From: Granulicoccus phenolivorans DSM 17626 = NBRC 107789 = JCM 15570
Lineage (GTDB): Bacteria > Actinomycetota > Actinomycetes > Propionibacteriales > Propionibacteriaceae
DNA: 64,000 nucleotides
Direction: 5' to 3'
NCBI RefSeq assembly: GCF_000423085.1
Contig: NZ_KE383974.1
Location: forward strand, 62,001 to 126,000
Shown here: positions 1 through 64,000 of the stretch, piece by piece
Position numbering within the stretch: the stretch's first letter is position 1
Layout: each line of letters opens with the position of its first letter
Program-made: the position numbers and the translations under genes
Notes under the pieces: generated by a model
What the model saw: only the letters and a program-made list of their open reading frames with translations
Databases searched by the model: none
Told to the model about the DNA's origin: nothing

Positions 1-1
1 G

Positions 2-163
2 GAGGATCTGGGGGTCCCGGTGCCGCGGGTGATCCGGCAGCACAACAACCTGGTCCGCTGGGTCCGATTGGACCGGGGTGGGCACTTCGCCGGGTGGGAG
101 CAGCCCGGGCTGATGGTTGCCGACCTGCGGGCTGCGGTGCCGGAACTTCGGGCTGCGGGGTGA
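2..163 (+). CDS. alpha/beta hydrolase (epoxide-hydrolase-like), C-terminal fragment
   Basis: The last 53 codons of a gene entering from the left edge; the stop is TGA at 161-163. The tail contains GGHFAGWEQPGLMVADL. GGHF is where the catalytic His of epoxide-hydrolase-like alpha/beta hydrolases sits, and the E-Q-P-x-L-x-x-D-L segment that follows is the usual final helix of that family. The nucleophile and acid residues lie outside the window, so substrate and exact subfamily cannot be judged. No hairpin terminator with a T-run follows; repeat DNA begins at once. Confidence 0.72.
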   Translation, partial: EDLGVPVPRVIRQHNNLVRWVRLDRGGHFAGWEQPGLMVADLRAAVPELRAAG

Positions 164-197
164 GCCGGGGCGGGTCGTTGGGGCTTCCGGGGCTGGA

Positions 198-236
198 CTC
201 GTGGTTCCGGCGATGGGCTCGTGGTTCCGGCGATGG
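198..236. repeat. 20-bp tandem repeat, two copies
   Basis: CTCGTGGTTCCGGCGATGG occurs at 198-216 and again at 218-236, period 20, just downstream of the hydrolase fragment. Confidence 0.85.
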
Positions 237-551
237 AACCGGCGGACTCGGCGGTCGTGCGATGCTTCCGGCGGTCCGGCGACAACGCTGATCAACCCGC
301 ATGCGGTGCAGCAGTCGCGTGAGCCCGTTGGCAGCGCCGGATAGGCAGATCCATCGCCGGACGACCGGACCTGATGCGGGCCGGTGTCCCAGGGGGCGTT
401 GCGGGGCGGCGGTGCATGTACTCGAACTCGCGCCCGGACGGATCCACCGGTGAAGCGATGATTCACTGGTGGAGTAACCGATCCACTGGGGGACCAGCGG
501 ATCCACCGGCGAGACAGTCGAATCCGCCGCGGCTGGGCTGATGCCATCACC

Positions 552-665
552 GGCCGCCGGGCGAATCGGGCCGCCGGGCGAATCGGGCCGCCGGGTCAAT
601 CGGGGCGCTGTGGGCTGCCGGGTGAATCGGGGCGTCGGGTGACTCGGGCCGCCGGGTGAACGGGC
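552..665. repeat. 18-bp tandem repeat, three clear copies plus decayed ones
   Basis: GGCCGCCGGGCGAATCGG at 552-569 and 570-587, then a two-base variant at 588-605. Further degenerate copies (GCCGGGTGAATCGG and similar) continue to about 665. Confidence 0.8.
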
Positions 666-693
666 CGGTGGGGGAAACAGCGTCGGGGCGGAG

Positions 694-1004
694 ATGCAGC
701 GTTGGTCCGGGACACTGAGCTTCGGGGCGCCGGGACGCTCTTTGCCCCGTGTGGACGCTCCTTGCCCTGGTGGACGCTGGGTGACCTGCCCGACACGGGT
801 GCCACCCCGGCGTCGGGGGCGGGGGAGCCGGCGTCGGGGCGGGGGAGCCGGCGTCGGGGCGGGGGAGCCGGCGTCGGGGGCGGACATGCAGCGTCGGTCC
901 GGGGCACTGAGCTTCGGGGCGCCCGGACGCTCCCTGCCCCGCGTGGACGCTCCTTGCCCCTGTGGACGCTGGGTGACCTGCCCGACACGGGTGCCACTCC
1001 GGCG
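694..1004. repeat. Direct repeat of about 119 bp
   Basis: 694-812 and 886-1004 are near-identical, with scattered single-base differences. A third partial copy covers about 1350-1398 (from GGACGCTCCTTG to CCGACACGGGT). The two full copies flank the 20-bp tandem array. Confidence 0.8.
811..883. repeat. 20-bp tandem repeat, about 3.6 copies
   Basis: The unit GCGTCGGGGCGGGGGAGCCG repeats at 811-830, 831-850, 851-870 and partly at 871-883. The first copy differs by one or two bases. Confidence 0.88.
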
Positions 1005-1044
1005 CGGGGCCCGGGGAGGGGGTGGGGCCCCTGCCGGCCAGCAC

Positions 1045-1528
1045 GATGTGGCCCCCGGGCGAGTTCCCGCGACGGTTGCGGGCTCGCGGCGACGGAAGAG
1101 GTTTCCCGCACCTGCTGGGACGCCCGCGAGTTCGGCGCTGTCGTCGCGGAGTGAACGACTCCGTCGCAGGAGGCCGGGCGGTGACTTTGCTGTCGCGGGA
1201 AGGGTACGCCCCCAGGTTCCATCGCGGGAAGGCGTACGCGACGAGGTTCCGTCGCGCGAAGGCGTACGCGACGAGGTTCCGTCGCGGGAAGGCGTACGCG
1301 ACGAGGTTCCATCGCGAGAAGGCGTACGCGACGAGGTTCCGTCGCGGGAGGACGCTCCTTGCTCCTGTGGACGCTGGGTGACCTGCCCGACACGGGTCGG
1401 GGCCACGATGTGGCCCCGGGCGAGTTCCCGCGACGGCTGCGAGCTCGCGGCGACGCAAGAGGTTTCCCGCACCTGCTGGGACGCCCGCGAGTTCGGCGCT
1501 GTCGTCGCGGAGTGAACGACTCCATCGC
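1045..1528. repeat. Direct repeat of about 122 bp
   Basis: 1045-1167 and 1407-1528 match closely. Both run from GATGTGGCCCC through TTTCCCGCACCTGCTGGGAC to GTGAACGACTCC. The 30-bp tandem array lies between the copies, so the whole looks like a segmental duplication that later gained an array. Confidence 0.8.
1216..1350. repeat. 30-bp tandem repeat, 4.5 copies
   Basis: Units begin with GTTCC at 1216, 1246, 1276, 1306 and 1336; each reads GTTCC[G/A]TCGCGGGAAGG followed by CGTACGCGACGAG. Period is exactly 30, with point differences only. There are no unique spacers, so this is a tandem array and not a CRISPR. Confidence 0.9.
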
Positions 1529-1913
1529 GGGACGTCGGGGCGGTGATTTTGCTGTCGCGGGAAGACGTACGAGGCGATCTCCTGTCGCACGACGCACGAC
1601 CCATCGCGGGAACAGAGTTGTGACTGGTTGAGCGGGACGCCGAACGGGCTGATCCCCGGAAAGCGCTCGCCATGAGGCCCATCGGGGCAAGTCGGAAAGG
1701 CCGCCGCGCCCGCTCGGATCGTTCGCGCCACGGTTACTGCGGTAGATTGCACCCGGCCCCGCACCGCCCGGACTCCCACCCGAGCGCCCGGCGGACCCCC
1801 GCCGAGCGCCTGACGGACTCCCGCCCGAGCCCCTCACGCGCCCCCGCCGAGCCCCCGCCCGGCACCGGCCGGCCGCCCGGCCCAGCCCCCGACCGGGTGC
1901 CCGACCCCGCGAT

Positions 1914-1943
1914 TTGGCACGACCGGGATTCTCTGTCTAAGAT
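1914..1943 (+). promoter_or_regulatory. Predicted promoter of the S10 operon
   Basis: TTGGCA at 1914-1919 and TAAGAT at 1938-1943 are separated by 18 bp, a good fit to a housekeeping promoter. It leaves a leader of about 355 nt before rpsJ. A second TTGACA at 2019-2024 has no convincing -10 partner. The 1944-2307 leader contains no open frame I trust. Confidence 0.5.
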
Positions 1944-2307
1944 TGACGGGTTGCTCCGACAGGGATCGCCGGGGCTACTGCGTCGCACTGTCCACCGGTT
2001 CGCCGGGGCTGGTCGCGGTTGACATTTTCACAGAGCTCACGGGTCGGGATCGCAGGTCATTGGATCGCCCCGCAGTCAGTTCGCTGAAGTATGCCGCCGT
2101 CGCGTCGCAGCAGCCGCACCGTGAGACACCCGTCAGGCCTGGGTGATAAGCGCCGAAAACACCACAGAGATGTCCGTCTCTGCGTGCTGAAGCAAGCGCG
2201 ACACGCCCGACCGCGTGGGTCGAAGGACCCAGTGGGTGCCGAGCGAGAGCAGCGACCGACTGCTCAGCTGAGCAACCGGAACAGCAGGGACGAGAGAAGG
2301 ACGAACT

Positions 2308-2616
2308 GTGGCGAGACAAAAGATCCGCATCAGGCTCAAGGCCTATGACCACGAGGTCATCGATTCCTCGGCGCGCAAGATCGTCGACACGGTGACGCGT
2401 ACCGGAGCCAAGGTCGCCGGCCCCGTGCCGCTGCCGACCGAGAAGAACGTGTTCTGTGTGATCCGTTCGCCCCACAAGTACAAGGACAGCCGGGAGCACT
2501 TCGAAATGCGCACCCACAAGCGGCTGATCGACATCATCGATCCCACCCCGAAGACGGTCGACTCGCTCATGCGGCTCGACCTGCCGGCCGGTGTGGACAT
2601 CGAGATCAAGCTCTGA
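2308..2616 (+). CDS. rpsJ: 30S ribosomal protein S10
   Basis: 102 aa, full length for S10. It begins [21 protein letters not shown], the canonical S10 start, and carries the [20 protein letters not shown] and [19 protein letters not shown] segments. S10 is part of the 30S head and, as NusE, pairs with NusB in rRNA antitermination. The start is GTG at 2308 behind a GAGAGAAGG-type site at about 2292-2300. It is the first gene of the S10 operon and is followed after 10 nt by rplC. Confidence 0.98.
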
Positions 2617-2626
2617 GGGACGTGAG

Positions 2627-3292
2627 ATGAGCACCACTACTGAACGCAAACTGAAGGGCATCCTCGGCGCCAAGCTCGGGATGACCCAGGTGTGGGACGA
2701 GAACAACAAGCTCGTGCCCGTGACCGTGATCCAGGCCGGACCGTGCGTGGTCACCCAGGTGCGTACCCCCGAGAACGACGGGTACTCCGCGGTGCAGCTC
2801 GGTTTCGGTGCGGTCAAGACCAAGAACGTGAACAAGCCGGACGCCGGCCACTTCGACAAGGCCGGGGTCACCCCGCGCCGCCATCTGGTGGAACTGCGTA
2901 CCTCCAACGCCGCCGAGTACGAGGTCGGCCAGGAGATCGCCGCCGATGTGTTCGAGGCGGCCGACGTCATCGACGTCACCGGGGTGACCCGCGGTAAGGG
3001 CACCGCCGGTGTGATGAAGCGGCACGGCTTCCACGGTCTGCGCGCCTCCCACGGTGTGCACCGCAAGCACCGCTCCCCGGGCTCGATCGGTGGCTGCGCC
3101 ACCCCGGGTCGGGTCTTCAAGGGCCTGCGCATGGCGGGCCGGATGGGTGTCGAGCGCGTCACCGTCCAGAACCTGGTTGTGCACGCCGTGGACGCTGAGC
3201 GCGGCCTGCTGCTGGTCAAGGGCGCCGTGCCCGGACCGAAGCATGGTCTCCTCGTCGTGCGCTCCGCCGCCAAGAAGGGTGATATCGCATGA
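2627..3292 (+). CDS. rplC: 50S ribosomal protein L3
   Basis: 221 aa from ATG 2627; the frame is open further upstream, but [19 protein letters not shown] is the natural N-terminus and sits behind GAGGGACGTGAG. The conserved L3 core [20 protein letters not shown] near residues 140-160 and [14 protein letters not shown] after it contain the loop that reaches towards the peptidyl transferase centre. Early 23S rRNA-binding assembly protein. Its stop overlaps the start of rplD (ATGA). Confidence 0.98.
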
Positions 3293-3972
3293 CCGAGTCC
3301 AACACCATCTCCGTCGACGTCGTTGACGCCCAGGGCAACAAGACCGGCTCGGCCGATCTGCCCGCCGCGCTGTTCGACGTCGAGCCGAACATCCCGCTGA
3401 TGCACCAGGTCGTGGTGGCCCAGCTCGCCGCCGCCCGCCAGGGCACCCATGCCACCAAGACCCGCGGTCAGGTCCGCGGCGGTGGCATCAAGCCGTGGCG
3501 CCAGAAGGGCACCGGCCGCGCCCGCCAGGGTTCGCGCCGCGCCCCGCAGTGGGTCGGTGGCGGCGTCGTGCACGGCCCGCAGCCGCACGGGTACGCCCAG
3601 CGGACCCCCAAGAAGATGATCGCCGCCGCCCTGCGCGGGGCGCTGTCGGACCGGGCCCGCGACGGCAAGCTCTACGTGATCGATCAGCTGGTCGCCGGGG
3701 ACACCCCCTCGACCAAGGCCGCTCGGACCGCCATCGAGGCGGTCACCTCGAGCAAGAAGGTGCTGGTCGTGCTCGAGCGTGACGACGCCAACAGCTGGCT
3801 GAGTGTGCGCAACCTGGCCGACATCCACCTGCTGTCGCCGGATCAGTTGAACACCTACGACGTGCTGGTCTCCGACGAGATCGTCTTCACCGCTTCGGCG
3901 CTGGAGGCCTTCATCGCCGGTGGCCGGGCGGGCGTGGCTGACCAGCCCGAGTCCGAGGAGGACGCCAAGTGA
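3289..3972 (+). CDS. rplD: 50S ribosomal protein L4
   Basis: 227 aa. The arm [20 protein letters not shown] followed by [19 protein letters not shown] is the conserved L4 loop that lines the peptide exit tunnel. In E. coli L4 also represses its own operon; no such regulatory site was identified here. The ATG overlaps the rplC stop and the gene overlaps rplW by four bases, so translation of the three is probably coupled. The acidic C-terminal tail (QPESEEDAK) is typical of actinobacteria. Confidence 0.98.
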
Positions 3973-4277
3973 CCCAGTCGCTGAAGATCCGCGACCACCG
4001 CGACATTCTCATCGCCCCCGTGGTGAGCGAGAAGTCGTACGGCCTGCTGGACGAGAACAAGTACACCTTCCTGGTGGCGCCCGACGCGAACAAGACCGAG
4101 ATCAAGATCGCGGTCGAGACCGTGTTCGAGGTCAAGGTCACCGGCGTCAACACCATCAACCGTCCGGGCAAGCGGCGGCGTACCCGCGCGGGCTGGGGCA
4201 AGCGTCCCGACACCAAGCGCGCGATCGTCACCGTTGCCGACGGTCAGCGCATCGACATCTTCGGGGCCCAGGCCTGA
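3969..4277 (+). CDS. rplW: 50S ribosomal protein L23
   Basis: 102 aa, standard for L23. Recognised by [21 protein letters not shown] near residues 14-34 and the basic loop [21 protein letters not shown]23 sits at the tunnel exit and docks trigger factor and SRP. The GTG start at 3969 overlaps the rplD stop (GTGA). rplB follows after 26 nt with its own site AGAGGA. Confidence 0.97.
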
Positions 4278-4303
4278 GGCCCGGAGACTGAGAGGACAAT
4301 CAC

Positions 4304-5140
4304 ATGGCTATTCGCAAGTACAAGCCGACAACCCCGGGCCGTCGCGGCTCGTCGGTTGCCGACTTCGCCGAGGTGACCCGCTCGACTCCGGAGAAGTCGC
4401 TGCTGGCCCCCAAGCCCAAGACCGGTGGTCGTAACAACACCGGTCGGATCACCACCCGCCACATCGGTGGTGGGCACAAGCAGGCGTACCGTCTGGTCGA
4501 CTTCAAGCGCTACGACAAGGACGGGGTTCCGGCCAAGGTCGCGCACATCGAGTACGACCCGAACCGGACCGCCCGGATCGCGCTGCTGCACTACGCCGAC
4601 GGCGAGAAGCGCTACATCATCGCGCCGGAGAACCTGGCCCAGGGTGCAACCGTCGAGGCCGGCGAGAACGCCGACATCAAGCCGGGCAACAACCTGGCCC
4701 TGCGCAACATCCCGGTCGGTACCACCGTGCACGCGGTGGAACTGCGTCCGGGCGGTGGCGCCAAGCTCGGTCGCTCCGCCGGTGCGGCCATCCAGTTGGT
4801 CGCCCGTGAGGGCAAGATGGCCACCCTGCGCATGCCCTCGGGCGAAATGCGCATGGTCGACGTGCGCTGCCGCGCCACCGTCGGTGAGGTCGGCAACGCC
4901 GAGCAGTCCAACATCAACTGGGGCAAGGCCGGCCGCTCGCGGTGGAAGGGCAAGCGCCCGACCGTCCGTGGTGTCGTGATGAACCCGGTCGACCACCCGC
5001 ACGGTGGTGGCGAGGGTCGTACCTCCGGTGGTCGTCACCCGGTGTCCCCGTGGGGCAAGCCGGAAGGCCGTACCCGGGACAAGAACAAGGCGAGCAACCG
5101 CCTGATCGTTCGCCGTCGCAAGACCGGCAAGAAGCGCTGA
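4304..5140 (+). CDS. rplB: 50S ribosomal protein L2
   Basis: 278 aa, full length. It contains the zone of L2 essential for peptidyl transfer, [20 protein letters not shown] and the adjoining [12 protein letters not shown], near residues 222-256, with the conserved His in HPHGGGEGR. It binds 23S rRNA domain IV and helps join the subunits. ATG at 4304 behind GAGAGGACAATCAC. rpsS follows after 18 nt. Confidence 0.98.
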
Positions 5141-5158
5141 TTGGGGATCTGAGGAAAC

Positions 5159-5446
5159 ATGCCACGCAGCCTGAGCAAGGGCCCGTTTGTCGACGACCAT
5201 CTGTTGAAGAAGGTCGCCGAGCAAGCCGCCAAGGGCAACAAGAGCAGTGTCATCAAGACCTGGTCGCGCCGTTCGATGATCATCCCCGACATGATCGGGT
5301 TGACCATCGCCGTGCACGACGGTCGCAAGCATGTGCCGGTGTTCGTCACCGACGCGATGGTCGGCCACAAGCTGGGTGAGTTCGCCCCCACGCGTACGTT
5401 CAAGGGCCACATCAAGGATGACCGCAAATCCAAGCGCGGACGCTGA
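5159..5446 (+). CDS. rpsS: 30S ribosomal protein S19
   Basis: 95 aa. [19 protein letters not shown] is the textbook N-terminus; [30 protein letters not shown] follows in two adjoining pieces at residues 42-71. S19 binds 16S rRNA in the head beside S13 at the subunit bridge. The site TGAGGAAAC lies just upstream of the ATG. Confidence 0.97.
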
Positions 5447-5465
5447 GGAATAGGAACTGAATCTG

Positions 5466-5924
5466 ATGAGCACGCAAGAGAAGGCACGGCCCAGCCGCCG
5501 CGCTGCCCTGCTCGGGGATCGTCCTGGTTCGTACGCGATCGCGCGTCACGTCCGGATGTCGCCGACCAAGGTACGCCGCGTCGTCGACGTGGTCCGTGGG
5601 ATGGACGTCACCGAGGCCCTGGCCGTACTGCGGTTCGCGCCGCAGGCCGCCGCGGAACCGGTGGCCAAGGTCATCGCGAGCGCCGCGTCCAACGCCGAGA
5701 ACACCGAGTCGCTGCGGGCCGCTGACCTGTACGTCTCGCAGGCGTTCGTCGACGAGGGCGTCACCATGCGCCGGATCCGTCCCCGGGCCAAGGGTTCGGC
5801 GTCCCGGATCCTGAAGCGCGCCGCCCACATCACCGTGGTGGTGGAGCCGCGCGAGCAGGAGCCGAAGCCGGCCAAGAACAAGGGCCAGTCCAAGAAGTCC
5901 GAGCAGAGCGAAAAGGAGGCCTGA
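5466..5924 (+). CDS. rplV: 50S ribosomal protein L22
   Basis: 152 aa. The L22 core begins at about residue 24 ([20 protein letters not shown]) and the beta-hairpin [18 protein letters not shown] near 100-118 reaches into the exit tunnel next to L4. It is longer than the roughly 110-aa E. coli form at both ends: a 20-residue N-terminal lead and a Lys/Glu-rich tail (about 20 aa). The tail is disordered by composition. rpsC starts 3 nt downstream. Confidence 0.97.
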
Positions 5925-5926
5925 GC

Positions 5927-6745
5927 ATGGGGCAGAAGATCAATCCCACCGGATTCCGCCTGGGCATCACCACCGACCATCGCTCCCGCTGGTACGCCGA
6001 CAAGGACTACAAGAAGAACGTCGGCGAGGATGAGAAGATCCGGGTCTGGCTGACCAAGAACCTCGAGCGCGCGGGGATCTCGAGCATCGAGATCGAGCGT
6101 CGCTCCGAGCGCGTCACCATCTTCCTGTCCGCTGCCCGCCCGGGCATCGTGATCGGCAAGAACGGTGCCGAGGCCGAGCGCGTCCGCGGTGAGCTGGAGA
6201 AGCTGACCGGCAAGCAGGTGCAGCTGAACATCCTCGAGGTGAAGAACCCCGAGACCGATGCGCAGCTGGTTGCCCAGGGCGTGGCCGAGCAGCTCGGCGC
6301 CCGCGTGGCGTTCCGTCGCGCGATGCGCAAGGCCCAGCAGTCGGCCATGCGTGGTGGCGCCAAGGGCATCCGGATCAAGTGCTCCGGTCGTCTGGGCGGC
6401 GCCGAGATGAGCCGGTCGGAGTTCTACCGCGAGGGTCGCGTGCCGCTGCACACCCTGCGCGCCGACATCGACTACGGCTTCTACGAGGCGCGTACCACCT
6501 TCGGCCGGATCGGCGTGAAGGTCTGGATCTACAAGGGCGATGTGTCCGGCACCCGTGCCGAGCGCGCCGCCCAGAAGGCGGCTCGCCAGAGCGCCCCGGG
6601 TGGACGCGGTGGTCGTCCGCAGCGCGGTGGCCGTGGCGATCGTCCGCAGCGTGGTGGCCGTCGTCGCAACGAGGACCGCGCCGAGAACACCGACGCAGCC
6701 GGCTCGACCGAGGCTGCTTCCGCTACCGAGACCGCAGGAGCCTGA
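5927..6745 (+). CDS. rpsC: 30S ribosomal protein S3
   Basis: 272 aa against about 233 in E. coli. It starts [15 protein letters not shown]; the KH domain carries the GxxG loop in [18 protein letters not shown] (about 73-90). S3 lines the mRNA entry tunnel. The last 60 residues are an Arg/Gly-rich tail ([20 protein letters not shown]) followed by an acidic Ala/Glu/Thr stretch, a common actinobacterial extension of unknown role. rplP starts one base after the stop. Confidence 0.97.
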
Positions 6746-6746
6746 C

Positions 6747-7163
6747 ATGCTCATTCCGCGTCGCGTCAAGCACCGCAAGCAGCATCACCCCAAGCGTGGG
6801 GGGATGTCCAAGGGCGGCACCGAGCTCGCGTTCGGTGACTACGGCATCCAGGCCGTGACCGCTCACTACGTGACCAACCGGCAGATCGAGTCCGCTCGTA
6901 TCGCCATGACCCGTCACATGAAGCGTGGTGGCAAGGTGTGGATCAACATCTACCCCGACCGCCCGATGACCAAGCACCCGGCCGAATCCCGCATGGGTTC
7001 GGGCAAGGGTTCGCCCGAGTGGTGGATCGCCAACGTCAAGCCCGGACGCGTGATGTTCGAGCTGGCCGGGGTGCCCGAGGATGTCGCTCGCGAGGCCCTG
7101 CGCCTGGCGCAGCACAAGCTCCCGATGAAGACCCGCATTGTTGTTCGTGAAGGAGCTGAATGA
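6747..7163 (+). CDS. rplP: 50S ribosomal protein L16
   Basis: 138 aa from ATG 6747, preceded by [27 protein letters not shown] is the normal start, although the frame continues upstream inside rpsC. Conserved segments are FGDYGIQA, the basic helix around [17 protein letters not shown], and [20 protein letters not shown]16 organises the A-site region of the 50S. The stop overlaps rpmC (ATGA). Confidence 0.97.
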
Positions 7164-7435
7164 CCATGGCTGACACGTTGAAGGCTGCTGAGCTCCGCGA
7201 GCTGAGCCGCGACGAACTGCGCGAGAAGGTCAAGTCGCTGAAGGAAGAGCTGTTCACCCTGCGCTTCCAGGCGGCCACCGGCCAGCTCGACTCGCAGGGT
7301 CGGGTGGGCGCGGTCAAGAAGGACATCGCGCGCATCTACACCGTGCTGCGGGAGCGTGAGCTGGGCATCATCGCCGAGCCCGAGGCCGGCGTGACCGAGA
7401 CCTCGACCACGTCGAAGAAGAAGGCAGACGCATGA
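7160..7435 (+). CDS. rpmC: 50S ribosomal protein L29
   Basis: 91 aa; the core (residues 5-70) is the usual two-helix L29 with [20 protein letters not shown] and [12 protein letters not shown]-terminal tail of about 20 aa, ending TSKKKADA, is extra. The ATG at 7160 overlaps the rplP stop; an alternative ATG lies at 7166 (MADTLK). The site AAGGAGCT suits either. L29 sits by the tunnel exit near L23. Overlaps rpsQ by 4 nt. Confidence 0.95.
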
Positions 7436-7728
7436 GCGAGAACACCACCGAGACCCCGCAGACCGGGTCCGACGAGCGTCTCTCGGCCCGCAAGGTCCGC
7501 GAGGGCATCGTCGCCAGCAACAAGATGGACAAGACCATCGTTGTCGTCGTCGAGGACCGGGTGAAGCACCGCCTGTACGGCAAGGTGCTGAACCAGTCCA
7601 CCCGACTGAAGGCCCATGACGAGAACAACGACGCCAACATCGGCGACCGCGTCCGGATCATGGAGACCCGGCCGCTGTCGGCGACCAAGCGCTGGCGTCT
7701 GCTGGAGATCGTCGAACGCGCCAAGTGA
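7432..7728 (+). CDS. rpsQ: 30S ribosomal protein S17
   Basis: 98 aa. After a Thr/Glu-rich lead of about 18 aa comes the S17 OB-fold: [20 protein letters not shown], then [21 protein letters not shown] and the closing [21 protein letters not shown]. It binds the 5' domain of 16S rRNA. It is the last gene of the S10 cluster here; a strong terminator follows, and rplN, normally next, is 6.7 kb away. Confidence 0.97.
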
Positions 7729-7774
7729 GCCGTCCGCCGGCGCGGGGCACCGCACCGGCGACAACTCTCGACCA

Positions 7775-7820
7775 CAGGGGTCGCACCGAATCATCGGTGC
7801 GGCCCCTGGTTGCTTTTTTT
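7775..7820 (+). terminator. Rho-independent terminator after rpsQ
   Basis: 15-bp stem CAGGGGTCGCACCGA (7775-7789) pairs with 7794-7808, with one G-T pair and a 4-nt loop, and is followed within 5 nt by seven T residues (7814-7820). It is one of only two clear stem-plus-T-run terminators in the window and ends the S10 transcript before the inserted region. Confidence 0.9.
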
Positions 7821-8032
7821 AGGAGGGTCATCCGGTGGCGGTGGGCCGATTCTGACTCCAGTCGCCGATCGGAGGCCGATTCGGGCCGATTTCGTCCTTC
7901 TGGTGGCAGGATCGGCCCACGTCGTACACCTGAGGTGCCCGCCCGGAGGGGCTATCGCCGAGGCTCGGCGGGTTACTAGTGTGGTGAACCTCACCAGTCG
8001 GCCGGCCCGGCCGACGGCAGAAGGGAACCCGC

Positions 8033-8602
8033 ATGTCTTCGTACCGCATCGGCTACTTCGTCGGCAGCCTTTCGTCCACCTCGATCAACCGCAAGCTGGC
8101 CAACGCCCTGATCTCGGTGGCCCCCGAGGGGCTCGAGTTCACCGAGATCCCCATCGACAAGCTGCCGCTGTACTCGCCGGACTACGACGCGGACTACCCG
8201 CCGGAGGGCCGGGCGATCAAGGATGCGATCGCCGGAGTCCAGGCGGTGCTGTTCGTGTGCCCGGAGTACAACCGCTCGATCCCGGGCGCGCTCAAGAACG
8301 CCATCGACTGGGCCTCCCGTCCCTGGGGTCAGAACTCGTTCAACCACGTGCCGACCGCGATCATCGGTGCCTCGGTCGGCAGCATCGGCACCGCGGTCGC
8401 CCAGCAGTCGCTGCGGTCGGTGATGGCGTTCTGCAACGCCCGCCTGATGACCTCGCCCGAGGCGTACATCCACCTGCAGCAGGGGGCGATCGACGACGAC
8501 GGCACGATCAACGACGAGAGCCTGAAGCCGATCCTGGAGAGCTACATGGTCGAGTTCAAGGAGCATGTGGCCCGGGTGCTGACGGTCCTGCCGCGCGACT
8601 GA
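8033..8602 (+). CDS. NADPH-dependent FMN reductase / NAD(P)H quinone oxidoreductase
   Basis: 189 aa, flavodoxin-like. The N-terminal GYFVGSLSSTSINRKLANAL is the phosphate-binding loop of the NADPH-dependent FMN reductase family (GSxRxxSxNRKLA). VLFVCPEYNRSIPGALKNAI (about 77-96) is the PEYN-S-x-PG-x-LKNAID flavin loop, and GASVGSIGTAVAQQSLR holds the later loop. Soluble; expected to reduce FMN or quinones with NAD(P)H. ATG 8033 is behind GAAGGGAAC. It stands alone between two terminators on the left edge of the S10-spc insertion. Confidence 0.9.
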   Translation: MSSYRIGYFVGSLSSTSINRKLANALISVAPEGLEFTEIPIDKLPLYSPDYDADYPPEGRAIKDAIAGVQAVLFVCPEYNRSIPGALKNAIDWASRPWGQNSFNHVPTAIIGASVGSIGTAVAQQSLRSVMAFCNARLMTSPEAYIHLQQGAIDDDGTINDESLKPILESYMVEFKEHVARVLTVLPRD

Positions 8603-8622
8603 ACCCGCGCCCGAGCAGCGAT

Positions 8623-8656
8623 CGAGGCCTGTCCCCACGATGGCGGACAGGCCTCG
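8623..8656. terminator. Hairpin between convergent FMN reductase and vapC
   Basis: Perfect 12-bp stem CGAGGCCTGTCC (8623-8634) / GGACAGGCCTCG (8645-8656) with a 10-nt loop, placed between the 3' ends of two convergent genes. There is no T-run on either strand. Confidence 0.6.
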
Positions 8657-8680
8657 CCCGGTGTCCGGGATGAGCCGGAC

Positions 8681-9100
8681 TCAGGGAGTCGTGTCCCACG
8701 GATTGAGGCACGCGACCCCGAGGGGTTCGAAGTGCCGGGTGTTTCGGGTCACGATGACCAGCCCAGCAGCTTCAGCCACGGCGGCGATGAGGGCGTCGTC
8801 CAGGGATGCGTGCTCGGGGACCCGATAGGCCGCGAGGATCCGGGCTGCGGCCAGGTCGAACGGCACCACCCGGTTGGCGAAGGCGGGCAGGACGTTCTCC
8901 TCGAACCAACGACGCAGGATTGCCCCCTGCGCGACGTCGGATCGCTGTTTGGCGAGCACTCCCCGTTCGATCTCCGCGATGGAGAAGGCCGAGATGAACT
9001 GGTCGGCGACCGGTCTGGCGGATGCCCAGCTCTCCACGGCAGGATTGCGTCCCCGAACTCGCAGGGCGGACACCACGTTGGTGTCCAGCAGGTATCTCAC
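8681..9100 (-). CDS. vapC: VapC-type PIN-domain ribonuclease toxin
   Basis: 139 aa, normal for VapC. The PIN active site is visible: D6 in [12 protein letters not shown]43 in SIAEIERG, D101/D102 in [11 protein letters not shown], and N120 in [10 protein letters not shown] where many relatives have Asp. The FitB/VapC family cleaves specific tRNA or rRNA with Mg2+ to stop translation; the target cannot be read from sequence. Its ATG overlaps the vapB stop by four bases. It lies inside the S10-spc insertion. Confidence 0.92.
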
Positions 9101-9324
9101 AGATCCGCGGAGCGGAGTGTGAGATCCAAGCGGCCCGGTTCGAACTCGATGTCCGCACCCTCCTCGGTGCTCAACAGGTCCACCATGGTCAGTGCCTCGG
9201 CCTGTAGGGCAGTCGCCAGCAGATCCCGGGCCTCTGCCTCGACCGAGCGGTGATGCAGCGCTGCCCGTCTGCGCAGTGCGGCCAATGTGGCGACCGGAAG
9301 GTTGCGAATCGAGATCTGTTCTAC
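9097..9324 (-). CDS. vapB: VapB/FitA-type antitoxin with non-canonical start codon
   Basis: Ribbon-helix-helix antitoxin. From the expected start the protein reads [V][18 protein letters not shown], then [17 protein letters not shown] (the FitA-like DNA-binding and dimer part), then an acidic tail that would block the toxin. A perfect site GGAGGTGAT (9336-9328) lies 7 nt before codon 9324-9322, but that codon is GTA, not GTG or ATG. No ATG, GTG or TTG occurs in frame until TTG at 9285, which would delete the beta-strand ISIRN that binds DNA; upstream the frame closes at a TGA. Either GTA is used, TTG yields a truncated antitoxin, or a base is wrong. Confidence 0.75.
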
Positions 9325-9336
9325 CCGATCACCTCC

Positions 9337-9356
9337 GATATCAAGCCTATGATATC
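9337..9356 (-). promoter_or_regulatory. vapBC operator palindrome
   Basis: Perfect 7-bp inverted repeat GATATCA (9337-9343), spacer AGCCTA, TGATATC (9350-9356). It sits between the vapB ribosome binding site and the telA stop codon, where a VapB ribbon-helix-helix dimer pair would autoregulate. AT-rich against its surroundings. Confidence 0.6.
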
Positions 9357-10737
9357 AACCAGCGGCGGGTTGTGCGGCCGGCTGGGCGAACCGGGCCGAC
9401 TGGGCGCTGACCGATTCGGGCAACTCGGGCATCGCCGGCAGGTCCAGCGGCCGCTCCGCCTTGGTCACGAGCTCGACCACGGTGCCGGCCAGCTTGTCGG
9501 AGGACTGGCTGATCGACTGCTGCGCGGTGATGATCGCCGCGACGACCTCCTCGCGGGCCTGGTGACCGTACTTGACCGCCTCGATCATCGACTCGGCCTG
9601 CTGGTCCAGCGAGGTGGCGACCTCCAGGATGGTTTCCGGGCGCAGCGTCGGGGTCTGGATGGTCCGGGCGATCTCGCCGGTGGTCCGCGAGGACGCCTGG
9701 GCGTACGCCTGGAGCACGTCGTTCGCGCCGTCGGCGACCACCTGCTGCAGGTTCGCCGCCTGCTCGGCCTGCAGCAGCAGCCCCCACTGGGCGATGGTCA
9801 GCTTCATCGTCGGAATCGTCAGATTGATCAGCAGGGCGAGCCGCTGGCCCAGGCCGTAGTGCAGCGAGCGGGTGTTGCGTACCTGCGGGGAGGTCGACCA
9901 GGCCACGAACAGCCGCTGCTGGAACTCGTTGATCCGCACCGACAGCGCCTCGATGAACTGCACGATCCGGTCGCGTTCCTCCTCCAGGTCGCGCTTCTTC
10001 GGGTCGTTCGGATCGATCTCGATCGCGACCATCGAGTCGTACGCCTCGGTCCGCACCGCCTCCATCACCGCGATCGCGCCGATCAACTGGGAGATGGAGG
10101 CCTCATTGGCCTTGTACAGCTCGTCGCACAGCACCACGTTGCGCTTGAGTTCGCGCTGCTTGGTCATCAGCTCGCCGGCGATCTTGTCCAGCTGTCGCTC
10201 GACGCTGCGCGACTCCTCGAACAGCATCTCCACGATGTTGCGGCCCCGGGTGAAGATCCCCTTGACCGAGTCCATGAACCGGTCGAAGGCCTCCCGGACC
10301 TCGGCGGTCTTGGTCGGGTCGTATTTGTTGCGGAAGTTGCGCATCGTGTCGTTGATCTTGCGCATCGTCGCGGTCAGTTCCGGGATCTCGATCGGGCCGA
10401 GCTCGCGGAAGATCCGGTTCACCTGCATGTTCACCGCATCCAGCGCCTGATTGCCGAACTCGCTGAGCAGGTTGGTGTTGTTCAGCATCTGCGGGTACAG
10501 CTTTTTCGCCGCCGCCTTGGCCTGCTCCTGCTGGGACGGGGAGAGCATCTTCAGGCACGACAGCTCGCCGGGTTCCTGCCCCGGCATGGCCGGCGCTGCC
10601 GCGGGGGTGGCCGGCTCCAGGGTCGCCTGGCGGGTCGCCAGCGCATGCGCACCGGCGGCCAGGGAGTTGTCCGCGGCGCCGGCCGGGGCGGGGGCGCCTC
10701 CGGTCAGGGCGCCGAAATCGATCGCGAGTTCACTCAT
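9355..10737 (-). CDS. Toxic anion resistance protein, TelA family
   Basis: 460 aa. The first 85 residues are Ala/Gly/Pro-rich and poorly conserved; from about residue 105 the TelA domain is clear: NQALDAVNMQVNRIFRELGP, IDPNDPKKRDLEEERDRIVQ, RLFVAWSTSPQVRNTRSLHY and NLTIPTMKLTIAQWGLLLQA. Mostly long amphipathic helices; no signal or membrane segment. Family members were named for plasmid tellurite resistance, but the biochemical role is unknown, and many associate with membrane stress genes. Last gene of a four-gene operon; GAAGGAG lies ahead of its ATG. vapBC follows on the same strand. Confidence 0.9.
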   Translation of the reverse strand: MSELAIDFGALTGGAPAPAGAADNSLAAGAHALATRQATLEPATPAAAPAMPGQEPGELSCLKMLSPSQQEQAKAAAKKLYPQMLNNTNLLSEFGNQALDAVNMQVNRIFRELGPIEIPELTATMRKINDTMRNFRNKYDPTKTAEVREAFDRFMDSVKGIFTRGRNIVEMLFEESRSVERQLDKIAGELMTKQRELKRNVVLCDELYKANEASISQLIGAIAVMEAVRTEAYDSMVAIEIDPNDPKKRDLEEERDRIVQFIEALSVRINEFQQRLFVAWSTSPQVRNTRSLHYGLGQRLALLINLTIPTMKLTIAQWGLLLQAEQAANLQQVVADGANDVLQAYAQASSRTTGEIARTIQTPTLRPETILEVATSLDQQAESMIEAVKYGHQAREEVVAAIITAQQSISQSSDKLAGTVVELVTKAERPLDLPAMPELPESVSAQSARFAQPAAQPAAG

Positions 10738-10768
10738 GTCGTCTCCTTCGGTCGGTCTTCGGGTCGGG

Positions 10769-11890
10769 TCAGCCGCACTGGGTGCGGTCCTGCAGGCACC
10801 CGAGCAGGGCCAGAGTGACCTCCGCGTTCGGGGCCGGGATGGTGCGTACGCGGGGCGCCAGCGGCAGGTCGGGGAAGTCGGCGGTGTTGTTCAGTGCGGC
10901 ATTGGTCGCCGAACGGAAGCCGTACTTCTTCCAGGCCAGGGTCTGCAGCTCGGGATCCTTCAGCGCCTCGATCAGCTTCGCCGCGTCGGCGTCCAGGGCC
11001 AGCAGCGGGTGATCGGAGTACATCGTCGGATCCGGGTAGAGCACGCGTACCTCCTGCAGGACTCCGGCGGCATTCGGGCCGGTGTTGATCTCCTGGATGA
11101 TCTGCGACTCGTAGCCGGCGTACAGCGGGGCGGCGTACTCCCCGCCCTGGGTCAGCCACTGCCGAAAACCGTTGTCCGAGGTGGCCGCCTGCAGACCCTG
11201 GGCGTCGTACAGCTGACGCAGCTGCGGCAGCGCCGCCCGGGCCTCGGTGATCGTCGGCGGGCGGGTGCCGTCGGTGGCGATCGTGCTCAGCTCCAGCTGG
11301 GCGAGAGTGAACCCGGAGTTCGATTTGGCCGGATCGGTGGAGGAGATGTTGATCGGGCCGCGCAGGTTCTGGGTCTGCAGGTCCTGCCAGGTCTTCCCGG
11401 CCAGGGTGTGCTCGATCAGCAGGCCGTGCATGTTGACCACGTAGTAGGCGCCGTCGCGCTGTTCGACCAGTCCCGCCCGCAGCAGGGCGTCGGTGCCGTT
11501 GGGTCCGGCGTAGATCACCTCGGGGGACTGCAGCACGGTCTCGGCCCGGTACGCGGGGAACTGGCCGGCGTGCTTGGCCTCGAACACCTGCTGGGCCGAG
11601 GCGCTGGAGGGCCACAGGCAGTTCCAACCCCGGCTGCGGATCTGCTCGGTCTCGACCAGCACCTGGTCGTAGGACCCCATCGCCTGCCACTGCACGGTCA
11701 ACCCGTGCTTCTCCTTGAGCAGCCGGACGACCTCGGGATCGGCCATGAACTGCGACTTCTCCGAACCGCCCACGCAGCTGACGGTCACCTGGGGGCGGGC
11801 GGTGGTCTGCCGCACGATCAGATAGCCGGCGACCACCAACACCACCAGAACCAGTGCCAGGCCGATGAAGAATCTGCCTCGGTTACGCAT
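10769..11890 (-). CDS. Membrane-anchored extracellular solute-binding-like protein
   Basis: 373 aa. Residues 8-27 form one hydrophobic anchor (FIGLALVLVVLVVAGYLIV) with no lipobox Cys, so it is probably an uncleaved signal anchor with the rest outside. The body resembles periplasmic binding proteins of the ABC type: VSCVGGSEKSQFMADPEVVR at the start, SYDQVLVETEQIRSRGWNCL, and INISSTDPAKSNSGFTLAQL, which parallels the NPTQSNSG segment of the VWA gene two positions upstream. No ABC permease or ATPase is nearby. Starts one base after the previous stop. Confidence 0.75.
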   Translation of the reverse strand: MRNRGRFFIGLALVLVVLVVAGYLIVRQTTARPQVTVSCVGGSEKSQFMADPEVVRLLKEKHGLTVQWQAMGSYDQVLVETEQIRSRGWNCLWPSSASAQQVFEAKHAGQFPAYRAETVLQSPEVIYAGPNGTDALLRAGLVEQRDGAYYVVNMHGLLIEHTLAGKTWQDLQTQNLRGPINISSTDPAKSNSGFTLAQLELSTIATDGTRPPTITEARAALPQLRQLYDAQGLQAATSDNGFRQWLTQGGEYAAPLYAGYESQIIQEINTGPNAAGVLQEVRVLYPDPTMYSDHPLLALDADAAKLIEALKDPELQTLAWKKYGFRSATNAALNNTADFPDLPLAPRVRTIPAPNAEVTLALLGCLQDRTQCG

Positions 11891-11891
11891 C

Positions 11892-12506
11892 TCAACCCTC
11901 CAACTTCGGGATCTTCGGCGGGGCCACGGTGTCCAGATTCGCCCGGTACTCGGCCATGTCGCCGGAGTTGACCAGTCGAATGCTCTCGATCGCGAACTCG
12001 TCGAATCGTTCGACCGCGGCCCGTCCGTCGGTCAGCAGCCGGGGCGCGTCGGTGTAGTAGTCCGGATTGCGCTCGATGTCGGCGTACTGCTCGACCAGGC
12101 CCTGCAGGCTCTGCACATGACCCTCCAGCCGGGAGGCGGAGGAGTACAGGCTGTTCGGGTCGGTCTCGGCGATCCGGTCCAACAGTTCGGGCACCACCTG
12201 GCACGCCCGATCCAGGTCCGCGCGCAGTTCGGCGTCCCGGATCCGGCTGCCCGAGGTGGTGATCTGGCGCAGGATCCGCCGCACCGAGGCCACCTTGGCC
12301 TGGGCCTCGGCCTGATAGGTGTCGGCCTCGGCCTGACGCGCGGTGCCGGCCAGCATCAGGTACGCCCCGACCGCGGCGATCGCGGCGGCGGCAGCGGGTA
12401 CGCCCAACTGCACCGGCAACCCGGCCCCACCCAGCAACAGGAAGAACACCACGAACACCACCACCGTGACGGCGATGGCGATCGGCACCGCGAAGCGCCG
12501 GATCAC
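11892..12506 (-). CDS. XpaC-like small membrane protein
   Basis: 204 aa from GTG 12506 (VIRRFAVPIAIAVT). Two hydrophobic segments at about residues 5-25 and 30-55 are followed by a helical cytosolic part with coiled-coil composition (TARQAEADTYQAEAQAKVAS) and SLYSSASRLEGHVQSLQGLV. Layout and neighbour TelA match the XpaC / 5-bromo-4-chloroindolyl phosphate hydrolysis family, which pairs with TelA in many Gram-positives; similarity is judged by pattern only. A longer frame exists upstream, but it overlaps the VWA gene. Confidence 0.6.
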   Translation of the reverse strand: MIRRFAVPIAIAVTVVVFVVFFLLLGGAGLPVQLGVPAAAAAIAAVGAYLMLAGTARQAEADTYQAEAQAKVASVRRILRQITTSGSRIRDAELRADLDRACQVVPELLDRIAETDPNSLYSSASRLEGHVQSLQGLVEQYADIERNPDYYTDAPRLLTDGRAAVERFDEFAIESIRLVNSGDMAEYRANLDTVAPPKIPKLEG

Positions 12507-12519
12507 CGTACGCCCCCGC

Positions 12520-14118
12520 TCACTTGTAGCCCGCCGCGGTCCGCAGGGCCTGGACCAGGTTCCCCGATTCCACGTACGCCCCGCCCGACGCCTCACCGAC
12601 CGGCCGCAACTGGCCGGGATCGGCGCTGCCGAAGGCGATGCTGACCACCGGGATCCCGGTACTGCGCAGGGTCTGCAGCGCCCCCTGCTCGTCCCCGGAG
12701 GACTGCCCGTCCGACATCAGCACGATCAGGCTCTTGTTGTCGGCGGTGTGTCGCGCCTGCAGGCTGCTCGTCGCTTCCTTGAGGCAGGCGTACATATCGG
12801 TGCCGCCGCCCGGGCGATAGTCGATCACCAGCTGCTCCAACTGCTTCAGCTGGGCCGGATCGTTACCGGTCACGGTCTTGGCGGGCTGCGGCGTACTGTT
12901 GAAGATCGACACGGAGGTCTGGTCCTGCGGAGCAGTCTGCAGCAGATTCACCCGCGCCCGCTCGGCGTCGAAGATCTCGTGGGCGGCCCGCTTGACCCCG
13001 TCCCAGCCGTCCCCGCTCATCGATCCCGAGCCGTCCAGGCAGTAGTAGATGTTGGTCGGGCGGCGGTAGCGGGTGTGATAGCGCGCCAGGGTCTCCTCGA
13101 TCACCGGAGCGGCCGGATAGGTGACCCCCTGCTCGCGGATGTCGGTCTTGATCCCCCAGGCCGGGTTGAACACGTTCTGATCGGGGTTGGTCAGGGTGAG
13201 CCCGATCGAGTCGGCCGGGCGGCGGCCCAGCCCCAGCAGCTTGCTGCGGGCGCCGGCGTCGCGGAGCAGAAAGTCCTGCAGCTCGGTGAAGACCTTCTCC
13301 TTCTCCGCATCGGCCGCCCCGGTCGCCCGGAAGCCGAGCGGAGCGTCGCTGATCGCGATCCCGCCGTGCGGGTAGACCACCCGGAACGGCTGCTGTCCCT
13401 GCTGGACCAGCTGCTGGTTCTGCTCGATCACCAGCGCCTCATAGGTGAACATCGCCTCGCACTCCTGCGGCGCGGCGACACATTCCTCCATCATCGTCCC
13501 GGTCGACGGGGGAGTGCGGTCGATCGCCCGGATGAACGTGCGTACGCCCTCATCAACCTGCGGGGAATCCAACTGCTCCTGGGTGAGCGGCTGGCCGGGG
13601 CCGTTGCCGGCGAAGTGGTTCATGAAGGCGAACAGCGCGGTCGCCCCGGAGTTGGACTGGGTCGGATTGGTCGCCCAGACCTTGGCGCTGCCGCTCTCCA
13701 CGGCGGTCACCACGTCGGCGATGGTGACGTCGTCGCGATTGAGATTCATCCGGTCCAGCACCTCGGGCCGGGCGGCGAAGACCACCGGAGTGAGGAACAT
13801 CGGCTGCACGTGCCGCAGGTTCCCCTCGGTATTGCCGAGCTGGGCGAACACCGAGGAGGCGAACCAGTACGCGTCGTACTGCGTCGACCCGTCCTGCAAC
13901 AGCCGGGCCTGATCCACCGAGCCGAGCAGGTCGTACTCGCAGGTGTAGCCCTTGTCCTTGCACCACGGGGTGACGATCTGTTCCAGCACCGCGCGCTGTT
14001 CGGAGCCCGCCACGATGCGCAGCGTCTTCTTCTGATCGACGCCGCAGGCCGCCAGGCCCGCCAGGAGAACCATCGCCAGTACCAGGGAAGTCAACCGTCG
14101 GAGCCCACTCATGGCCAT
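12520..14118 (-). CDS. Lipoprotein with solute-binding and von Willebrand factor A domains
   Basis: 532 aa from ATG 14118 (ATG 14112 also possible). The signal peptide ends in lipobox LAAC, Cys at about residue 25. Residues 30-340 are an ABC-type binding-protein fold (TLRIVAGSEQRAVLEQIVTP, VWATNPTQSNSGATALFAFM). Residues 355-525 are a VWA domain with MIDAS DGSGS at 362-366, the Thr in GGGTDMYACLKEA and the Asp in LIVLMSDGQSSGDE. So it is a surface lipoprotein likely to bind a ligand and a metal-dependent partner. First gene of the operon with xpaC-like, SBP-like and telA. Confidence 0.88.
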   Translation of the reverse strand: MAMSGLRRLTSLVLAMVLLAGLAACGVDQKKTLRIVAGSEQRAVLEQIVTPWCKDKGYTCEYDLLGSVDQARLLQDGSTQYDAYWFASSVFAQLGNTEGNLRHVQPMFLTPVVFAARPEVLDRMNLNRDDVTIADVVTAVESGSAKVWATNPTQSNSGATALFAFMNHFAGNGPGQPLTQEQLDSPQVDEGVRTFIRAIDRTPPSTGTMMEECVAAPQECEAMFTYEALVIEQNQQLVQQGQQPFRVVYPHGGIAISDAPLGFRATGAADAEKEKVFTELQDFLLRDAGARSKLLGLGRRPADSIGLTLTNPDQNVFNPAWGIKTDIREQGVTYPAAPVIEETLARYHTRYRRPTNIYYCLDGSGSMSGDGWDGVKRAAHEIFDAERARVNLLQTAPQDQTSVSIFNSTPQPAKTVTGNDPAQLKQLEQLVIDYRPGGGTDMYACLKEATSSLQARHTADNKSLIVLMSDGQSSGDEQGALQTLRSTGIPVVSIAFGSADPGQLRPVGEASGGAYVESGNLVQALRTAAGYK

Positions 14119-14477
14119 ATTCAATCCGGCGCCGGGGGCACGCGGGGCCCTTTGAGGTGAATCTTCGGTAAATGCGGTGGGGGTGGCCGGGCAACGCAGC
14201 GTTGGCACCCGGCCGGGGCGTATGGTAATGGCCCGAATGGCATTGGCTTGCCAAGTGGGCTAAGCTTGCCGGGTTGCCCGGGACTGAGCCCATGCGCGTG
14301 TACGCGTTCATGGGGACCTCTTCCGAGCAGCCGACACAATGTCCGTTCCACCAGGCCCAGTCGGGTTTGTCTGTCTCGGCACCGCTGATGTGCGCTCCAG
14401 TTTCCTGCGGAGTTCTCCTTGGCGTGGCCGCGCTGTGCTCTTCCGACGGGAACCGGTGCGACATACAGGAGAAGTAC

Positions 14478-14846
14478 ATGATCCAGCAGGAGTCGCGACT
14501 CAAGGTCGCCGACAACACCGGTGCCAAGGAGATCCTTTGCATCCGTGTTCTCGGTGGCTCGGGTCGCCGCTACGCCGGCATCGGTGACACCATCGTCGCC
14601 ACCGTCAAGGATGCAATCCCCGGTGGCAACGTCAAGAAGGGCGATGTCATCAAGGCCGTCGTGGTCCGCACTGTCAAGCCGTCGCGTCGCGCTGACGGTT
14701 CCTACATCAAGTTCGACGAGAACGCCGCGGTCATCCTGAAGAGCGACGGGGAGCCCCGGGGCACCCGCATCTTCGGTCCGGTCGGGCGTGAGCTGCGCGA
14801 GAAGAAGTTCATGCGCATCGTCTCGTTGGCCCCGGAGGTGATCTGA
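14478..14846 (+). CDS. rplN: 50S ribosomal protein L14
   Basis: 122 aa, exactly L14 length. [20 protein letters not shown] is the canonical start; the frame is open 68 codons further upstream, but ATG 14478 follows ACAGGAGAAGT. L14 forms an intersubunit bridge with 16S rRNA. It is normally adjacent to rpsQ; here it restarts the spc cluster after the insertion, so it needs its own promoter somewhere in 14119-14470. I could not find a well-spaced one. Confidence 0.97.
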
Positions 14847-15218
14847 ATGGCGAACTCGCTCCACGTCCGCAAGGGTGACCGGGTCAAGGTCATCGCCGGC
14901 AAGGACAAGGGCATCGTCGGCGAGATCATCGCCGTCGACCCGCAGGCCCAGCGCGTCACCGTGCAGGGCGTCAACATCGTCAAGCGGCACACCCGCAAGC
15001 AGCCGACCGCGACCGGCAGCACCGAGGGCGGCATCGTCTCCTTCGAGGCGCCGATCCACGTGTCCAACGTGCAGTTGGTCGTCAAGGTCGACGGCGAGGA
15101 AGTCGTCACCCGCGTCGGCTACAAGCGCGAGGAAGTCACCAAGCGGCGCAGCGACGGCTCCGAGTACCAGGGCTTCCGCAGCGTACGCATCGCCCGCAAG
15201 ACCGGGGAGGAGATCTGA
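14847..15218 (+). CDS. rplX: 50S ribosomal protein L24
   Basis: 123 aa. KOW motif at the N-terminus: [20 protein letters not shown] (8-27), then [15 protein letters not shown]24 starts 50S assembly by binding the 5' end of 23S rRNA. The ATG directly follows the rplN stop and the stop overlaps rplE by one base (TGATG). Confidence 0.96.
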
Positions 15219-15859
15219 TGAGCACCGAGACCCCCGAGGCTCCCGCGTCCGACGCCCCGGCCATGCCGCGGCTGAAGGAGCGCTACCGCAACGAGATCAA
15301 GCAGGCGATGCTCGAGGAGTTCAAGTACGCCAACGTCATGCAGATCCCCGGCCTGGTCAAGGTCGTGGTGAACATGGGTGTCGGCGAGGCTGCGCGTGAC
15401 TCCAAGATCATCGACGGGGCGGTCAAGGACCTCACCGCGATCACCGGTCAGAAGCCGGTCGTCACCAAGGCCCGCAAGTCCATCGCCCAGTTCAAGCTGC
15501 GCGAGGGGCAGGCCATCGGCTGCCACGTCACCCTGCGCGGGGATCGCATGTGGGAGTTCACCGACCGCCTGCTGACCCTGGCGCTGCCGCGTATCCGCGA
15601 CTTCCGCGGGCTGAACAGCCACCAGTTCGACGGCAAGGGGAACTACACCTTCGGCCTGACCGAACAGGTGATGTTCCACGAGATCGATCAGGACCGGATC
15701 GACCGCGTCCGCGGCATGGACATCACCCTGGTGACCACCGCGACCAACGACACCGAAGGCCGGGCCCTGCTGAAGCATCTCGGCTTCCCGTTCAACGACA
15801 ACCCGAAGCCGGCGCGCGCCAAGGCCAAGGGTCCCGCGTACGCCCGGAAGAAGAAGTGA
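15218..15859 (+). CDS. rplE: 50S ribosomal protein L5
   Basis: 213 aa; the core of about 180 is preceded by an acidic Pro/Ala-rich lead ([14 protein letters not shown]). [40 protein letters not shown] and [20 protein letters not shown] are the L5 signatures. Binds 5S rRNA with L18 and contacts the P-site tRNA. Confidence 0.97.
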
Positions 15860-15866
15860 GCAAGCC

Positions 15867-16052
15867 ATGGCGAAAACTGCACTGAAGGTCAAGCAGGCCC
15901 GCAAGCCGAAGTTCGAGGTTCGCGGCTACACCCGCTGCCAGCGCTGCGGCCGACCCAAGGCCGTGTTCCGCAAGTTCGGTCTGTGCCGCGTCTGCCTGCG
16001 CGAGCTCGCCCACGCCGGCGACCTCCCGGGTGTGACCAAGAGCTCCTGGTGA
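15867..16052 (+). CDS. rpsN: 30S ribosomal protein S14, zinc-binding type Z
   Basis: 61 aa, the short zinc-containing form. Cys pairs CQRC (24-27) and CRVC (40-43) form the zinc ribbon in [20 protein letters not shown]. It is the housekeeping C+ paralogue; any zinc-independent copy is not in this window. A 91-nt gap separates it from rpsH. Confidence 0.97.
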
Positions 16053-16143
16053 GCCTCCAACACTTCTTCATTCCACTCAACCCGCAACAGGTCCCGGGCA
16101 CTGACCCAGCCGGGAAACCAGGCGAGAAAGAGGCTTCCAAGCC

Positions 16144-16551
16144 ATGACGATGACTGACCCCATCGCAGACATGCTGACCCGTCTGCGCAACGCCAATCAG
16201 GCGTTCCACGATTCGACCTCGATGCCGCACAGCAAGATCAAGGTCGGAATCGCCGAAATCCTCAAGTCGGAGGGCTACATCTCCGACTTCGAGGTGGCCG
16301 AGCCCAAGGCGGGCGAGGTCGGCAAGACCCTCAACATTACGCTGAAGTACGGCCAGAACCGGGAACGTTCGATCGCCGGCGTACGCCGCATTTCGAAGCC
16401 CGGTCTGCGCGTCTACGCGAAGTCGAATGAGCTCCCCAAGGTCCTCGGTGGCCTCGGGATCGCGATCATCTCGACCTCGCAGGGCCTGCTGACCGACCGT
16501 GATGCGAATTCCAAGAGCGTGGGCGGGGAAGTCCTCGCCTACGTGTGGTGA
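16144..16551 (+). CDS. rpsH: 30S ribosomal protein S8
   Basis: 135 aa. [20 protein letters not shown] with [20 protein letters not shown] at the N-terminus and [13 protein letters not shown] near the end (family STSxGxMxDxxA) identify S8. ATG 16144 or in-frame ATG 16150; the AAAGAGG site at about 16129 suits 16144. S8 nucleates the 30S platform and represses the spc operon in E. coli. Confidence 0.97.
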
Positions 16552-16575
16552 CCCGGCAGACGAGAGGAGACTGAA

Positions 16576-17118
16576 ATGTCGCGTATTGGCCGATTGCCAA
16601 TCACCATCCCGTCCGGTGTCGACGTCACCCTGGACGGACAGGACGTCGAGGTGAAGGGGCCCAAGGGCACCCTGAACCTCAAGGTGTCCACCCCCATCAC
16701 CATCGATCGCAACGATTCCGGTGAGATCGAGGTCAGCCGCCCCGACGACGAGCGCGCCTCGCGTTCGCTGCACGGCCTGACCCGCACCCTGGTCAACAAC
16801 ATGGTGATCGGTGTGACCAAGGGGTACGAAAAGAAGCTGGAGATCGTCGGCGTGGGCTACCGCGTGATCGCCAAGGGCCCGAAGCAGCTGGAGTTCAACC
16901 TCGGCTTCTCCCACCCGGTGATCGTCGATGCCCCCGAGGGGATCACCTTCACCGTCGAGTCCCCGACCAAGTTCGCCGTGGTCGGCATCGACAAGCAGCT
17001 GGTCGGCGAGACCGCTGCCAACATTCGCAAGATCCGCAAGCCGGAGCCCTATAAGGGCAAGGGTGTGCGGTACGCCGATGAGCAGGTCCGGCGCAAGGTC
17101 GGAAAGGCTGGTAAGTGA
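16576..17118 (+). CDS. rplF: 50S ribosomal protein L6
   Basis: 180 aa with two tandem L6 repeats; [20 protein letters not shown] at the start and the signature [16 protein letters not shown] at about 154-169. Lies near the GTPase-associated region of the 50S. The stop overlaps the GTG of rplR. Confidence 0.97.
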
Positions 17119-17504
17119 TCATGGGCATCGAGTTGAACAAGAGCAGGACTCTGGCTCCGAAGACCGCGTCGCGGCTGCGTCGTCAGGTGCGCGCCCGCAA
17201 GAAGATCTTCGGTGCTCCCGAGCGTCCGCGTCTGGTGGTCACCCGGTCGGCGCGTCACATCACCGCCCAGGTGATCGACGACACCATCGGCAAGACCATC
17301 GCGTACGCCTCCACCATGGAGGCCGAGCTGCGCAGCGCGTCCGGTGACAAGTCGGACAAGGCCAAGCAGGTCGGGGCCAAGGTCGCCGAGCGGGCCAAGC
17401 AGGCAGGTGTCGAGCAGGTCGTCTTCGACCGCGCCGGCAACAAGTGCCACGGTCGGATCGCGGCGCTGGCTGACGGCGCCCGCGAAGCCGGTCTGGGCTT
17501 CTGA
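17115..17504 (+). CDS. rplR: 50S ribosomal protein L18
   Basis: 129 aa from GTG 17115, which overlaps the rplF stop; ATG 17121 is an equally possible start ([10 protein letters not shown]), but GGAAAGG at 17101 is better spaced for [23 protein letters not shown] and [20 protein letters not shown] are L18 hallmarks. Carries 5S rRNA into the 50S with L5. Confidence 0.96.
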
Positions 17505-17527
17505 AAACGACGGAAAGGAGATAGCGA

Positions 17528-18208
17528 ATGTCTGAAAACGCTACTCAGGCTGGCGGCCGGGGCGGCCGCGGCGAGCGTCGCGGAAACCGCGACGACCGTC
17601 GGGGTCAGCAGCGCGAGGAGAAGAGCCAGTATCTCGAGCGCGTGGTTGCGATCAACCGCGTCGCCAAGGTGGTCAAGGGTGGCCGCCGCTTCAGCTTCAC
17701 CGCCCTGGTCGTGGTCGGCGACGGCGACGGCATGGTCGGCGTCGGCTACGGCAAGGCCAAGGAGGTGCCCGCGGCGATCGCCAAGGGTGTCGAGGAGGCC
17801 AAGAAGCACTTCTTCCGGGTTCCCCGGATCGAGAAGACCATCCCGCACCCGGTGCAGGGCGAGAAGGCCGCCGGTGTGGTCATGCTGCGTCCGGCCTCGG
17901 CCGGTACCGGTGTGATCGCCGGTGGCGCGGTCCGCGCGGTGCTCGAGTGCGCCGGGATCCACGACGTGCTGGCCAAGTCCCTGGGCTCGGCCAACGCGAT
18001 CAACGTGGTGCACGCGACCGTGGCGGCCCTGCAGATGCTGGAGGAGCCCGAGCAGGTGGCCAAGCGCCGCTCGCGTTCGGTCGAGGACGTGGCCCCGGCC
18101 GCCCTGCTGCGCGCCCGCGCCGGCAAGGCGGACGAGCCCAAGAAGGCGGACGCTGCCCCGGCCGATGAGGCCAAGGCGGATGAGGCCAAGAAGGAGGCGA
18201 CCGTCTGA
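17528..18208 (+). CDS. rpsE: 30S ribosomal protein S5
   Basis: 226 aa against about 166 in E. coli. A 30-residue Arg/Gly-rich lead ([18 protein letters not shown]) precedes the core [20 protein letters not shown]; the second half has [20 protein letters not shown]. The tail is Lys/Ala/Asp/Glu-rich and repetitive ([12 protein letters not shown]). S5 governs decoding accuracy at the mRNA entry site. Site GGAAAGGAG before ATG. Confidence 0.97.
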
Positions 18209-18390
18209 TGGCGAAGCTCAAGGTGACCCAGGTCAAGGGCCTGACCGGCTGCAAGCAGAATCAGCGCGAGACCATCCGTACGCTGGGCCTCAAGCGCATC
18301 GGCGACATCGTCGTCAAAGAGGATCGTCCCGAGTTCCGGGGGATGGTCAAGACCGTCTCCCATCTGGTGACCGTCGAGGAGGTCGACTGA
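18208..18390 (+). CDS. rpmD: 50S ribosomal protein L30
   Basis: 60 aa, standard. [20 protein letters not shown] then [18 protein letters not shown]. Its ATG overlaps the rpsE stop by one base, and rplO begins one base after its stop. Confidence 0.96.
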
Positions 18391-18391
18391 C

Positions 18392-18847
18392 ATGGCACTG
18401 AAGGTGCATGACCTGCGCCCGGCACCGGGCGCGAAGACTGCCAAGACCCGCGTGGGTCGTGGTGAGGCGTCCAAGGGCAAGACCGCGGGCCGCGGTACGA
18501 AGGGCACCGGCGCACGCAAGAACGTGCCGGAGAACTTCGAGGGTGGCTCGATGCCGTTGCACATGCGGATGCCGAAGCTGCGTGGCTTCAAGAACCCGTT
18601 CCGGGTCGAGTACCAGGTGATCAACCTGGACCGGCTCAGCGAACTGTTCCCCGAGGGTGGCCAGCTCTCCGCCGACGACCTGGTCGCCGCGGGCGCGGTC
18701 CGCGACGGCTACCCGGTCAAGGTGCTGGGTTCGGGGGAGGTGTCGGTGGCGTTCCAGATCACCGCCGACAAGTTCTCCGGCGCGGCCAAGAGCAAGATCG
18801 AGGCGGCCGGCGGCAAGGCCGTCGTGCTCGGCGAACCGACCGAGTGA
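18392..18847 (+). CDS. rplO: 50S ribosomal protein L15
   Basis: 151 aa. [20 protein letters not shown] is the L15 start, with glycine-rich [20 protein letters not shown] and [20 protein letters not shown] following. A late-assembly 50S protein. Last gene of the spc transcript as judged by the hairpin that follows. Confidence 0.97.
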
Positions 18848-18872
18848 GCCACTGAGGCACCCACTCAGCCCT

Positions 18873-18903
18873 GAGGGCGATCCCGCGTTGCGGGGTCGCC
18901 CTC
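18873..18903 (+). terminator. Hairpin after rplO
   Basis: GAGGGCGATCCC (18873-18884) pairs with GGGGTCGCCCTC (18892-18903), one G-T pair, 7-nt loop. No T-run follows. Possible attenuation point between spc and secY. Confidence 0.55.
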
Positions 18904-18929
18904 ACTGCGTTGTGGGCCGGCGCTGAACC

Positions 18930-18956
18930 TTGAAGTTCGGGGAATCCCCCTACACT
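18930..18956 (+). promoter_or_regulatory. Possible secY promoter
   Basis: TTGAAG (18930-18935) and TACACT (18951-18956) with a short 15-bp spacer, about 140 nt upstream of secY. The 250-nt gap and the hairpin after rplO make a separate secY promoter plausible. Confidence 0.35.
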
Positions 18957-19098
18957 TGCTACGCTGCCACGGTTGCTGTCCATCGGCCCCCGGGGTCGGC
19001 TGCGCCGCTCTCGGCCCTCTGGGTCGCCCGCACGGCCCGGTCGTTCGGGGAGATGACCGGGAGCAACGACAAGTTTTCTGACTGAGGGAGGAAGCTCG

Positions 19099-20397
<1,299 letters not shown>

Positions 20398-20464
20398 GCG
20401 GACTACTGCCGGTGGCGGCTCCCGCGAGGGACGGGGCTTCTGCACTGACTGAAGGGAACTCCGC

Positions 20465-21052
20465 ATGCGACTGCTGATCATGGGCCCGCCCGGTGCCGGT
20501 AAGGGCACCCAGGCCAAGGGGATTGCCGAGCACTACGGCATCCCAGCGATCTCGACCGGCGACATCTTCCGGGCGATCTCGAAGGCCGATGCCGCCACCG
20601 CGTCCCCGCTGGCGCTGGAGGTCAAGGAGATCATGAACGCCGGCAAGTACATCTCCGACGAGATCACCAACCAGATCGTCGCCGAGCGGCTGGGCCAGGC
20701 CGATGCCGCGCAGGGCTTCCTGCTCGACGGGTACCCGCGTACCGCCGGCCAGGTCGCGGCGCTGGACCAGATCCTCGCGGAGTCCGGCACCCAACTGGAC
20801 GCGGTGATCTCCCTGGAGGCCGACCAGGACGAACTGGTGGGCCGGCTGCTCAAGCGCGCCGAGATCGAGGGCCGCGCCGATGACAACGAGGAAACCATCC
20901 GGGCCCGGCAGCAGGAGTACGTCGAGAAGACCGCCGACCTGATCAAGCTGTACGCCGACCGCGGCCTGCTGGTCGCCGTCGACGGACTGGGCGAGATCGA
21001 CGAGGTCGCGGCGCGGATCCGGGCCGGCCTGGACCGCGTGGCCGACCGATGA
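20465..21052 (+). CDS. adk: Adenylate kinase
   Basis: 195 aa, the short form without the zinc-type LID insertion. P-loop GPPGAGKGT at residues 7-15, AMP-binding STGDIFRA near 36, and LDGYPRT near 85 for the NMP side. Converts ATP + AMP to 2 ADP in the cytosol. ATG 20465 follows GAAGGGAAC. Classic position between secY and map. Confidence 0.97.
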
Positions 21053-21065
21053 GTCGAGCCGAGCG

Positions 21066-21923
21066 GTGATCTGGGCGCGCGGGATCGAACTCAAGACTCC
21101 GGAGCAGATCAAGCAGATGCGCCGGGCCGGCCTGGTCGTCGCGCGCGCCCTCGACGTCGTCACCCGGGAGGTCACCCCGGGCATTTCCACCGCCGAGCTG
21201 GACGCGATCGCAGCCGAGGTGATCGCGTCCGCCGGCGCCGAACCGTCCTTCCTGAACTACGGCGAGCACAACGGCACCGGCGGCTTCCCCGGCGTGGTGT
21301 GCCTCTCGGTCAATGAGGAGATCGTCCACGGCATCCCCGGGTCGCGGGTGATCCGGGCCGGCGATCTGGTCTCGGTCGACTGCGGTGCGATCGTCAACGG
21401 CTGGCACGGGGACGCCGCGCGGACGGTGCTGTGCCCCGGCGAGGCCGACTCGCAGGTCGTGGCCGAACGCGCCGCGCTCAGTGTCGCCACCCGGGACAGC
21501 ATGTGGCAGGGGATCGCCGCCGCCCGGCTCGGCGGCCGGGTCACCGACATCGGGGCCGCGGTCGAGGATCACATCGACGGTCTCCGCCTGGGCTACGGGA
21601 TCGTGGAGGAGTACGTCGGGCACGGCATCGGCTCGGCGATGCACCAGAACCCCGACGTGCCCAACTATCGCGTCCGCGGCCGCGGCCCGCGGATCACCGA
21701 GGGAATGTGCCTGTGCATCGAGCCGATGATCACCATCGGCCCCCCGGAGAACCGAACCCTCGAGGACGACTGGACGGTTGTTACCACCAGTGGCCGGGAC
21801 GCCGCCCACTGGGAGCACGCGATCACCGTAACCAGGCACGGCCTGTGGGTGCTCACCGCCGAGGACGGCGGCGAGCGGATGCTTTCCGAGCTCGGCGTAC
21901 CTTTCGGACCGCTGGCCGATTGA
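21066..21923 (+). CDS. map: Type I methionine aminopeptidase
   Basis: 285 aa. Metal ligands are visible: both Asp in SVDCGAIVNGWHGDAARTV, His in GHGIGSAMHQNPDVPN, Glu in CLCIEPMITIG and a Glu near WEHAITVT. Removes initiator Met from nascent proteins. The start GTG 21066 (MIWARGIELKTPEQIKQMRR) is 13 nt after adk. No terminator with a T-run follows. Confidence 0.96.
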   Translation: MIWARGIELKTPEQIKQMRRAGLVVARALDVVTREVTPGISTAELDAIAAEVIASAGAEPSFLNYGEHNGTGGFPGVVCLSVNEEIVHGIPGSRVIRAGDLVSVDCGAIVNGWHGDAARTVLCPGEADSQVVAERAALSVATRDSMWQGIAAARLGGRVTDIGAAVEDHIDGLRLGYGIVEEYVGHGIGSAMHQNPDVPNYRVRGRGPRITEGMCLCIEPMITIGPPENRTLEDDWTVVTTSGRDAAHWEHAITVTRHGLWVLTAEDGGERMLSELGVPFGPLAD

Positions 21924-22059
21924 CCTGAGGGCAGAAATGGTCCTTGTGCCTGCTGTGACTCTAACGGCAGAATGCCTGTCACGGAGTGAGTGAACTGGGC
22001 GGAATGGGTGTTTTGACCTTCCGTCGGGCTCCGGCCCATTCTGCGTGCAAGGAGGCACG

Positions 22060-24021
22060 ATGACTGAAGCAACGGCTGTACCCGCTGTGGATTATGACAG
22101 TCCGGAAATGAGCAAGAAGCGCCGCAGTACCGTCGGTTGGGTGGTCACGCTGGCGTTCTTGGGCCTGGTTTTCGACGGCTACGACCTCGTCGTCTATGGC
22201 GCGGTCCTCCCGCGGTTCCTGCTGGGCGAGCCCGGCAATGCCGTGCTCGGTACGCCGCTGACCGCGGCCCAGGCCGGGGTGGTCGGTTCGTACGCGATGA
22301 TCGGGGTGACCATCGGTGCCCTGGTCGCCGGTACGCTCGGTGACATCATCGGTCGCCGCGGGGTGGTGCTGGGCTCGCTGGCGTGGTTCTCGCTCGGCAT
22401 GCTGCTCAGTGCCTGGGCCCCGAATGTGACCATGTTCAGCATCTGGCGCGTGGTCACCGGACTCGGCGTGGGTGCCCTGGTGGGCATCACCGGCGCGATC
22501 GTCGCGGAGTTCGCCCCGCCGGGGAAGAAGAACCTGGCCACCGCCCTCACCTACGCCGGTGTCCCGGTCGGGTCCTTGCTGTCGGCCCTGCTCGCCATGG
22601 GTGTCCTGCCGCCGATGACCGCGCCGATCTCCGCGCACACCCAGGCCTTCCATATCATGTTCAGCATCGGTGCGCTGCCGCTGGTCACCGTCCTTCCGCT
22701 GGCGATCTGGAAGATGCCCGAATCGGTGGCCTGGCTCGCCTCCCGGGGCAAGATGGAGAAGGCGAGGCAGGTCTCGCTGAAGACCGGTATCCCGGTCCCG
22801 CCCCCGCCGCCGGCCCCGGTGGCGGGCGCGAAGGCCAGCGAGTCCCGGGCCGGCTGGGCCGGACTGTTCTCCTCCTACCTGGTTCCGACCATCCTGATCG
22901 GTCTCATCTCCGCCGGCTGCCTGTTGCTGGTCTACTCGCTGAACACCTGGCTGCCCCAGATCATGCAGGGTGTGATGGGTCCGACCGGCGCCCTGGCGCT
23001 GCTGCTGGTCCTCAACGGCGGCGCCCTGGTCGGGACGCTGTTCGGCTCGCGCTTCGCCGACAAATACAGCCCGCAGCGGGTCGTGGCCTGGGGGTTCCTG
23101 ATCGGCGTGCTGTCGATCGGCCTGATCGGACTGGTGGTCTCCACGATCGCGCTGCCCAGTGCCGCTGACATCAAGAAGGGCATCACTGCCGAGGCCGGCG
23201 TCGGCATGGTCCTGCTGCTGCTGGTGATCATCGTCTTCGTGGGTGTCGGGACCTCGGGCGTCCAGACGCTGATCTATGCGATGGCCGCGAACTACTACCG
23301 GACCAATGTCCGCGCCGCCGGCGTGGCCTGGACCGGTGGCTTCGGCCGGCTCGGTGGTATTGCCGGTCCGATCCTGGGTGGTGTGCTCGCCGCAGCCTTC
23401 GCCGCGAACATCGAGTACATCTTCTACGTCCTGGCCGGCATCGCGCTGCTGGCGATGATCTTCACCATCGTGCTGCCGAAACCGAAGACCGAGGCCACCG
23501 TGGCCCAGATCAATCCCGCCGCGGCGGCGGTCGCCCCCGCTCCGGTGGAGGCGGTGACGGCGCCTCGGCTGTACGAGACGATCATGGTGGTGGTCGACGA
23601 GACCGGGAACGAACTGACCCGCGATCGGGTGACCAAGTTCGTGGCCCTGACCGGCCGCAAGGTGCATCTGGTCTACCTCGCGCCCGAACGGGTCATGGCC
23701 GCGGAGGTCAGCGTCAACGATGTGGACATCGACCCGAAGCACGTGGGCGACCTCCAGGAGTACGTCAATCGGGTCAGCAGCCTCGGGATCCCGACCACGG
23801 GTCAGGTGCTCTCCGCGACCCTGTTCACCCGCGGCGAAGCCGTGGTCCAGCTGGCGGAGGAACTCCACGCGGATCTGATCATCCTCAACACCGAGGAGGG
23901 CGGCCAGCGGGCCAAGGCCGAGCTGGCCGAACAGGTGGCCCGCAGCAACCCGCTGATGGCCGTGCTGATCGCCCGGTCGACCCAGTCCCTGCAGGAGGCC
24001 GGACTGTCCTTCGCCAGGTGA
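22060..24021 (+). CDS. MFS transporter (AAHS-like) with C-terminal universal-stress-type domain
   Basis: 653 aa from ATG 22060 behind AAGGAGGCACG. Residues 30-475 are a 12-helix MFS unit of the aromatic-acid/H+ symporter type: VFDGYDLVVYGAVLP in TM1 and the loop GTLGDIIGRRGVVLGS between TM2 and TM3. After a Pro/Ala linker, residues from about 503 form an alpha/beta domain (YETIMVVVDETGNELTRDR, then LAEELHADLIILNTEEG) resembling universal stress proteins, but the usual GxxG...GS nucleotide motif is missing. Probably an importer of an organic acid with a cytosolic sensory tail. A 16-bp hairpin follows. Confidence 0.82.
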   Translation: MTEATAVPAVDYDSPEMSKKRRSTVGWVVTLAFLGLVFDGYDLVVYGAVLPRFLLGEPGNAVLGTPLTAAQAGVVGSYAMIGVTIGALVAGTLGDIIGRRGVVLGSLAWFSLGMLLSAWAPNVTMFSIWRVVTGLGVGALVGITGAIVAEFAPPGKKNLATALTYAGVPVGSLLSALLAMGVLPPMTAPISAHTQAFHIMFSIGALPLVTVLPLAIWKMPESVAWLASRGKMEKARQVSLKTGIPVPPPPPAPVAGAKASESRAGWAGLFSSYLVPTILIGLISAGCLLLVYSLNTWLPQIMQGVMGPTGALALLLVLNGGALVGTLFGSRFADKYSPQRVVAWGFLIGVLSIGLIGLVVSTIALPSAADIKKGITAEAGVGMVLLLLVIIVFVGVGTSGVQTLIYAMAANYYRTNVRAAGVAWTGGFGRLGGIAGPILGGVLAAAFAANIEYIFYVLAGIALLAMIFTIVLPKPKTEATVAQINPAAAAVAPAPVEAVTAPRLYETIMVVVDETGNELTRDRVTKFVALTGRKVHLVYLAPERVMAAEVSVNDVDIDPKHVGDLQEYVNRVSSLGIPTTGQVLSATLFTRGEAVVQLAEELHADLIILNTEEGGQRAKAELAEQVARSNPLMAVLIARSTQSLQEAGLSFAR

Positions 24022-24036
24022 GTGGCGCCCGGACCC

Positions 24037-24071
24037 AGCGCCGCGGGATGCTCCGAGCATCCCGCGGCGCT
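24037..24071. terminator. Hairpin after the MFS-stress-domain gene
   Basis: Perfect 16-bp stem AGCGCCGCGGGATGCT (24037-24052) / AGCATCCCGCGGCGCT (24056-24071) with loop CCG. No T-run. Confidence 0.65.
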
Positions 24072-24136
24072 GTGCTGTCCCAGGGTCGCCGTTGCTGACC
24101 CGGTCGGGGCTAGGGTGTGCCGGGGAGTGATGCGTG

Positions 24137-25312
24137 ATGTCGTATTCCGGAGGGCCGTTCCGCCCCGGTGGTCCCTTCGGGGGCGCGGCCGGGGGACCCT
24201 CGCCGGCCCCGTTCGCGGGTAATCCGTTCGGGGCGCCCGGTGGGTCCGGGGGCGCGTACGGCGGCGGCTTCGGTGGGCCGCCGCGGTGGACCCCGCCACC
24301 GCCGAAGCGCCGTTCGCCGCTGCCGTGGCTGCTCGGCGGGCTCGGTGTCCTGGCCGTGGGTGCCCTGGTCGTGGTGCTGATCCTGCTGAACGGGGGCAGC
24401 AGCGGACCGGTCGCCGGCACCACCCCGACCCCGGCCGGTACGCCGCCGGTCACCGCCCCGGCGACCACCCCGACCCGCAGTGTCACCCCCGCGCGTACGC
24501 CGACCCCCGCGCGTACGCCGACCCCGACCCCCGCCCCGCGTACGCCCGGGACGACCGGCACCACCGCGCCGACCCCGAGCCCGACCGGGCCCCCGCAGGC
24601 ACCGCCGATCGACCGGGCGCCGCAGGCCCAGGTCCCGCCCGGCTACGAAACGCTCACCGACAACGCGATGTACCCACTGAGCCCGGCCCGGACGACGTGC
24701 GGGAAGCCGGAGAAGTTCACCGGCACCCAGGCCGACCAGGCGATCGTGGAGCGCTACCTCGACTGCGCGCACCGGGTCAACCAGCCGGCCCTGGCCGCAC
24801 TCGGCGCCCCCGAGCAGCCCCGCGTCGTGGTCTACACCGGCAACATCGAGACCCCCTGCGGCCGCGGCGGCCGGGACCGCGGCTGGGCCGCGCTCTACTG
24901 CACCGGCAACGGGGTCGTCTACTACGACGTCGGCCTGGCCGCCAACAGCACCAGCGAGCAGCAGCAGGAGTACCAGGTGCACCTGGCCTTCCATGAGTAC
25001 GGGCACTACCTGCAGCACCACGCCGGCATCTTCTCTCCGGAGTACTACCGGCAGACCTGGGAGACCGATGCCAATCAGGTCGAGCGCCGCCGCGAACTGC
25101 AGGTCGACTGCTTCGGTGGCCTGACGATGGCCGGGGCCGGCCAGTGGTCGACCAGCACCGACAGCAATTGGCAGCGCTGGTTCACCCAGTTCCAGGATTC
25201 CCCGACGCACGGGTCCGGACGCAACCGGATCGACTGGATCCGGCGCGGCACCCAGGCCGACACCTATGCCGCCTGCAACACCTGGCGGGCCGCCCCGGCC
25301 GCGGTCGGCTGA
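24137..25312 (+). CDS. Neutral zinc metallopeptidase (YpfJ-like), membrane anchored
   Basis: 391 aa from ATG 24137 (GTG 24134 possible). Order: Gly/Pro-rich cytosolic lead (1-50), one membrane helix at about 57-77 (WLLGGLGVLAVGALVVVLIL), a Thr/Pro linker with direct repeats of TPARTP, then the peptidase. Zinc site HEYGH at residues 286-290 inside HLAFHEYGHYLQHHAGI; the expected downstream acidic ligand may be in RRRELQVDCFGGLTMAGAG. Four or more Cys suggest disulphides outside the cell. Substrate unknown. Confidence 0.8.
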   Translation: MSYSGGPFRPGGPFGGAAGGPSPAPFAGNPFGAPGGSGGAYGGGFGGPPRWTPPPPKRRSPLPWLLGGLGVLAVGALVVVLILLNGGSSGPVAGTTPTPAGTPPVTAPATTPTRSVTPARTPTPARTPTPTPAPRTPGTTGTTAPTPSPTGPPQAPPIDRAPQAQVPPGYETLTDNAMYPLSPARTTCGKPEKFTGTQADQAIVERYLDCAHRVNQPALAALGAPEQPRVVVYTGNIETPCGRGGRDRGWAALYCTGNGVVYYDVGLAANSTSEQQQEYQVHLAFHEYGHYLQHHAGIFSPEYYRQTWETDANQVERRRELQVDCFGGLTMAGAGQWSTSTDSNWQRWFTQFQDSPTHGSGRNRIDWIRRGTQADTYAACNTWRAAPAAVG

Positions 25313-25362
25313 GCCGCCGGTCGGGAGCCGTTCCCGATGCCGAAAACTTTGATAGCAGCGTT

Positions 25363-25368
25363 TAGGAT
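25363..25368 (+). promoter_or_regulatory. -10 element of a probable leaderless transcript
   Basis: TAGGAT ends 6 nt before the GTG start at 25375, so a transcript starting about 7 nt downstream would begin at or next to the start codon. No clear -35 at 17 bp. Confidence 0.4.
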
Positions 25369-25374
25369 AAGCGT

Positions 25375-26265
25375 GTGCCTCGGGAACAGATCACCACGCA
25401 GAAGATCCACGACCACGTCAGCCGGCTGGGGGACCAGCACCCGCCGATTCCGCTGTCGTCGGTCGATCGGACGGTGCACAACCCGCGTCTGGTGCGGGAG
25501 CGCTTCGGCCACACCTTCGACTACCTCGCCCGCGTCGAGCTCGAGGTGGACCGCAATGTCCTCGAGCTGCTGACCCTCCTCCCGGAGGTCCGCGAGGTTG
25601 ACCGCTACTTCTACGAGGACGTCTGGCAGCCGCAGGAGATCCAGCACGGCATCATCCTGGACCAGGTCCAGCAGGACCTCGGCATGCCGGCGGCCGAACC
25701 GCTGCTCGAGGTGCCGTTCAACATGAAGGTGCTCGGCGCCCTGGCGCACATGAGCCCGGTGCAGGACATCGCCCGCTGCATGTACTACCTCACCGGCGCC
25801 AGCACCGAGCGGCAGGCGACCCTGGCGTACAACGACCTGGCCCGCTACCTCAAGGAGATGGGCGAGCACGAGCTGGCCGTCTCGGTGATCGGCCAGATCA
25901 AGCGCCAGGAGCCCGGCCACTTCGCCTTCTACCAGATGTCGGCGACCCAGATCCTCACCGACGGCACCCTGAAGCCGTGGCAGATCTGGACCATCCGCTC
26001 GCTGCGCGACTACTCCTACCAGCTGGTCGGGGTCGACGGGAAGAAGGAGTACCTCGGCGACATGGGCGGGGTCGTGGTCCAGCTGGGGCTGGAGGACGAA
26101 CTGGAGACCTACGCCAAGGACATCGGCCGGCTCGAGGCGCGCATCCTGTGGGCCAACAAGAACGGCATGGAGTTCCCGCCCTACTTCCTGCGCGCGCTGA
26201 AGGAGTCGGTGGACTACTACCGCGAGGTCGGCATCGATCGCGGTCAGATCACCACCGCCGCCTGA
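25375..26265 (+). CDS. Ferritin-like diiron protein, acyl-ACP-desaturase-like
   Basis: 296 aa, mainly helical. Two ExxH motifs, E88IQH91 and E179PGH182, lie 91 residues apart, with E145 34 residues before the second and Glu at 55/57 before the first. That order (E, ExxH, E, ExxH) and spacing match soluble acyl-ACP desaturases and related diiron oxidases. No membrane segment or signal. Often annotated only as hypothetical; it could be an oxidase of a lipid or a small molecule. GTG start; possibly leaderless. No redox partner next to it. Confidence 0.7.
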   Translation: MPREQITTQKIHDHVSRLGDQHPPIPLSSVDRTVHNPRLVRERFGHTFDYLARVELEVDRNVLELLTLLPEVREVDRYFYEDVWQPQEIQHGIILDQVQQDLGMPAAEPLLEVPFNMKVLGALAHMSPVQDIARCMYYLTGASTERQATLAYNDLARYLKEMGEHELAVSVIGQIKRQEPGHFAFYQMSATQILTDGTLKPWQIWTIRSLRDYSYQLVGVDGKKEYLGDMGGVVVQLGLEDELETYAKDIGRLEARILWANKNGMEFPPYFLRALKESVDYYREVGIDRGQITTAA

Positions 26266-26294
26266 ACCGCCAACTGCCCGAATCAGCACGCACA

Positions 26295-26324
26295 ACGCCC
26301 CGTCCGGACCACCGGGCGGGGCGT
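26295..26324. terminator. Hairpin between diiron gene and infA
   Basis: ACGCCCCG (26295-26302) pairs with CGGGGCGT (26317-26324), with a further CCGG pair inside the loop. No T-run. Confidence 0.5.
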
Positions 26325-26351
26325 ACGCATGCGCGGGCACTATACCCGGAT

Positions 26352-26380
26352 TTGAGTCAGTGCGGAATCAGGCTTAGACT
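26352..26380 (+). promoter_or_regulatory. infA promoter
   Basis: TTGAGT (26352-26357) and TAGACT (26375-26380) with a 17-bp spacer, predicting a start near 26387 and a leader of about 80 nt to infA. Confidence 0.6.
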
Positions 26381-26465
26381 GTCGTGTCGGTCACCTGTGC
26401 CGGTGATCGTTTCTGCGTTCAAGTTGGCAGACAGGATTTCAGTCCTCACAACAGATTGAGAGTAC

Positions 26466-26687
26466 ATGTCGAAAAAAGAAGGATTCCTCGAGATGGAGGG
26501 CACCGTGGTCGAGGCTCTGCCCAACGCGATGTTTCGCGTTGAGTTGGAGAACGGCCACAAGCTGCTTGCCCAGATCAGCGGCAAGATGCGTCAGCACTAC
26601 ATCCGCATCCTTCCCTCCGACCGGGTCGTGGTGGAGATCTCTCCGTACGACCTGAACCGCGGACGCATCGTCTACCGGCACCGGTAA
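26466..26687 (+). CDS. infA: Translation initiation factor IF-1
   Basis: 73 aa, standard length. [20 protein letters not shown] then [20 protein letters not shown] and [20 protein letters not shown], a single OB fold that blocks the A site during initiation. It stands ahead of rpmJ-rpsM-rpsK-rpsD-rpoA-rplQ, the normal actinobacterial order. Confidence 0.98.
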
Positions 26688-26753
26688 TCCGACTCCCCAG
26701 GCATGCCACGACATGGGTCCGGCATGCCTCCGCCCACAAGAAAGGTCGCTCGA

Positions 26754-26867
26754 ATGAAGGTTCAGCCGAGCGTCAAGAGGATCTGCGAGAAGTGCAAGGT
26801 GATCCGCCGCCACGGTGTGGTTCGGGTCATCTGCGACAACCCGCGGCACAAGCAGCGCCAGGGCTGA
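26754..26867 (+). CDS. rpmJ: 50S ribosomal protein L36
   Basis: 37 aa: [20 protein letters not shown] and then [17 protein letters not shown]. The zinc-binding form, with Cys in CEKC, Cys in VICDN and His in RHKQ. ATG 26754 follows AAGAAAGGTCGCTC. Small, but unmistakable. Confidence 0.97.
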
Positions 26868-27154
26868 GCCCCGGCGTACGCCCGGCGCCTCGCAGGCGTC
26901 ACTTGACAAGTTCATAGAACATCACAACTGAACACTCACCCAGGTGATGCCAATCCTCCGGACCCAGCAGTGGGCGCGGAGGGCCTACCCCCGGTCGGAG
27001 GCCGGGGCCGTCGCAGGATCAGCGAGCTGATCGCCACGGCGGATGCATCACCTCATGACACCTCCGCGATCCGTTTCCCGGGCCACCCGTACGCGGTGCG
27101 CCCGGCGACCAGTTGGAACCTGGTCCCCGGATCGTCCATGAAGGGAAACGCCAC

Positions 27155-27523
27155 ATGGCACGCCTTATCGGTGTCGACCTCCCGCGCGAGAAGCGCCTGG
27201 AGGTCGCCCTGACCTATGTTTTCGGCATCGGTCGCACCCGCGCCCAGGAGACCCTGGCGAACACCGGGATCAGTGGGGACATCCGCGTCAAGGATCTCAC
27301 CGAGGATCAGCTGGTCCAGTTGCGTGACTGGATCGAGTCGAACTACCAGACCGAGGGTGATCTCCGTCGCGAGATCGCCGCGGACATCCGGCGCAAGATC
27401 GAGATCGGCTCCTACCAGGGCCGCCGTCACCGCGCCGGACTGCCCGTCCATGGCCAGCGCACCCGCACCAACGCGCGTCAGCGCAAGGGCAAGCGCAAGC
27501 CGGTCGCCGGCAAGAAGAAGTGA
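27155..27523 (+). CDS. rpsM: 30S ribosomal protein S13
   Basis: 122 aa from ATG 27155 ([20 protein letters not shown]); the frame extends upstream, but GAAGGGAAACGCC precedes this [23 protein letters not shown] is the conserved C-terminal arm that contacts tRNA. A TTGACA at 26903 upstream hints at a promoter in the 287-nt gap after rpmJ, without a good -10. Confidence 0.97.
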
Positions 27524-27577
27524 TCGTCACTTCCCTGACCTCGCGTACTCACTGAAACCAGGAGAACAAGCAAGCTT

Positions 27578-27979
27578 ATGGCTACTGCAGGCCGTGGCGG
27601 TGCGAAGAAGATCCGCCGCAAGGAAAAGAAGAATGTGGTTGCCGGCCAGGCCCACATCAAGTCCACGTTCAACAACACCATCATCTCGATCACGGACCCG
27701 ACCGGTCATGTGATCTCCTGGGCCTCCGCCGGCACCGTCGGCTTCAAGGGGTCCCGCAAGTCGACCCCCTTCGCCGCGCAGATGGCAGCCGAGGCCGCGG
27801 GTCGTCGCGCCATGGAACACGGCATGAAGAAGGTCGACGTGTTCGTCAAGGGCCCCGGCTCCGGCCGCGAGACCGCGATCCGTTCGCTGACCGCGATCGG
27901 CCTGGAGGTCAACGGAATTTCCGATGTGACCCCGGTGCCGCACAACGGTTGCCGTCCGCCCAAGCGCCGTCGCGTCTGA
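27578..27979 (+). CDS. rpsK: 30S ribosomal protein S11
   Basis: 133 aa. [20 protein letters not shown] and [20 protein letters not shown] with [17 protein letters not shown] at the end, the S11 signature. Platform protein at the mRNA exit. Confidence 0.97.
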
Positions 27980-27998
27980 GCCGAAAGGAGACTGAACC

Positions 27999-28604
27999 AT
28001 GGCTCGTTACACCGGTCCCATGACCAAGAAGTCGCGTCGTCTGGGTGTTGACCTGGTCGGTGGCGACAAGGCTTTTGAGCGCCGTCCGTACCCCCCGGGT
28101 GTCCACGGTCGCGGTCGCAGCAAGGATTCTGAGTACTCGCTGCAGATGCGCGAGAAGCAGAAGGCCCGTTTCGCCTACGGCGTGATGGAGAAGCAGTTCC
28201 GTCGCTACTACGAGGAAGCCCACCGGGTTCCCGGCAAGACCGGCGACGCGCTGCTGCAGATCCTGGAGTCCCGGCTGGACAACGTGATCTACCGCGCCGG
28301 CTTCGCCGCCACCCGCCGCCAGGCCCGTCAGTTGGTCGTGCACGGCCACTTCCTGGTCAACGGTCACAAGGTGAATATCCCCTCCTACCGGGTCTCGGCC
28401 CACGACATCATCGATGTCAAGGAGAAGTCGCTGAACCTGCACCCGCTGGTCGTCGCCCGCGAGACCCACGGCGAGCGTTCGGTGCCGGCCTGGCTGGACG
28501 CCCGTCCGGAGCAGATGCGGATCCTGATCCACCAGCTGCCCACCCGCGAGCAGATCACCATCGACGTTCAGGAACAGCTGATCGTCGAGCTCTACTCGAA
28601 GTGA
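27999..28604 (+). CDS. rpsD: 30S ribosomal protein S4
   Basis: 201 aa. MARYTGPMTKKSRRLGVDLV and the S4 RNA-binding domain (about 91-155) with LESRLDNVIYRAGFAATRRQ and ARQLVVHGHFLVNG. The N-terminal zinc Cys set of some S4 proteins is absent (C- form). Nucleates 30S assembly and, in other species, represses the alpha operon. AAAGGAGACTGAACC before the ATG. Confidence 0.97.
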   Translation: MARYTGPMTKKSRRLGVDLVGGDKAFERRPYPPGVHGRGRSKDSEYSLQMREKQKARFAYGVMEKQFRRYYEEAHRVPGKTGDALLQILESRLDNVIYRAGFAATRRQARQLVVHGHFLVNGHKVNIPSYRVSAHDIIDVKEKSLNLHPLVVARETHGERSVPAWLDARPEQMRILIHQLPTREQITIDVQEQLIVELYSK

Positions 28605-28629
28605 CCCCGGCCGCTCACTGAAGCCACGC

Positions 28630-28658
28630 CCGGGCCGAGGCAGGCTGCCTCGGCCCGG
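28630..28658. terminator. Hairpin between rpsD and rpoA
   Basis: Palindrome CCGGGCCGAGGCAG (28630-28643) / CTGCCTCGGCCCGG (28645-28658). A second GC hairpin (GGGGCGTCCGCGGACGCCCC) follows within 10 nt. No T-runs; may act as attenuator or mRNA processing element before rpoA. Confidence 0.5.
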
Positions 28659-28760
28659 TGCCCCGGGGCGTCCGCGGACGCCCCCGAGCCCGCGGGAAGA
28701 CCTCGTGGGTTTCACTCATTCGCGCCCTCAGATAGCGGTGGGTGCGGAAAGGAATCAACA

Positions 28761-29780
28761 ATGCTCATTGCCCAGCGTCCGACGTTGACCGAAGAGGTCG
28801 TGCACGAGTTCCGTTCCCGGTTCATCATCGAACCGCTGGAGCCGGGCTTCGGGTACACCCTCGGCAACTCGATGCGGCGTACGCTGCTGTCGGCGATCCC
28901 CGGTGCCTCGATCACGAGCATCAAGATCGACGGTGTGCTGCACGAGTTCTCCACCATCGAAGGCGTGGTCGAGGATGTCACCGAGATCATCCTGAACCTG
29001 AAGAGCCTGGTCGTGTCCTCCGAGGAGGACGAGCCGGTCGTGATGTACCTGCGCAAGGCCGGTGCCGGCGCGGTGACAGCGGCCGACATCGCCCCGCCCG
29101 CCGGTGTCGAGGTGGCCAACCCCGAGCTGCACATCGCCACGCTGAACGAGAACGGCAAGCTGGAGATGGAACTGGTCGTCGAGCGCGGCCGCGGTTACGT
29201 GTCCTCGCTGCAGAACAAGTCCGCCGAGGGCGAGATCGGCCGGATCCCGGTCGACTCGATCTACTCCCCGGTGCTCAAGGTCTCCTACAAGGTGGAGGCG
29301 ACCCGCGTCGAGCAGCGTACCGACTTCGACAAGCTGATCGTCGACGTCGAGACCAAGCCGGTGATGCAGCCCCGCGACGCCGTGGCGTCGGCGGGCAAGA
29401 CCCTGGTCGAGCTGTTCGGGCTGGCCCGGGAGCTCAAGCCGGAGGCCGAAGGCATCGAGATGGGCCCCTCGCCGATGGACGAGCAGCTCGCTGCCGACCT
29501 GGCGATGCCGGTGGAGGACCTCAACCTCACCGTGCGCTCGTACAACTGCCTCAAGCGCGAGGGCATCCACACGGTGTCCGAGCTGGTCTCCCGCTCCGAG
29601 CAGGACCTGCTGGACATCCGCAACTTCGGTTCCAAGTCGATCGACGAGGTCAAGCAGAAGCTGGCCGAGATGGATCTGTCGCTGAAGGATTCCGGCCCCG
29701 GCTTCGATCCGCTGTCCAGCATCGGCGGTTACGACGACGAGGACGGCGACTCGGACTTCGCCGAGACCGAGCAGTACTGA
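28761..29780 (+). CDS. rpoA: DNA-directed RNA polymerase subunit alpha
   Basis: 339 aa. N-terminal dimer domain with [21 protein letters not shown]-terminal domain from about residue 255 with [20 protein letters not shown] and [20 protein letters not shown], the helix-hairpin-helix that binds UP elements and activators. The tail is Asp/Glu-rich. Site GGAAAGGAAT precedes the ATG. Confidence 0.98.
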
Positions 29781-29813
29781 TTCCGCCACTTCTGACCAAC
29801 CTGGAGAAGAACA

Positions 29814-30587
29814 ATGCCCAAGCCCACCAAGGGTCCCCGTCTCGGCGGAACGCCCGCGCACGAGCGGATCATCCTGGACAACCTCGCCAGCCAGCTGTTC
29901 GAGCACGGCAAGGTCGTCACCACTGAGACCAAGGCGAAGCGGGTCCGTCCGCTGGCCGAGAAGCTCATCACCAAGGCCAAGCGCGGCGACCTGCACGCGC
30001 GCCGGCTGGCCGCGACCCACATCCGTGACAAGGGCGTCCTGCACGTCCTGTTCGCCGAGATCGGCCCGGCCGTCGCCGAGCGCGAGGGTGGCTACACCCG
30101 GATCACCAAGCTCGGCCCGCGCAAGGGCGACAACGCCCCGATGGCGCTGATCGAGGTCGTCACCGAGGCCGTGGTGAAGAAGGACGGCAAGAAGTCCGAC
30201 GTCGCCAAGGCCGCCCAGGCCGAGGCCGCCGAGGCTGCTGAGGCCGCCGAAGCCCCCGCCGAGGTGCAGACCGGCACCGAGGAGTACGGCGCCGACTCCT
30301 ACCGCGGCAACACCCCGCCGGAGGGTTTCGACGTCAAGGGCAATGAGAACTCGATGAAGTTCCACACCCCCGAGTCGCCCTGGTACGCCCAGACCGAGGC
30401 CGAGGTGTGGTTCAACTCCGCCGAGGCCGCCCAGGCTGCCGGCTTCATCAACGCGGTGAAGGAAGAGCGCACCGACGCCGAGGAAGCTGCCGCCGAGGAT
30501 GCCGAGGCCAAGGCCGAGGAGCTCAAGGCGGAGAAGGCTGCCGAGGCCACCGCGGTCGATCCCGACGCCGAGGCCGGCGACAAGTGA
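29814..30587 (+). CDS. rplQ: 50S ribosomal protein L17 with C-terminal sunset-like extension
   Basis: 257 aa, twice the E. coli length. Residues 1-118 are canonical L17 ([39 protein letters not shown]). An Ala/Glu linker leads to residues 171-212, [20 protein letters not shown] plus [20 protein letters not shown], which match by pattern the sunset domain found as a tail on various actinobacterial proteins. The end is a Glu/Ala/Lys-rich helix. L17 lies at the tunnel exit, so the extra domain could face the cytosol there. Confidence 0.95.
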
Positions 30588-30609
30588 GTCGCTGACCCTC
30601 GTCCCGCTC

Positions 30610-30643
30610 CGACGCCCGTCCCTGTTCGCAGGGGCGGGCGTCG
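30610..30643 (+). terminator. Hairpin after rplQ
   Basis: CGACGCCCG-T-CCC (from 30610) pairs with GGGG-CGGGCGTCG (to 30643) around a loop of about 7 nt. Followed by TTGC only, no T-run. Confidence 0.6.
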
Positions 30644-30851
30644 TTGCATGTCCGGCTCGCGGCGGACGCCGAGCGCCGAAGATACGGTCCGTCCACAAAT
30701 CGTGGGACGGGTGAATTCAGGGCAGCGATGCTAACTTCAAAGTGCCTGCAGGCATCCCGATTGACCGATCCCGGTCCCCTCCCGACGACGATCTGCGTCG
30801 CCGGTTGATCGCATCCGCCTTCCCTTCCCGGAATCCACCCTGGAGCCTGTC

Positions 30852-32312
30852 ATGGACGACATCATCGAATTTCCTCCCGAACCCCAGTACACCGGCCGTT
30901 ACCTGTTGGTCGGCCGCCCCGACGAGGCGAGCGCCACCACCAAGGACCTGAAGCGGGGTGCCGGGCTGGAGGTCGCCTCCTCCCTGGACTTCGAGGCCCA
31001 GCAACTCGTCCCCGAGGACCTCGCCGGCGCCGACGGCGTCTTCCTCAATGAGATCGGGATCACCGTCCTCTCCGCGGCGGCCGACCCCGATGCCATCGGC
31101 AAGGCCGTGGGCCTGTCCAGCTTCGCCGAGGGCATCCCCGGCGATCTGGTCGGTCCGATCGCCGAGCCGGAGCAGTACGTCTACGCGCTGGATCCCGACC
31201 TGGACTATGTCCGCGGCTTCCGGGATGCCGCGAACGCGCTCGCCGACCGGCTGCTGGACGGCCAGCAGCCGGCCTTGACCCCCGATGCCGAGGCCGGCCC
31301 GGTGCTGGTGCGGCCCCGGATCCCGATCCTGACCCCCGCGGCGACCTGGGGCCTGAAGGCCTGCAAGGTGGTGCGCCCGATGCTGCCGCTGGTGACCCAG
31401 CCCTACACCGGCCGGGGCATCCGGGTGGCGGTGCTGGACACCGGAATGGACCTGACCCACCGCGACTTCGCCGGGCGGACCATCCGGACCGCCAGCTTCG
31501 TGCCCAACGAGACCGTCGATGACCGCAACAGCCACGGCACCCACTGCATCGGCACCTCCTGCGGGCCGCGTACCCCCAAGGATCCCGCGGTGGACCGGTA
31601 CGGGATCGCCTACGAGGCGGAGATCTGGGCCGGGAAGGTGTTGTCGAATGCCGGTTCGGGTCAGGACGGCTGGATCCTCGCCGGGATCAACTGGGCGGTC
31701 GCCAACGGCTGCCAGGTGCTCTCGATGTCCCTGGGCGCCCCGGTCCCGATCGGCAGCACCGGCTATCCGGCCTCCTACGAGGCGGCCGCCCGGGCCGCGC
31801 TGCAACGGGGCTGCCTGATCGTGGCGGCGGCCGGCAACGACTCCAGCAACGGGCTGCGTCCGGTCTCCCGTCCGGCGAACTGTCCCTCCATCCTGGCGGT
31901 CGCCGCGGTGGGGGAGAACCTGCAGCGGGCCCCCTTCTCCAATGTCGGGATGTACGCCCCGCACGGCAGCATCGACATCGCCGGTCCCGGGGTCGGTGTC
32001 CTGTCCGCGGTGCCCGGTGGTGGCTACGGCACCAAGTCGGGCACCTCGATGGCCACCCCGCACGTCGCCGGGGTGGCCGCCCTGTACGCCCAGTCCAACC
32101 CCACCTATCGCGGGGCGGCGCTGTGGCAGGCGCTGACCTCCCGGGCCCAGGCGCTGCCCAACCAGCCGGCCGCGCACGTCGGGGCCGGGCTGGTGCAGGC
32201 CCCGGCGGTGGTCCGGGTCTATCCGCCGCTCAACCCCGCCGAGCAGGACGCGACCGGCGACAATAAGTCGACCGTCGATGCGGGCAGCGCATCGGCCGCG
32301 ACCAAGGATTGA
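30852..32312 (+). CDS. Subtilisin-like serine peptidase (S8), no signal peptide
   Basis: 486 aa. Catalytic triad D196 in VAVLDTGMDLTHRDF, H228 in NSHGTHCIGT and S399 in SGTSMATPHVAGVAAL; the oxyanion Asn is in AAAGNDSSNG. Residues 1-150 are an unusual N-terminal part with two propeptide-like strands (RYLLVGRPDE and NEIGITVLSAAADPDAIG). No signal peptide, lipobox or membrane helix, so it is cytosolic or leaves by another route. The small gene immediately downstream resembles an I9 propeptide. Linker and tail are Ala/Ser/Thr-rich. Confidence 0.88.
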   Translation: MDDIIEFPPEPQYTGRYLLVGRPDEASATTKDLKRGAGLEVASSLDFEAQQLVPEDLAGADGVFLNEIGITVLSAAADPDAIGKAVGLSSFAEGIPGDLVGPIAEPEQYVYALDPDLDYVRGFRDAANALADRLLDGQQPALTPDAEAGPVLVRPRIPILTPAATWGLKACKVVRPMLPLVTQPYTGRGIRVAVLDTGMDLTHRDFAGRTIRTASFVPNETVDDRNSHGTHCIGTSCGPRTPKDPAVDRYGIAYEAEIWAGKVLSNAGSGQDGWILAGINWAVANGCQVLSMSLGAPVPIGSTGYPASYEAAARAALQRGCLIVAAAGNDSSNGLRPVSRPANCPSILAVAAVGENLQRAPFSNVGMYAPHGSIDIAGPGVGVLSAVPGGGYGTKSGTSMATPHVAGVAALYAQSNPTYRGAALWQALTSRAQALPNQPAAHVGAGLVQAPAVVRVYPPLNPAEQDATGDNKSTVDAGSASAATKD

Positions 32313-32326
32313 GCGAAAGGACACTC

Positions 32327-32542
32327 ATGTCAGCACCGGATCAGCCGCGGCGCTATATCGTCACCGCGCATGATCTGCCCGCAGCGGTGTCGGCGGCCCA
32401 GGCCGCCGGCGCCGTCGTCGGCGATCGGATGGACACCCTCGGCATCTTCGTGATCACCGCGACCGCGGAGATCGCCGCCCGGGTCGCGCAGTCGCCGGCG
32501 GTGTCGGCGGTCGAGCCCGAGGGCGAGATGACCACTCAGTGA
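32327..32542 (+). CDS. Stand-alone I9-like propeptide / subtilase inhibitor
   Basis: 71 aa from ATG 32327 behind CGAAAGGAC. RRYIVTAHDLPAAVSAAQAA, then MDTLGIFVITATAEIAARVA and SPAVSAVEPEGEM follow the layout of an inhibitor I9 / subtilisin propeptide: beta strand, helix, GIFVITA strand, helix, and a final VEPEG like the usual VEPD cleavage end. It starts 14 nt after the subtilase stop, so the two are co-transcribed; it probably chaperones or inhibits that enzyme in trans. No signal peptide. Confidence 0.65.
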   Translation: MSAPDQPRRYIVTAHDLPAAVSAAQAAGAVVGDRMDTLGIFVITATAEIAARVAQSPAVSAVEPEGEMTTQ

Positions 32543-32608
32543 GGGAGCGTGCGCTGATGGACATCCGCACTTAATCCGCCCGAAACAGAACCGCCCTAGT
32601 TTTGGGCC

Positions 32609-34840
32609 ATGACCAAGCAGGGCTTCTCGGTGGACCCGTTCATCGGGTGCGAGCCGACCGAACTGCGCGAGCAGGCCGGGCTCGCGGCCACCTGGTGGAG
32701 CCCGAAACCCCAGATCGGCAACACCCACCCCGGAGCCGGCTATCCGTTCGGGATGGTCTCGGCGTGCGCGTACTCCGGGGCCTACCCGACCGGGTACGGC
32801 CGCTTCGATCTGGCCACCGAGGGCGTCCCGGCGGCCCTGTTCGACTCCCAGCTCGCCTCCGGGTTCACCCACTTCCAGCAATCGGGCACCGGGGCCATCC
32901 GCAAGTACTACAACTACCTGCGGGTGACCCCGATGCTGGACCCGCTGGACCAACTCGGCACCCGCTGGCCGCTGCACCGGGAGCAGGCCGCGCCGGGGTG
33001 GTACGCCGCCCGGCTCGGTGACCCCGCGGCCGGCGCCGGCGGCATCGGCTGCGAACTCACCGTCGGCCCGACCAGTGCGGTGCACCGCTACACCTTTCCC
33101 GCCCATCAGCAGGCCCGGATCGTGATCGACTTCTCCCACGGCGGGCTGACCATTCCCTACGGGGTCACCACCCCGCTGCGGTCCCATCTGGAGGTCGTCG
33201 ATGCCACCGCCGCGGCCGGCGAGATCGTCGTGGAGGGGGTGCCGCTGGCGGCGTACCTGGACTGCTCGGCCGAGGACTGGCGCTGTCAGCTGTGGTACGA
33301 CCGGCGCCGGATGCCCGGCGGGACCCGGCTCGACTTCGACGCGATCCGCCCGACGACGCTGCGTCCGTTCGGGGTGATCTTCAGCGGACCCGCCGAAGCC
33401 GGGCGCGCGGTCGAGCTGCGGATCGGGTTCTCCCTGCGCGGGATCGAGCGGGCCGAGCAGAACCTGCACCGCGATGTCGGCGTCCGGGCCGGGGCGTACG
33501 CCGATCGGCGTGCGCAGACCGAGCAGGTCTGGGCCGACCACCTCGGTCGGGTCCGGACCGAGTCGGGGGACCCCGACCGGGACACCGTCTTCGACACCGC
33601 GCTCTACCACAGCCTGATCAAGCCGTGCGTGGCCATCGACGAGTCGCCCTGGTCCGGCGAGGACGGGCCGTTCGCCTTCGACCTGTGCACGATGTGGGAC
33701 ATCTATCGCACCCAGCTGCCGCTGATCGCGACCATCGCGCCCGAGCGGGCCGTCGAGATCGCCCGGGCGCTGGTCACCGTCGCGGTCGAGGAGGGGAACT
33801 TCCCGATCGGCTACCGGATGGCCCGCGGGGCCGACCGGTTCTCCCGCCAGGGCAGCGCGCTGGCACACACCTTCCTCGCCGAGCTGTCGGTGAGCGGGGT
33901 GTCCGGCATCGACTGGGAACTCGCGCTGACCATGATGGCCACCGATCTGCGCCGCGATGTGGGCGAGGAGTTCCTGCGCCACGGCGTCGCCGAACCGATC
34001 ACGCACACCCTCGACCTGGCCTACGGCTACTACTGCACCGCCCGGGTCGCCGAACGGGTCGGGGACAACTCCCTGGCCCGCGAACTGCTCGGGTACGCCG
34101 GGCGCTGGCGCAACGCCTTCGACCCCGACGGGCAACTGCTGCGCGCCTCCACGTTCTACGAGGGCACCCGGTGGAACTACTCCTTCCGGCTGCTGCACGA
34201 GATGTCCGGCCGGATCGCGCTGGCCGGCGGGGAACACCGCTTCGTCCGGCTGCTGGACCGCTTCTTCGGGTTCGGTGGCCGTCCCGTCCGGGCACCCGGG
34301 GTGGATCCCGGGCCGGAGGAGTTGGCCGCTGGGTACCGGCTGGGACGCTTCCAGGGGCTCAACAACGAGCCCGACATGGATGCCCCCTGGGCCTACACCT
34401 ACGCCGGCCGCCCGGACCGGACCGCCGAGATCGTCCGGGCCGCGGTGGCGTACCGGTTCGGCACCGGCCGGGGCGGGCTGCCGGGCAACGACGACTCCGG
34501 GGGACTCAGCTCCTGGTACGTGTGGGCCGCGCTGGGCCTGTTCCCGGTCGCCGGGCAGGACCTGTTCCTGCTGCACGCCCCCCAGGTGGCGTACGCCCGC
34601 CTCGACCTGGCCGGCACCGAGGTGACCGTGGAGGTGACCGACCCGCAGCCGCCGGATCCGGAGGGCGCGACCCGGCAGATCGCCGCGGTGCACTGGCGCG
34701 GCCGTCCGCTGCCGCAGACCTGGCTGACCGGGGCGGACCTGCGCCGCGGCGGCACCCTGCGGATCGAACTGTCCGAACAACCCACCGGCTGGGGGCGCGA
34801 CGTCCGTCCGCCCGATGCCTTCACCCCGACCCGGAGGTAG
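32609..34840 (+). CDS. GH92-family glycoside hydrolase (alpha-mannosidase type)
   Basis: 743 aa. Signatures of GH92: GNTHPGAGYPFGMVSACAYS near 38, GFTHFQQSGTGAIRKYYNYL near 88, and the C-terminal GLPGNDDSGGLSSWYVWAAL whose Asp pair is the base region in the family, with the general-acid Glu upstream. Known members are Ca2+-dependent exo-alpha-mannosidases. No signal peptide, so cytosolic, which is unusual for glycan foraging. TAGTTT at 32597-32602 ends 6 nt before the ATG, suggesting a leaderless mRNA. Two GT4 genes follow. Confidence 0.88.
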   Translation: MTKQGFSVDPFIGCEPTELREQAGLAATWWSPKPQIGNTHPGAGYPFGMVSACAYSGAYPTGYGRFDLATEGVPAALFDSQLASGFTHFQQSGTGAIRKYYNYLRVTPMLDPLDQLGTRWPLHREQAAPGWYAARLGDPAAGAGGIGCELTVGPTSAVHRYTFPAHQQARIVIDFSHGGLTIPYGVTTPLRSHLEVVDATAAAGEIVVEGVPLAAYLDCSAEDWRCQLWYDRRRMPGGTRLDFDAIRPTTLRPFGVIFSGPAEAGRAVELRIGFSLRGIERAEQNLHRDVGVRAGAYADRRAQTEQVWADHLGRVRTESGDPDRDTVFDTALYHSLIKPCVAIDESPWSGEDGPFAFDLCTMWDIYRTQLPLIATIAPERAVEIARALVTVAVEEGNFPIGYRMARGADRFSRQGSALAHTFLAELSVSGVSGIDWELALTMMATDLRRDVGEEFLRHGVAEPITHTLDLAYGYYCTARVAERVGDNSLARELLGYAGRWRNAFDPDGQLLRASTFYEGTRWNYSFRLLHEMSGRIALAGGEHRFVRLLDRFFGFGGRPVRAPGVDPGPEELAAGYRLGRFQGLNNEPDMDAPWAYTYAGRPDRTAEIVRAAVAYRFGTGRGGLPGNDDSGGLSSWYVWAALGLFPVAGQDLFLLHAPQVAYARLDLAGTEVTVEVTDPQPPDPEGATRQIAAVHWRGRPLPQTWLTGADLRRGGTLRIELSEQPTGWGRDVRPPDAFTPTRR

Positions 34841-34844
34841 TCCC

Positions 34845-36137
34845 ATGACTCAGCGTCGTCTTGTCATTGTCGTCCGCGCCGATCCGGTGATCTGTGGTCA
34901 CTCCGGGGAGGCCCGCAACCTGGCCGAGGCCGCGCTGGACCGCGGCTACGACGAGGTCCGCATCCTGACCTGGCCGATCCAGCGGCTGCAGGAGTGCGGC
35001 CTGCCGCTGAAACCGCTGGACTCGATCCTGCCCTACCGCGCCGGGATCATTGTCGAGCGGCCCGACCCGATCGGGGACTACAAGGTGCCCGACGGACGCT
35101 ACCTGACCGGACTGACCGGGCGGCTGGTGGAACTGTTCACCGACGGCGTCGCGACCCTGGCGCTGTCGCTGTACCTGAGCCCGCACACCGTCGCGGTCAG
35201 CGATGCGGTCCGGGTCGCCCGCGACACCGGCCTGCCGGTCAACGTGATCACCGCCGCCGAGGCGGTCGGCAGCGACATCACCAACGTGGTCCGCAACGCC
35301 GCCGCGCAGGGTCGCTTCGGGGCCGCCGCCCACCTGCTGACGACGTATCTGTCCAGCGACCACTGCCTGGCGGTCTCGGCGTACACCCGCGACCTCATCG
35401 TCGCTGCCGCCGCCGAGGTGGATCACGGCCTGGGCACCGACTACGCCCGCCGCTGCGGCGAGCGGATCGAGATCTCCTACCCGGCGATCGACACCGCCGC
35501 CTTCCTGGACCTGGCGAGCGAGGAGACCCATCGACGACTCGCGGGCCGCGGGCTGGCCCCGGAGGGCTATCTGCTGTTCCTGTCCCGACTCCAGGCGGCC
35601 AAGGGGGTCGACGACCTGATCGACGCGTACGCCGGGTCCCGGGCCAAGGACCGGGTCGTACTGGTGATCGCCGGGCGCGGACCGGCCGCCGCCGAGTTGC
35701 GCGCGCGGGCCGCAGCGACCGGACTGGGGGAGCGGATCCGGTTCCTCGACGATGTCGACGACGCCGAGAAGGCCCACCTGATGGCCGGCTGCGCGGCGTA
35801 CGCCCTGCCGAGCAAGCCGACCACCGAGTTCGTGGAGACCTTCGGGATCGCCCCGGTGGAGAAGATGCTCACCGGCGGCGGACCGGTGATCACCACCGAT
35901 ACCGGCGGGATCCCCGAGGCGGTCGGCTCCTGCGGGCTGATCCACGCCCCCGGGGACGTCGCCGCGCTGCGTACGCTGATCGACCACGCGGTGTGCGACC
36001 TCAGCCCCGAGGAACGGACCCAACTGGCGCTGCGCGCCCGCACCCACGCGCTGCAGTTCGACCGGGCCGCGATCTTCGGTCGGATCCAGGATCTGGTCGA
36101 CGCCGCGGCCGCCGAACGGGAGGCCCTCGCCGGCTGA
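34845..36137 (+). CDS. GT4-family glycosyltransferase
   Basis: 430 aa from ATG 34845, only 4 nt after the GH92 stop, with GGAGGTAGTCCC overlapping that stop. GT-B fold; the C-terminal donor domain has YLLFLSRLQAAKGVDDLIDA, VLVIAGRGPAAAELR and the E-x7-E-type motif ETFGIAPVEKMLTGGGPVI. Donor is a nucleotide sugar; acceptor unknown. Coupling to a mannosidase-type hydrolase points to a mannose-containing compound, as inference only. Confidence 0.85.
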   Translation: MTQRRLVIVVRADPVICGHSGEARNLAEAALDRGYDEVRILTWPIQRLQECGLPLKPLDSILPYRAGIIVERPDPIGDYKVPDGRYLTGLTGRLVELFTDGVATLALSLYLSPHTVAVSDAVRVARDTGLPVNVITAAEAVGSDITNVVRNAAAQGRFGAAAHLLTTYLSSDHCLAVSAYTRDLIVAAAAEVDHGLGTDYARRCGERIEISYPAIDTAAFLDLASEETHRRLAGRGLAPEGYLLFLSRLQAAKGVDDLIDAYAGSRAKDRVVLVIAGRGPAAAELRARAAATGLGERIRFLDDVDDAEKAHLMAGCAAYALPSKPTTEFVETFGIAPVEKMLTGGGPVITTDTGGIPEAVGSCGLIHAPGDVAALRTLIDHAVCDLSPEERTQLALRARTHALQFDRAAIFGRIQDLVDAAAAEREALAG

Positions 36138-36163
36138 CCGAGGGGGGCGGCTAGGCTGTCCGC

Positions 36164-37309
36164 GTGTCCAGCACCGAACCGACCCCCGCGTCGCCACTGC
36201 GCATCGCGCAGCTGGCCAACCTGGTGGGCCCCGTCTCCGGCGGCATGCGGCAGGCGATCAACTCGCTGGGTGTCGGCTATGCCGAGCAGGGCCACGAGCG
36301 GATCGTGGTGATCCCCGGGGAGCACGACCGGGAGACCGAGACCGAGCACGGCATCGTGGTCGAGGTCGGCTCCCCGAAGATCCCCGGCTACACCTATCGC
36401 CTGATCTGGCAGCCCTGGAAGGCCGTCGACGTGCTGAAGCGGTTCCGGCCCACCAGCGTCGAGGTCTCCGACAAGTGGACGCTGTCGCCGGTCGGCCGCT
36501 GGGCCCGGCGGCGGGGGATCGGGTCAGCCCTGTTCAGCCACGAACGACTCGACCGGATGGCCTCGATGTTCCTGCGACGCCAGTTCGGCGTGGAAACCGT
36601 GATCGGCGGGCTGAACCGGCGGCTGGCCCAGGAATTCGACGCCGTCGTGGTCACCTCCCAGTTCGCCGCCGACGAGTTCGCCAACACCGGGGCGAATCTG
36701 ATCAAGGTGCCCCTGGGGGTCGACCTGGAGACCTTCCGCCCCGAGGTCGGAACGCCGGACGACGACGGGGTGCTGAAGCTGTGCTATGTGGGCCGGCTCT
36801 CGCACGAGAAGAGCCCGCAACTCGCGATCAGCGCCGCGGTCGAGGTCCACCGCCGGGGCATCCCGATGCGGATGGACGTCTACGGCACCGGTCCGGACCT
36901 GGCCGAGCTGCAGGAGATCGCCGAGGACGCCCCGGTCATCTTCCACGGCTACGTCGACGGCCGCGACGAGGTCGCCAAACGGTACGCCGCCGCGGACATC
37001 TCGCTGTCGGTGTGCCCGGCCGAAACCTTCGGCCTGGCCGTCCTGGAGGCCCTGGCCTGCGGTACGCCGGTGGTCACCTCCGACCGCGGCGGAGCCCGGG
37101 AACTGGTCGACAACACCTGCGGCGAATGGGCCTACCCCGATCCGATCTCACTGGCCGACGCGATCGAGCGGATGCGCGCGCGACCGGTGGCCGAGACCCG
37201 GGCCGCCGCCCGCGCCCGCGCCGAGCAGTACTCCTGGTCCCGCAGCGTGGCCGCGATGCTGGCCATGCACGCCCGACTGGCCGAAACTCATCCTGGGAGG
37301 GACCGATGA
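36164..37309 (+). CDS. GT4-family glycosyltransferase, probable mannosyltransferase
   Basis: 381 aa. The N-terminal Gly-rich loop LVGPVSGGMRQAINSLGVGY binds the acceptor side; the donor side has LCYVGRLSHEKSPQLAI and PAETFGLAVLEALACGTPVV (E-x7-E). Looks like the PimB/PimC-type phospholipid mannosyltransferase branch, but this is a pattern judgement. GTG 36164 lies 6 nt after TAGGCT (36152-36157), so it may also have a leaderless promoter of its own. Overlaps the next gene by 4 nt. Confidence 0.83.
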   Translation: MSSTEPTPASPLRIAQLANLVGPVSGGMRQAINSLGVGYAEQGHERIVVIPGEHDRETETEHGIVVEVGSPKIPGYTYRLIWQPWKAVDVLKRFRPTSVEVSDKWTLSPVGRWARRRGIGSALFSHERLDRMASMFLRRQFGVETVIGGLNRRLAQEFDAVVVTSQFAADEFANTGANLIKVPLGVDLETFRPEVGTPDDDGVLKLCYVGRLSHEKSPQLAISAAVEVHRRGIPMRMDVYGTGPDLAELQEIAEDAPVIFHGYVDGRDEVAKRYAAADISLSVCPAETFGLAVLEALACGTPVVTSDRGGARELVDNTCGEWAYPDPISLADAIERMRARPVAETRAAARARAEQYSWSRSVAAMLAMHARLAETHPGRDR

Positions 37310-37947
37310 ACAAGCCGTGGCGTGTGCTGGGCCGGCTGTGGCCGGTGGGGGTGGTCGCCGGCATCGCGATCCCGGTCTTCGCGCGAGCCCCGCGACCCGA
37401 ACCGGTGACCCCGGACGGGGTGCGGACGATCGAGGACGCGGTCACCGAATCCCGCGGCAGCGGGCTGAGCGGGTGGGCCCTGGTCGACCATGTGCAGCAG
37501 TTGACCCATCGCAAGTTCGCCAGCTACTCGATCCTGACCCCCTGGGAATCACCCGCGGTCGCCTTCCGCAACAGCCGGGGCAACCCGAATCAGTACAACG
37601 GTGCGCTCAACGAGATCCTGAACCGGCTCGGGCTGCAGACCGAGCTCGTCTTCGCGTCCCGGGTGCGGTCGCAGAATCGGCCCTGGTGGCGGGTCGGGCA
37701 TGTGTGGGTCCGCGTCCGGATCGATCGGGTGACTCGCGACGTGGATGCCGGCACTGTGGACGGGGGAGCGGGCAAGGTCGATTTCGTCCCGCTCACCCAG
37801 GTTCGCCGCTTCCGTCGCCTCACCTACCTGAACACCTCGGTGGTGTGGTCGCTGCTGGCGGCGTACCAGGTCTGGCGGAGCATTCTGCTGCGGCAGCCGC
37901 TCCCGGCCTGGACGCACCATCCCCTCGGCCAGCCGGTCGCGGAGTAG
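37306..37947 (+). CDS. Transglutaminase-like protein lacking the catalytic cysteine
   Basis: 213 aa from ATG 37306 (ATGA overlap), RBS GGGAGGGACCG. Residues 10-25 are weakly hydrophobic (WPVGVVAGIAIPVFA) and may be an anchor. The middle follows the transglutaminase-like pattern: AFRNSRGNPNQYNGALNEIL, then LGLQTELVFASRV, then VGHVWVRVRIDR and DVDAGT. The position of the active Cys (usually in RGxC...A) is occupied by Gln-Tyr-Asn, while His and Asp remain. Likely non-catalytic; role unknown. Weak family evidence. Confidence 0.5.
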   Translation: MNKPWRVLGRLWPVGVVAGIAIPVFARAPRPEPVTPDGVRTIEDAVTESRGSGLSGWALVDHVQQLTHRKFASYSILTPWESPAVAFRNSRGNPNQYNGALNEILNRLGLQTELVFASRVRSQNRPWWRVGHVWVRVRIDRVTRDVDAGTVDGGAGKVDFVPLTQVRRFRRLTYLNTSVVWSLLAAYQVWRSILLRQPLPAWTHHPLGQPVAE

Positions 37948-37972
37948 CGCACACACAGGGCCGACAACGACA

Positions 37973-38000
37973 CAGGGCCGAACCCGAAGGTTCGGCCCTG
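37973..38000. terminator. Bidirectional hairpin between convergent genes
   Basis: Perfect 12-bp stem CAGGGCCGAACC (37973-37984), loop CGAA, GGTTCGGCCCTG (37989-38000). It serves both the glycosyltransferase group and sodA. A second AGGGCCGA copy lies at 37957. Confidence 0.7.
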
Positions 38001-38018
38001 CGTGTTCGGTGCCTCGGA

Positions 38019-38627
38019 TCAGATCGCCGGAGCGGTCTTCGCCTTGGCCAGCCGGTCGTTGACGTCGTCCCAGTTGATGATGTCCCACCACGCGGTGACG
38101 AAGTCGGCCTTGACGTTCTTGTACTGCAGGTAGAAGGCGTGCTCCCACATGTCCAGCAGCAGCACCGGAACCTGACCGACCGGGACGTTGCCCTGGTGGT
38201 CGAAGACCTGCAGCAGGTTCAGCCGAGCACCCAGGGTGTCCCAGGCGAGCACGGACCAGCCGGAGCCCTGGACGCCCAGCGCGTTCGCGTTGAACTGCTT
38301 CTTGAAGTTGTCGAAGTTGCCGAAGAACTCGTCGATCGCGGTGCCGGCGTCACCGGTGGCGTTGCCGCCACCGTTGGGGCCCAGGTTCTTCCAGAACACC
38401 GAGTGGTTGATGTGGCCGCCGAGGTTGAACGCGAGGTCCTTCTCCAGCTTGTTGATGTTGGCGAAGTCGCCGGCCGCACGAGCCTCTTCGAGCTTCTCGA
38501 CCGCGGTGTTGGCGCCCTTGACGTAGGTGGCGTGGTGCTTGGAGTGGTGCAGCTCCATGATCTCCGGGGCAATCGCCGGGGCCAGGGCGTTGTAGTCGTA
38601 ATCGAGATCGGGCAGAACGTAGGTCAT
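38019..38627 (-). CDS. sodA: Superoxide dismutase, Fe/Mn family
   Basis: 202 aa. Ligands appear in [17 protein letters not shown] (first His), [15 protein letters not shown] (second), and [18 protein letters not shown] (Asp and third His). Cytosolic; removes superoxide. Metal choice (Mn, Fe or cambialistic) cannot be settled by eye. Starts [29 protein letters not shown] precedes the ATG. Monocistronic by its flanks. Confidence 0.96.
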
Positions 38628-38734
38628 CGTGACTCCCTCGTGCGTGAACTGAGCGGTTCGGCCAACGATGGCAGAACCTGGATGGTGTACCTGGGTCTTT
38701 ATACCGTCAGTGGAAACCCGACGGCAGGTAAGGT

Positions 38735-38947
38735 TCAGCTAAGTTCGTCCTTGATGTTCTCCGCGCGGTTCTTGATGTCCTTGCCGGCGTCCTTGACCTG
38801 CTCGCCCACCTGCTTGGCCGAGCCCTCGCGCTGATCGGCGCGGCCCTCGCCCTCCAGGCGCTCGTTGCCACTGGCGGCGCCGGCGGCCTCCTTGGCCTTG
38901 CCGCCGAGCTTCTGCGCCTCGTTCTGAATCTTGTCACCGAGTCCCAT
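38735..38947 (-). CDS. CsbD-family stress protein
   Basis: 70 aa from ATG 38947 behind AAAGGACATGCC; a longer frame upstream lacks a site. [20 protein letters not shown] begins the CsbD pattern, then [20 protein letters not shown] and [14 protein letters not shown]. Highly charged, Ala/Lys/Glu-rich and probably flexible. Family members are induced under general stress in Bacillus; function unknown. Confidence 0.8.
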
Positions 38948-39004
38948 GGCATGTCCTTTCTTGGTGATTGCTGAACCCCACGCTAACAATTCCGTCCGCA
39001 CGGG

Positions 39005-39637
39005 TCAGCGGGAGGGGTGCACCGCCAGCACCCGGAAGCCCTTCGCCGAGGCCACCCGGGCGCAGGCGTACCCCTGCTCGACCAGCCAGCGCTGCAGCGA
39101 ATCCGCGCCGAGATTCTTCCCGACGACCAGGTACGCCACCCCCTGCGGGGTCAGCCGGGCCAGCCAATGCAGCAACATCGCATGCAGGGCCGGCTTGCCG
39201 ATCCGGATCGGCGGGTTGGACCAGATCTGGTCGTAGCGCCGGTCCTCGGCAACGGCTTCGGGGATGAGCGGGTGAACCCGGTCCCCGAGCCCGTACGCCG
39301 CGGCATTGCGCGCACACAGCGCCAGGGCGCGCTCATTCGTGTCGACCGCGTCGATCTCGGCCCGCGCATTCTCCCGGGCCAGGGCGATCGAGATCGGCCC
39401 CCACCCGCAGCCGAGATCGAGGATCCGCAGCGCCCCGGTCGGCGGGTCGAGCTCGCGCAGCAGGACCGCGGTGCCCAGGTCGAGGCCGTCGCCGGAGAAG
39501 ACGCCGTTGGCGGTGGTGAACTCGTAGTCGCGATCCCAGATCCGGGCGGTGACGGTGCGGGTCCGCAGGTCGCCGGTCGGGGTGATGAAGTAGTGGTCCC
39601 CGGGCTGTGCCGGTTCGGGCTGAGTGGGTTCAGTCAT
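39005..39637 (-). CDS. RsmC/RlmG-type class I methyltransferase
   Basis: 210 aa. SAM motif I ILDLGCGWGPISIALAR near 72, acidic AEIDAVDTNERALALC, and motif IV SNPPIRIGK near 138, the NPP-[FY/I] hallmark of N2-guanine rRNA methyltransferases. HYFITPTGDLRTRTV at the N-terminus replaces the long first domain of RsmC. Target rRNA base is inferred only. Starts inside the end of truA (8-nt overlap). Confidence 0.83.
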   Translation of the reverse strand: MTEPTQPEPAQPGDHYFITPTGDLRTRTVTARIWDRDYEFTTANGVFSGDGLDLGTAVLLRELDPPTGALRILDLGCGWGPISIALARENARAEIDAVDTNERALALCARNAAAYGLGDRVHPLIPEAVAEDRRYDQIWSNPPIRIGKPALHAMLLHWLARLTPQGVAYLVVGKNLGADSLQRWLVEQGYACARVASAKGFRVLAVHPSR

Positions 39638-40448
39638 GCTGGCCTCCGAGTTCGGCGGGATCGCGGAAGGAACGGGCGCGGGCCGAGCGCTCGGCCCACT
39701 GCTGCGCGGGCGGATAGCCGACCTCTTCCAGGCACAACCCGTGGGCCGGCATCACGAATACCGACCCCGCCCGGGCCGGGGCCGCGGCGGTCCGCTCCAG
39801 CCAGGCCCGGTCGCGGCGGCCCGAGCCGACCGCCACCATCGCGCCCATCAACGAGCGGACCATCGAATGGCAGAACGCGTCGGCGCGCACGGTGAACTCG
39901 ATCAGCCCGCTCGGGACGCGCTCGGCCTGCAGGTCCAGCAGGGTCCGGATCGTGGTGGCCCCGTCGCGGCGCTTGCAGAACGGGGCGAAATCGCGCAGCC
40001 CGAGCAGGGTGGTCGCGGCCTCGTTCATCGCGGCCACATCCAGCGGGCGGGTGGCCACCACTGATCCCCGGCGCAGCGGATCGGGGGCGCCGGTGTCGTC
40101 GAGGCGATAGATATAGCGTCGCCAGATCGCGGCGAAGCGGGCATCGAAGCTGTCCGGGACGACGGTGACCGCGCGCACGACCAGGTCGTCGGGCAGCACC
40201 CGGGCCAGCCGGCGCCGCAGGTGCTCCGGGTCGCGGTCGGCGGGCAGCTCGAGATGGGCCACCTGGCCGCGGGCATGCACCCCGGCGTCGGTCCGCCCGG
40301 CGCAGGTGAGCGGGGTGGGCTCGGTCAGCCGCAGCACCCGCGGGATCCATTCCTCCAGGACGCCCTGCACGGTCCGCAGCCCGGGCTGGGCGGCCCAGCC
40401 GGAGAAGTCGCGGCCGTCGTAGGCGATGTCCAGGCGCCACCGGGTCAT
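39630..40448 (-). CDS. truA: tRNA pseudouridine(38-40) synthase
   Basis: 272 aa. Catalytic Asp in CAGRTDAGVHARGQVAH near 50-66; starts MTRWRLDIAYDGRDFSGWAA. FCHSMVRSLMGAMVAVGSGR is the TruA C-terminal motif. Modifies the anticodon stem-loop of several tRNAs. In many actinobacteria truA follows rplQ; here it is 9 kb away and in a minus-strand trio trmB-truA-rsmC-like. Confidence 0.95.
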   Translation of the reverse strand: MTRWRLDIAYDGRDFSGWAAQPGLRTVQGVLEEWIPRVLRLTEPTPLTCAGRTDAGVHARGQVAHLELPADRDPEHLRRRLARVLPDDLVVRAVTVVPDSFDARFAAIWRRYIYRLDDTGAPDPLRRGSVVATRPLDVAAMNEAATTLLGLRDFAPFCKRRDGATTIRTLLDLQAERVPSGLIEFTVRADAFCHSMVRSLMGAMVAVGSGRRDRAWLERTAAAPARAGSVFVMPAHGLCLEEVGYPPAQQWAERSARARSFRDPAELGGQHD

Positions 40449-41173
40449 CGGCGCCGCCGGTAGGTGAGATCGACGATGTCGCGGCCCTCGGCGATCCCGC
40501 GGGCCTCGAACTTGGTGATCGGCCGTTCGGCGAAGCGGGGTGCCCAGCCGCCCGCGCCGGCGTACGCATTGATCAGGTCGGGGTGCTCATCCAGCGTCTG
40601 GCGGCAGTGTTCGGCGTAGTCGGCCCAGTCGGTCGCGATCCGCCAGCAGCCGTCCGGGGTGAGCCGGGAGGCGACCAGCGCGCCGAACTCGGCGGAGACC
40701 AGGCGCCGCTTGTGGTGCCGGGCCTTGTGCCAGGGATCGGGGAAGAACGTCCACAACTCGGTGATCGAGCCCGGCGCGAACAGCTCCCGCAGTCCCTCGA
40801 CCCCGTTCGCGTCGAGCAGGCGGACATTGTCGGCCCCGACCTCGCGCAGCTTGATCATCGTGGAGGCCAGCATCGGTCGGAACACCTCGAAGGCGACGTG
40901 ATCGCGTTCGGGATGGGCGGCCGCCAGCGGCGCCAGGGAATCGCCGCCGCCGCAGCCGATCTCCACGATCAGGGGCGCCTCGCGGCCGAACACCTCGGGC
41001 CACGCGATCCGGGTCCCCGGCGCGATCGAGGTGGAGGTCTCCTCCCGCGGCACCGGAATCACCCAACGACCGCGTTCGGCCCAGGCCTTCGCCTGCGAGT
41101 CGTTCATCCGGGTCGAGCGGCGTACGAAGGACACCACCTGGCGGTGCGGGCGGGCGGTACGCGGCTGGTTCAC
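40445..41173 (-). CDS. trmB: tRNA (guanine-N7-)-methyltransferase
   Basis: 242 aa. SAM site VEIGCGGGDSLAPLAAAHPE near 71-90 and the TrmB motif TFFPDPWHKARHHKRRLVS. Makes m7G46 in tRNA. GTG 41173; TAGACT on this strand (41187-41182) ends 8 nt before it, and there is no Shine-Dalgarno, which suggests a leaderless start. Stop overlaps truA (ATGA). Confidence 0.93.
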   Translation of the reverse strand: MNQPRTARPHRQVVSFVRRSTRMNDSQAKAWAERGRWVIPVPREETSTSIAPGTRIAWPEVFGREAPLIVEIGCGGGDSLAPLAAAHPERDHVAFEVFRPMLASTMIKLREVGADNVRLLDANGVEGLRELFAPGSITELWTFFPDPWHKARHHKRRLVSAEFGALVASRLTPDGCWRIATDWADYAEHCRQTLDEHPDLINAYAGAGGWAPRFAERPITKFEARGIAEGRDIVDLTYRRRR

Positions 41174-41239
41174 GACCGATCAGTCTAGATCCGGGCGCCA
41201 GGCTCAGCGAGTCTGCGGCGGGTGTCCGGGACGGAAGGA

Positions 41240-41322
41240 CCGTTTCGATGTTCTCACGTGTCGGGCGGTTCAGTCAGCGGCAACTTCGGCGGGCTCGATT
41301 CGCGATGAGAACATCGAAACGG
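41240..41322. repeat. Perfect 17-bp inverted repeat, 49-nt spacer
   Basis: CCGTTTCGATGTTCTCA (41240-41256) and its exact reverse complement TGAGAACATCGAAACGG (41306-41322), in the 279-nt gap between trmB and the YccF gene. No gene within; no T-run. The rest of the gap shows nothing else I can support. Confidence 0.75.
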
Positions 41323-41452
41323 CGGTTTCGGCCGGTAGCCCTGCCTCAGCGCCGGGGGAAACCCTGAACCGGCACCGAGATCGGCCCGGCTCCGGAACAC
41401 CCGGCCCGGCCCGCACGCTCAATTGATGTACGCCCAACCTCGGAGGTCCGTC

Positions 41453-41863
41453 ATGAAGGCACTGCTCAACATCATCTGGCTGGTCACCGGCGGGATCTGG
41501 CTCGCCCTCGGCTACTTTCTCGCCGGCATCGTCGCCTGCATCTTCATCGTCACCATCCCCATCGGCATCGCGTCCTTCCGGATGGCCCGGTTCGCGCTGT
41601 GGCCCTTCGGGCGTACGGTGATCGAACGCCCCCGCTCCGGGGCGATGTCGGCGGTGGCCAATGTGATCTGGTTCGTCGTGGCCGGGCTGTGGCTGGCCAT
41701 CGGGCACATCACCACCGCGGCGGCCCAAGCGGTGACCATCGTCGGCATCCCGTTGGCGCTGGCCAATCTGAAGATGATCCCGGTGACCTGTTTCCCCTTC
41801 GGCAAGGAGATCGTCGATTCCGACCGGGTCCCCGCCGGCAGCAACGAGCTGTTCTCCATCTGA
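41453..41863 (+). CDS. YccF-domain inner membrane protein
   Basis: 136 aa from ATG 41453 behind TCGGAGGTCC. Two tandem YccF units, each a pair of membrane helices followed by a Phe-Pro-Phe-Gly-like motif: FRMARFALWPFGRTVIE and LKMIPVTCFPFGKEIVD. Small integral membrane protein, function unknown. Confidence 0.88.
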   Translation: MKALLNIIWLVTGGIWLALGYFLAGIVACIFIVTIPIGIASFRMARFALWPFGRTVIERPRSGAMSAVANVIWFVVAGLWLAIGHITTAAAQAVTIVGIPLALANLKMIPVTCFPFGKEIVDSDRVPAGSNELFSI

Positions 41864-42086
41864 ATCCGACCCGGCGACCCACCCGGACAAATCCCTCATC
41901 GAGGGCCCGGGGGGTCGATGGGCGGAGCCCGTGTGCGGTTCCCCACACTTGCCGGTACTCTGGCGATGCCTTTTCCGCCCGGAAAGGGTGGAACGGTCTG
42001 CGTGCGGGCCCAGCTGTCGCTAGGTTGCGTTACGCATTCATCGACGTGGTCGAGACGACAACGACGCGCGTGATCCAAGGAGGGAC

Positions 42087-43373
<1,287 letters not shown>

Positions 43374-43391
43374 GCTCCGCGTACGAACACA

Positions 43392-43434
43392 CCGAGGCGG
43401 CCGTCCCCAATGGGGACGACCGCCTCGGCTTTTT
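43392..43434 (+). terminator. Rho-independent terminator of gltA
   Basis: CCGAGGCGG-C-CGTCCCCA pairs with TGGGGACG-A-CCGCCTCGG, followed by CTTTTT. 17-bp stem with one mismatch. Confidence 0.9.
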
Positions 43435-43439
43435 CGGTG

Positions 43440-43600
43440 GCCAGTGACAGCAGCAGGGGTCCCGGCTTCCCGCGGAGGAACCGTCGTGGCGCCAGCTCCC
43501 GCGATAGCAAGATTCCTGTGGTGGCTTCCGGCGACAGGTACCTCCATCACGCGACGGGGGCGGTGACCCCGCGGATGGGCCGTGACATTCCGGCCGAAGG
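43440..43600. repeat. Degenerate copy of the 5' repeat-region motif
   Basis: Non-coding. Read on the minus strand it contains ATCTTGCTATCGCGGGAG and ACGGTTCCTCCGCGGGAAG, close to TTTTGCTGTCGCGGGAAG (about 1550) and GGTTCCGTCGCGGGAAGG (1274). Suggests a dispersed repeat. Confidence 0.4.
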
Positions 43601-43607
43601 AACCGAA

Positions 43608-43638
43608 CAGGGCCGCCCCCGGGTGGGGAGCGGCCCTG
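43608..43638 (-). terminator. Hairpin after the MFS gene
   Basis: CAGGGCCGC (43608-43616) / GCGGCCCTG (43630-43638), 13-nt GC-rich loop, 33 nt past the MFS stop on the minus strand. No T-run. Confidence 0.5.
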
Positions 43639-43670
43639 AACGGGTGCCGACGGTCAGCAGGCGGGGCGGA

Positions 43671-45074
43671 TCAGACCGTGGCCTCCTGCTTGGCGGCGGC
43701 CTCCTCGCGGGCGGCCGAGCTCTTCTGCGGGACCAGCGCGCACATCAGCGCACCGAACAGGCCCACCCCGGCGAACACGTAGAAGGCGATCTGACCGGCC
43801 GCGGAGGGATCCACCGCGGTGGTGAAGGCACCCACGATCGCGCCACCGATGACCGGGCCGAAGATGCCGCCGAGGCGACCGAAGCCGGCACACCAGGCAA
43901 CGCCGGCGGTGCGGACGTTGGTGGCGTAGTAGTTCGAGACCTTGCCGTAGATCAGCACCTGGGTGCCCAGGGTGCCGATGCCGGCGAGGAAGATGAAGGT
44001 GAACAGGACGATGTCGGGGAACTGGAAGGTCATCCCGAACAGGGTGATCGCGGCCAGCACGAAGGTGGCGACGATGGTCTTCTGCGGGCCGAAGTAGCGG
44101 TCGGCGAGCCATGCGGCGACGATGCCACCGATCACGGCACCGGAGTTCAGCAGCAGCAGGAACACCAGCGACAGGCCGGTCTTGCCGTAGCCCTCCATGA
44201 TCTTCGGCAGCCAGGTGTTCAGACCGTAGGTCAGCAGCAGACCGGAGAAGCTCATGAAGCCGAGCAGGATGGTGGGCAGGGCGTACTTGCCGGAGAACAG
44301 TCCGGCGAAGCCGACCTTCTGCTTGGCCGCGGACTCCTCGACCTTCAGCTGCGCCATGACGTTGTCCAGCGGTACGCCGGTGAGCTCGGAGACCTTCTCG
44401 GCCTCGGCGACGCGGCCCTTGGACTCCAGCCACTTCGGGGACTCCGGGATGAACGCGAAGGCGAGCGGCAGCAGGAAGATCAGCGGGCTGGCACCGATCC
44501 AGAACAGGCCGCGCCAGCCGATCAGCGGCAGCAGGGCCAGGGCGATGATCGAGGCGAGGACGCCGCCGGCGGGGATGCCGGAGTAGACGATGGCGTTGAA
44601 CTGGTTCTTCTTGTCGACCGGCGCGAACTCGGCCACGAGGGCACCGAGGACGGCCAGCAGGGCGCCCAGGCCCAGGCCGGTGACCAGCCGGGCGATGGAG
44701 AAGAAGGTCAGGTTCGGCGACAGGGCGGTGATCGCCATGCCGATGCTGAACCAGGCGATGCTGATCAGGACCAGCTTGCGCCGGCCCAGGTAGTCACCGA
44801 TCGCGCCGGCGGTGAGGGCGCCGACCATGACGCCGACCAGGGCGTAGGAACCGACGGTCCCCAACTGGGTGGCGGTGACGCTGGCCTCACCGATCTGGCC
44901 GGGGTTCTTCAGCCAGCCGGACACGATGGTGCCGAAGATGACGATGTCGTATCCGTCGAAGAGCAGGGCGCTGAACGCGATCGCCAGGATGGCGTAGACG
45001 CGGCGCATTTGCTGGGGCGTACGTTCGGCGGCGACGCCGGTCCGGACAGGGCCGGTGGGACTGAGAGTGCTCAT
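43671..45074 (-). CDS. MFS transporter, aromatic acid:H+ symporter (AAHS) family
   Basis: 467 aa from ATG 45074 (MSTLSPTGPV) behind GAGGAGACAC. LFDGYDIVIFGTIVSGWLKN in TM1 and GAIGDYLGRRKLVLISIAWF in the TM2-3 loop are AAHS hallmarks, with the FGRLGGIFGPVIGG motif late. Twelve hydrophobic segments. Related to the MFS part at 22 kb but lacking the stress domain. Probable substrate: an aromatic or hydroxy acid. Confidence 0.88.
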   Translation of the reverse strand: MSTLSPTGPVRTGVAAERTPQQMRRVYAILAIAFSALLFDGYDIVIFGTIVSGWLKNPGQIGEASVTATQLGTVGSYALVGVMVGALTAGAIGDYLGRRKLVLISIAWFSIGMAITALSPNLTFFSIARLVTGLGLGALLAVLGALVAEFAPVDKKNQFNAIVYSGIPAGGVLASIIALALLPLIGWRGLFWIGASPLIFLLPLAFAFIPESPKWLESKGRVAEAEKVSELTGVPLDNVMAQLKVEESAAKQKVGFAGLFSGKYALPTILLGFMSFSGLLLTYGLNTWLPKIMEGYGKTGLSLVFLLLLNSGAVIGGIVAAWLADRYFGPQKTIVATFVLAAITLFGMTFQFPDIVLFTFIFLAGIGTLGTQVLIYGKVSNYYATNVRTAGVAWCAGFGRLGGIFGPVIGGAIVGAFTTAVDPSAAGQIAFYVFAGVGLFGALMCALVPQKSSAAREEAAAKQEATV

Positions 45075-45155
45075 GTGTCTCCTCGTTGATGGCACATTTC
45101 CGCTCGCCGGGCGACGCCGGACGCGGGCTCGCCACAAATTTGGCAGGCCCGCCAG

Positions 45156-45225
45156 CCAGGTACACCAGGTAAAAGGCTTGGGGTCACCCAGGCATAGCCC
45201 GAAAAACCCTTGACCAGGTACCTGG
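45156..45225. promoter_or_regulatory. CCAGGTA repeats and palindrome upstream of the MFS gene
   Basis: CCAGGTA occurs at 45156-45162 and 45165-45171 and again within the perfect 12-bp palindrome CCAGGTACCTGG (45214-45225). Position 80-150 bp ahead of the MFS start fits operator sites for a dimeric regulator. Confidence 0.45.
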
Positions 45226-45257
45226 GGGCGCCGGGTGGCGCCCCCTCTGGTAGGCGG

Positions 45258-45851
45258 TCAGCCGATCCAGCCCAGGCCCTCGGCGATCAGCAGGATGCCG
45301 AACAGGGCGAACAGGATCGCGGCGCCGTACTTGATCACCTTCTCCGGCAGGTGCTTGCCGAGGACCGCGCCGACGATGATCGCCAATGCGTCGGCGGCGA
45401 CCATGCCGACGGTGCTGCCGATCCAGGTGCCGACCCAGTTCTCCTGGGTGGCCAGGGTGATCGTGGCGAGCATGGTCTTGTCACCGAGTTCGGCCAGGAA
45501 GAAGGCCACGCCGACCGCGACGATCGCCTTGCCCTTGCTGCGTTTGGCCTTCTCGGCCTCGTCATCGCTCAGCTCGTCCCCGCGCAGGGTCCAGATCGCG
45601 AAGCCGAGGAAGGCGATGCCGGCCGCGATCGCGATCCAGTGCTGGTACTGACCGAACAGGTCACCGATCAGGAAGCCGATCCCGACCGAGGCCAGGTGGA
45701 CCAGGGCGGTGGCCGCGGTGATCCCGAGCAGCACATCGCGTACGCGGTAGCGGGTGGCGAAGGTCATCGCCATGAGTTGGCTCTTGTCGCCGAGCTCGGC
45801 GATGAAGATCACAGCGGTGCTCACCAGCAGCGCTGTCCAGAATCCGTCCAT
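45258..45851 (-). CDS. TMEM165/GDT1-family Mn2+ exporter
   Basis: 197 aa from ATG 45851 ([20 protein letters not shown]). Two copies of the family motif, [14 protein letters not shown] and [14 protein letters not shown], one in each three-helix half; about six membrane helices. In bacteria such proteins export manganese. The yybP-ykoY riboswitch upstream supports this role: Mn2+ would switch it on. Confidence 0.92.
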
Positions 45852-45898
45852 CGGGGAGTTCCTCTCCGGCCCGGCCGGAGGAGCCGCGGGGCGCGGAC

Positions 45899-46030
45899 AC
45901 TTCGGCCAGGCATGTTGACTGGCCGAAAGTCTCGTCCGCCCGCGCACCGAAGTGCTGCTGGCCGATCGCGCCGGGCCCGGAGGCCAGTGTGTCGACGTGA
46001 TCGTTGGGGACTACTCCCTTTCGCTCGGGT
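45899..46030 (-). ncRNA. yybP-ykoY manganese riboswitch
   Basis: The RNA strand carries CGAGCGAAAGGGAGTAGTCC, the conserved GGGGAGTAG-like core box of yybP-ykoY, and the later loop GCGGACGAGACTTTCGG. A hairpin CTTCGGCCAG...CTGGCCGAAG (45899-45908 with 45921-45930) near the 3' end could be part of the expression platform. It sits between the promoter and a Mn-exporter gene, the normal context. Boundaries approximate. Confidence 0.75.
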
Positions 46031-46031
46031 T

Positions 46032-46061
46032 ATCGTACCGGGGACCCACGGCGTGACTCAA
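46032..46061 (-). promoter_or_regulatory. Promoter of the riboswitch-GDT1 transcript
   Basis: On the minus strand TTGAGT (46061-46056) and TACGAT (46037-46032), 18-bp spacer, directly ahead of the aptamer. Confidence 0.6.
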
Positions 46062-46196
46062 ATCACGACCCGTAGTCGTAGTGGCGCCGTAGTGGCGCAT
46101 CTTGCGACGAGGGCCCGAATCGTTGCCATCCCCGGGCTAGGCTGGCCGCGAGGCACGTATTACTCACGTCGCTCACCCACTCAGTTGGAGGAACAC

Positions 46197-47393
46197 ATGT
46201 CCGACACCACCTCGGTCATCGTCGCCGGTGCTCGTACGCCGATCGGCAAGCTGCTCGGCTCCCTGGCCGGCTTCAGCGCGGCCCAGCTCGGCGGCATCGC
46301 GATCAAGGGCGCCCTGGAGAAGGCCGGCGTGTCCGGCGACCAGGTCGATTACGTCATCATGGGCCAGGTGCTGACCGCCGGCGCCGGCCAGATCCCCGCC
46401 CGCCAGGCCGCAGCCGCCGGGGGCATCCCGATGAGCGTCCCGGCGCTCACGGTGAACAAGGTCTGCCTGTCCGGGATCAACTCCATCGCCCTGGCCGATC
46501 AGCTGATCCGCGCCGGCGAGGTCGAGATCGTCGTGGCCGGTGGCCAGGAGTCGATGACCCAGGCCCCGCACCTGCTGGAGAAGAGCCGCTCCGGCTTCAA
46601 GTACGGCGATGTCACGCTCAAGGACCACATGGACTACGACGGTCTGTGGGACGCCTTCACCGACCAGGCGATGGGCGGGCTGACCGAGGACGCCAACAAG
46701 GCCGACCAGAAGTTCACCCGGGAGGAGCAGGACGCCTTCTCCGCCCGCAGCCACCAGCTCGCCGCCAAGGCATGGGCTGAGGGCAAGTTCGACGACGAGG
46801 TCGTCGCGGTGCAGGTGCCGCAGCGCAAGGGGGACCCGATCGAGTTCCGCGCCGATGAGGGCATCCGCCCCGACACCACCACCGAGACCCTCGGCAAGCT
46901 GCGTCCCGCCTTCGCCAAGGACGGCACCATCACCGCCGGATCCGCCTCGCAGATCTCCGACGGCGCCACCGCGGTCGTGGTGATGAGCAAGGCCAAGGCC
47001 GAGGAACTCGGGCTCACCTGGCTCGCCGAGATCGGTGCCCACGGCATGGTGGCCGGACCCGACTCGGTGCTGCAGAACCAGCCGGCCAACGCGATCACCG
47101 CGGCCTGCAAGAAGGAGGGCGTCGAGCCCACCGACCTGGACCTCGTCGAGATCAACGAGGCGTTCGCCGCGGTCGGGCTGGCCTCGACCAAGCTGCTCGG
47201 GATCGATCCGGAGAAGGTCAACGTCAACGGCGGTGCGATCGCCATGGGTCACCCGATCGGCATGTCCGGGGCCCGGATCGCCCTGCACCTGGCGCTGGAG
47301 CTCAAGCGTCGCGGCGGCGGCGTGGGCGCGGCGGCGCTGTGTGGCGGTGGCGGCCAGGGTGATGCCCTGATCGTCCGCGTCCCGAAGGCCTGA
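46197..47393 (+). CDS. Acetyl-CoA C-acetyltransferase (thiolase)
   Basis: 398 aa from ATG 46197 behind TTGGAGGAAC; the frame runs far upstream through the riboswitch region, which is not coding. Nucleophilic Cys in [20 protein letters not shown]; His in [12 protein letters not shown] and second Cys in [10 protein letters not shown]. Condenses or cleaves acetoacetyl-CoA. Monocistronic; followed by a 16-bp hairpin. Confidence 0.95.
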
Positions 47394-47414
47394 TCGGCAA
47401 CCGCACCCAGTGAG

Positions 47415-47449
47415 CAGGGCGCCCCGGGGATCATCCCCGGGGCGCCCTG
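47415..47449. terminator. Hairpin between convergent thiolase and citrate synthase genes
   Basis: Perfect 16-bp stem CAGGGCGCCCCGGGGA (47415-47430), loop TCA, and its complement at 47434-47449. No T-run on either side. Confidence 0.7.
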
Positions 47450-47465
47450 GCTGTTACTGCCGCCC

Positions 47466-48749
<1,284 letters not shown>

Positions 48750-48821
48750 GGGATGACCGTACGCGAGGGGCTCCGGGGCCACCATGGGTGGGGTCTGTGA
48801 CGCTACCCACTGCGGTCCCGG

Positions 48822-48852
48822 TTGGACACTCACCCGCCGGGGCGACTAGACT
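48822..48852 (+). promoter_or_regulatory. Possible rplM-rpsI promoter
   Basis: TTGGAC (48822-48827) and TAGACT (48847-48852), 19-bp spacer, leaving a leader of about 220 nt. The leader is non-coding; GC-rich stems near 49005-49045 could be a regulatory fold. Confidence 0.45.
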
Positions 48853-49080
48853 TTCCTGCTGTTGCGCTCGACGCAAACGGGGAGGGTTCGCCGCGAACCC
48901 TTTCGACTGGCCGATCCGGGGGATCGAGAAGCGGTGCTGGGACTCCGGCGCGTATTCTCGTGCCGTGGCAGGCCCGCACCGAGCATGACATCCGTCTTCC
49001 GGGGCAATCTCCCCATTTCGGCCCTGCGGGCCGCAATGCGGTGATGGTCCCGGTGTCCGAATCGAGAGAAGAGGTTTTGC

Positions 49081-49524
49081 GTGTCCACGTACACCCCGAA
49101 GCCCGGAGAGGTCACCCGCAACTGGGTCGTCATTGACGCCCAGGATGTGGTGCTCGGCCGCCTCGCCGTGGAAGCCGCCACCCTGCTGCGTGGCAAGCAC
49201 AAGCCCACGTTCGCCCCGCATGTCGACGGTGGCGACTTCGTGGTCGTCGTCAACGCGTCCAAGATCGCGCTGTCCGGCAAGAAGCGCACCGACAAGATGG
49301 CCTACCGGCACTCCGGTCGGCCCGGTGGCCTCAAGCAGGTCCCCTACGGTGAACTGCTGGACAAGGATCCGCGTCGCGCCGTCGAACTCGCCGTGTGGGG
49401 CATGCTGCCCAAGAACCGGCTGAGCCGCCAGCTGATGAAGAAGCTCAAGGTCTACGCCGGCCCCGAGCATCCCCACGCTGCACAGAAGCCCGTGCAGCAC
49501 CAGATCACCCAGATCGCCCAGTGA
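49081..49524 (+). CDS. rplM: 50S ribosomal protein L13
   Basis: 147 aa. [20 protein letters not shown], then [20 protein letters not shown] and [19 protein letters not shown] are L13 signatures. GTG 49081 behind GAGAGAAGAGG. Early 50S assembly protein. Confidence 0.97.
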
Positions 49525-49538
49525 AGCCGGAGAATCAC

Positions 49539-50060
49539 GTGACTGAGCACATTGACGAAGTTGAGGTCGACGAGTCGGTGACCCCGTTCACCGAGGGCGA
49601 CCGCGAGATCACCTACCGCTCCGAGGCCGACGGCGCCGCGGCGAGCGACCCGAACGAGCGCCCGGCCATGATCGGCCCGGCCCAGGCCCTGGGCCGCCGC
49701 AAGGAGGCCATCGCCCGCGTCCGGATCATCCCCGGGTCGGGCACCTGGAAGATCAACGGCCGCACCCTCGAGGACTACTTCCCGAACAAGGTGCACCAGC
49801 AACTGGTCTCCGAGCCCTTCGAGACCGCCAACGTGGCCGGCGCCTACGATGTGATCGCGCTGATCAACGGCGGCGGCATCACCGGCCAGGCCGGGGCGCT
49901 GCGCCTGGGTGTGGCCCGGGCCCTGAACAACGTCGACGTCGAGGCCTCGCGCCCGGCGCTGAAGAAGGCCGGCATGCTGACCCGGGACGCGCGCGTCAAG
50001 GAACGCAAGAAGGCCGGTCTGAAGAAGGCCCGCAAGGCTCCGCAGTACAGCAAGCGCTGA
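49539..50060 (+). CDS. rpsI: 30S ribosomal protein S9
   Basis: 173 aa from GTG 49539 (after AGCCGGAGA); E. coli S9 is 130. Residues 1-45 are an acidic lead ([20 protein letters not shown]) typical of actinobacteria. The core starts [20 protein letters not shown] and ends with [11 protein letters not shown], whose Arg contacts the P-site tRNA. Preceded by rplM and followed 4 nt later by glmM. Confidence 0.96.
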
Positions 50061-50064
50061 TCCC

Positions 50065-51414
50065 GTGGCGCGCCTGTTCGGAACAGACGGTGTCCGCGGT
50101 CGGGCGAACGAAGGCCTGACCGCGGAGCTGGCGCTCGACCTCTCGGTTGCCGCAGCCCATGTGCTGGGGGAGACCGGCGAGTTCGGCGGCACCAAGCCCG
50201 TGGCCCTGGTCGGGCGCGATCCGCGGGCATCCGGGGAATTCCTGGAGGCAGCGGTGGTGGCCGGCCTGGCCAGCGCCGGGGTCAACGTCGTCCGACTGGG
50301 GGTCGTTCCGACACCCGGCGTGGCCTACCTGGTCGGCGCCACCGGCGCCGACCTGGGCGTCATGCTGTCGGCCAGCCACAACCCGATGCCCGACAACGGC
50401 ATCAAGTTCTTCGCCCGCGGTGGGGTCAAGCTCGGTGATCAGATCGAGGATGCCATCGAGGCGCGGATGGGCGAGGCCTGGCAGCGCCCGGTCGCCGGGG
50501 GTGTCGGACGCGTCCAGGACGACGGGGTCGAGGTCGAGCAGTACATCCAGCACCTGGTCGATTCGATCGAGGGGACGCGACTGGACGGGCTCACCGTCGT
50601 GGTCGACGCCGCCAACGGTGCTGCCTCGCACACCGCGGTGGAGGCGTTCACCCGCGCCGGTGCCCGGGTGGTGCCGATCCACCATCGGCCGGACGGGTTG
50701 AACATCAACGAGAACTGCGGTTCGACCCACCTGGGTGATCTGCAGCGGGCCGTCGTCGCCGAGGGGGCCGATCTCGGGATCGGCCTGGACGGGGATGCCG
50801 ACCGCTGCCTGGCCGTCGACAAGGCGGGCAATCTGATCGATGGGGACCAGGAACTGGCGATCATCGGTCTGGACCTCAAGGAACAGGGCCGGCTGCCGGG
50901 GGACACCATCGTCGCGACGGTGATGAGCAATCTCGGTTTCGTGAACGCGATGGCCGACCACGGGATCCGGGTGGAGCGCGCCAAGGTCGGGGACCGATAC
51001 GTGCTGGAGATGATGAACGAGTCCGGCTTCGCCCTCGGTGGCGAGCAGTCCGGGCACGTCGTGATGAGCCAGTACGCCACCACCGGCGACGGCGTCCTCA
51101 CCGGGCTGCACCTGATGGCCCGGATGGCGCGTACCGGGAAGTCGCTGGCCGAACTGGCGTCGGTGATGACCCGGCTGCCGCAGGTTCTGGTCAACGTCGG
51201 CGGGGTCGACAAGGCCCGGGCCGGAACGCACGAGGGCCTGCTGGCCGACGTGCAGACCGAATCCGACGCCCTCGGGACGAGCGGTCGGGTGCTGCTGCGC
51301 CCGTCGGGTACCGAGCAGTTGGTCCGGGTGATGGTCGAGGCCGGCACCCAGGATCATGCCCAGGCCGTCGCCGACCGGTTGGCCGCCTCGGTGCGCCGGA
51401 ATCTGGCGCTGTGA
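50065..51414 (+). CDS. glmM: Phosphoglucosamine mutase
   Basis: 449 aa. Phospho-Ser in GVMLSASHNPMPDNGIKFFA near 100, metal loop LDGDADRC near 241, sugar loop GGEQSGHV, and phosphate site LRPSGTEQLVRVMVE at the end. Makes glucosamine-1-phosphate for peptidoglycan. GTG 50065 follows rpsI by 4 nt, a widely kept actinobacterial linkage. Confidence 0.96.
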   Translation: MARLFGTDGVRGRANEGLTAELALDLSVAAAHVLGETGEFGGTKPVALVGRDPRASGEFLEAAVVAGLASAGVNVVRLGVVPTPGVAYLVGATGADLGVMLSASHNPMPDNGIKFFARGGVKLGDQIEDAIEARMGEAWQRPVAGGVGRVQDDGVEVEQYIQHLVDSIEGTRLDGLTVVVDAANGAASHTAVEAFTRAGARVVPIHHRPDGLNINENCGSTHLGDLQRAVVAEGADLGIGLDGDADRCLAVDKAGNLIDGDQELAIIGLDLKEQGRLPGDTIVATVMSNLGFVNAMADHGIRVERAKVGDRYVLEMMNESGFALGGEQSGHVVMSQYATTGDGVLTGLHLMARMARTGKSLAELASVMTRLPQVLVNVGGVDKARAGTHEGLLADVQTESDALGTSGRVLLRPSGTEQLVRVMVEAGTQDHAQAVADRLAASVRRNLAL

Positions 51415-51429
51415 TCGGCTGATTGAATC

Positions 51430-51501
51430 CGAAACGCCTGCGGGGCAGGTGCGGCAGTCACGCTTCGTGCGGACTGCGGCACCTGCCCCGCAGCGGTTTC
51501 G
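51430..51501. terminator. 30-bp near-perfect inverted repeat between glmM and the MFS gene
   Basis: Left arm 51430-51459, right arm 51472-51501, loop of 12 nt. Only three mismatched positions in 30. Lies between convergent genes; unusually long for a terminator, and lacks a T-run. Confidence 0.7.
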
Positions 51502-51511
51502 GCCCTTGTCA

Positions 51512-52828
51512 TCACCTGCTGGTAGCGGCTTCCCGAACCCGGCGGGCGTCCCGATCCGGATCGAGGAAGATCAGCCCGCCGATGGCGGCGACCACGGCGG
51601 CGATGCCGAAGATCTGGAACGCGGAGGCGTATCCGTCGGCCGCAGTGGCGGAGTGATCCACGATGTAGCCGGTGAGGTAGGGAGCGACCAGACCGCCGAT
51701 CGCCATGATGGCCAGCAGCAGGCCCAGGGCACCGGCAACCTGACGCGGCGGGGCGATCTGCGAGATGGCTGCGTTGATGATCGGGAAGTTGATCGATCCG
51801 AGGCCGTATCCGACCGACACCAGGGCGACCGCGATCGCCGGCGTCGAAATGTAGGGCAGTCCCACCATGCTCAGGCCACAGACGAGCAGGGCGGCTGCCG
51901 GCAGGATCCCGCGGAAGATCCGGGCACTGCCGCCACGGGCCAGAATCCGGTCACCGACGAACGTGGACAGCAGCAACGTGATCAGGCTGACGATGCTCGG
52001 CAGGGCAAACATGACCCCGGAGCTGAGCCGGGAATAGCCCAGGCCCACCTCGAAGTAGGACGGCAGCCAGGTGAGCACGGCAGTGAACAGGGCATACATG
52101 GCGATCAGCGAGACCGCGCCGGCAATGAAGGTCGGGGTGGTGAAGATCGTCTTCCACGGGACATGGTCGCCGGTGGCGGAGTCCGAGGCTGCCGAAGCAG
52201 CATCGCGTCCGTAGGGCCCTTCCTTCCACACCAAGAGCCACAGGACCACCCAGAGCACGCCGCCGACCGCCAGCGTGACGAAGCCCGCGCGCCAGCCCCA
52301 CTGGTTGACCACCAGAGCAATGGCCGGCAGCACGGCGAGTTTGGCAATCGAGCCCCCACTGGTGATGAACGCCCCCGGCAGCCCGCGCTTTTCCTTCGGG
52401 TGCCAGGAGTAGAGCGCGGTGTGGATCAGCGCGCTGGAGGGTCCTTCGGTCGCGCCGAGGACGATGCGCGAGACCAGCAGAACGGCAAAGCTCGCGGCAG
52501 CGATCACCGGGACCATGCAGGCCGCCCAGGCCAGTGCCAGGAAGGCGAGCAGCCAACGCAGCGGAGCCCACCGGGCGAGCAGGCCGGCACTGAACCCGCT
52601 GATGGTGAAGGCGAGGAAGAAGGCGCTGCCGACCAGCCCGAGCTGAGAGGCGGTGAGGCCGTATTCCTCCCTCAGCGGCTGAGCCACCAGGCCCAGCACG
52701 GCCTTGTCGCTGGTGTTGATGATGTAGAGGATCACCAACGTGAAGGTGATCGCCCAGGCACGGGGACGGGATTCACCCCGGGGCCCGGTTGTTGTGGTGA
52801 CGGGGGTCGGGGCCTGCTTGATGGCCAT
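51512..52828 (-). CDS. MFS transporter, ACS-like (anion:cation symporter)
   Basis: 438 aa, about 12 hydrophobic segments. YIINTSDKAVLGLVAQPLRE in TM1 and GATEGPSSALIHTALYSWHP in TM4 are of the ACS type that imports organic anions. Last gene of the nine-gene acyl-CoA operon, 38 nt after the VOC gene, so it probably brings in the acid that the operon degrades. Site GAAAGGTTTGACCC ahead of ATG. Confidence 0.86.
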   Translation of the reverse strand: MAIKQAPTPVTTTTGPRGESRPRAWAITFTLVILYIINTSDKAVLGLVAQPLREEYGLTASQLGLVGSAFFLAFTISGFSAGLLARWAPLRWLLAFLALAWAACMVPVIAAASFAVLLVSRIVLGATEGPSSALIHTALYSWHPKEKRGLPGAFITSGGSIAKLAVLPAIALVVNQWGWRAGFVTLAVGGVLWVVLWLLVWKEGPYGRDAASAASDSATGDHVPWKTIFTTPTFIAGAVSLIAMYALFTAVLTWLPSYFEVGLGYSRLSSGVMFALPSIVSLITLLLSTFVGDRILARGGSARIFRGILPAAALLVCGLSMVGLPYISTPAIAVALVSVGYGLGSINFPIINAAISQIAPPRQVAGALGLLLAIMAIGGLVAPYLTGYIVDHSATAADGYASAFQIFGIAAVVAAIGGLIFLDPDRDARRVREAATSR

Positions 52829-52866
52829 GGGTCAAACCTTTCGGGTAGCGAAGTTGAGGGCCGACA

Positions 52867-53331
52867 TCAGGCGTCGAAGCCGTAGTAGGCACGTGCTTCG
52901 GGCTCGCGCCCGGCGCCGGGCTCGAAGAGCTCCAGCAGCACGTTGTCGGGAGCGGCGAGCATGAAGTACTTCGAGCCACCGGTGACGCGGATGGGATTGC
53001 GCAGATCCAGGCCCGCTTGCTCCATCCGGGCGTACAGATCTTCCAGGCCGACGACCTGGATTCCCAGGTGGTGCACCGCATTCCGGCCGAGGTCGCGGGG
53101 AGCCTGGTCATACAGGTGCATCGCGCCGAGGCCGATCTTGAGGAAGACGTTGCGGGCGCCGGCGTAGCCGCCGTCCCACGCGACGTGAGCGTCGAACCAT
53201 CGCTGGTAGAAGGCGATCGTGGCGTCGACGTCGGAAGCGAACATGTGGACGTGGTGCAGGTGATATCGCTCGGGCCGGCCGTAGGGGTAACGCTCCGGCG
53301 GGTAGGTGGGGTCAGTGGCTGCGTGACTCAT
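52867..53331 (-). CDS. VOC-superfamily (glyoxalase-type) protein
   Basis: 154 aa. Metal ligands expected at His in YHLHHVHMFASDVDATIAFY, His in RNAVHHLGIQV, and Glu in DNVLLELFEPGAG. Single VOC pair. In this operon it may be an epimerase, lyase or dioxygenase-like enzyme acting on a pathway intermediate; exact reaction unknown. Confidence 0.8.
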   Translation of the reverse strand: MSHAATDPTYPPERYPYGRPERYHLHHVHMFASDVDATIAFYQRWFDAHVAWDGGYAGARNVFLKIGLGAMHLYDQAPRDLGRNAVHHLGIQVVGLEDLYARMEQAGLDLRNPIRVTGGSKYFMLAAPDNVLLELFEPGAGREPEARAYYGFDA

Positions 53332-53359
53332 CGGGGTTCCTTGGTTCTGGGAGGGCCGG

Positions 53360-54142
53360 TCAGCGGCCCTGAAAGCGTGCGGCGCGTCGTTCCTTGAAGG
53401 AACGGATGCCCTCGGCGAAGTCCTCGGAGGTCAGGACCTGCGCCCGGATGCCCGGAATGGCTTCGATCGCGGCCTGCTCCCCGTGCTGGACATAGGTGAG
53501 GGCACCGGCCTTCAGGGCCCGCACGCCGAGGGGCGCGGACTCGGTGATCCGGTGGGCCAGCTCCAGCGCGCGTTCGCGCTGCTGCCCGTGCGGGACGACC
53601 TCCTGGACCAGACCGATCTCGAGGGCACGATGGGCGGAGAACTCGTCGCCGGTGAACAGGTGGTACATCGCATTGCCCCAACCGGTCCGCGTCAAGTAGC
53701 GGAAGTGCGCTCCGCCGAAGGGGGCGATCCCACGCTTGACCTCGACCTGGCCGAACCGGGCGCTGTCGGCGGCGATCACGATGTCACCGGCCAGCATCAT
53801 CTCGACGCCGAAGGTGTAGGTGATGCCCTGGACCGCGGTGATCACCGGCTTGGTGCAGCGACGGCCGAGGCCGAGCGGATCCACCCACTCCGCCGGACGC
53901 TGCCGGGCCCGGGCCTCGGGGCCGAAGAAGGCCGGCATGTCCAGGCCGGCGGTGGTGTGATCGCCGGCGGCGGTGATCACCACGACCCAGAGGTTGTCGT
54001 CATCGTCGAAGGTGGTCAGGTGTTGGGCCAGCTGCTCCACCATCTCCGGGGTCAGGGCGTTCTTCTTGGTCGCGTTGTCGATCGTGATCACGCAGACGTG
54101 GCCGTCGACGTCCATCCGGACTTCACCGGGGTGCTCGCTCAT
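53360..54142 (-). CDS. Enoyl-CoA hydratase/isomerase family protein
   Basis: 260 aa crotonase. The oxyanion-hole segment is GDHTTAGLDMPAFFGP and the second is GITYTFGVEMMLAGDIVIAA. The usual catalytic Glu positions are not obvious (VEVKRGIAPFGG), so it may be an isomerase or hydrolase variant. Overlaps the CoA ligase stop (ATGA). Confidence 0.86.
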   Translation of the reverse strand: MSEHPGEVRMDVDGHVCVITIDNATKKNALTPEMVEQLAQHLTTFDDDDNLWVVVITAAGDHTTAGLDMPAFFGPEARARQRPAEWVDPLGLGRRCTKPVITAVQGITYTFGVEMMLAGDIVIAADSARFGQVEVKRGIAPFGGAHFRYLTRTGWGNAMYHLFTGDEFSAHRALEIGLVQEVVPHGQQRERALELAHRITESAPLGVRALKAGALTYVQHGEQAAIEAIPGIRAQVLTSEDFAEGIRSFKERRAARFQGR

Positions 54143-56100
54143 CGGGGTTGTTCCTTTCCTACGGGGGTGTTTGCTGCAGGGGCAGCCGCGGCTCGCGGTC
54201 GGGTGGTCACCTGTCCGGTGACCCCCAGACGCGAGAGCAGGGCTCGAGCTCGACCGGCGGTCTCCTCGGTCAGCGCGGCATCTCCGCTCAGGACCAGGTC
54301 GACCCGTCCCGGAGCGGTGGTTTCGAAAGTGACGTCGATGTCCCGATCGGCGATGACTTCCTCGAGTTGTTCGGTGAGGACCTCGATCGTGGCGAGGTGG
54401 CGCAGGGCGGGCTTGTAGAGCTTGCCCACCGGGGTCACCGGCAGGGCCTCGAGAATGGTGAGTCGCTTCGGTCGGGCCGGGGGTTCGTCGACGGTGCGGG
54501 CCGCATGTGCCAGGAGCTCCTCCCGGGTGGCCCGCGCTCCGGGAACGAGGGTCACGAAGACGGCAGGAACTTCGCCGGCGTACGCATCCGGGGCGCCCAC
54601 CGCGGCGGCGGTGGCAACCTCGGGATGGGCCAACAGAGCGCTTTCGATGGCCCGCGGGTCGATGTTGTGACCGCTGCGGATGATCAGGTCCTTGGCCCGA
54701 CCACCGAAGTTGAGCCGTTCATCGGCGTCCAACCAGCCCATGTCCCCGGTGTCCAGCCAGCCGCCCGGGAGCAATCCGTCGGAGTCATCGCCGCCGACAT
54801 AGCCGGAGAACAGGTTCGGCGCCCGATACAGGATCAGCCCCCGCCGCCCGACCGGAAGGTCGAGGTCAGTGGCCCGCCCGTCCGGGTCGGCGGCGACGAT
54901 CCGGATCTCGGCGTACGGCGGCACCAGCCCGACACAGCCGGCCGGACCGTTCACTCCCGGCGGGGTGACCGTGGTGATGCCGGCGGTCTCGGTCATCCCG
55001 AGACATTCGTGGACATGGACACCCATGGTCCGCTCCACTCGTTCGGCCAGGTCGGCGGTCAGTGGCGCGGCGCCGGTGCGGCAGTAACGCAGTGTCGAGA
55101 TGTCGGCGCCGTCGAGCGGAACGTCGGCGAGCGCCGACAGCGCGGTCGGGACCGCGGACAGCTCGGTGGCGCCGAAGTGCTCGAACATCCGCCAGTAGTT
55201 GCTGACCACGGCGCGGTTGCGGAACAGATCGATGGTCGGGATGACGATGTGCCCCCCGGAGGCGAGCAGGGGCAACGAAGTCGTGAGGGCGCCCGCGGCG
55301 TGATACAGCGGGTAACCGATGATCGATACGTTCCTCCTCGTCAGGCCCTGCATCTGGACGCAGGCCCAGGCGGTGAACACGATCGCACCATGGCTCAGCC
55401 TGGCCAACCGGGGCGAACTGGTGGTGCCGCCGGTATGCAGGCATACCGCGATGTCCTCCCTGGCCACGGTCCGCTCGAAGATCAGCCGATCACCGGGCTC
55501 GGCGGCCACTGCCGTGGCGAAGTCGAGGATCTTCACCGGCCCGTCGTCGGGCTCCGGCCCCTGGGATCCCTGCGGTGGGGCCACCCGGATGACGGCGGTG
55601 AGCTCGGGGATCTGTCGCATCAGGCCCAGGGCCCGGGACCAATATCCTTCGCGCTCGTCGGCTCCCCAGACGATCAGCACGCGGCTGCCGGCCGCCCGCA
55701 TCAGCGTCGCCAACTTCTCCTCGGAGAGCAGCGGGTTGAGCGGCTGGGCCATGCCGACGAAGGAGGAGCCCCACAGGGCGAGGTGATACTCCGGGCTCGC
55801 CGGCATCAGGATCGACACGGCGTCCTGGGGGCCTACGCCCAGTCGGTGCAGCAGATTGGCCAGGGCCCGGCACCCGGTGAGCAGTTCCCGGTAGGTCAGC
55901 CGGGTGAGCTGGGTCAGGTCGGCAGGATCGTGCACGAACGAGATGGCCGGTTCATCGCCGAAGGCCGCGGTCGAGTTGTCCAGCAGTTCGTAAATGCTGC
56001 GCACCGGGACGCTCTGCACCAAGGGATCGGCCGCCAGGCGTCTGACATCGGCTGCGGTCCGGACCGGTGCGGTACTGGTGAACGGGAGAGCCGATGACAT
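54139..56100 (-). CDS. AMP-dependent acyl-CoA synthetase with divergent P-loop
   Basis: 653 aa. Adenylation domain with A8-type KDLIIRSGHNIDPRAIESAL and catalytic Lys in LPVTPVGKLYKPALRHLA. The P-loop reads LHTGGTTSSPRLARLSH, where relatives have TSGTTGxPKG: the conserved Lys is lost. About 80 residues beyond the C-terminal domain are extra. Activates a carboxylic acid to its CoA thioester. Starts in TGATG with the preceding gene. Confidence 0.85.
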   Translation of the reverse strand: MSSALPFTSTAPVRTAADVRRLAADPLVQSVPVRSIYELLDNSTAAFGDEPAISFVHDPADLTQLTRLTYRELLTGCRALANLLHRLGVGPQDAVSILMPASPEYHLALWGSSFVGMAQPLNPLLSEEKLATLMRAAGSRVLIVWGADEREGYWSRALGLMRQIPELTAVIRVAPPQGSQGPEPDDGPVKILDFATAVAAEPGDRLIFERTVAREDIAVCLHTGGTTSSPRLARLSHGAIVFTAWACVQMQGLTRRNVSIIGYPLYHAAGALTTSLPLLASGGHIVIPTIDLFRNRAVVSNYWRMFEHFGATELSAVPTALSALADVPLDGADISTLRYCRTGAAPLTADLAERVERTMGVHVHECLGMTETAGITTVTPPGVNGPAGCVGLVPPYAEIRIVAADPDGRATDLDLPVGRRGLILYRAPNLFSGYVGGDDSDGLLPGGWLDTGDMGWLDADERLNFGGRAKDLIIRSGHNIDPRAIESALLAHPEVATAAAVGAPDAYAGEVPAVFVTLVPGARATREELLAHAARTVDEPPARPKRLTILEALPVTPVGKLYKPALRHLATIEVLTEQLEEVIADRDIDVTFETTAPGRVDLVLSGDAALTEETAGRARALLSRLGVTGQVTTRPRAAAAPAANTPVGKEQPR

Positions 56101-56924
56101 CAGCGCACCTCGCTCTCGGTCAGCGCTGCCGACTGCGTCCGCCGCGGCCGGGGGAATTCGGCCGGGCGCCGTTCCAGGACCGCGGCGATGCCTTCGGCTG
56201 CCTCGTCGTCACCCTGGCTGAGCACCATCGCCGCCGCCTCGAGGTCGAGTTGCTCGTGGAGGGTGTGCCGCGTGCTCGTGCGTACCAGCGTCTTGATCCG
56301 GGCAGTGGCACGGGCCGGGCCGCCGGCCAACCGGGTCGCGAGTTCGACGGCGACCTGCTCGGCCCCGTCGGTGTCGACCAGCCGGTTGACCACCCCGAGT
56401 TCATGCATCCGTTCGGCCGGCACCCGCTCTCCCAGCAGACACAGCTCGGTGACCGCTTGTCGGGGGAGGGATTCGGTCAGCAACGCGGTGAGGCCTCCGT
56501 CGGGACTCAACCCGGCTCGGATATAGGACGCGCTGAAGAACGCGGTGCGGGCAGCGACGATCAGATCGCAGGCCAGGGCGAGGGACATGCCTGCGCCGGC
56601 CGCGGCACCCTCGACGGCGGCAACGATCGGCAGTGGGCTGGCGTCGATCCGGCGGATCAGCCCGTGCAGCAGCTCGATCCGCTCGCGGCGCTCGGCGGCG
56701 GGCTTGTCCCGATTGCCGGCCAGCGCGCGCAGGTTGCCGCCGGAGGAGAAGGTGCCGGAGGCCCCGGTGAGGACGATGGCCCCGATTCCGGGGTCTGCCT
56801 CCGCTGCGCCGAGGGCGGTCTCGGCTTCCTCGAAGAAGTCCGGCCCCACGGCGTTGCGGGTGGTCGGGTTGTTGATCTCGAGCACACGGACGGAACCGAT
56901 GGTCCGAGTGGTGAGGACGGTCAT
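56100..56924 (-). CDS. Enoyl-CoA hydratase/isomerase family protein
   Basis: 274 aa crotonase. SGTFSSGGNLRALAGN and AVEGAAAGAGMSLALACDLI make the oxyanion hole; SASYIRAGLSPDGGLTALL holds the region where one acidic residue usually sits (Asp here). Second crotonase of the operon; overlaps the acyl-CoA dehydrogenase by 4 nt. Confidence 0.88.
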   Translation of the reverse strand: MTVLTTRTIGSVRVLEINNPTTRNAVGPDFFEEAETALGAAEADPGIGAIVLTGASGTFSSGGNLRALAGNRDKPAAERRERIELLHGLIRRIDASPLPIVAAVEGAAAGAGMSLALACDLIVAARTAFFSASYIRAGLSPDGGLTALLTESLPRQAVTELCLLGERVPAERMHELGVVNRLVDTDGAEQVAVELATRLAGGPARATARIKTLVRTSTRHTLHEQLDLEAAAMVLSQGDDEAAEGIAAVLERRPAEFPRPRRTQSAALTESEVR

Positions 56925-58060
56925 GCCGCGATCTCCTTGCTCAGCGTGATGTAGCGCTGCAGATGGTGGTCCTCATCGCCGAGGATGTGATCGACGGCGA
57001 CCAGGGCTTTGGCGAGGTGGGACAGCGTCAACTCATCGGTCATTCCGATGGCCCCGTGCAGTTGAATCGCTTCCTCGGCGGTGTGCAGGGCCGCCCGGCC
57101 GAGGGTGAACTTGGCGGCCGACACGGTCCGTTCGCGGTGGGCTCGCGAGGTCGAGTCGAGGGCGTACGCGGCGTTGATGACGGCTGATTCCGCCTGCTGG
57201 ATCTCGACCCACAGGTCGACCATCCGGTGTTGCAGGGCCTGGAAGCTGCTCAACGCGACGCCGAACTGGTGGCGCTGGAGCAAGTACTCCCGGGTGGATT
57301 CGAAGGCGGCCTGCATCATTCCCAGCGCCTCCGCGCAGACAGCCACGATGCCCCGGGAGAGGGCGGCCTCGATCAGCGGGTACGCCTCGCCGACCGGTCC
57401 CACGGCTGCGGCGGCGGGAACCAGGACGTTGTCGAGGGCCACGTGCGCGGTGCGCCGGCCGTCGACGGTCGGGAACTCCTGGATGCCTACGCCGGGGGTG
57501 TCCGACGGTAGGACGAACAGGGCGAGTCCGGCGGGGTCGTCGACGGCTCCGGCCGTACGCGCGGAGATGATCAGGTGGGTGGCGGCGGCGCCGTGGTCGA
57601 CGTCCACCTTGCCACCGGTGAGCAGCCAGCCCTGCGAGGTCGGGGTGGCGGTGGTCTCGACGTACGCCGGGCTGTAGCCGGCAGCGGTTTCGGCGTGCGC
57701 CCAGGACACCAGATTCCGGCCCTCGAGGAGGCCGTCGATCAGTTCCTGGTGGCCACCGCCGAGGCTGAGCGCGGAAGCAGCGAGTACCCCGACCGAGCGC
57801 AGCGGCTCGACGACCAACGCCGGGCCCACCGCCTCGAAGACGGCCATGATGTCGAGACCGGAGCCGCCCAGCCCGCCGACCGACTGCGGCAGGAGCACGT
57901 GGAAGACACCGATCTCGGTGAACAGCTTCCAGTGGTTCTCACTCAGTCCCGAGTGCGATGCGATCGTTGCTGCCCTGGCGGCCATGTCGTACTCGCGGCC
58001 GAGCATCTGCCGCAGGGAATCCTGGAGCGCCTGACGCTCCTCGGAATGATGGAAATTCAT
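56921..58060 (-). CDS. Acyl-CoA dehydrogenase (smaller subunit type)
   Basis: 379 aa. FLP motif region DPAGLALFVLPSDTPG; AAFESTREYLLQRHQFGVAL carries a Glu where the LCAD/IVD type has its base; ends HLAKALVAVDHILGDEDHHL. N-terminus MNFHHSEERQALQDSLRQML. Adjacent to a second dehydrogenase of 399 aa, as in heteromeric enzymes of steroid and terpenoid catabolism. Confidence 0.88.
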   Translation of the reverse strand: MNFHHSEERQALQDSLRQMLGREYDMAARAATIASHSGLSENHWKLFTEIGVFHVLLPQSVGGLGGSGLDIMAVFEAVGPALVVEPLRSVGVLAASALSLGGGHQELIDGLLEGRNLVSWAHAETAAGYSPAYVETTATPTSQGWLLTGGKVDVDHGAAATHLIISARTAGAVDDPAGLALFVLPSDTPGVGIQEFPTVDGRRTAHVALDNVLVPAAAAVGPVGEAYPLIEAALSRGIVAVCAEALGMMQAAFESTREYLLQRHQFGVALSSFQALQHRMVDLWVEIQQAESAVINAAYALDSTSRAHRERTVSAAKFTLGRAALHTAEEAIQLHGAIGMTDELTLSHLAKALVAVDHILGDEDHHLQRYITLSKEIAA

Positions 58061-58082
58061 CGGATGATCCTTCTACTGCCGG

Positions 58083-59282
58083 TCACAGCCCCAGCACCGA
58101 TTTGGCGATGATGGTTCGTTGGATTTCGCTGGCCCCGCCATAGATGGAGAGCTTGCGCTTGTTCAGGTATTGCGCGGTCGCGGTGAGACCGCGGGGTTCG
58201 GGCACGGTCATCTCCGCGAAGGAGTCGGCGCACAGTTGCTCGGGGTCGTAGGTCCGGGCGTGTACTCCGCTGGCCCGGCGCAGCAGCGCCGAGATTTCTT
58301 GCCGGATCTGCGAGCCGCGCAGCTTGAGCAGCGAGCTTTCCGGGCCGGGGGCGCGGCCGTCGGACGCGGATCGCAGAATCATCAGACTGGTGGTCTGCAG
58401 GTTGGCGATCTCGATCTCGACCCGGGCCACCCGGGCCGCGAAGACCGGATCCTCGGCCAGGCGGCGTCCGTTGCGCTGAGCCCTCGCGGCGGACTCCTTG
58501 ACCCGGCGCAGTTCGGCAATGGCGTTGCTGACCCGGGCGGCGGTGGTGCGTTCGTGGGTCAGCAGGAACTTCGCGCAGTCCCAGCCCCGATTCTCCGTAC
58601 CCACCAGGTTGGCCACCGGGACGCGGACGTCGGAGAGGAAGACCTCGTTGACCTCATGCGCACCGTCGAGGGTTCGGATCGGGCGAATCTCCACCCCGGG
58701 ACTGTTCAGGTCGATCAGCAGAAAGCTGATCCCCTGCTGCTTCTTCGCGCTGGGATCGGTCCGGACCAGGCAGAAGATCATGTTCGCGTGGTGGGCGCCG
58801 GTGGTCCAGGTCTTCTGTCCGTTGACGATGTAGTGATCGCCGTCACGGACCGCGGTGGTACGCAGCGCAGCCAGATCGGAACCGGCGCCGGGCTCCGAAT
58901 AGCCCTGGCACCACCAATCGGTGCCGTCCAGCATCCGCGGCAACCAGTGCGCGCGCTGCTCGTCGGTCCCGAACCGGATGAGCACGGGAGCCAGCATGCT
59001 GATGCCGAACGGGAGCACCGTCGGAGCATCGGCCAAGGCGCATTCGGCGTCGAAGAGGTAGCGCTGGACGGGGTTCCAGCCGGGGCCGCCGTACTCGGTC
59101 GGCCAGCCTGCTGCCAGCCAGCCTCGCTTGTTCAGAATCGCATGCCATTCCAGCTGGTCCTGTTTGCTCAGTTCGAGCCCCTGGGCCACCTTGGTCGACA
59201 ATCGGGTGGGCAGTTCGGCGTGGAGGAAAGCGCGGACCTCGTCGCGGAAGGCGGTTTCCTCGGGGGTGAAGTTGATGTCCAT
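58083..59282 (-). CDS. Acyl-CoA dehydrogenase (FadE type)
   Basis: 399 aa from ATG 59282 (MDINFTPEETAFRDEVRAFL). FAD and substrate site WWCQGYSEPGAGSDLAAL and GQKTWTTGAHHANMIFCLVR; C-terminal IYGGASEIQRTIIAKSVLGL. Oxidises acyl-CoA to enoyl-CoA. Probably pairs with the gene 22 nt downstream. Confidence 0.92.
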   Translation of the reverse strand: MDINFTPEETAFRDEVRAFLHAELPTRLSTKVAQGLELSKQDQLEWHAILNKRGWLAAGWPTEYGGPGWNPVQRYLFDAECALADAPTVLPFGISMLAPVLIRFGTDEQRAHWLPRMLDGTDWWCQGYSEPGAGSDLAALRTTAVRDGDHYIVNGQKTWTTGAHHANMIFCLVRTDPSAKKQQGISFLLIDLNSPGVEIRPIRTLDGAHEVNEVFLSDVRVPVANLVGTENRGWDCAKFLLTHERTTAARVSNAIAELRRVKESAARAQRNGRRLAEDPVFAARVARVEIEIANLQTTSLMILRSASDGRAPGPESSLLKLRGSQIRQEISALLRRASGVHARTYDPEQLCADSFAEMTVPEPRGLTATAQYLNKRKLSIYGGASEIQRTIIAKSVLGL

Positions 59283-59293
59283 GGGTGTGCCTT

Positions 59294-60481
59294 TCAGCAG
59301 ATCTCGATGAGTCCGGCGGCGCCCATGCCGCCCCCGACGCACATGGTCACCACGGCGTACCGGGCACCGTTGCGGTGTCCTTCGATCAACAGGTGGCCGA
59401 TCTGGCGGGCCCCGGTCATTCCGAAGGGGTGGCCGATGGAGATCGCGCCGCCATTGACGTTGAGCCGCTCGGACGGGATCTCCAGGCGTTCCTGGCAGTA
59501 GAGCGCCTGGGAGGCGAAGGCCTCGTTCAGTTCCCACAGGTCGATGTCCTCGGTAGTCAGACCGAAGCGCTGCAGCAGTTTCGGGACCGCGTACACCGGT
59601 CCGATCCCCATCTCATCGGGCTCACACCCGGCAATGGCCAGGCCACGGAACCAGCCCATCGGCGCGATCCCCTCGGCTTCGGCGAGTCCGGCGTCCATCA
59701 CGACGCAGGCCGACGCCCCGTCGGTGAGCTGGGAGGCATTGCCGGCAGTGACGAAGCCACCGGCGCGCACCGGCTCGAGTCCGGCAAGGCTCTCCGCGGT
59801 GGTACCGGGACGGTTGCAGGTGTCGTGATCGACGGTGACCGACTGCTGCGTCACCGTGCCGGTCTCCCGGTCGGTGACGGCCATCACCGTCGAACAGGCC
59901 ACGATCTCGGCGTCGAAGCGGCCGTTGTGCTGCGCCGCCGCGGTGCGTCGTTGGCTTTCCAGCGCGAAGGCGTCCTGCGCCTGCCGGCTGATGCCGTAAC
60001 GGGCTGCCACGATGTCGGCGGTTTCGATCATGGTCATGTACATCTCGGGTTTGTGCTCGAGGATCCACGGGTCCAGGTCCGGGTCGATGCCATCGGCAGA
60101 TCCGGTCGTACGCCGCAGCGAGACCGACTCGACGCCGCCGGCGACCAGGGCCGGGGCACCGTCGAGGATGACCCGCCCCGCCGCGGTGGCGACGGCCTGC
60201 AGCCCGGAGGCGCAGTAGCGGTTGACAGTGAGGCCGCCGACCGAGACCGGCAGCTGCGACCGGATCGCTGCCTGCCGGGCTACGTTGCGCCCGGTCGTGC
60301 CCTCGGGGAAGGCGCAGCCGAGGATCAGGTCCTCGATCAGGTCCGGGTCGATGCCCGAACGTTCGACCGCTGCGCCGATGGCGAAGGATGCGAGGGTCGG
60401 CCCCGCAGTGAGGTTGAATTCGCCGCGGCCGGCCTTGGTGAGGGGCGTCCGGGCGGTGGCGACGATGGCTGCTTCGCGCAT
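59294..60481 (-). CDS. Acetyl-CoA acyltransferase (thiolase)
   Basis: 395 aa. Nucleophile in TVNRYCASGLQAVATAAGRV, His in ISIGHPFGMTGARQIGHLL, second Cys in TMCVGGGMGAAGL. Cleaves the 3-ketoacyl-CoA made by the bifunctional protein ahead of it. Gap of 8 nt to that gene. Confidence 0.93.
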   Translation of the reverse strand: MREAAIVATARTPLTKAGRGEFNLTAGPTLASFAIGAAVERSGIDPDLIEDLILGCAFPEGTTGRNVARQAAIRSQLPVSVGGLTVNRYCASGLQAVATAAGRVILDGAPALVAGGVESVSLRRTTGSADGIDPDLDPWILEHKPEMYMTMIETADIVAARYGISRQAQDAFALESQRRTAAAQHNGRFDAEIVACSTVMAVTDRETGTVTQQSVTVDHDTCNRPGTTAESLAGLEPVRAGGFVTAGNASQLTDGASACVVMDAGLAEAEGIAPMGWFRGLAIAGCEPDEMGIGPVYAVPKLLQRFGLTTEDIDLWELNEAFASQALYCQERLEIPSERLNVNGGAISIGHPFGMTGARQIGHLLIEGHRNGARYAVVTMCVGGGMGAAGLIEIC

Positions 60482-60489
60482 CGGAACTC

Positions 60490-62631
60490 CTAACGTTCGT
60501 GGTTGAGGTGGTCGAAGGTGCGGCCGTCGGCGACCAACTGGGCCAGCAGCGGCGTCGGCTTCCAGAACCGCGGATCTTCGCGGGCGAACTCCTGCAGGTC
60601 GGCCAGGATCGTCGCCGGGCCGACGGTGTCGGCGTACTTCATCGGGCCTCCGCGGAAGCGCGGGAACCCGAAGCCGTGGACGAAAACGGCATCCACATCC
60701 GACGGGCGCAACGCGGTGCCGTCAGCCACGGCAGCGGCGGCTTCGTTCACCATGGCCGCCAGGTAGCGGCGGAGGATCTCCTCGTCGCTGAAGTCCCGGG
60801 GGGTGATGCCGGCCCGCCGGCGTTCCTGGTCGACGATGGCGAGAACCTCCGGATCGGGGGTGCCGCGGCGGGCGCCGTCGGGGTAGCGGTACCACCCCCG
60901 TCCGGTCTTCTGCCCGTACCAGCCACGCTCGGCGATTCGGTCAGCGATGTGGACGTAACGATCCTGGGGGTCCCGGGTGGCGTCCAACCGGCGTCGATTG
61001 GCATAGCCGATGTCGCCCCCGGACAGATCCGAGACCTCGAACGGCCCCATCGGGTAGCCGAAGTCGCGCAGCGCGGAGTCGATCTGGTAGGGCGAGGCGC
61101 CGTCGGCGATCAGATAGTCCGCGGCACGCCGGTAGACGTTCAGGATGCGATTACCGATGAAACCGTCGCAAACCCCGGCGCGGACCGCCACCTTGTTCAT
61201 CCGTCCGGCCAGTTCGAAGGCGGTGACCACGACATCGGGTTCGGTCCGATCGGTGACGACCACTTCGAGCAGTCGCATGATGTGGGCCGGTGCGAAGAAG
61301 TGCAGGCCGATCACGTCGCCCGGGCGTGAGGTGCTGGCGGCGATCTCGTCGAGATCCAGGTAGGAGGTGTTGCTGGCCAGGATGGCTCCGGGGCGGCAGG
61401 CCCGGTCGAGGGCGCTGAAGACCGCCTTCTTGACGGCCATGTCCTCGAAGACCGCCTCGATGACGATGTCGGCCCGGGCCAGGTCGGCATAGTCGGTGGT
61501 GGTCGAGAAGCGTCGCTCGCGCTCGGCCCGCTCGGCCGCGGACAGCCGTCCCTTGGCGACCTGCGCAGCCAGTACCTGCGCCACCTTGGCCGCCCCGCGG
61601 GCGGCAGACTCCGCGTCCCGCTCCACCATGGTGACCGTCAGGCCGGCGTTGAGCAGGGCCAGGGCAATCCCGGCGCCCATGGTGCCCCCACCGATCACGC
61701 CGGCGGTCTCGAGCTGCCGCGGCGTACCGGTGGCGGCCTCGGGGATGCGGGCCGTCGCGCGTTCGGCGAAGAACGCATGGACGAGCCCGGAGCGTTGACT
61801 GCTCTGTTCGCACTGCTGGAACAGCGCGCGTTCCAGTGCCAGCGCCTGGTCGAAGGGGAGATCGAGTGCTGCCTCGACCGCGTCGACGATCAGCCGCGGT
61901 GACAGGAGATGGCGGTCGGTCCGGGTGAGGCGCTCGCGCGCTTCGGCGAGGGTCCGGCGGGTGTCCGCGTCGTCGATGAGTCGGCCGGTCAACTCGCGGG
62001 TGGGTCGCGGTCCAGTGCCGGATGCCAGCAGTTCCCGTGCGTACGCCAGGCCCGCCGCCCGCGGATCGACTTCGTCGGTGAGGCGATCCACCAGGCCGAG
62101 TTCGAAGGCCTCCTGGGCCGAGAGTCGGCGTCCGGTCAGCATCAGGTCCAGGGCCGCCGGGACCCCGACCAGCCGCGGGACCCGTTGGGTGCCGCCGGAG
62201 CCCGGCAGCAGACCCAGCTGGACTTCCGGCAGTCCGAAGAAGGCAGTCGCAGTGGCCACTCGGTAGTGGGCGCTGACGGCCACCTCGAGTCCGCCGCCCA
62301 GGGCGGCACCGTGGACAGCGGCAACGACAGGCTTGTCGAGCTCCTCCAGGCGCGCGCAGAGTTCGGAAACGAAGGGCCGCTCCCGGGGGAGGCCGAACTC
62401 CTTGATGTCCGCGCCCCCGATGAAATGCCGACCGGCCCCGATCAGGACGACCGCCCGCACCTCGGACTCGGCCTCGGCGCGATCCAGCGCCCGCGCCAGG
62501 CCGGCGCGAACCGGGTAACCGAGTGCGTTGACCGGTGGGTTGTCGACAGTGACGACCAGGACGTCGTCGACCAACTCGGCACCGACGACAATGCCGTCGG
62601 AGGGTGGGGCTGAAGCGCTGCTCTGCGTCAT
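60490..62631 (-). CDS. Bifunctional enoyl-CoA hydratase / 3-hydroxyacyl-CoA dehydrogenase
   Basis: 713 aa from ATG 62631 behind GGAAGTTCC. Residues 1-190 crotonase ([38 protein letters not shown] with [10 protein letters not shown]); from about 300 the NAD domain with [20 protein letters not shown], catalytic His in [19 protein letters not shown], and a repeat of the C-terminal domain. FadB/FadJ architecture. First gene of the operon. Confidence 0.94.
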
Positions 62632-62681
62632 GGAACTTCCTTGTCCGGGGTTGCGATTCATCCTCCGTTATCAAGGGATAG

Positions 62682-62716
62682 TTGACAATTCCCAAATTTC
62701 CCCGCCATATTGTCAA
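62682..62716. promoter_or_regulatory. Divergent control region: TTGACAA inverted repeat
   Basis: TTGACAA (62682-62688) and TTGTCAA (62710-62716), 21-nt AT-rich spacer, centred between the catabolic operon and the LysR gene. TTGACA (62682) with CATATT at 18 bp may be the lysR -35/-10. Likely LysR binding site. Confidence 0.5.
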
Positions 62717-62742
62717 ACAAAACTTTCAGGCAGAGGTGAGTC

Positions 62743-63663
62743 ATGGACAGTGCGTCGCTGGTGATGCTCGTCGAGATCGTGGATGCCGGCAGCATCAGTG
62801 AGGCGGCTCGGCGACTCAAGGTGACCCGGGCCAACGTCAGCTATCACCTGAAGCAACTCGAGGCGTCGGTGGGGGAGGAACTGATCCGACGCACCACGCG
62901 CAACCTGGAGCCGACCGAATTGGGGCTGCGGCTCTACGAGCATGGTCGGGTCATCAAGGACAGCCTGGACAGTGCTCAGGAGACGGTGGCCTCCCTCGAC
63001 GGGACCCCGCGGGGAAGGGTGCGGCTGTCGGTTCCCAACGGGTACGGGCAACTGGTGATGACTGCGTGGCTGCTGGAGTTCAAGCAGCGCTTTCCCGGGG
63101 TGGTGCTGGACGTCGTCTTCGAGAATCGGATCCAGGATCTGATCCGGGATGAGGTCGACGTCGCAGTCCGGCTGCTGTCGGAGCCCCCGGCCAACCTCGA
63201 GTGGTGGGACCTCGGCAGCGTCGGCATCGTCGCCTGTGCCACGCCGGCCTTCGTGCAGCGCCGGGGCCTACCGAGCCATCCGGAGGAGTTGCCGCAGTTC
63301 CCCGTGGTCACCGCGTCGATGCTGGCCAAGCGACTCCGAGTGGCGGCGTACCGGGCGGAGGAACGCATCGAGGTGTCCCTGGAGCCCACGCTGACCTCCC
63401 ACAACTTCCTGTTTCTGCGCGATGCGATCCGGGCCGACATCGGCGTGGGGCTGGTGGCCGACTACCTGGTCGCCGAGGAGATCGCCGCTGGCGCGATGGT
63501 GGCCGCGCTGGATCAGTGGCGCCTATCGATGTTCGGGGACCGGGTCTACCTGCTCACCATGCCGTCCCGGCATCGCTCCGGAGCGATCACCAGTCTGCTC
63601 GAGCACTTGGCCGAACGCGCCGGGGCGGCCTCGAGCTCCCGGGCGGGCTCGGGAGCCGGGTGA
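62743..63663 (+). CDS. LysR-family transcriptional regulator
   Basis: 306 aa. N-terminal winged helix: LVEIVDAGSISEAARRLKVT and RANVSYHLKQLEASVGEELI; effector domain from about 90. Divergent from the acyl-CoA operon, so probably its regulator, responding to the substrate or its CoA ester. Starts MDSASLVMLVEI with site AGAGGTGAGTC. Confidence 0.92.
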   Translation: MDSASLVMLVEIVDAGSISEAARRLKVTRANVSYHLKQLEASVGEELIRRTTRNLEPTELGLRLYEHGRVIKDSLDSAQETVASLDGTPRGRVRLSVPNGYGQLVMTAWLLEFKQRFPGVVLDVVFENRIQDLIRDEVDVAVRLLSEPPANLEWWDLGSVGIVACATPAFVQRRGLPSHPEELPQFPVVTASMLAKRLRVAAYRAEERIEVSLEPTLTSHNFLFLRDAIRADIGVGLVADYLVAEEIAAGAMVAALDQWRLSMFGDRVYLLTMPSRHRSGAITSLLEHLAERAGAASSSRAGSGAG

Positions 63664-63739
63664 CAGGGAGGCGACACCAATGCGCGAAAACTGCCCGTAG
63701 CGACGCTTTTCGGGCCACCAATGTCGCCTCGCTGTCAGG
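63662..63739. terminator. Imperfect inverted repeat after lysR
   Basis: ACAGGGAGGCGACA (63664-63677) is matched by TGTCGCCTCGCTGT (63724-63737), one mismatch; the arms continue imperfectly inwards with CGAAAA/TTTTCG. No T-run. The rest of the gap to 63821 shows only the -10 of the next gene. Confidence 0.5.
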
Positions 63740-63821
63740 TTGCCGGTTATCCCCGCGGGGGAGGGGCTGGCCGGGTGGGCGGGCCCGGCACGGTCGGCGC
63801 CGGTCGGTTAGGCTTCCAGCG

Positions 63822-64000
63822 ATGACCAGCGCACCTCCTCCCGCTCCGCACCCGCGACGTTCTTGGCGTCGGCGCGGCTGGGCCGTGGCCGTGGTCGCCG
63901 CGTTGGCCCTGGGGGTCGCCGGCTGCCAGCCGGGCACTCCGGCCTCCCGCGCGGCGTCCACCCCGACGCCGACCCCGCTGCGTACCGACATCACCCAGCC
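63822..64000 (+). CDS. Lipoprotein, N-terminal fragment
   Basis: 59 codons up to the right edge. Signal peptide with Arg-rich n-region (PRRSWRRRGW), hydrophobic core AVAVVAALALG and lipobox VAGC, then a Thr/Pro linker (STPTPTPLRTD). Function beyond the edge unknown. TAGGCT (63809-63814) ends 7 nt before the ATG, with no Shine-Dalgarno, so probably leaderless. Confidence 0.65.
   Translation, partial: MTSAPPPAPHPRRSWRRRGWAVAVVAALALGVAGCQPGTPASRAASTPTPTPLRTDITQ

Follow-up and report, generated by a model that had tools for sequence, protein, structure and literature searches.

What do two binding proteins (SBPs) do that are encoded, with no recognisable transporter beside them, in one operon with XpaC and TelA? 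The question is raised by positions 9355-14118 of the window (i.e., the whole stretch of 64 kb that was analysed) in a Propionibacteriaceae genome, where a module of four minus-strand open reading frames is situated with rpsQ on one side and rplN on the other. The operon described in the initial annotation was confirmed from the sequence: an SBP fused to a VWA domain (SBP-VWA, a likely lipoprotein) is followed by XpaC, by a second, membrane-anchored SBP (SBPL), and by TelA (Table 1), the gaps of 13, 1, and 31 bp being compatible with a single tight operon. XpaC begins with GTG 13 bp past the SBP-VWA stop; a longer reading frame given by the ORF lister, starting at 12596, overlaps SBP-VWA. No sigma-70-like promoter was found, and five terminator-like sites (vs. 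1.9 in shuffled sequences) are all located on the plus strand.

Table 1. Features of the module (positions in the window)
Feature	Position	Strand	Basis
SBP-VWA gene, likely lipoprotein, 532 aa, ATG start at 14118	12520..14118	-	ORF, Pfam, AF2 model, PDB matches
SNSG pocket loop of SBP-VWA, aa 155-158, helix start	13645..13656	-	invariant in 76/76 rows
MIDAS motif DGSGS, aa 362-366, VWA domain; completed by T440 and D470	13021..13035	-	invariant in 76/76
XpaC (Halogen_Hydrol) membrane protein, 204 aa, GTG start at 12506	11892..12506	-	PF10112 9e-10, hydropathy
Predicted membrane hairpin of XpaC, aa 7-56	12339..12488	-	hydropathy and homologue comparison
SBPL, second, membrane-anchored SBP, 373 aa	10769..11890	-	hhalign, N-terminal helix
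SNS pocket loop of SBPL, aa 190-192	11315..11323	-	S190 and S192 invariant, 75 sequences
TelA, 460 aa, divergent PF05816 member	9355..10737	-	80.3 bits vs. cut-off 30

SBP-VWA consists of a signal peptide with Cys25 after a hydrophobic stretch, an Sbp-like binding domain (around aa 26-355), and a C-terminal VWA domain (around aa 356-532), with Pfam matches to SBP_bac_11 (1.8e-12) and VWA (PF00092, 1e-15). In its AF2 model (pLDDT 93.2, pTM 0.88), the SBP half has Sbp, thiamin- and ferric-binding proteins as top PDB matches in VIA (Sbp 5um2, Z 26.4; 1sbp, Z 26.3), and the VWA half matches 4fx5 (Z 22.8). Every one of the 76 rows of the alignment (A4, without 8 of the 80 loci, i.e., the frame-broken L083 and close relatives) has D362, S364, S366, T440, and D470, such that the binding fold joined to a VWA domain with intact MIDAS, as first proposed, holds; metal binding is predicted from these DxSxS, T, and D residues. 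The SNSG loop aligns with the NPxSSGSARW loop of sulfate-binding proteins, and a helix spans residues 156-169 in the model; the invariant E40 and E227 seem odd in a pure anion pocket. The strict lipobox pattern fits 52 of the 80 SBP-VWA proteins. Since those non-fitting sequences that were displayed have ...SAGC, ...TAGC or a like string at their end, and conservation of Cys25 in A4 is 90% or more, lipoprotein status is likely, short of proof.

SBPL matches no Pfam family and possesses a single N-terminal membrane helix (aa 8-26 by hydropathy) without a lipobox Cys; among its homologues, one N-terminal helix is found in all 78 scored and the lipobox pattern in one. Aligned to SBP-VWA (A4), it gives an hhalign probability of 99.6% (E 3.2e-24) over 293 profile columns. 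The signal anchor and the TQSNSG/AKSNSG segment noticed initially are thus real, the latter as part of this longer homology, in which the motifs GSE, G[S/T], [S/T]P, SNS, and YE are aligned between both proteins. Judged by this alignment, SBPL and the SBP half of SBP-VWA are paralogues with common pocket motifs; both appear related to sulfate-binding proteins. In the SBPL alignment (A5, 75 sequences, without 7 of the 78), the columns of S190 and S192 do not vary. An SBP fold with a ligand pocket is predicted for both, in SBP-VWA by the AF2 model and VIA (Z 26), in SBPL by hhalign only.

XpaC matches PF10112 (Halogen_Hydrol), presumably the XpaC family, with 39.3 bits vs. a curated cut-off of 29.8, and the two membrane helices ascribed to it are recovered by hydropathy at aa 7-25 and aa 38-56. 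In 296 genomes of the source's class, 33 of 35 XpaC matches bearing this hairpin adjoin SBP-VWA and two adjoin TelA without SBPs; of the hairpin-less matches, 2 of 32 adjoin SBP-VWA, both being the second piece of a split hairpin match. According to this comparison, the hairpin would be found almost only next to SBPs, and XpaC next to TelA alone or in TelA-XpaC-AAA-GlnX-GlnH-PknG operons mostly looks soluble. The profile used (A7) comprises 26 sequences, all hairpin forms, one of which (L105) has a foreign N-terminal stretch. A check of the division into hairpin and soluble forms by hydropathy covered nine ORFs, none of which passed the threshold, although one of them (L182) begins like a module-type XpaC and is matched by the profile from position 1; under the same rule, 2 of 73 module XpaC have no helix at all and 30 have a single one, such that some hairpins escape it. 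XpaC counts are lower bounds; in three of the seven loci without an XpaC match (L084, L085, L104), the next gene is of fitting size and has a membrane helix by prediction.

TelA matches PF05816 with 1.8e-22 and has long helices, none of them membrane-spanning by hydropathy. Its AF2 model is of low confidence (pLDDT 60, pTM 0.47), and the top VIA matches (Z up to 12.1; helical bundles, e.g., pore-forming proteins and CorA) lie within the noise of helical models. XpaC is nearby at 52 of the 58 places in which TelA occurs in the 296 genomes, and the two also occur together without SBPs.

Concerning gene linkage, SBPL lies within 3 kb of all 44 module-type SBP-VWA genes in the same genomes and SBP-VWA near 44 of 47 SBPL (exceptions in G440, G256, and G840), whereas XpaC is found near 33 of the 44 modules (undetected at 11) and TelA within 3 kb of 23. 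For this count, 47 of 91 SBP-VWA rows (166 bits or less) were dropped, the limit of 300 bits having been set after seeing the gap between 302 and 166; SBPL rows with E >1e-20 (many of them SBP halves of SBP-VWA) and the weakest 9 of 76 XpaC rows were dropped as well, and two rows of G334 were merged. Among the dropped SBP-VWA rows, 32 of 47 extend into the SBP half and none of these 32 has a separate SBPL within 3 kb; the pairing is therefore valid for the module type only, and the fusion can work without a paired SBPL. An earlier search found SBPL in 11 of 396 genomes, nine with SBP-VWA close by and two (G440, G256) without. Both SBPs are present at 78 of 80 loci, these being the best 80 of 258 relatives, a choice that favours loci close to the query; no SBPL is seen at L088, and a contig end truncates L090.

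The genes occur in two circularly permuted orders, A and B, on opposite sides of one branch of a quick SBP-VWA tree (one change), and the presence of TelA requires at least eight changes (L049 scored absent, though its contig ends there). A chance cluster is rejected in view of the pairing and this clean split. The 18 genomes with a TelA-less module carry TelA elsewhere in 11 cases and not at all in seven in the 296-genome survey; in another survey, 16 of 18 lacked it altogether. As far as gene content tells, the two SBPs form the constant part, XpaC usually accompanies them, and TelA is optional; the module is found again in numerous bacteria of soil and skin. A conserved module thus stands, although TelA is not its obligatory local partner, and the single occurrence first named as counting against a module is seen for TelA, XpaC, and distant SBP-VWA relatives, but hardly for module-type SBPs.

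Beyond the gene linkage, the domain make-up, the SBP paralogy, the invariance of pocket and MIDAS, the absence of any transporter that recurs widely, and the joint presence of XpaC hairpin and SBPs, all of which are observed, we infer a ligand class, direct contacts, a topology, a signalling direction, and an output. The operon would encode a device for sensing or stress response that spans the envelope, is gated by its SBPs, and works without a transporter; XpaC would be the link and TelA an optional effector in the cytosol. A probability of about 0.45 is assigned to this reading. Outside the membrane, the ligand of SBP-VWA and of its anchored paralogue SBPL would be small, probably an anion or a molecule with an anionic group, and would be held in pockets akin to those of sulfate-binding proteins. 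Binding may alter the metal-dependent docking of the VWA domain on a partner, for which SBPL or a component of the wall might be considered, and XpaC, with a membrane hairpin and a cytoplasmic helical domain, would relay the change inward to TelA, which, where present, might be attached to XpaC as a helical effector. If xpaC-yaaN of Firmicutes is taken as a model, tolerance of envelope stress is the probable output. The outer SBP/VWA part and inner helical part proposed before fit the sequences, and the earlier interpretation as a whole is partly supported. More tentatively, the module may represent a widespread unnamed trans-envelope system of paired Sbp-type SBPs, one with a metal-dependent VWA domain, wired through the XpaC hairpin to TelA; TelA-XpaC could then be a general cytosolic output unit that evolution has combined with differing SBP sensors devoid of a transporter, the hairpin being present in this module and absent in GlnH-GlnX-PknG operons.

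Alternatively, the SBP pair and the VWA domain might constitutively bind a wall or membrane component while XpaC and TelA brace the membrane from inside, forming a structural envelope-protection scaffold without ligand signalling. A role in adhesion is frequent among MIDAS domains. Against the sensing device, the module has no linked kinase, regulator or enzyme, such that an output is not seen; no signalling gene, nor any other fifth partner gene, is widely recurrent among 537 flanking ORFs of the 80 loci. TelA/XpaC phenotype and regulation, in the portions available of PMC12791056 and PMC3498285, point to cell-wall-active compounds; these data stem from Firmicutes. The invariant pocket motifs of both SBPs (75-76 aligned sequences), however, suggest a real ligand, and TelA is often absent nearby, which leaves this explanation rather unlikely.

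That the two proteins are orphan SBPs feeding an ABC importer encoded elsewhere would agree with the fold, closest to Sbp, thiamin- and ferric-binding proteins, but is distinctly unlikely. A motif scan found no ORF with Walker A and ABC signature at the usual spacing in the 64 kb window, and visual inspection of the listed genes of 2308-24000 revealed no recognisable ABC permease, in agreement with the initial annotation. Among the 80 loci (ATPases surveyed by motif, permeases only via flank clusters), ABC-ATPase-like ORFs lie within 5 kb in 19, nine of which owe this to one gene common to a Kitasatospora/Streptomyces group, 2.7-4.4 kb away. No transporter gene is thus widely recurrent, and an importer is rejected as a general rule; the claim that none is linked to the binding proteins fails at L149, where an ABC importer is situated just upstream of the module, which favours this explanation, although that importer has its own NMT1-type SBP. 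The VWA fusion and the near-obligate pairing of two SBPs also argue against this explanation, as does a separate Sbp-type gene in the same genome (G000:C1:268157, outside the window), its only match to TIGR00971; none of the four proteins matches that NCBIfam family.

Very unlikely is an oxyanion or tellurite resistance, in which the SBPs would capture toxic oxyanions for TelA-XpaC to detoxify or exclude. The name of the TelA family and the Sbp-like pocket are in its favour, and a mutant of lmo1967 (TelA) is two-fold more tellurite-sensitive according to an excerpt of PMC12791056 (citing Collins 2010); the effect on nisin sensitivity cited there is larger (four-fold), TelA is optional, and no redox-enzyme or efflux gene is widely recurrent in the flanks. 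Extremely unlikely, finally, is a function in defence against phages or in conflict between bacteria, in favour of which there is just a weak PADLOC match of TelA to ZorA (2.2e-4): SBP-VWA, XpaC, and SBPL have none, the varied, largely housekeeping-like flanks (by eye) show no recurrent partner, and matches were obtained in no phage record and in five plasmid records, all below 26% identity; Zorya itself (ZorA being a MotA-like membrane motor with ZorB) was likewise rejected, TelA having no membrane helix.

TelA and XpaC are widespread families to which the open-licence literature found, as far as its accessible text goes, assigns no mechanism, and a description of the module was not found in open-licence PMC articles. 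Through the module, both families acquire partners outside the cytoplasm that have a conserved pocket and a predicted metal site, and the correlation of XpaC hairpin and SBPs renders topology and direction of information flow directly testable.

Compared to known systems, the module shares the fold and the aligned loops GSxDQ, NPxxSxS, and YE with Sbp (TIGR00971, sulfate/thiosulfate-binding), but its SBPs are not recognised by that model, have no linked transporter, and carry a VWA fusion or a membrane anchor. SBP-VWA also resembles 6lkg (Z 24.8, 266 residues, 2.8 A), presumably HptA, an SBP with a sensing role; the title of that entry reads 'two-component system protein mediate signal transduction', whereas the module shows no histidine kinase or response regulator. 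The XpaC and TelA gene pair is common to xpaC-yaaN of Bacillus, listed in the core sigma-W set in the available part of PMC3498285, and to lmo1966-lmo1967 of Listeria; as far as the sources' text extends, those operons contain only these genes (plus an RNA segment), whereas two SBPs and a VWA domain are present in addition in the module, from which TelA is often missing. A precedent for sensing by SBPs is GlnH-GlnX-PknG of Actinobacteria (PMC9769921, PMC6069109, both in excerpt), equally composed of an SBP lipoprotein, a membrane protein, and a cytosolic part. There, an SBP_bac_3 protein, the four-helix sensor GlnX, and the kinase PknG are present, none of which is seen in the module, whereas two SBPs, a VWA domain, and a hairpin on XpaC are peculiar to the latter; with an SBP_bac_11 half, an SBPL without Pfam match, and no widely recurrent fifth gene around the 80 loci, the module does not belong to that system. 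The two are nevertheless neighbours: one TelA-XpaC-AAA-GlnX-GlnH-PknG operon exists in this very genome (L012), and TelA-XpaC lies in a PknG operon in 3 of 20 TelA neighbourhoods, hand-picked for spread from the 58 places, which puts TelA-XpaC next to a well-studied SBP-to-kinase pathway.

The four genes of the module follow each other with intergenic gaps of 13, 1 and 31 bp and encode SBP-VWA (a lipoprotein joining a substrate-binding domain to a VWA domain), XpaC, SBPL (a second, membrane-anchored binding protein) and TelA; the host genome comprises 4.12 Mb in 74 contigs. An FMN reductase gene and a VapC-like gene adjoin the module, such that rpsQ and rplN are separated by the module, the FMN reductase gene and a VapBC-like pair (window 7432-14846). 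At L051, a sister locus, it is surrounded by other ribosomal-protein genes (rplK, rplA, rplJ; identified by eye).

Features of the module locus and of a further TelA operon in the same genome (window positions, except for the last line)
Feature	Position	Strand	Remarks
Module, four genes	9355-14118	minus	ORF and Pfam analysis of the window
rpsQ	7432-7728		one flank of module; recognised by eye
rplN	ATG at about 14478		other flank of module; recognised by eye
PIN-domain VapC-like gene, short antitoxin-like ORF upstream	8681-9300	that of the module
Canonical TelA, soluble XpaC-like, AAA ATPase, GlnX-like, GlnH, linker protein, PknG	L012:7720-17798 (G000:C2:47719-57797)		apparent operon

Concerning the two binding proteins, SBP-VWA consists of SBP_bac_11 and VWA domains (Pfam), and AF2 models it confidently (pLDDT 93.2, pTM 0.88). 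In comparisons of this model with the PDB, the SBP half is most similar to sulfate-binding proteins (5um2, Z 26.4, 289 residues, 3.2 A; 1sbp, Z 26.3, 285 residues, 3.1 A), followed closely by thiamin-, G6P- and ferric-binding proteins; for the VWA half, the match is 4fx5 (Z 22.8, 170 residues, 1.8 A). SBPL found no match in the Pfam search; in a profile-profile alignment of 293 columns it pairs with the SBP half of SBP-VWA (99.6%, E 3.2e-24), and both proteins are linked by profile to the Sbp family (91.7%, E 7.8e-7; 95.4%, E 1.9e-8), in which the anion is bound by an SGG-type loop. Because the motifs GSE, G[S/T], [S/T]P, SNS and YE are common to both in the profile alignment, with key residues invariant or at least 90% conserved within each family, we read them as two paralogous predicted pockets for ligands of one kind.

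When genome contigs were scanned with SBP-VWA, 258 relatives were found, the best 80 of which were taken as loci; these span 43 genus-level labels, and by record titles their hosts are mainly actinobacteria, besides Herpetosiphonaceae, Caldilineaceae, Dormibacterota, Chthonomonas and gammaproteobacterial MAGs. Six-frame profile scans placed SBPL close by on the same strand in 78/80 loci, an XpaC-like gene in 73/80 and TelA in 47/80. The order SBPL-TelA-SBPVWA-XpaC occurs in 25 loci (a further one has an additional XpaC-like match, and another is ended by a contig edge) and SBPVWA-XpaC-SBPL-TelA in 20, TelA-less versions of these in 11 and 15 loci, respectively, and pairs or singles of module genes in 7. 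In a quick tree, one branch (SH-aLRT 100) fully separates all 37 rows of one of these circularly permuted orders (order A) from all 41 of the other (order B). Among the 537 flanking ORFs kept from the 80 loci, no partner gene recurs widely: the widest cluster, present in 7 genera, seems to consist of scattered ABC ATPases, and a motif search placed an ABC ATPase within 5 kb of the module in 19 loci, in 9 of them one gene common to the Kitasatospora/Streptomyces group.

A less biased count was obtained by searching 296 genomes of the window's class for all four proteins and crossing the positions. SBPL lies within 3 kb of module-type SBP-VWA (above 300 bits) at all 44 places, and 44 of the 47 SBPL places have SBP-VWA nearby; XpaC is near 33 and TelA near 23 of the 44. 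TelA places, 58 in number, have XpaC nearby in 52 cases and SBP-VWA in 23. From these neighbour counts, SBP-VWA and SBPL are one travelling pair, TelA and XpaC another, and the module is where both pairs meet. Counting against the pairing, none of the 47 weaker SBP-VWA matches (166 bits or less), 32 of which extend into the SBP half, has a separate SBPL nearby.

A second group of SBP-VWA-like proteins, remoter than the module type and with frames of about 600 aa, is found away from SBPL (G722:C71:492838, G688:C10:144588, G743:C1:2822317, G643:C141:11362 and others). The SBPL-like proteins of loci L146 and L147 (genomes G440 and G256) measure about 500 aa and are extended at the N-terminus, no SBP-VWA being found nearby; on the opposite strand of L146 is a DUF5682, AAA_5 and VWA_CoxE gene set. 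At L149:6268-12085, SBPL and SBP-VWA are immediately preceded by an NMT1-type ABC importer that has an SBP of its own; TelA lies beyond them at 4283-5947.

Where the module lacks TelA, the gene was found elsewhere in 2 of 18 such genomes chosen among the 80-locus set; in the 296-genome set it is elsewhere in 11/18 and absent from 7/18, so that a TelA acting in trans is possible for some hosts, not for all.

The XpaC matches of the 296 genomes differ in two N-terminal predicted membrane helices (hairpin): 33 of the 35 with the hairpin stand beside SBP-VWA, as against 2 of the 32 without it, both second pieces of split hairpin matches. Hydropathy analysis gave no membrane helix above threshold in nine XpaC ORFs from TelA loci without SBPs; one of the nine, L182, nonetheless carries an N-terminus of the module type and accounts for one of the two hairpin matches found away from SBP-VWA. 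Twenty TelA neighbourhoods, chosen among the 58 places for spread and not at random, comprise the module (8), the PknG operon (3), TelA-AAA (1), TelA-XpaC only (5) and TelA alone (3). In the PknG operon of L012, a soluble-looking XpaC (hhalign 97%, E 1.1e-10) follows canonical TelA, GlnH matches SBP_bac_3, and the GlnX-like protein matches 4HB_MCP_1 under the cut-off. On a simple reading, the helical domain of XpaC would be cytosolic, gaining a membrane hairpin where its partners sit outside the cell.

Our literature search, mostly of open-access papers, found no account of the module, no paper combining TelA, XpaC and VWA, and, among the matches listed, not the phrase 'substrate-binding and VWA'; public records already use 'Substrate-binding and VWA domain-containing protein' as a name in annotation. 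For PknG together with TelA, the search gave one paper, whose subject is EssB. Concerning function, the main rival is a constitutive scaffold; an SBP-gated envelope sensing or stress response is favoured by the following published findings taken together. The sigma-W regulon of B. subtilis serves envelope stress. Its core lists xpaC-yaaN (PMC3498285). The lipoprotein SBP GlnH acts through GlnX to regulate PknG (PMC9769921; PMC6069109). For lmo1967 (TelA), a passage citing Collins 2010 reports that disruption raises sensitivity to nisin 4-fold and to tellurite 2-fold, by an unknown mechanism (PMC12791056).
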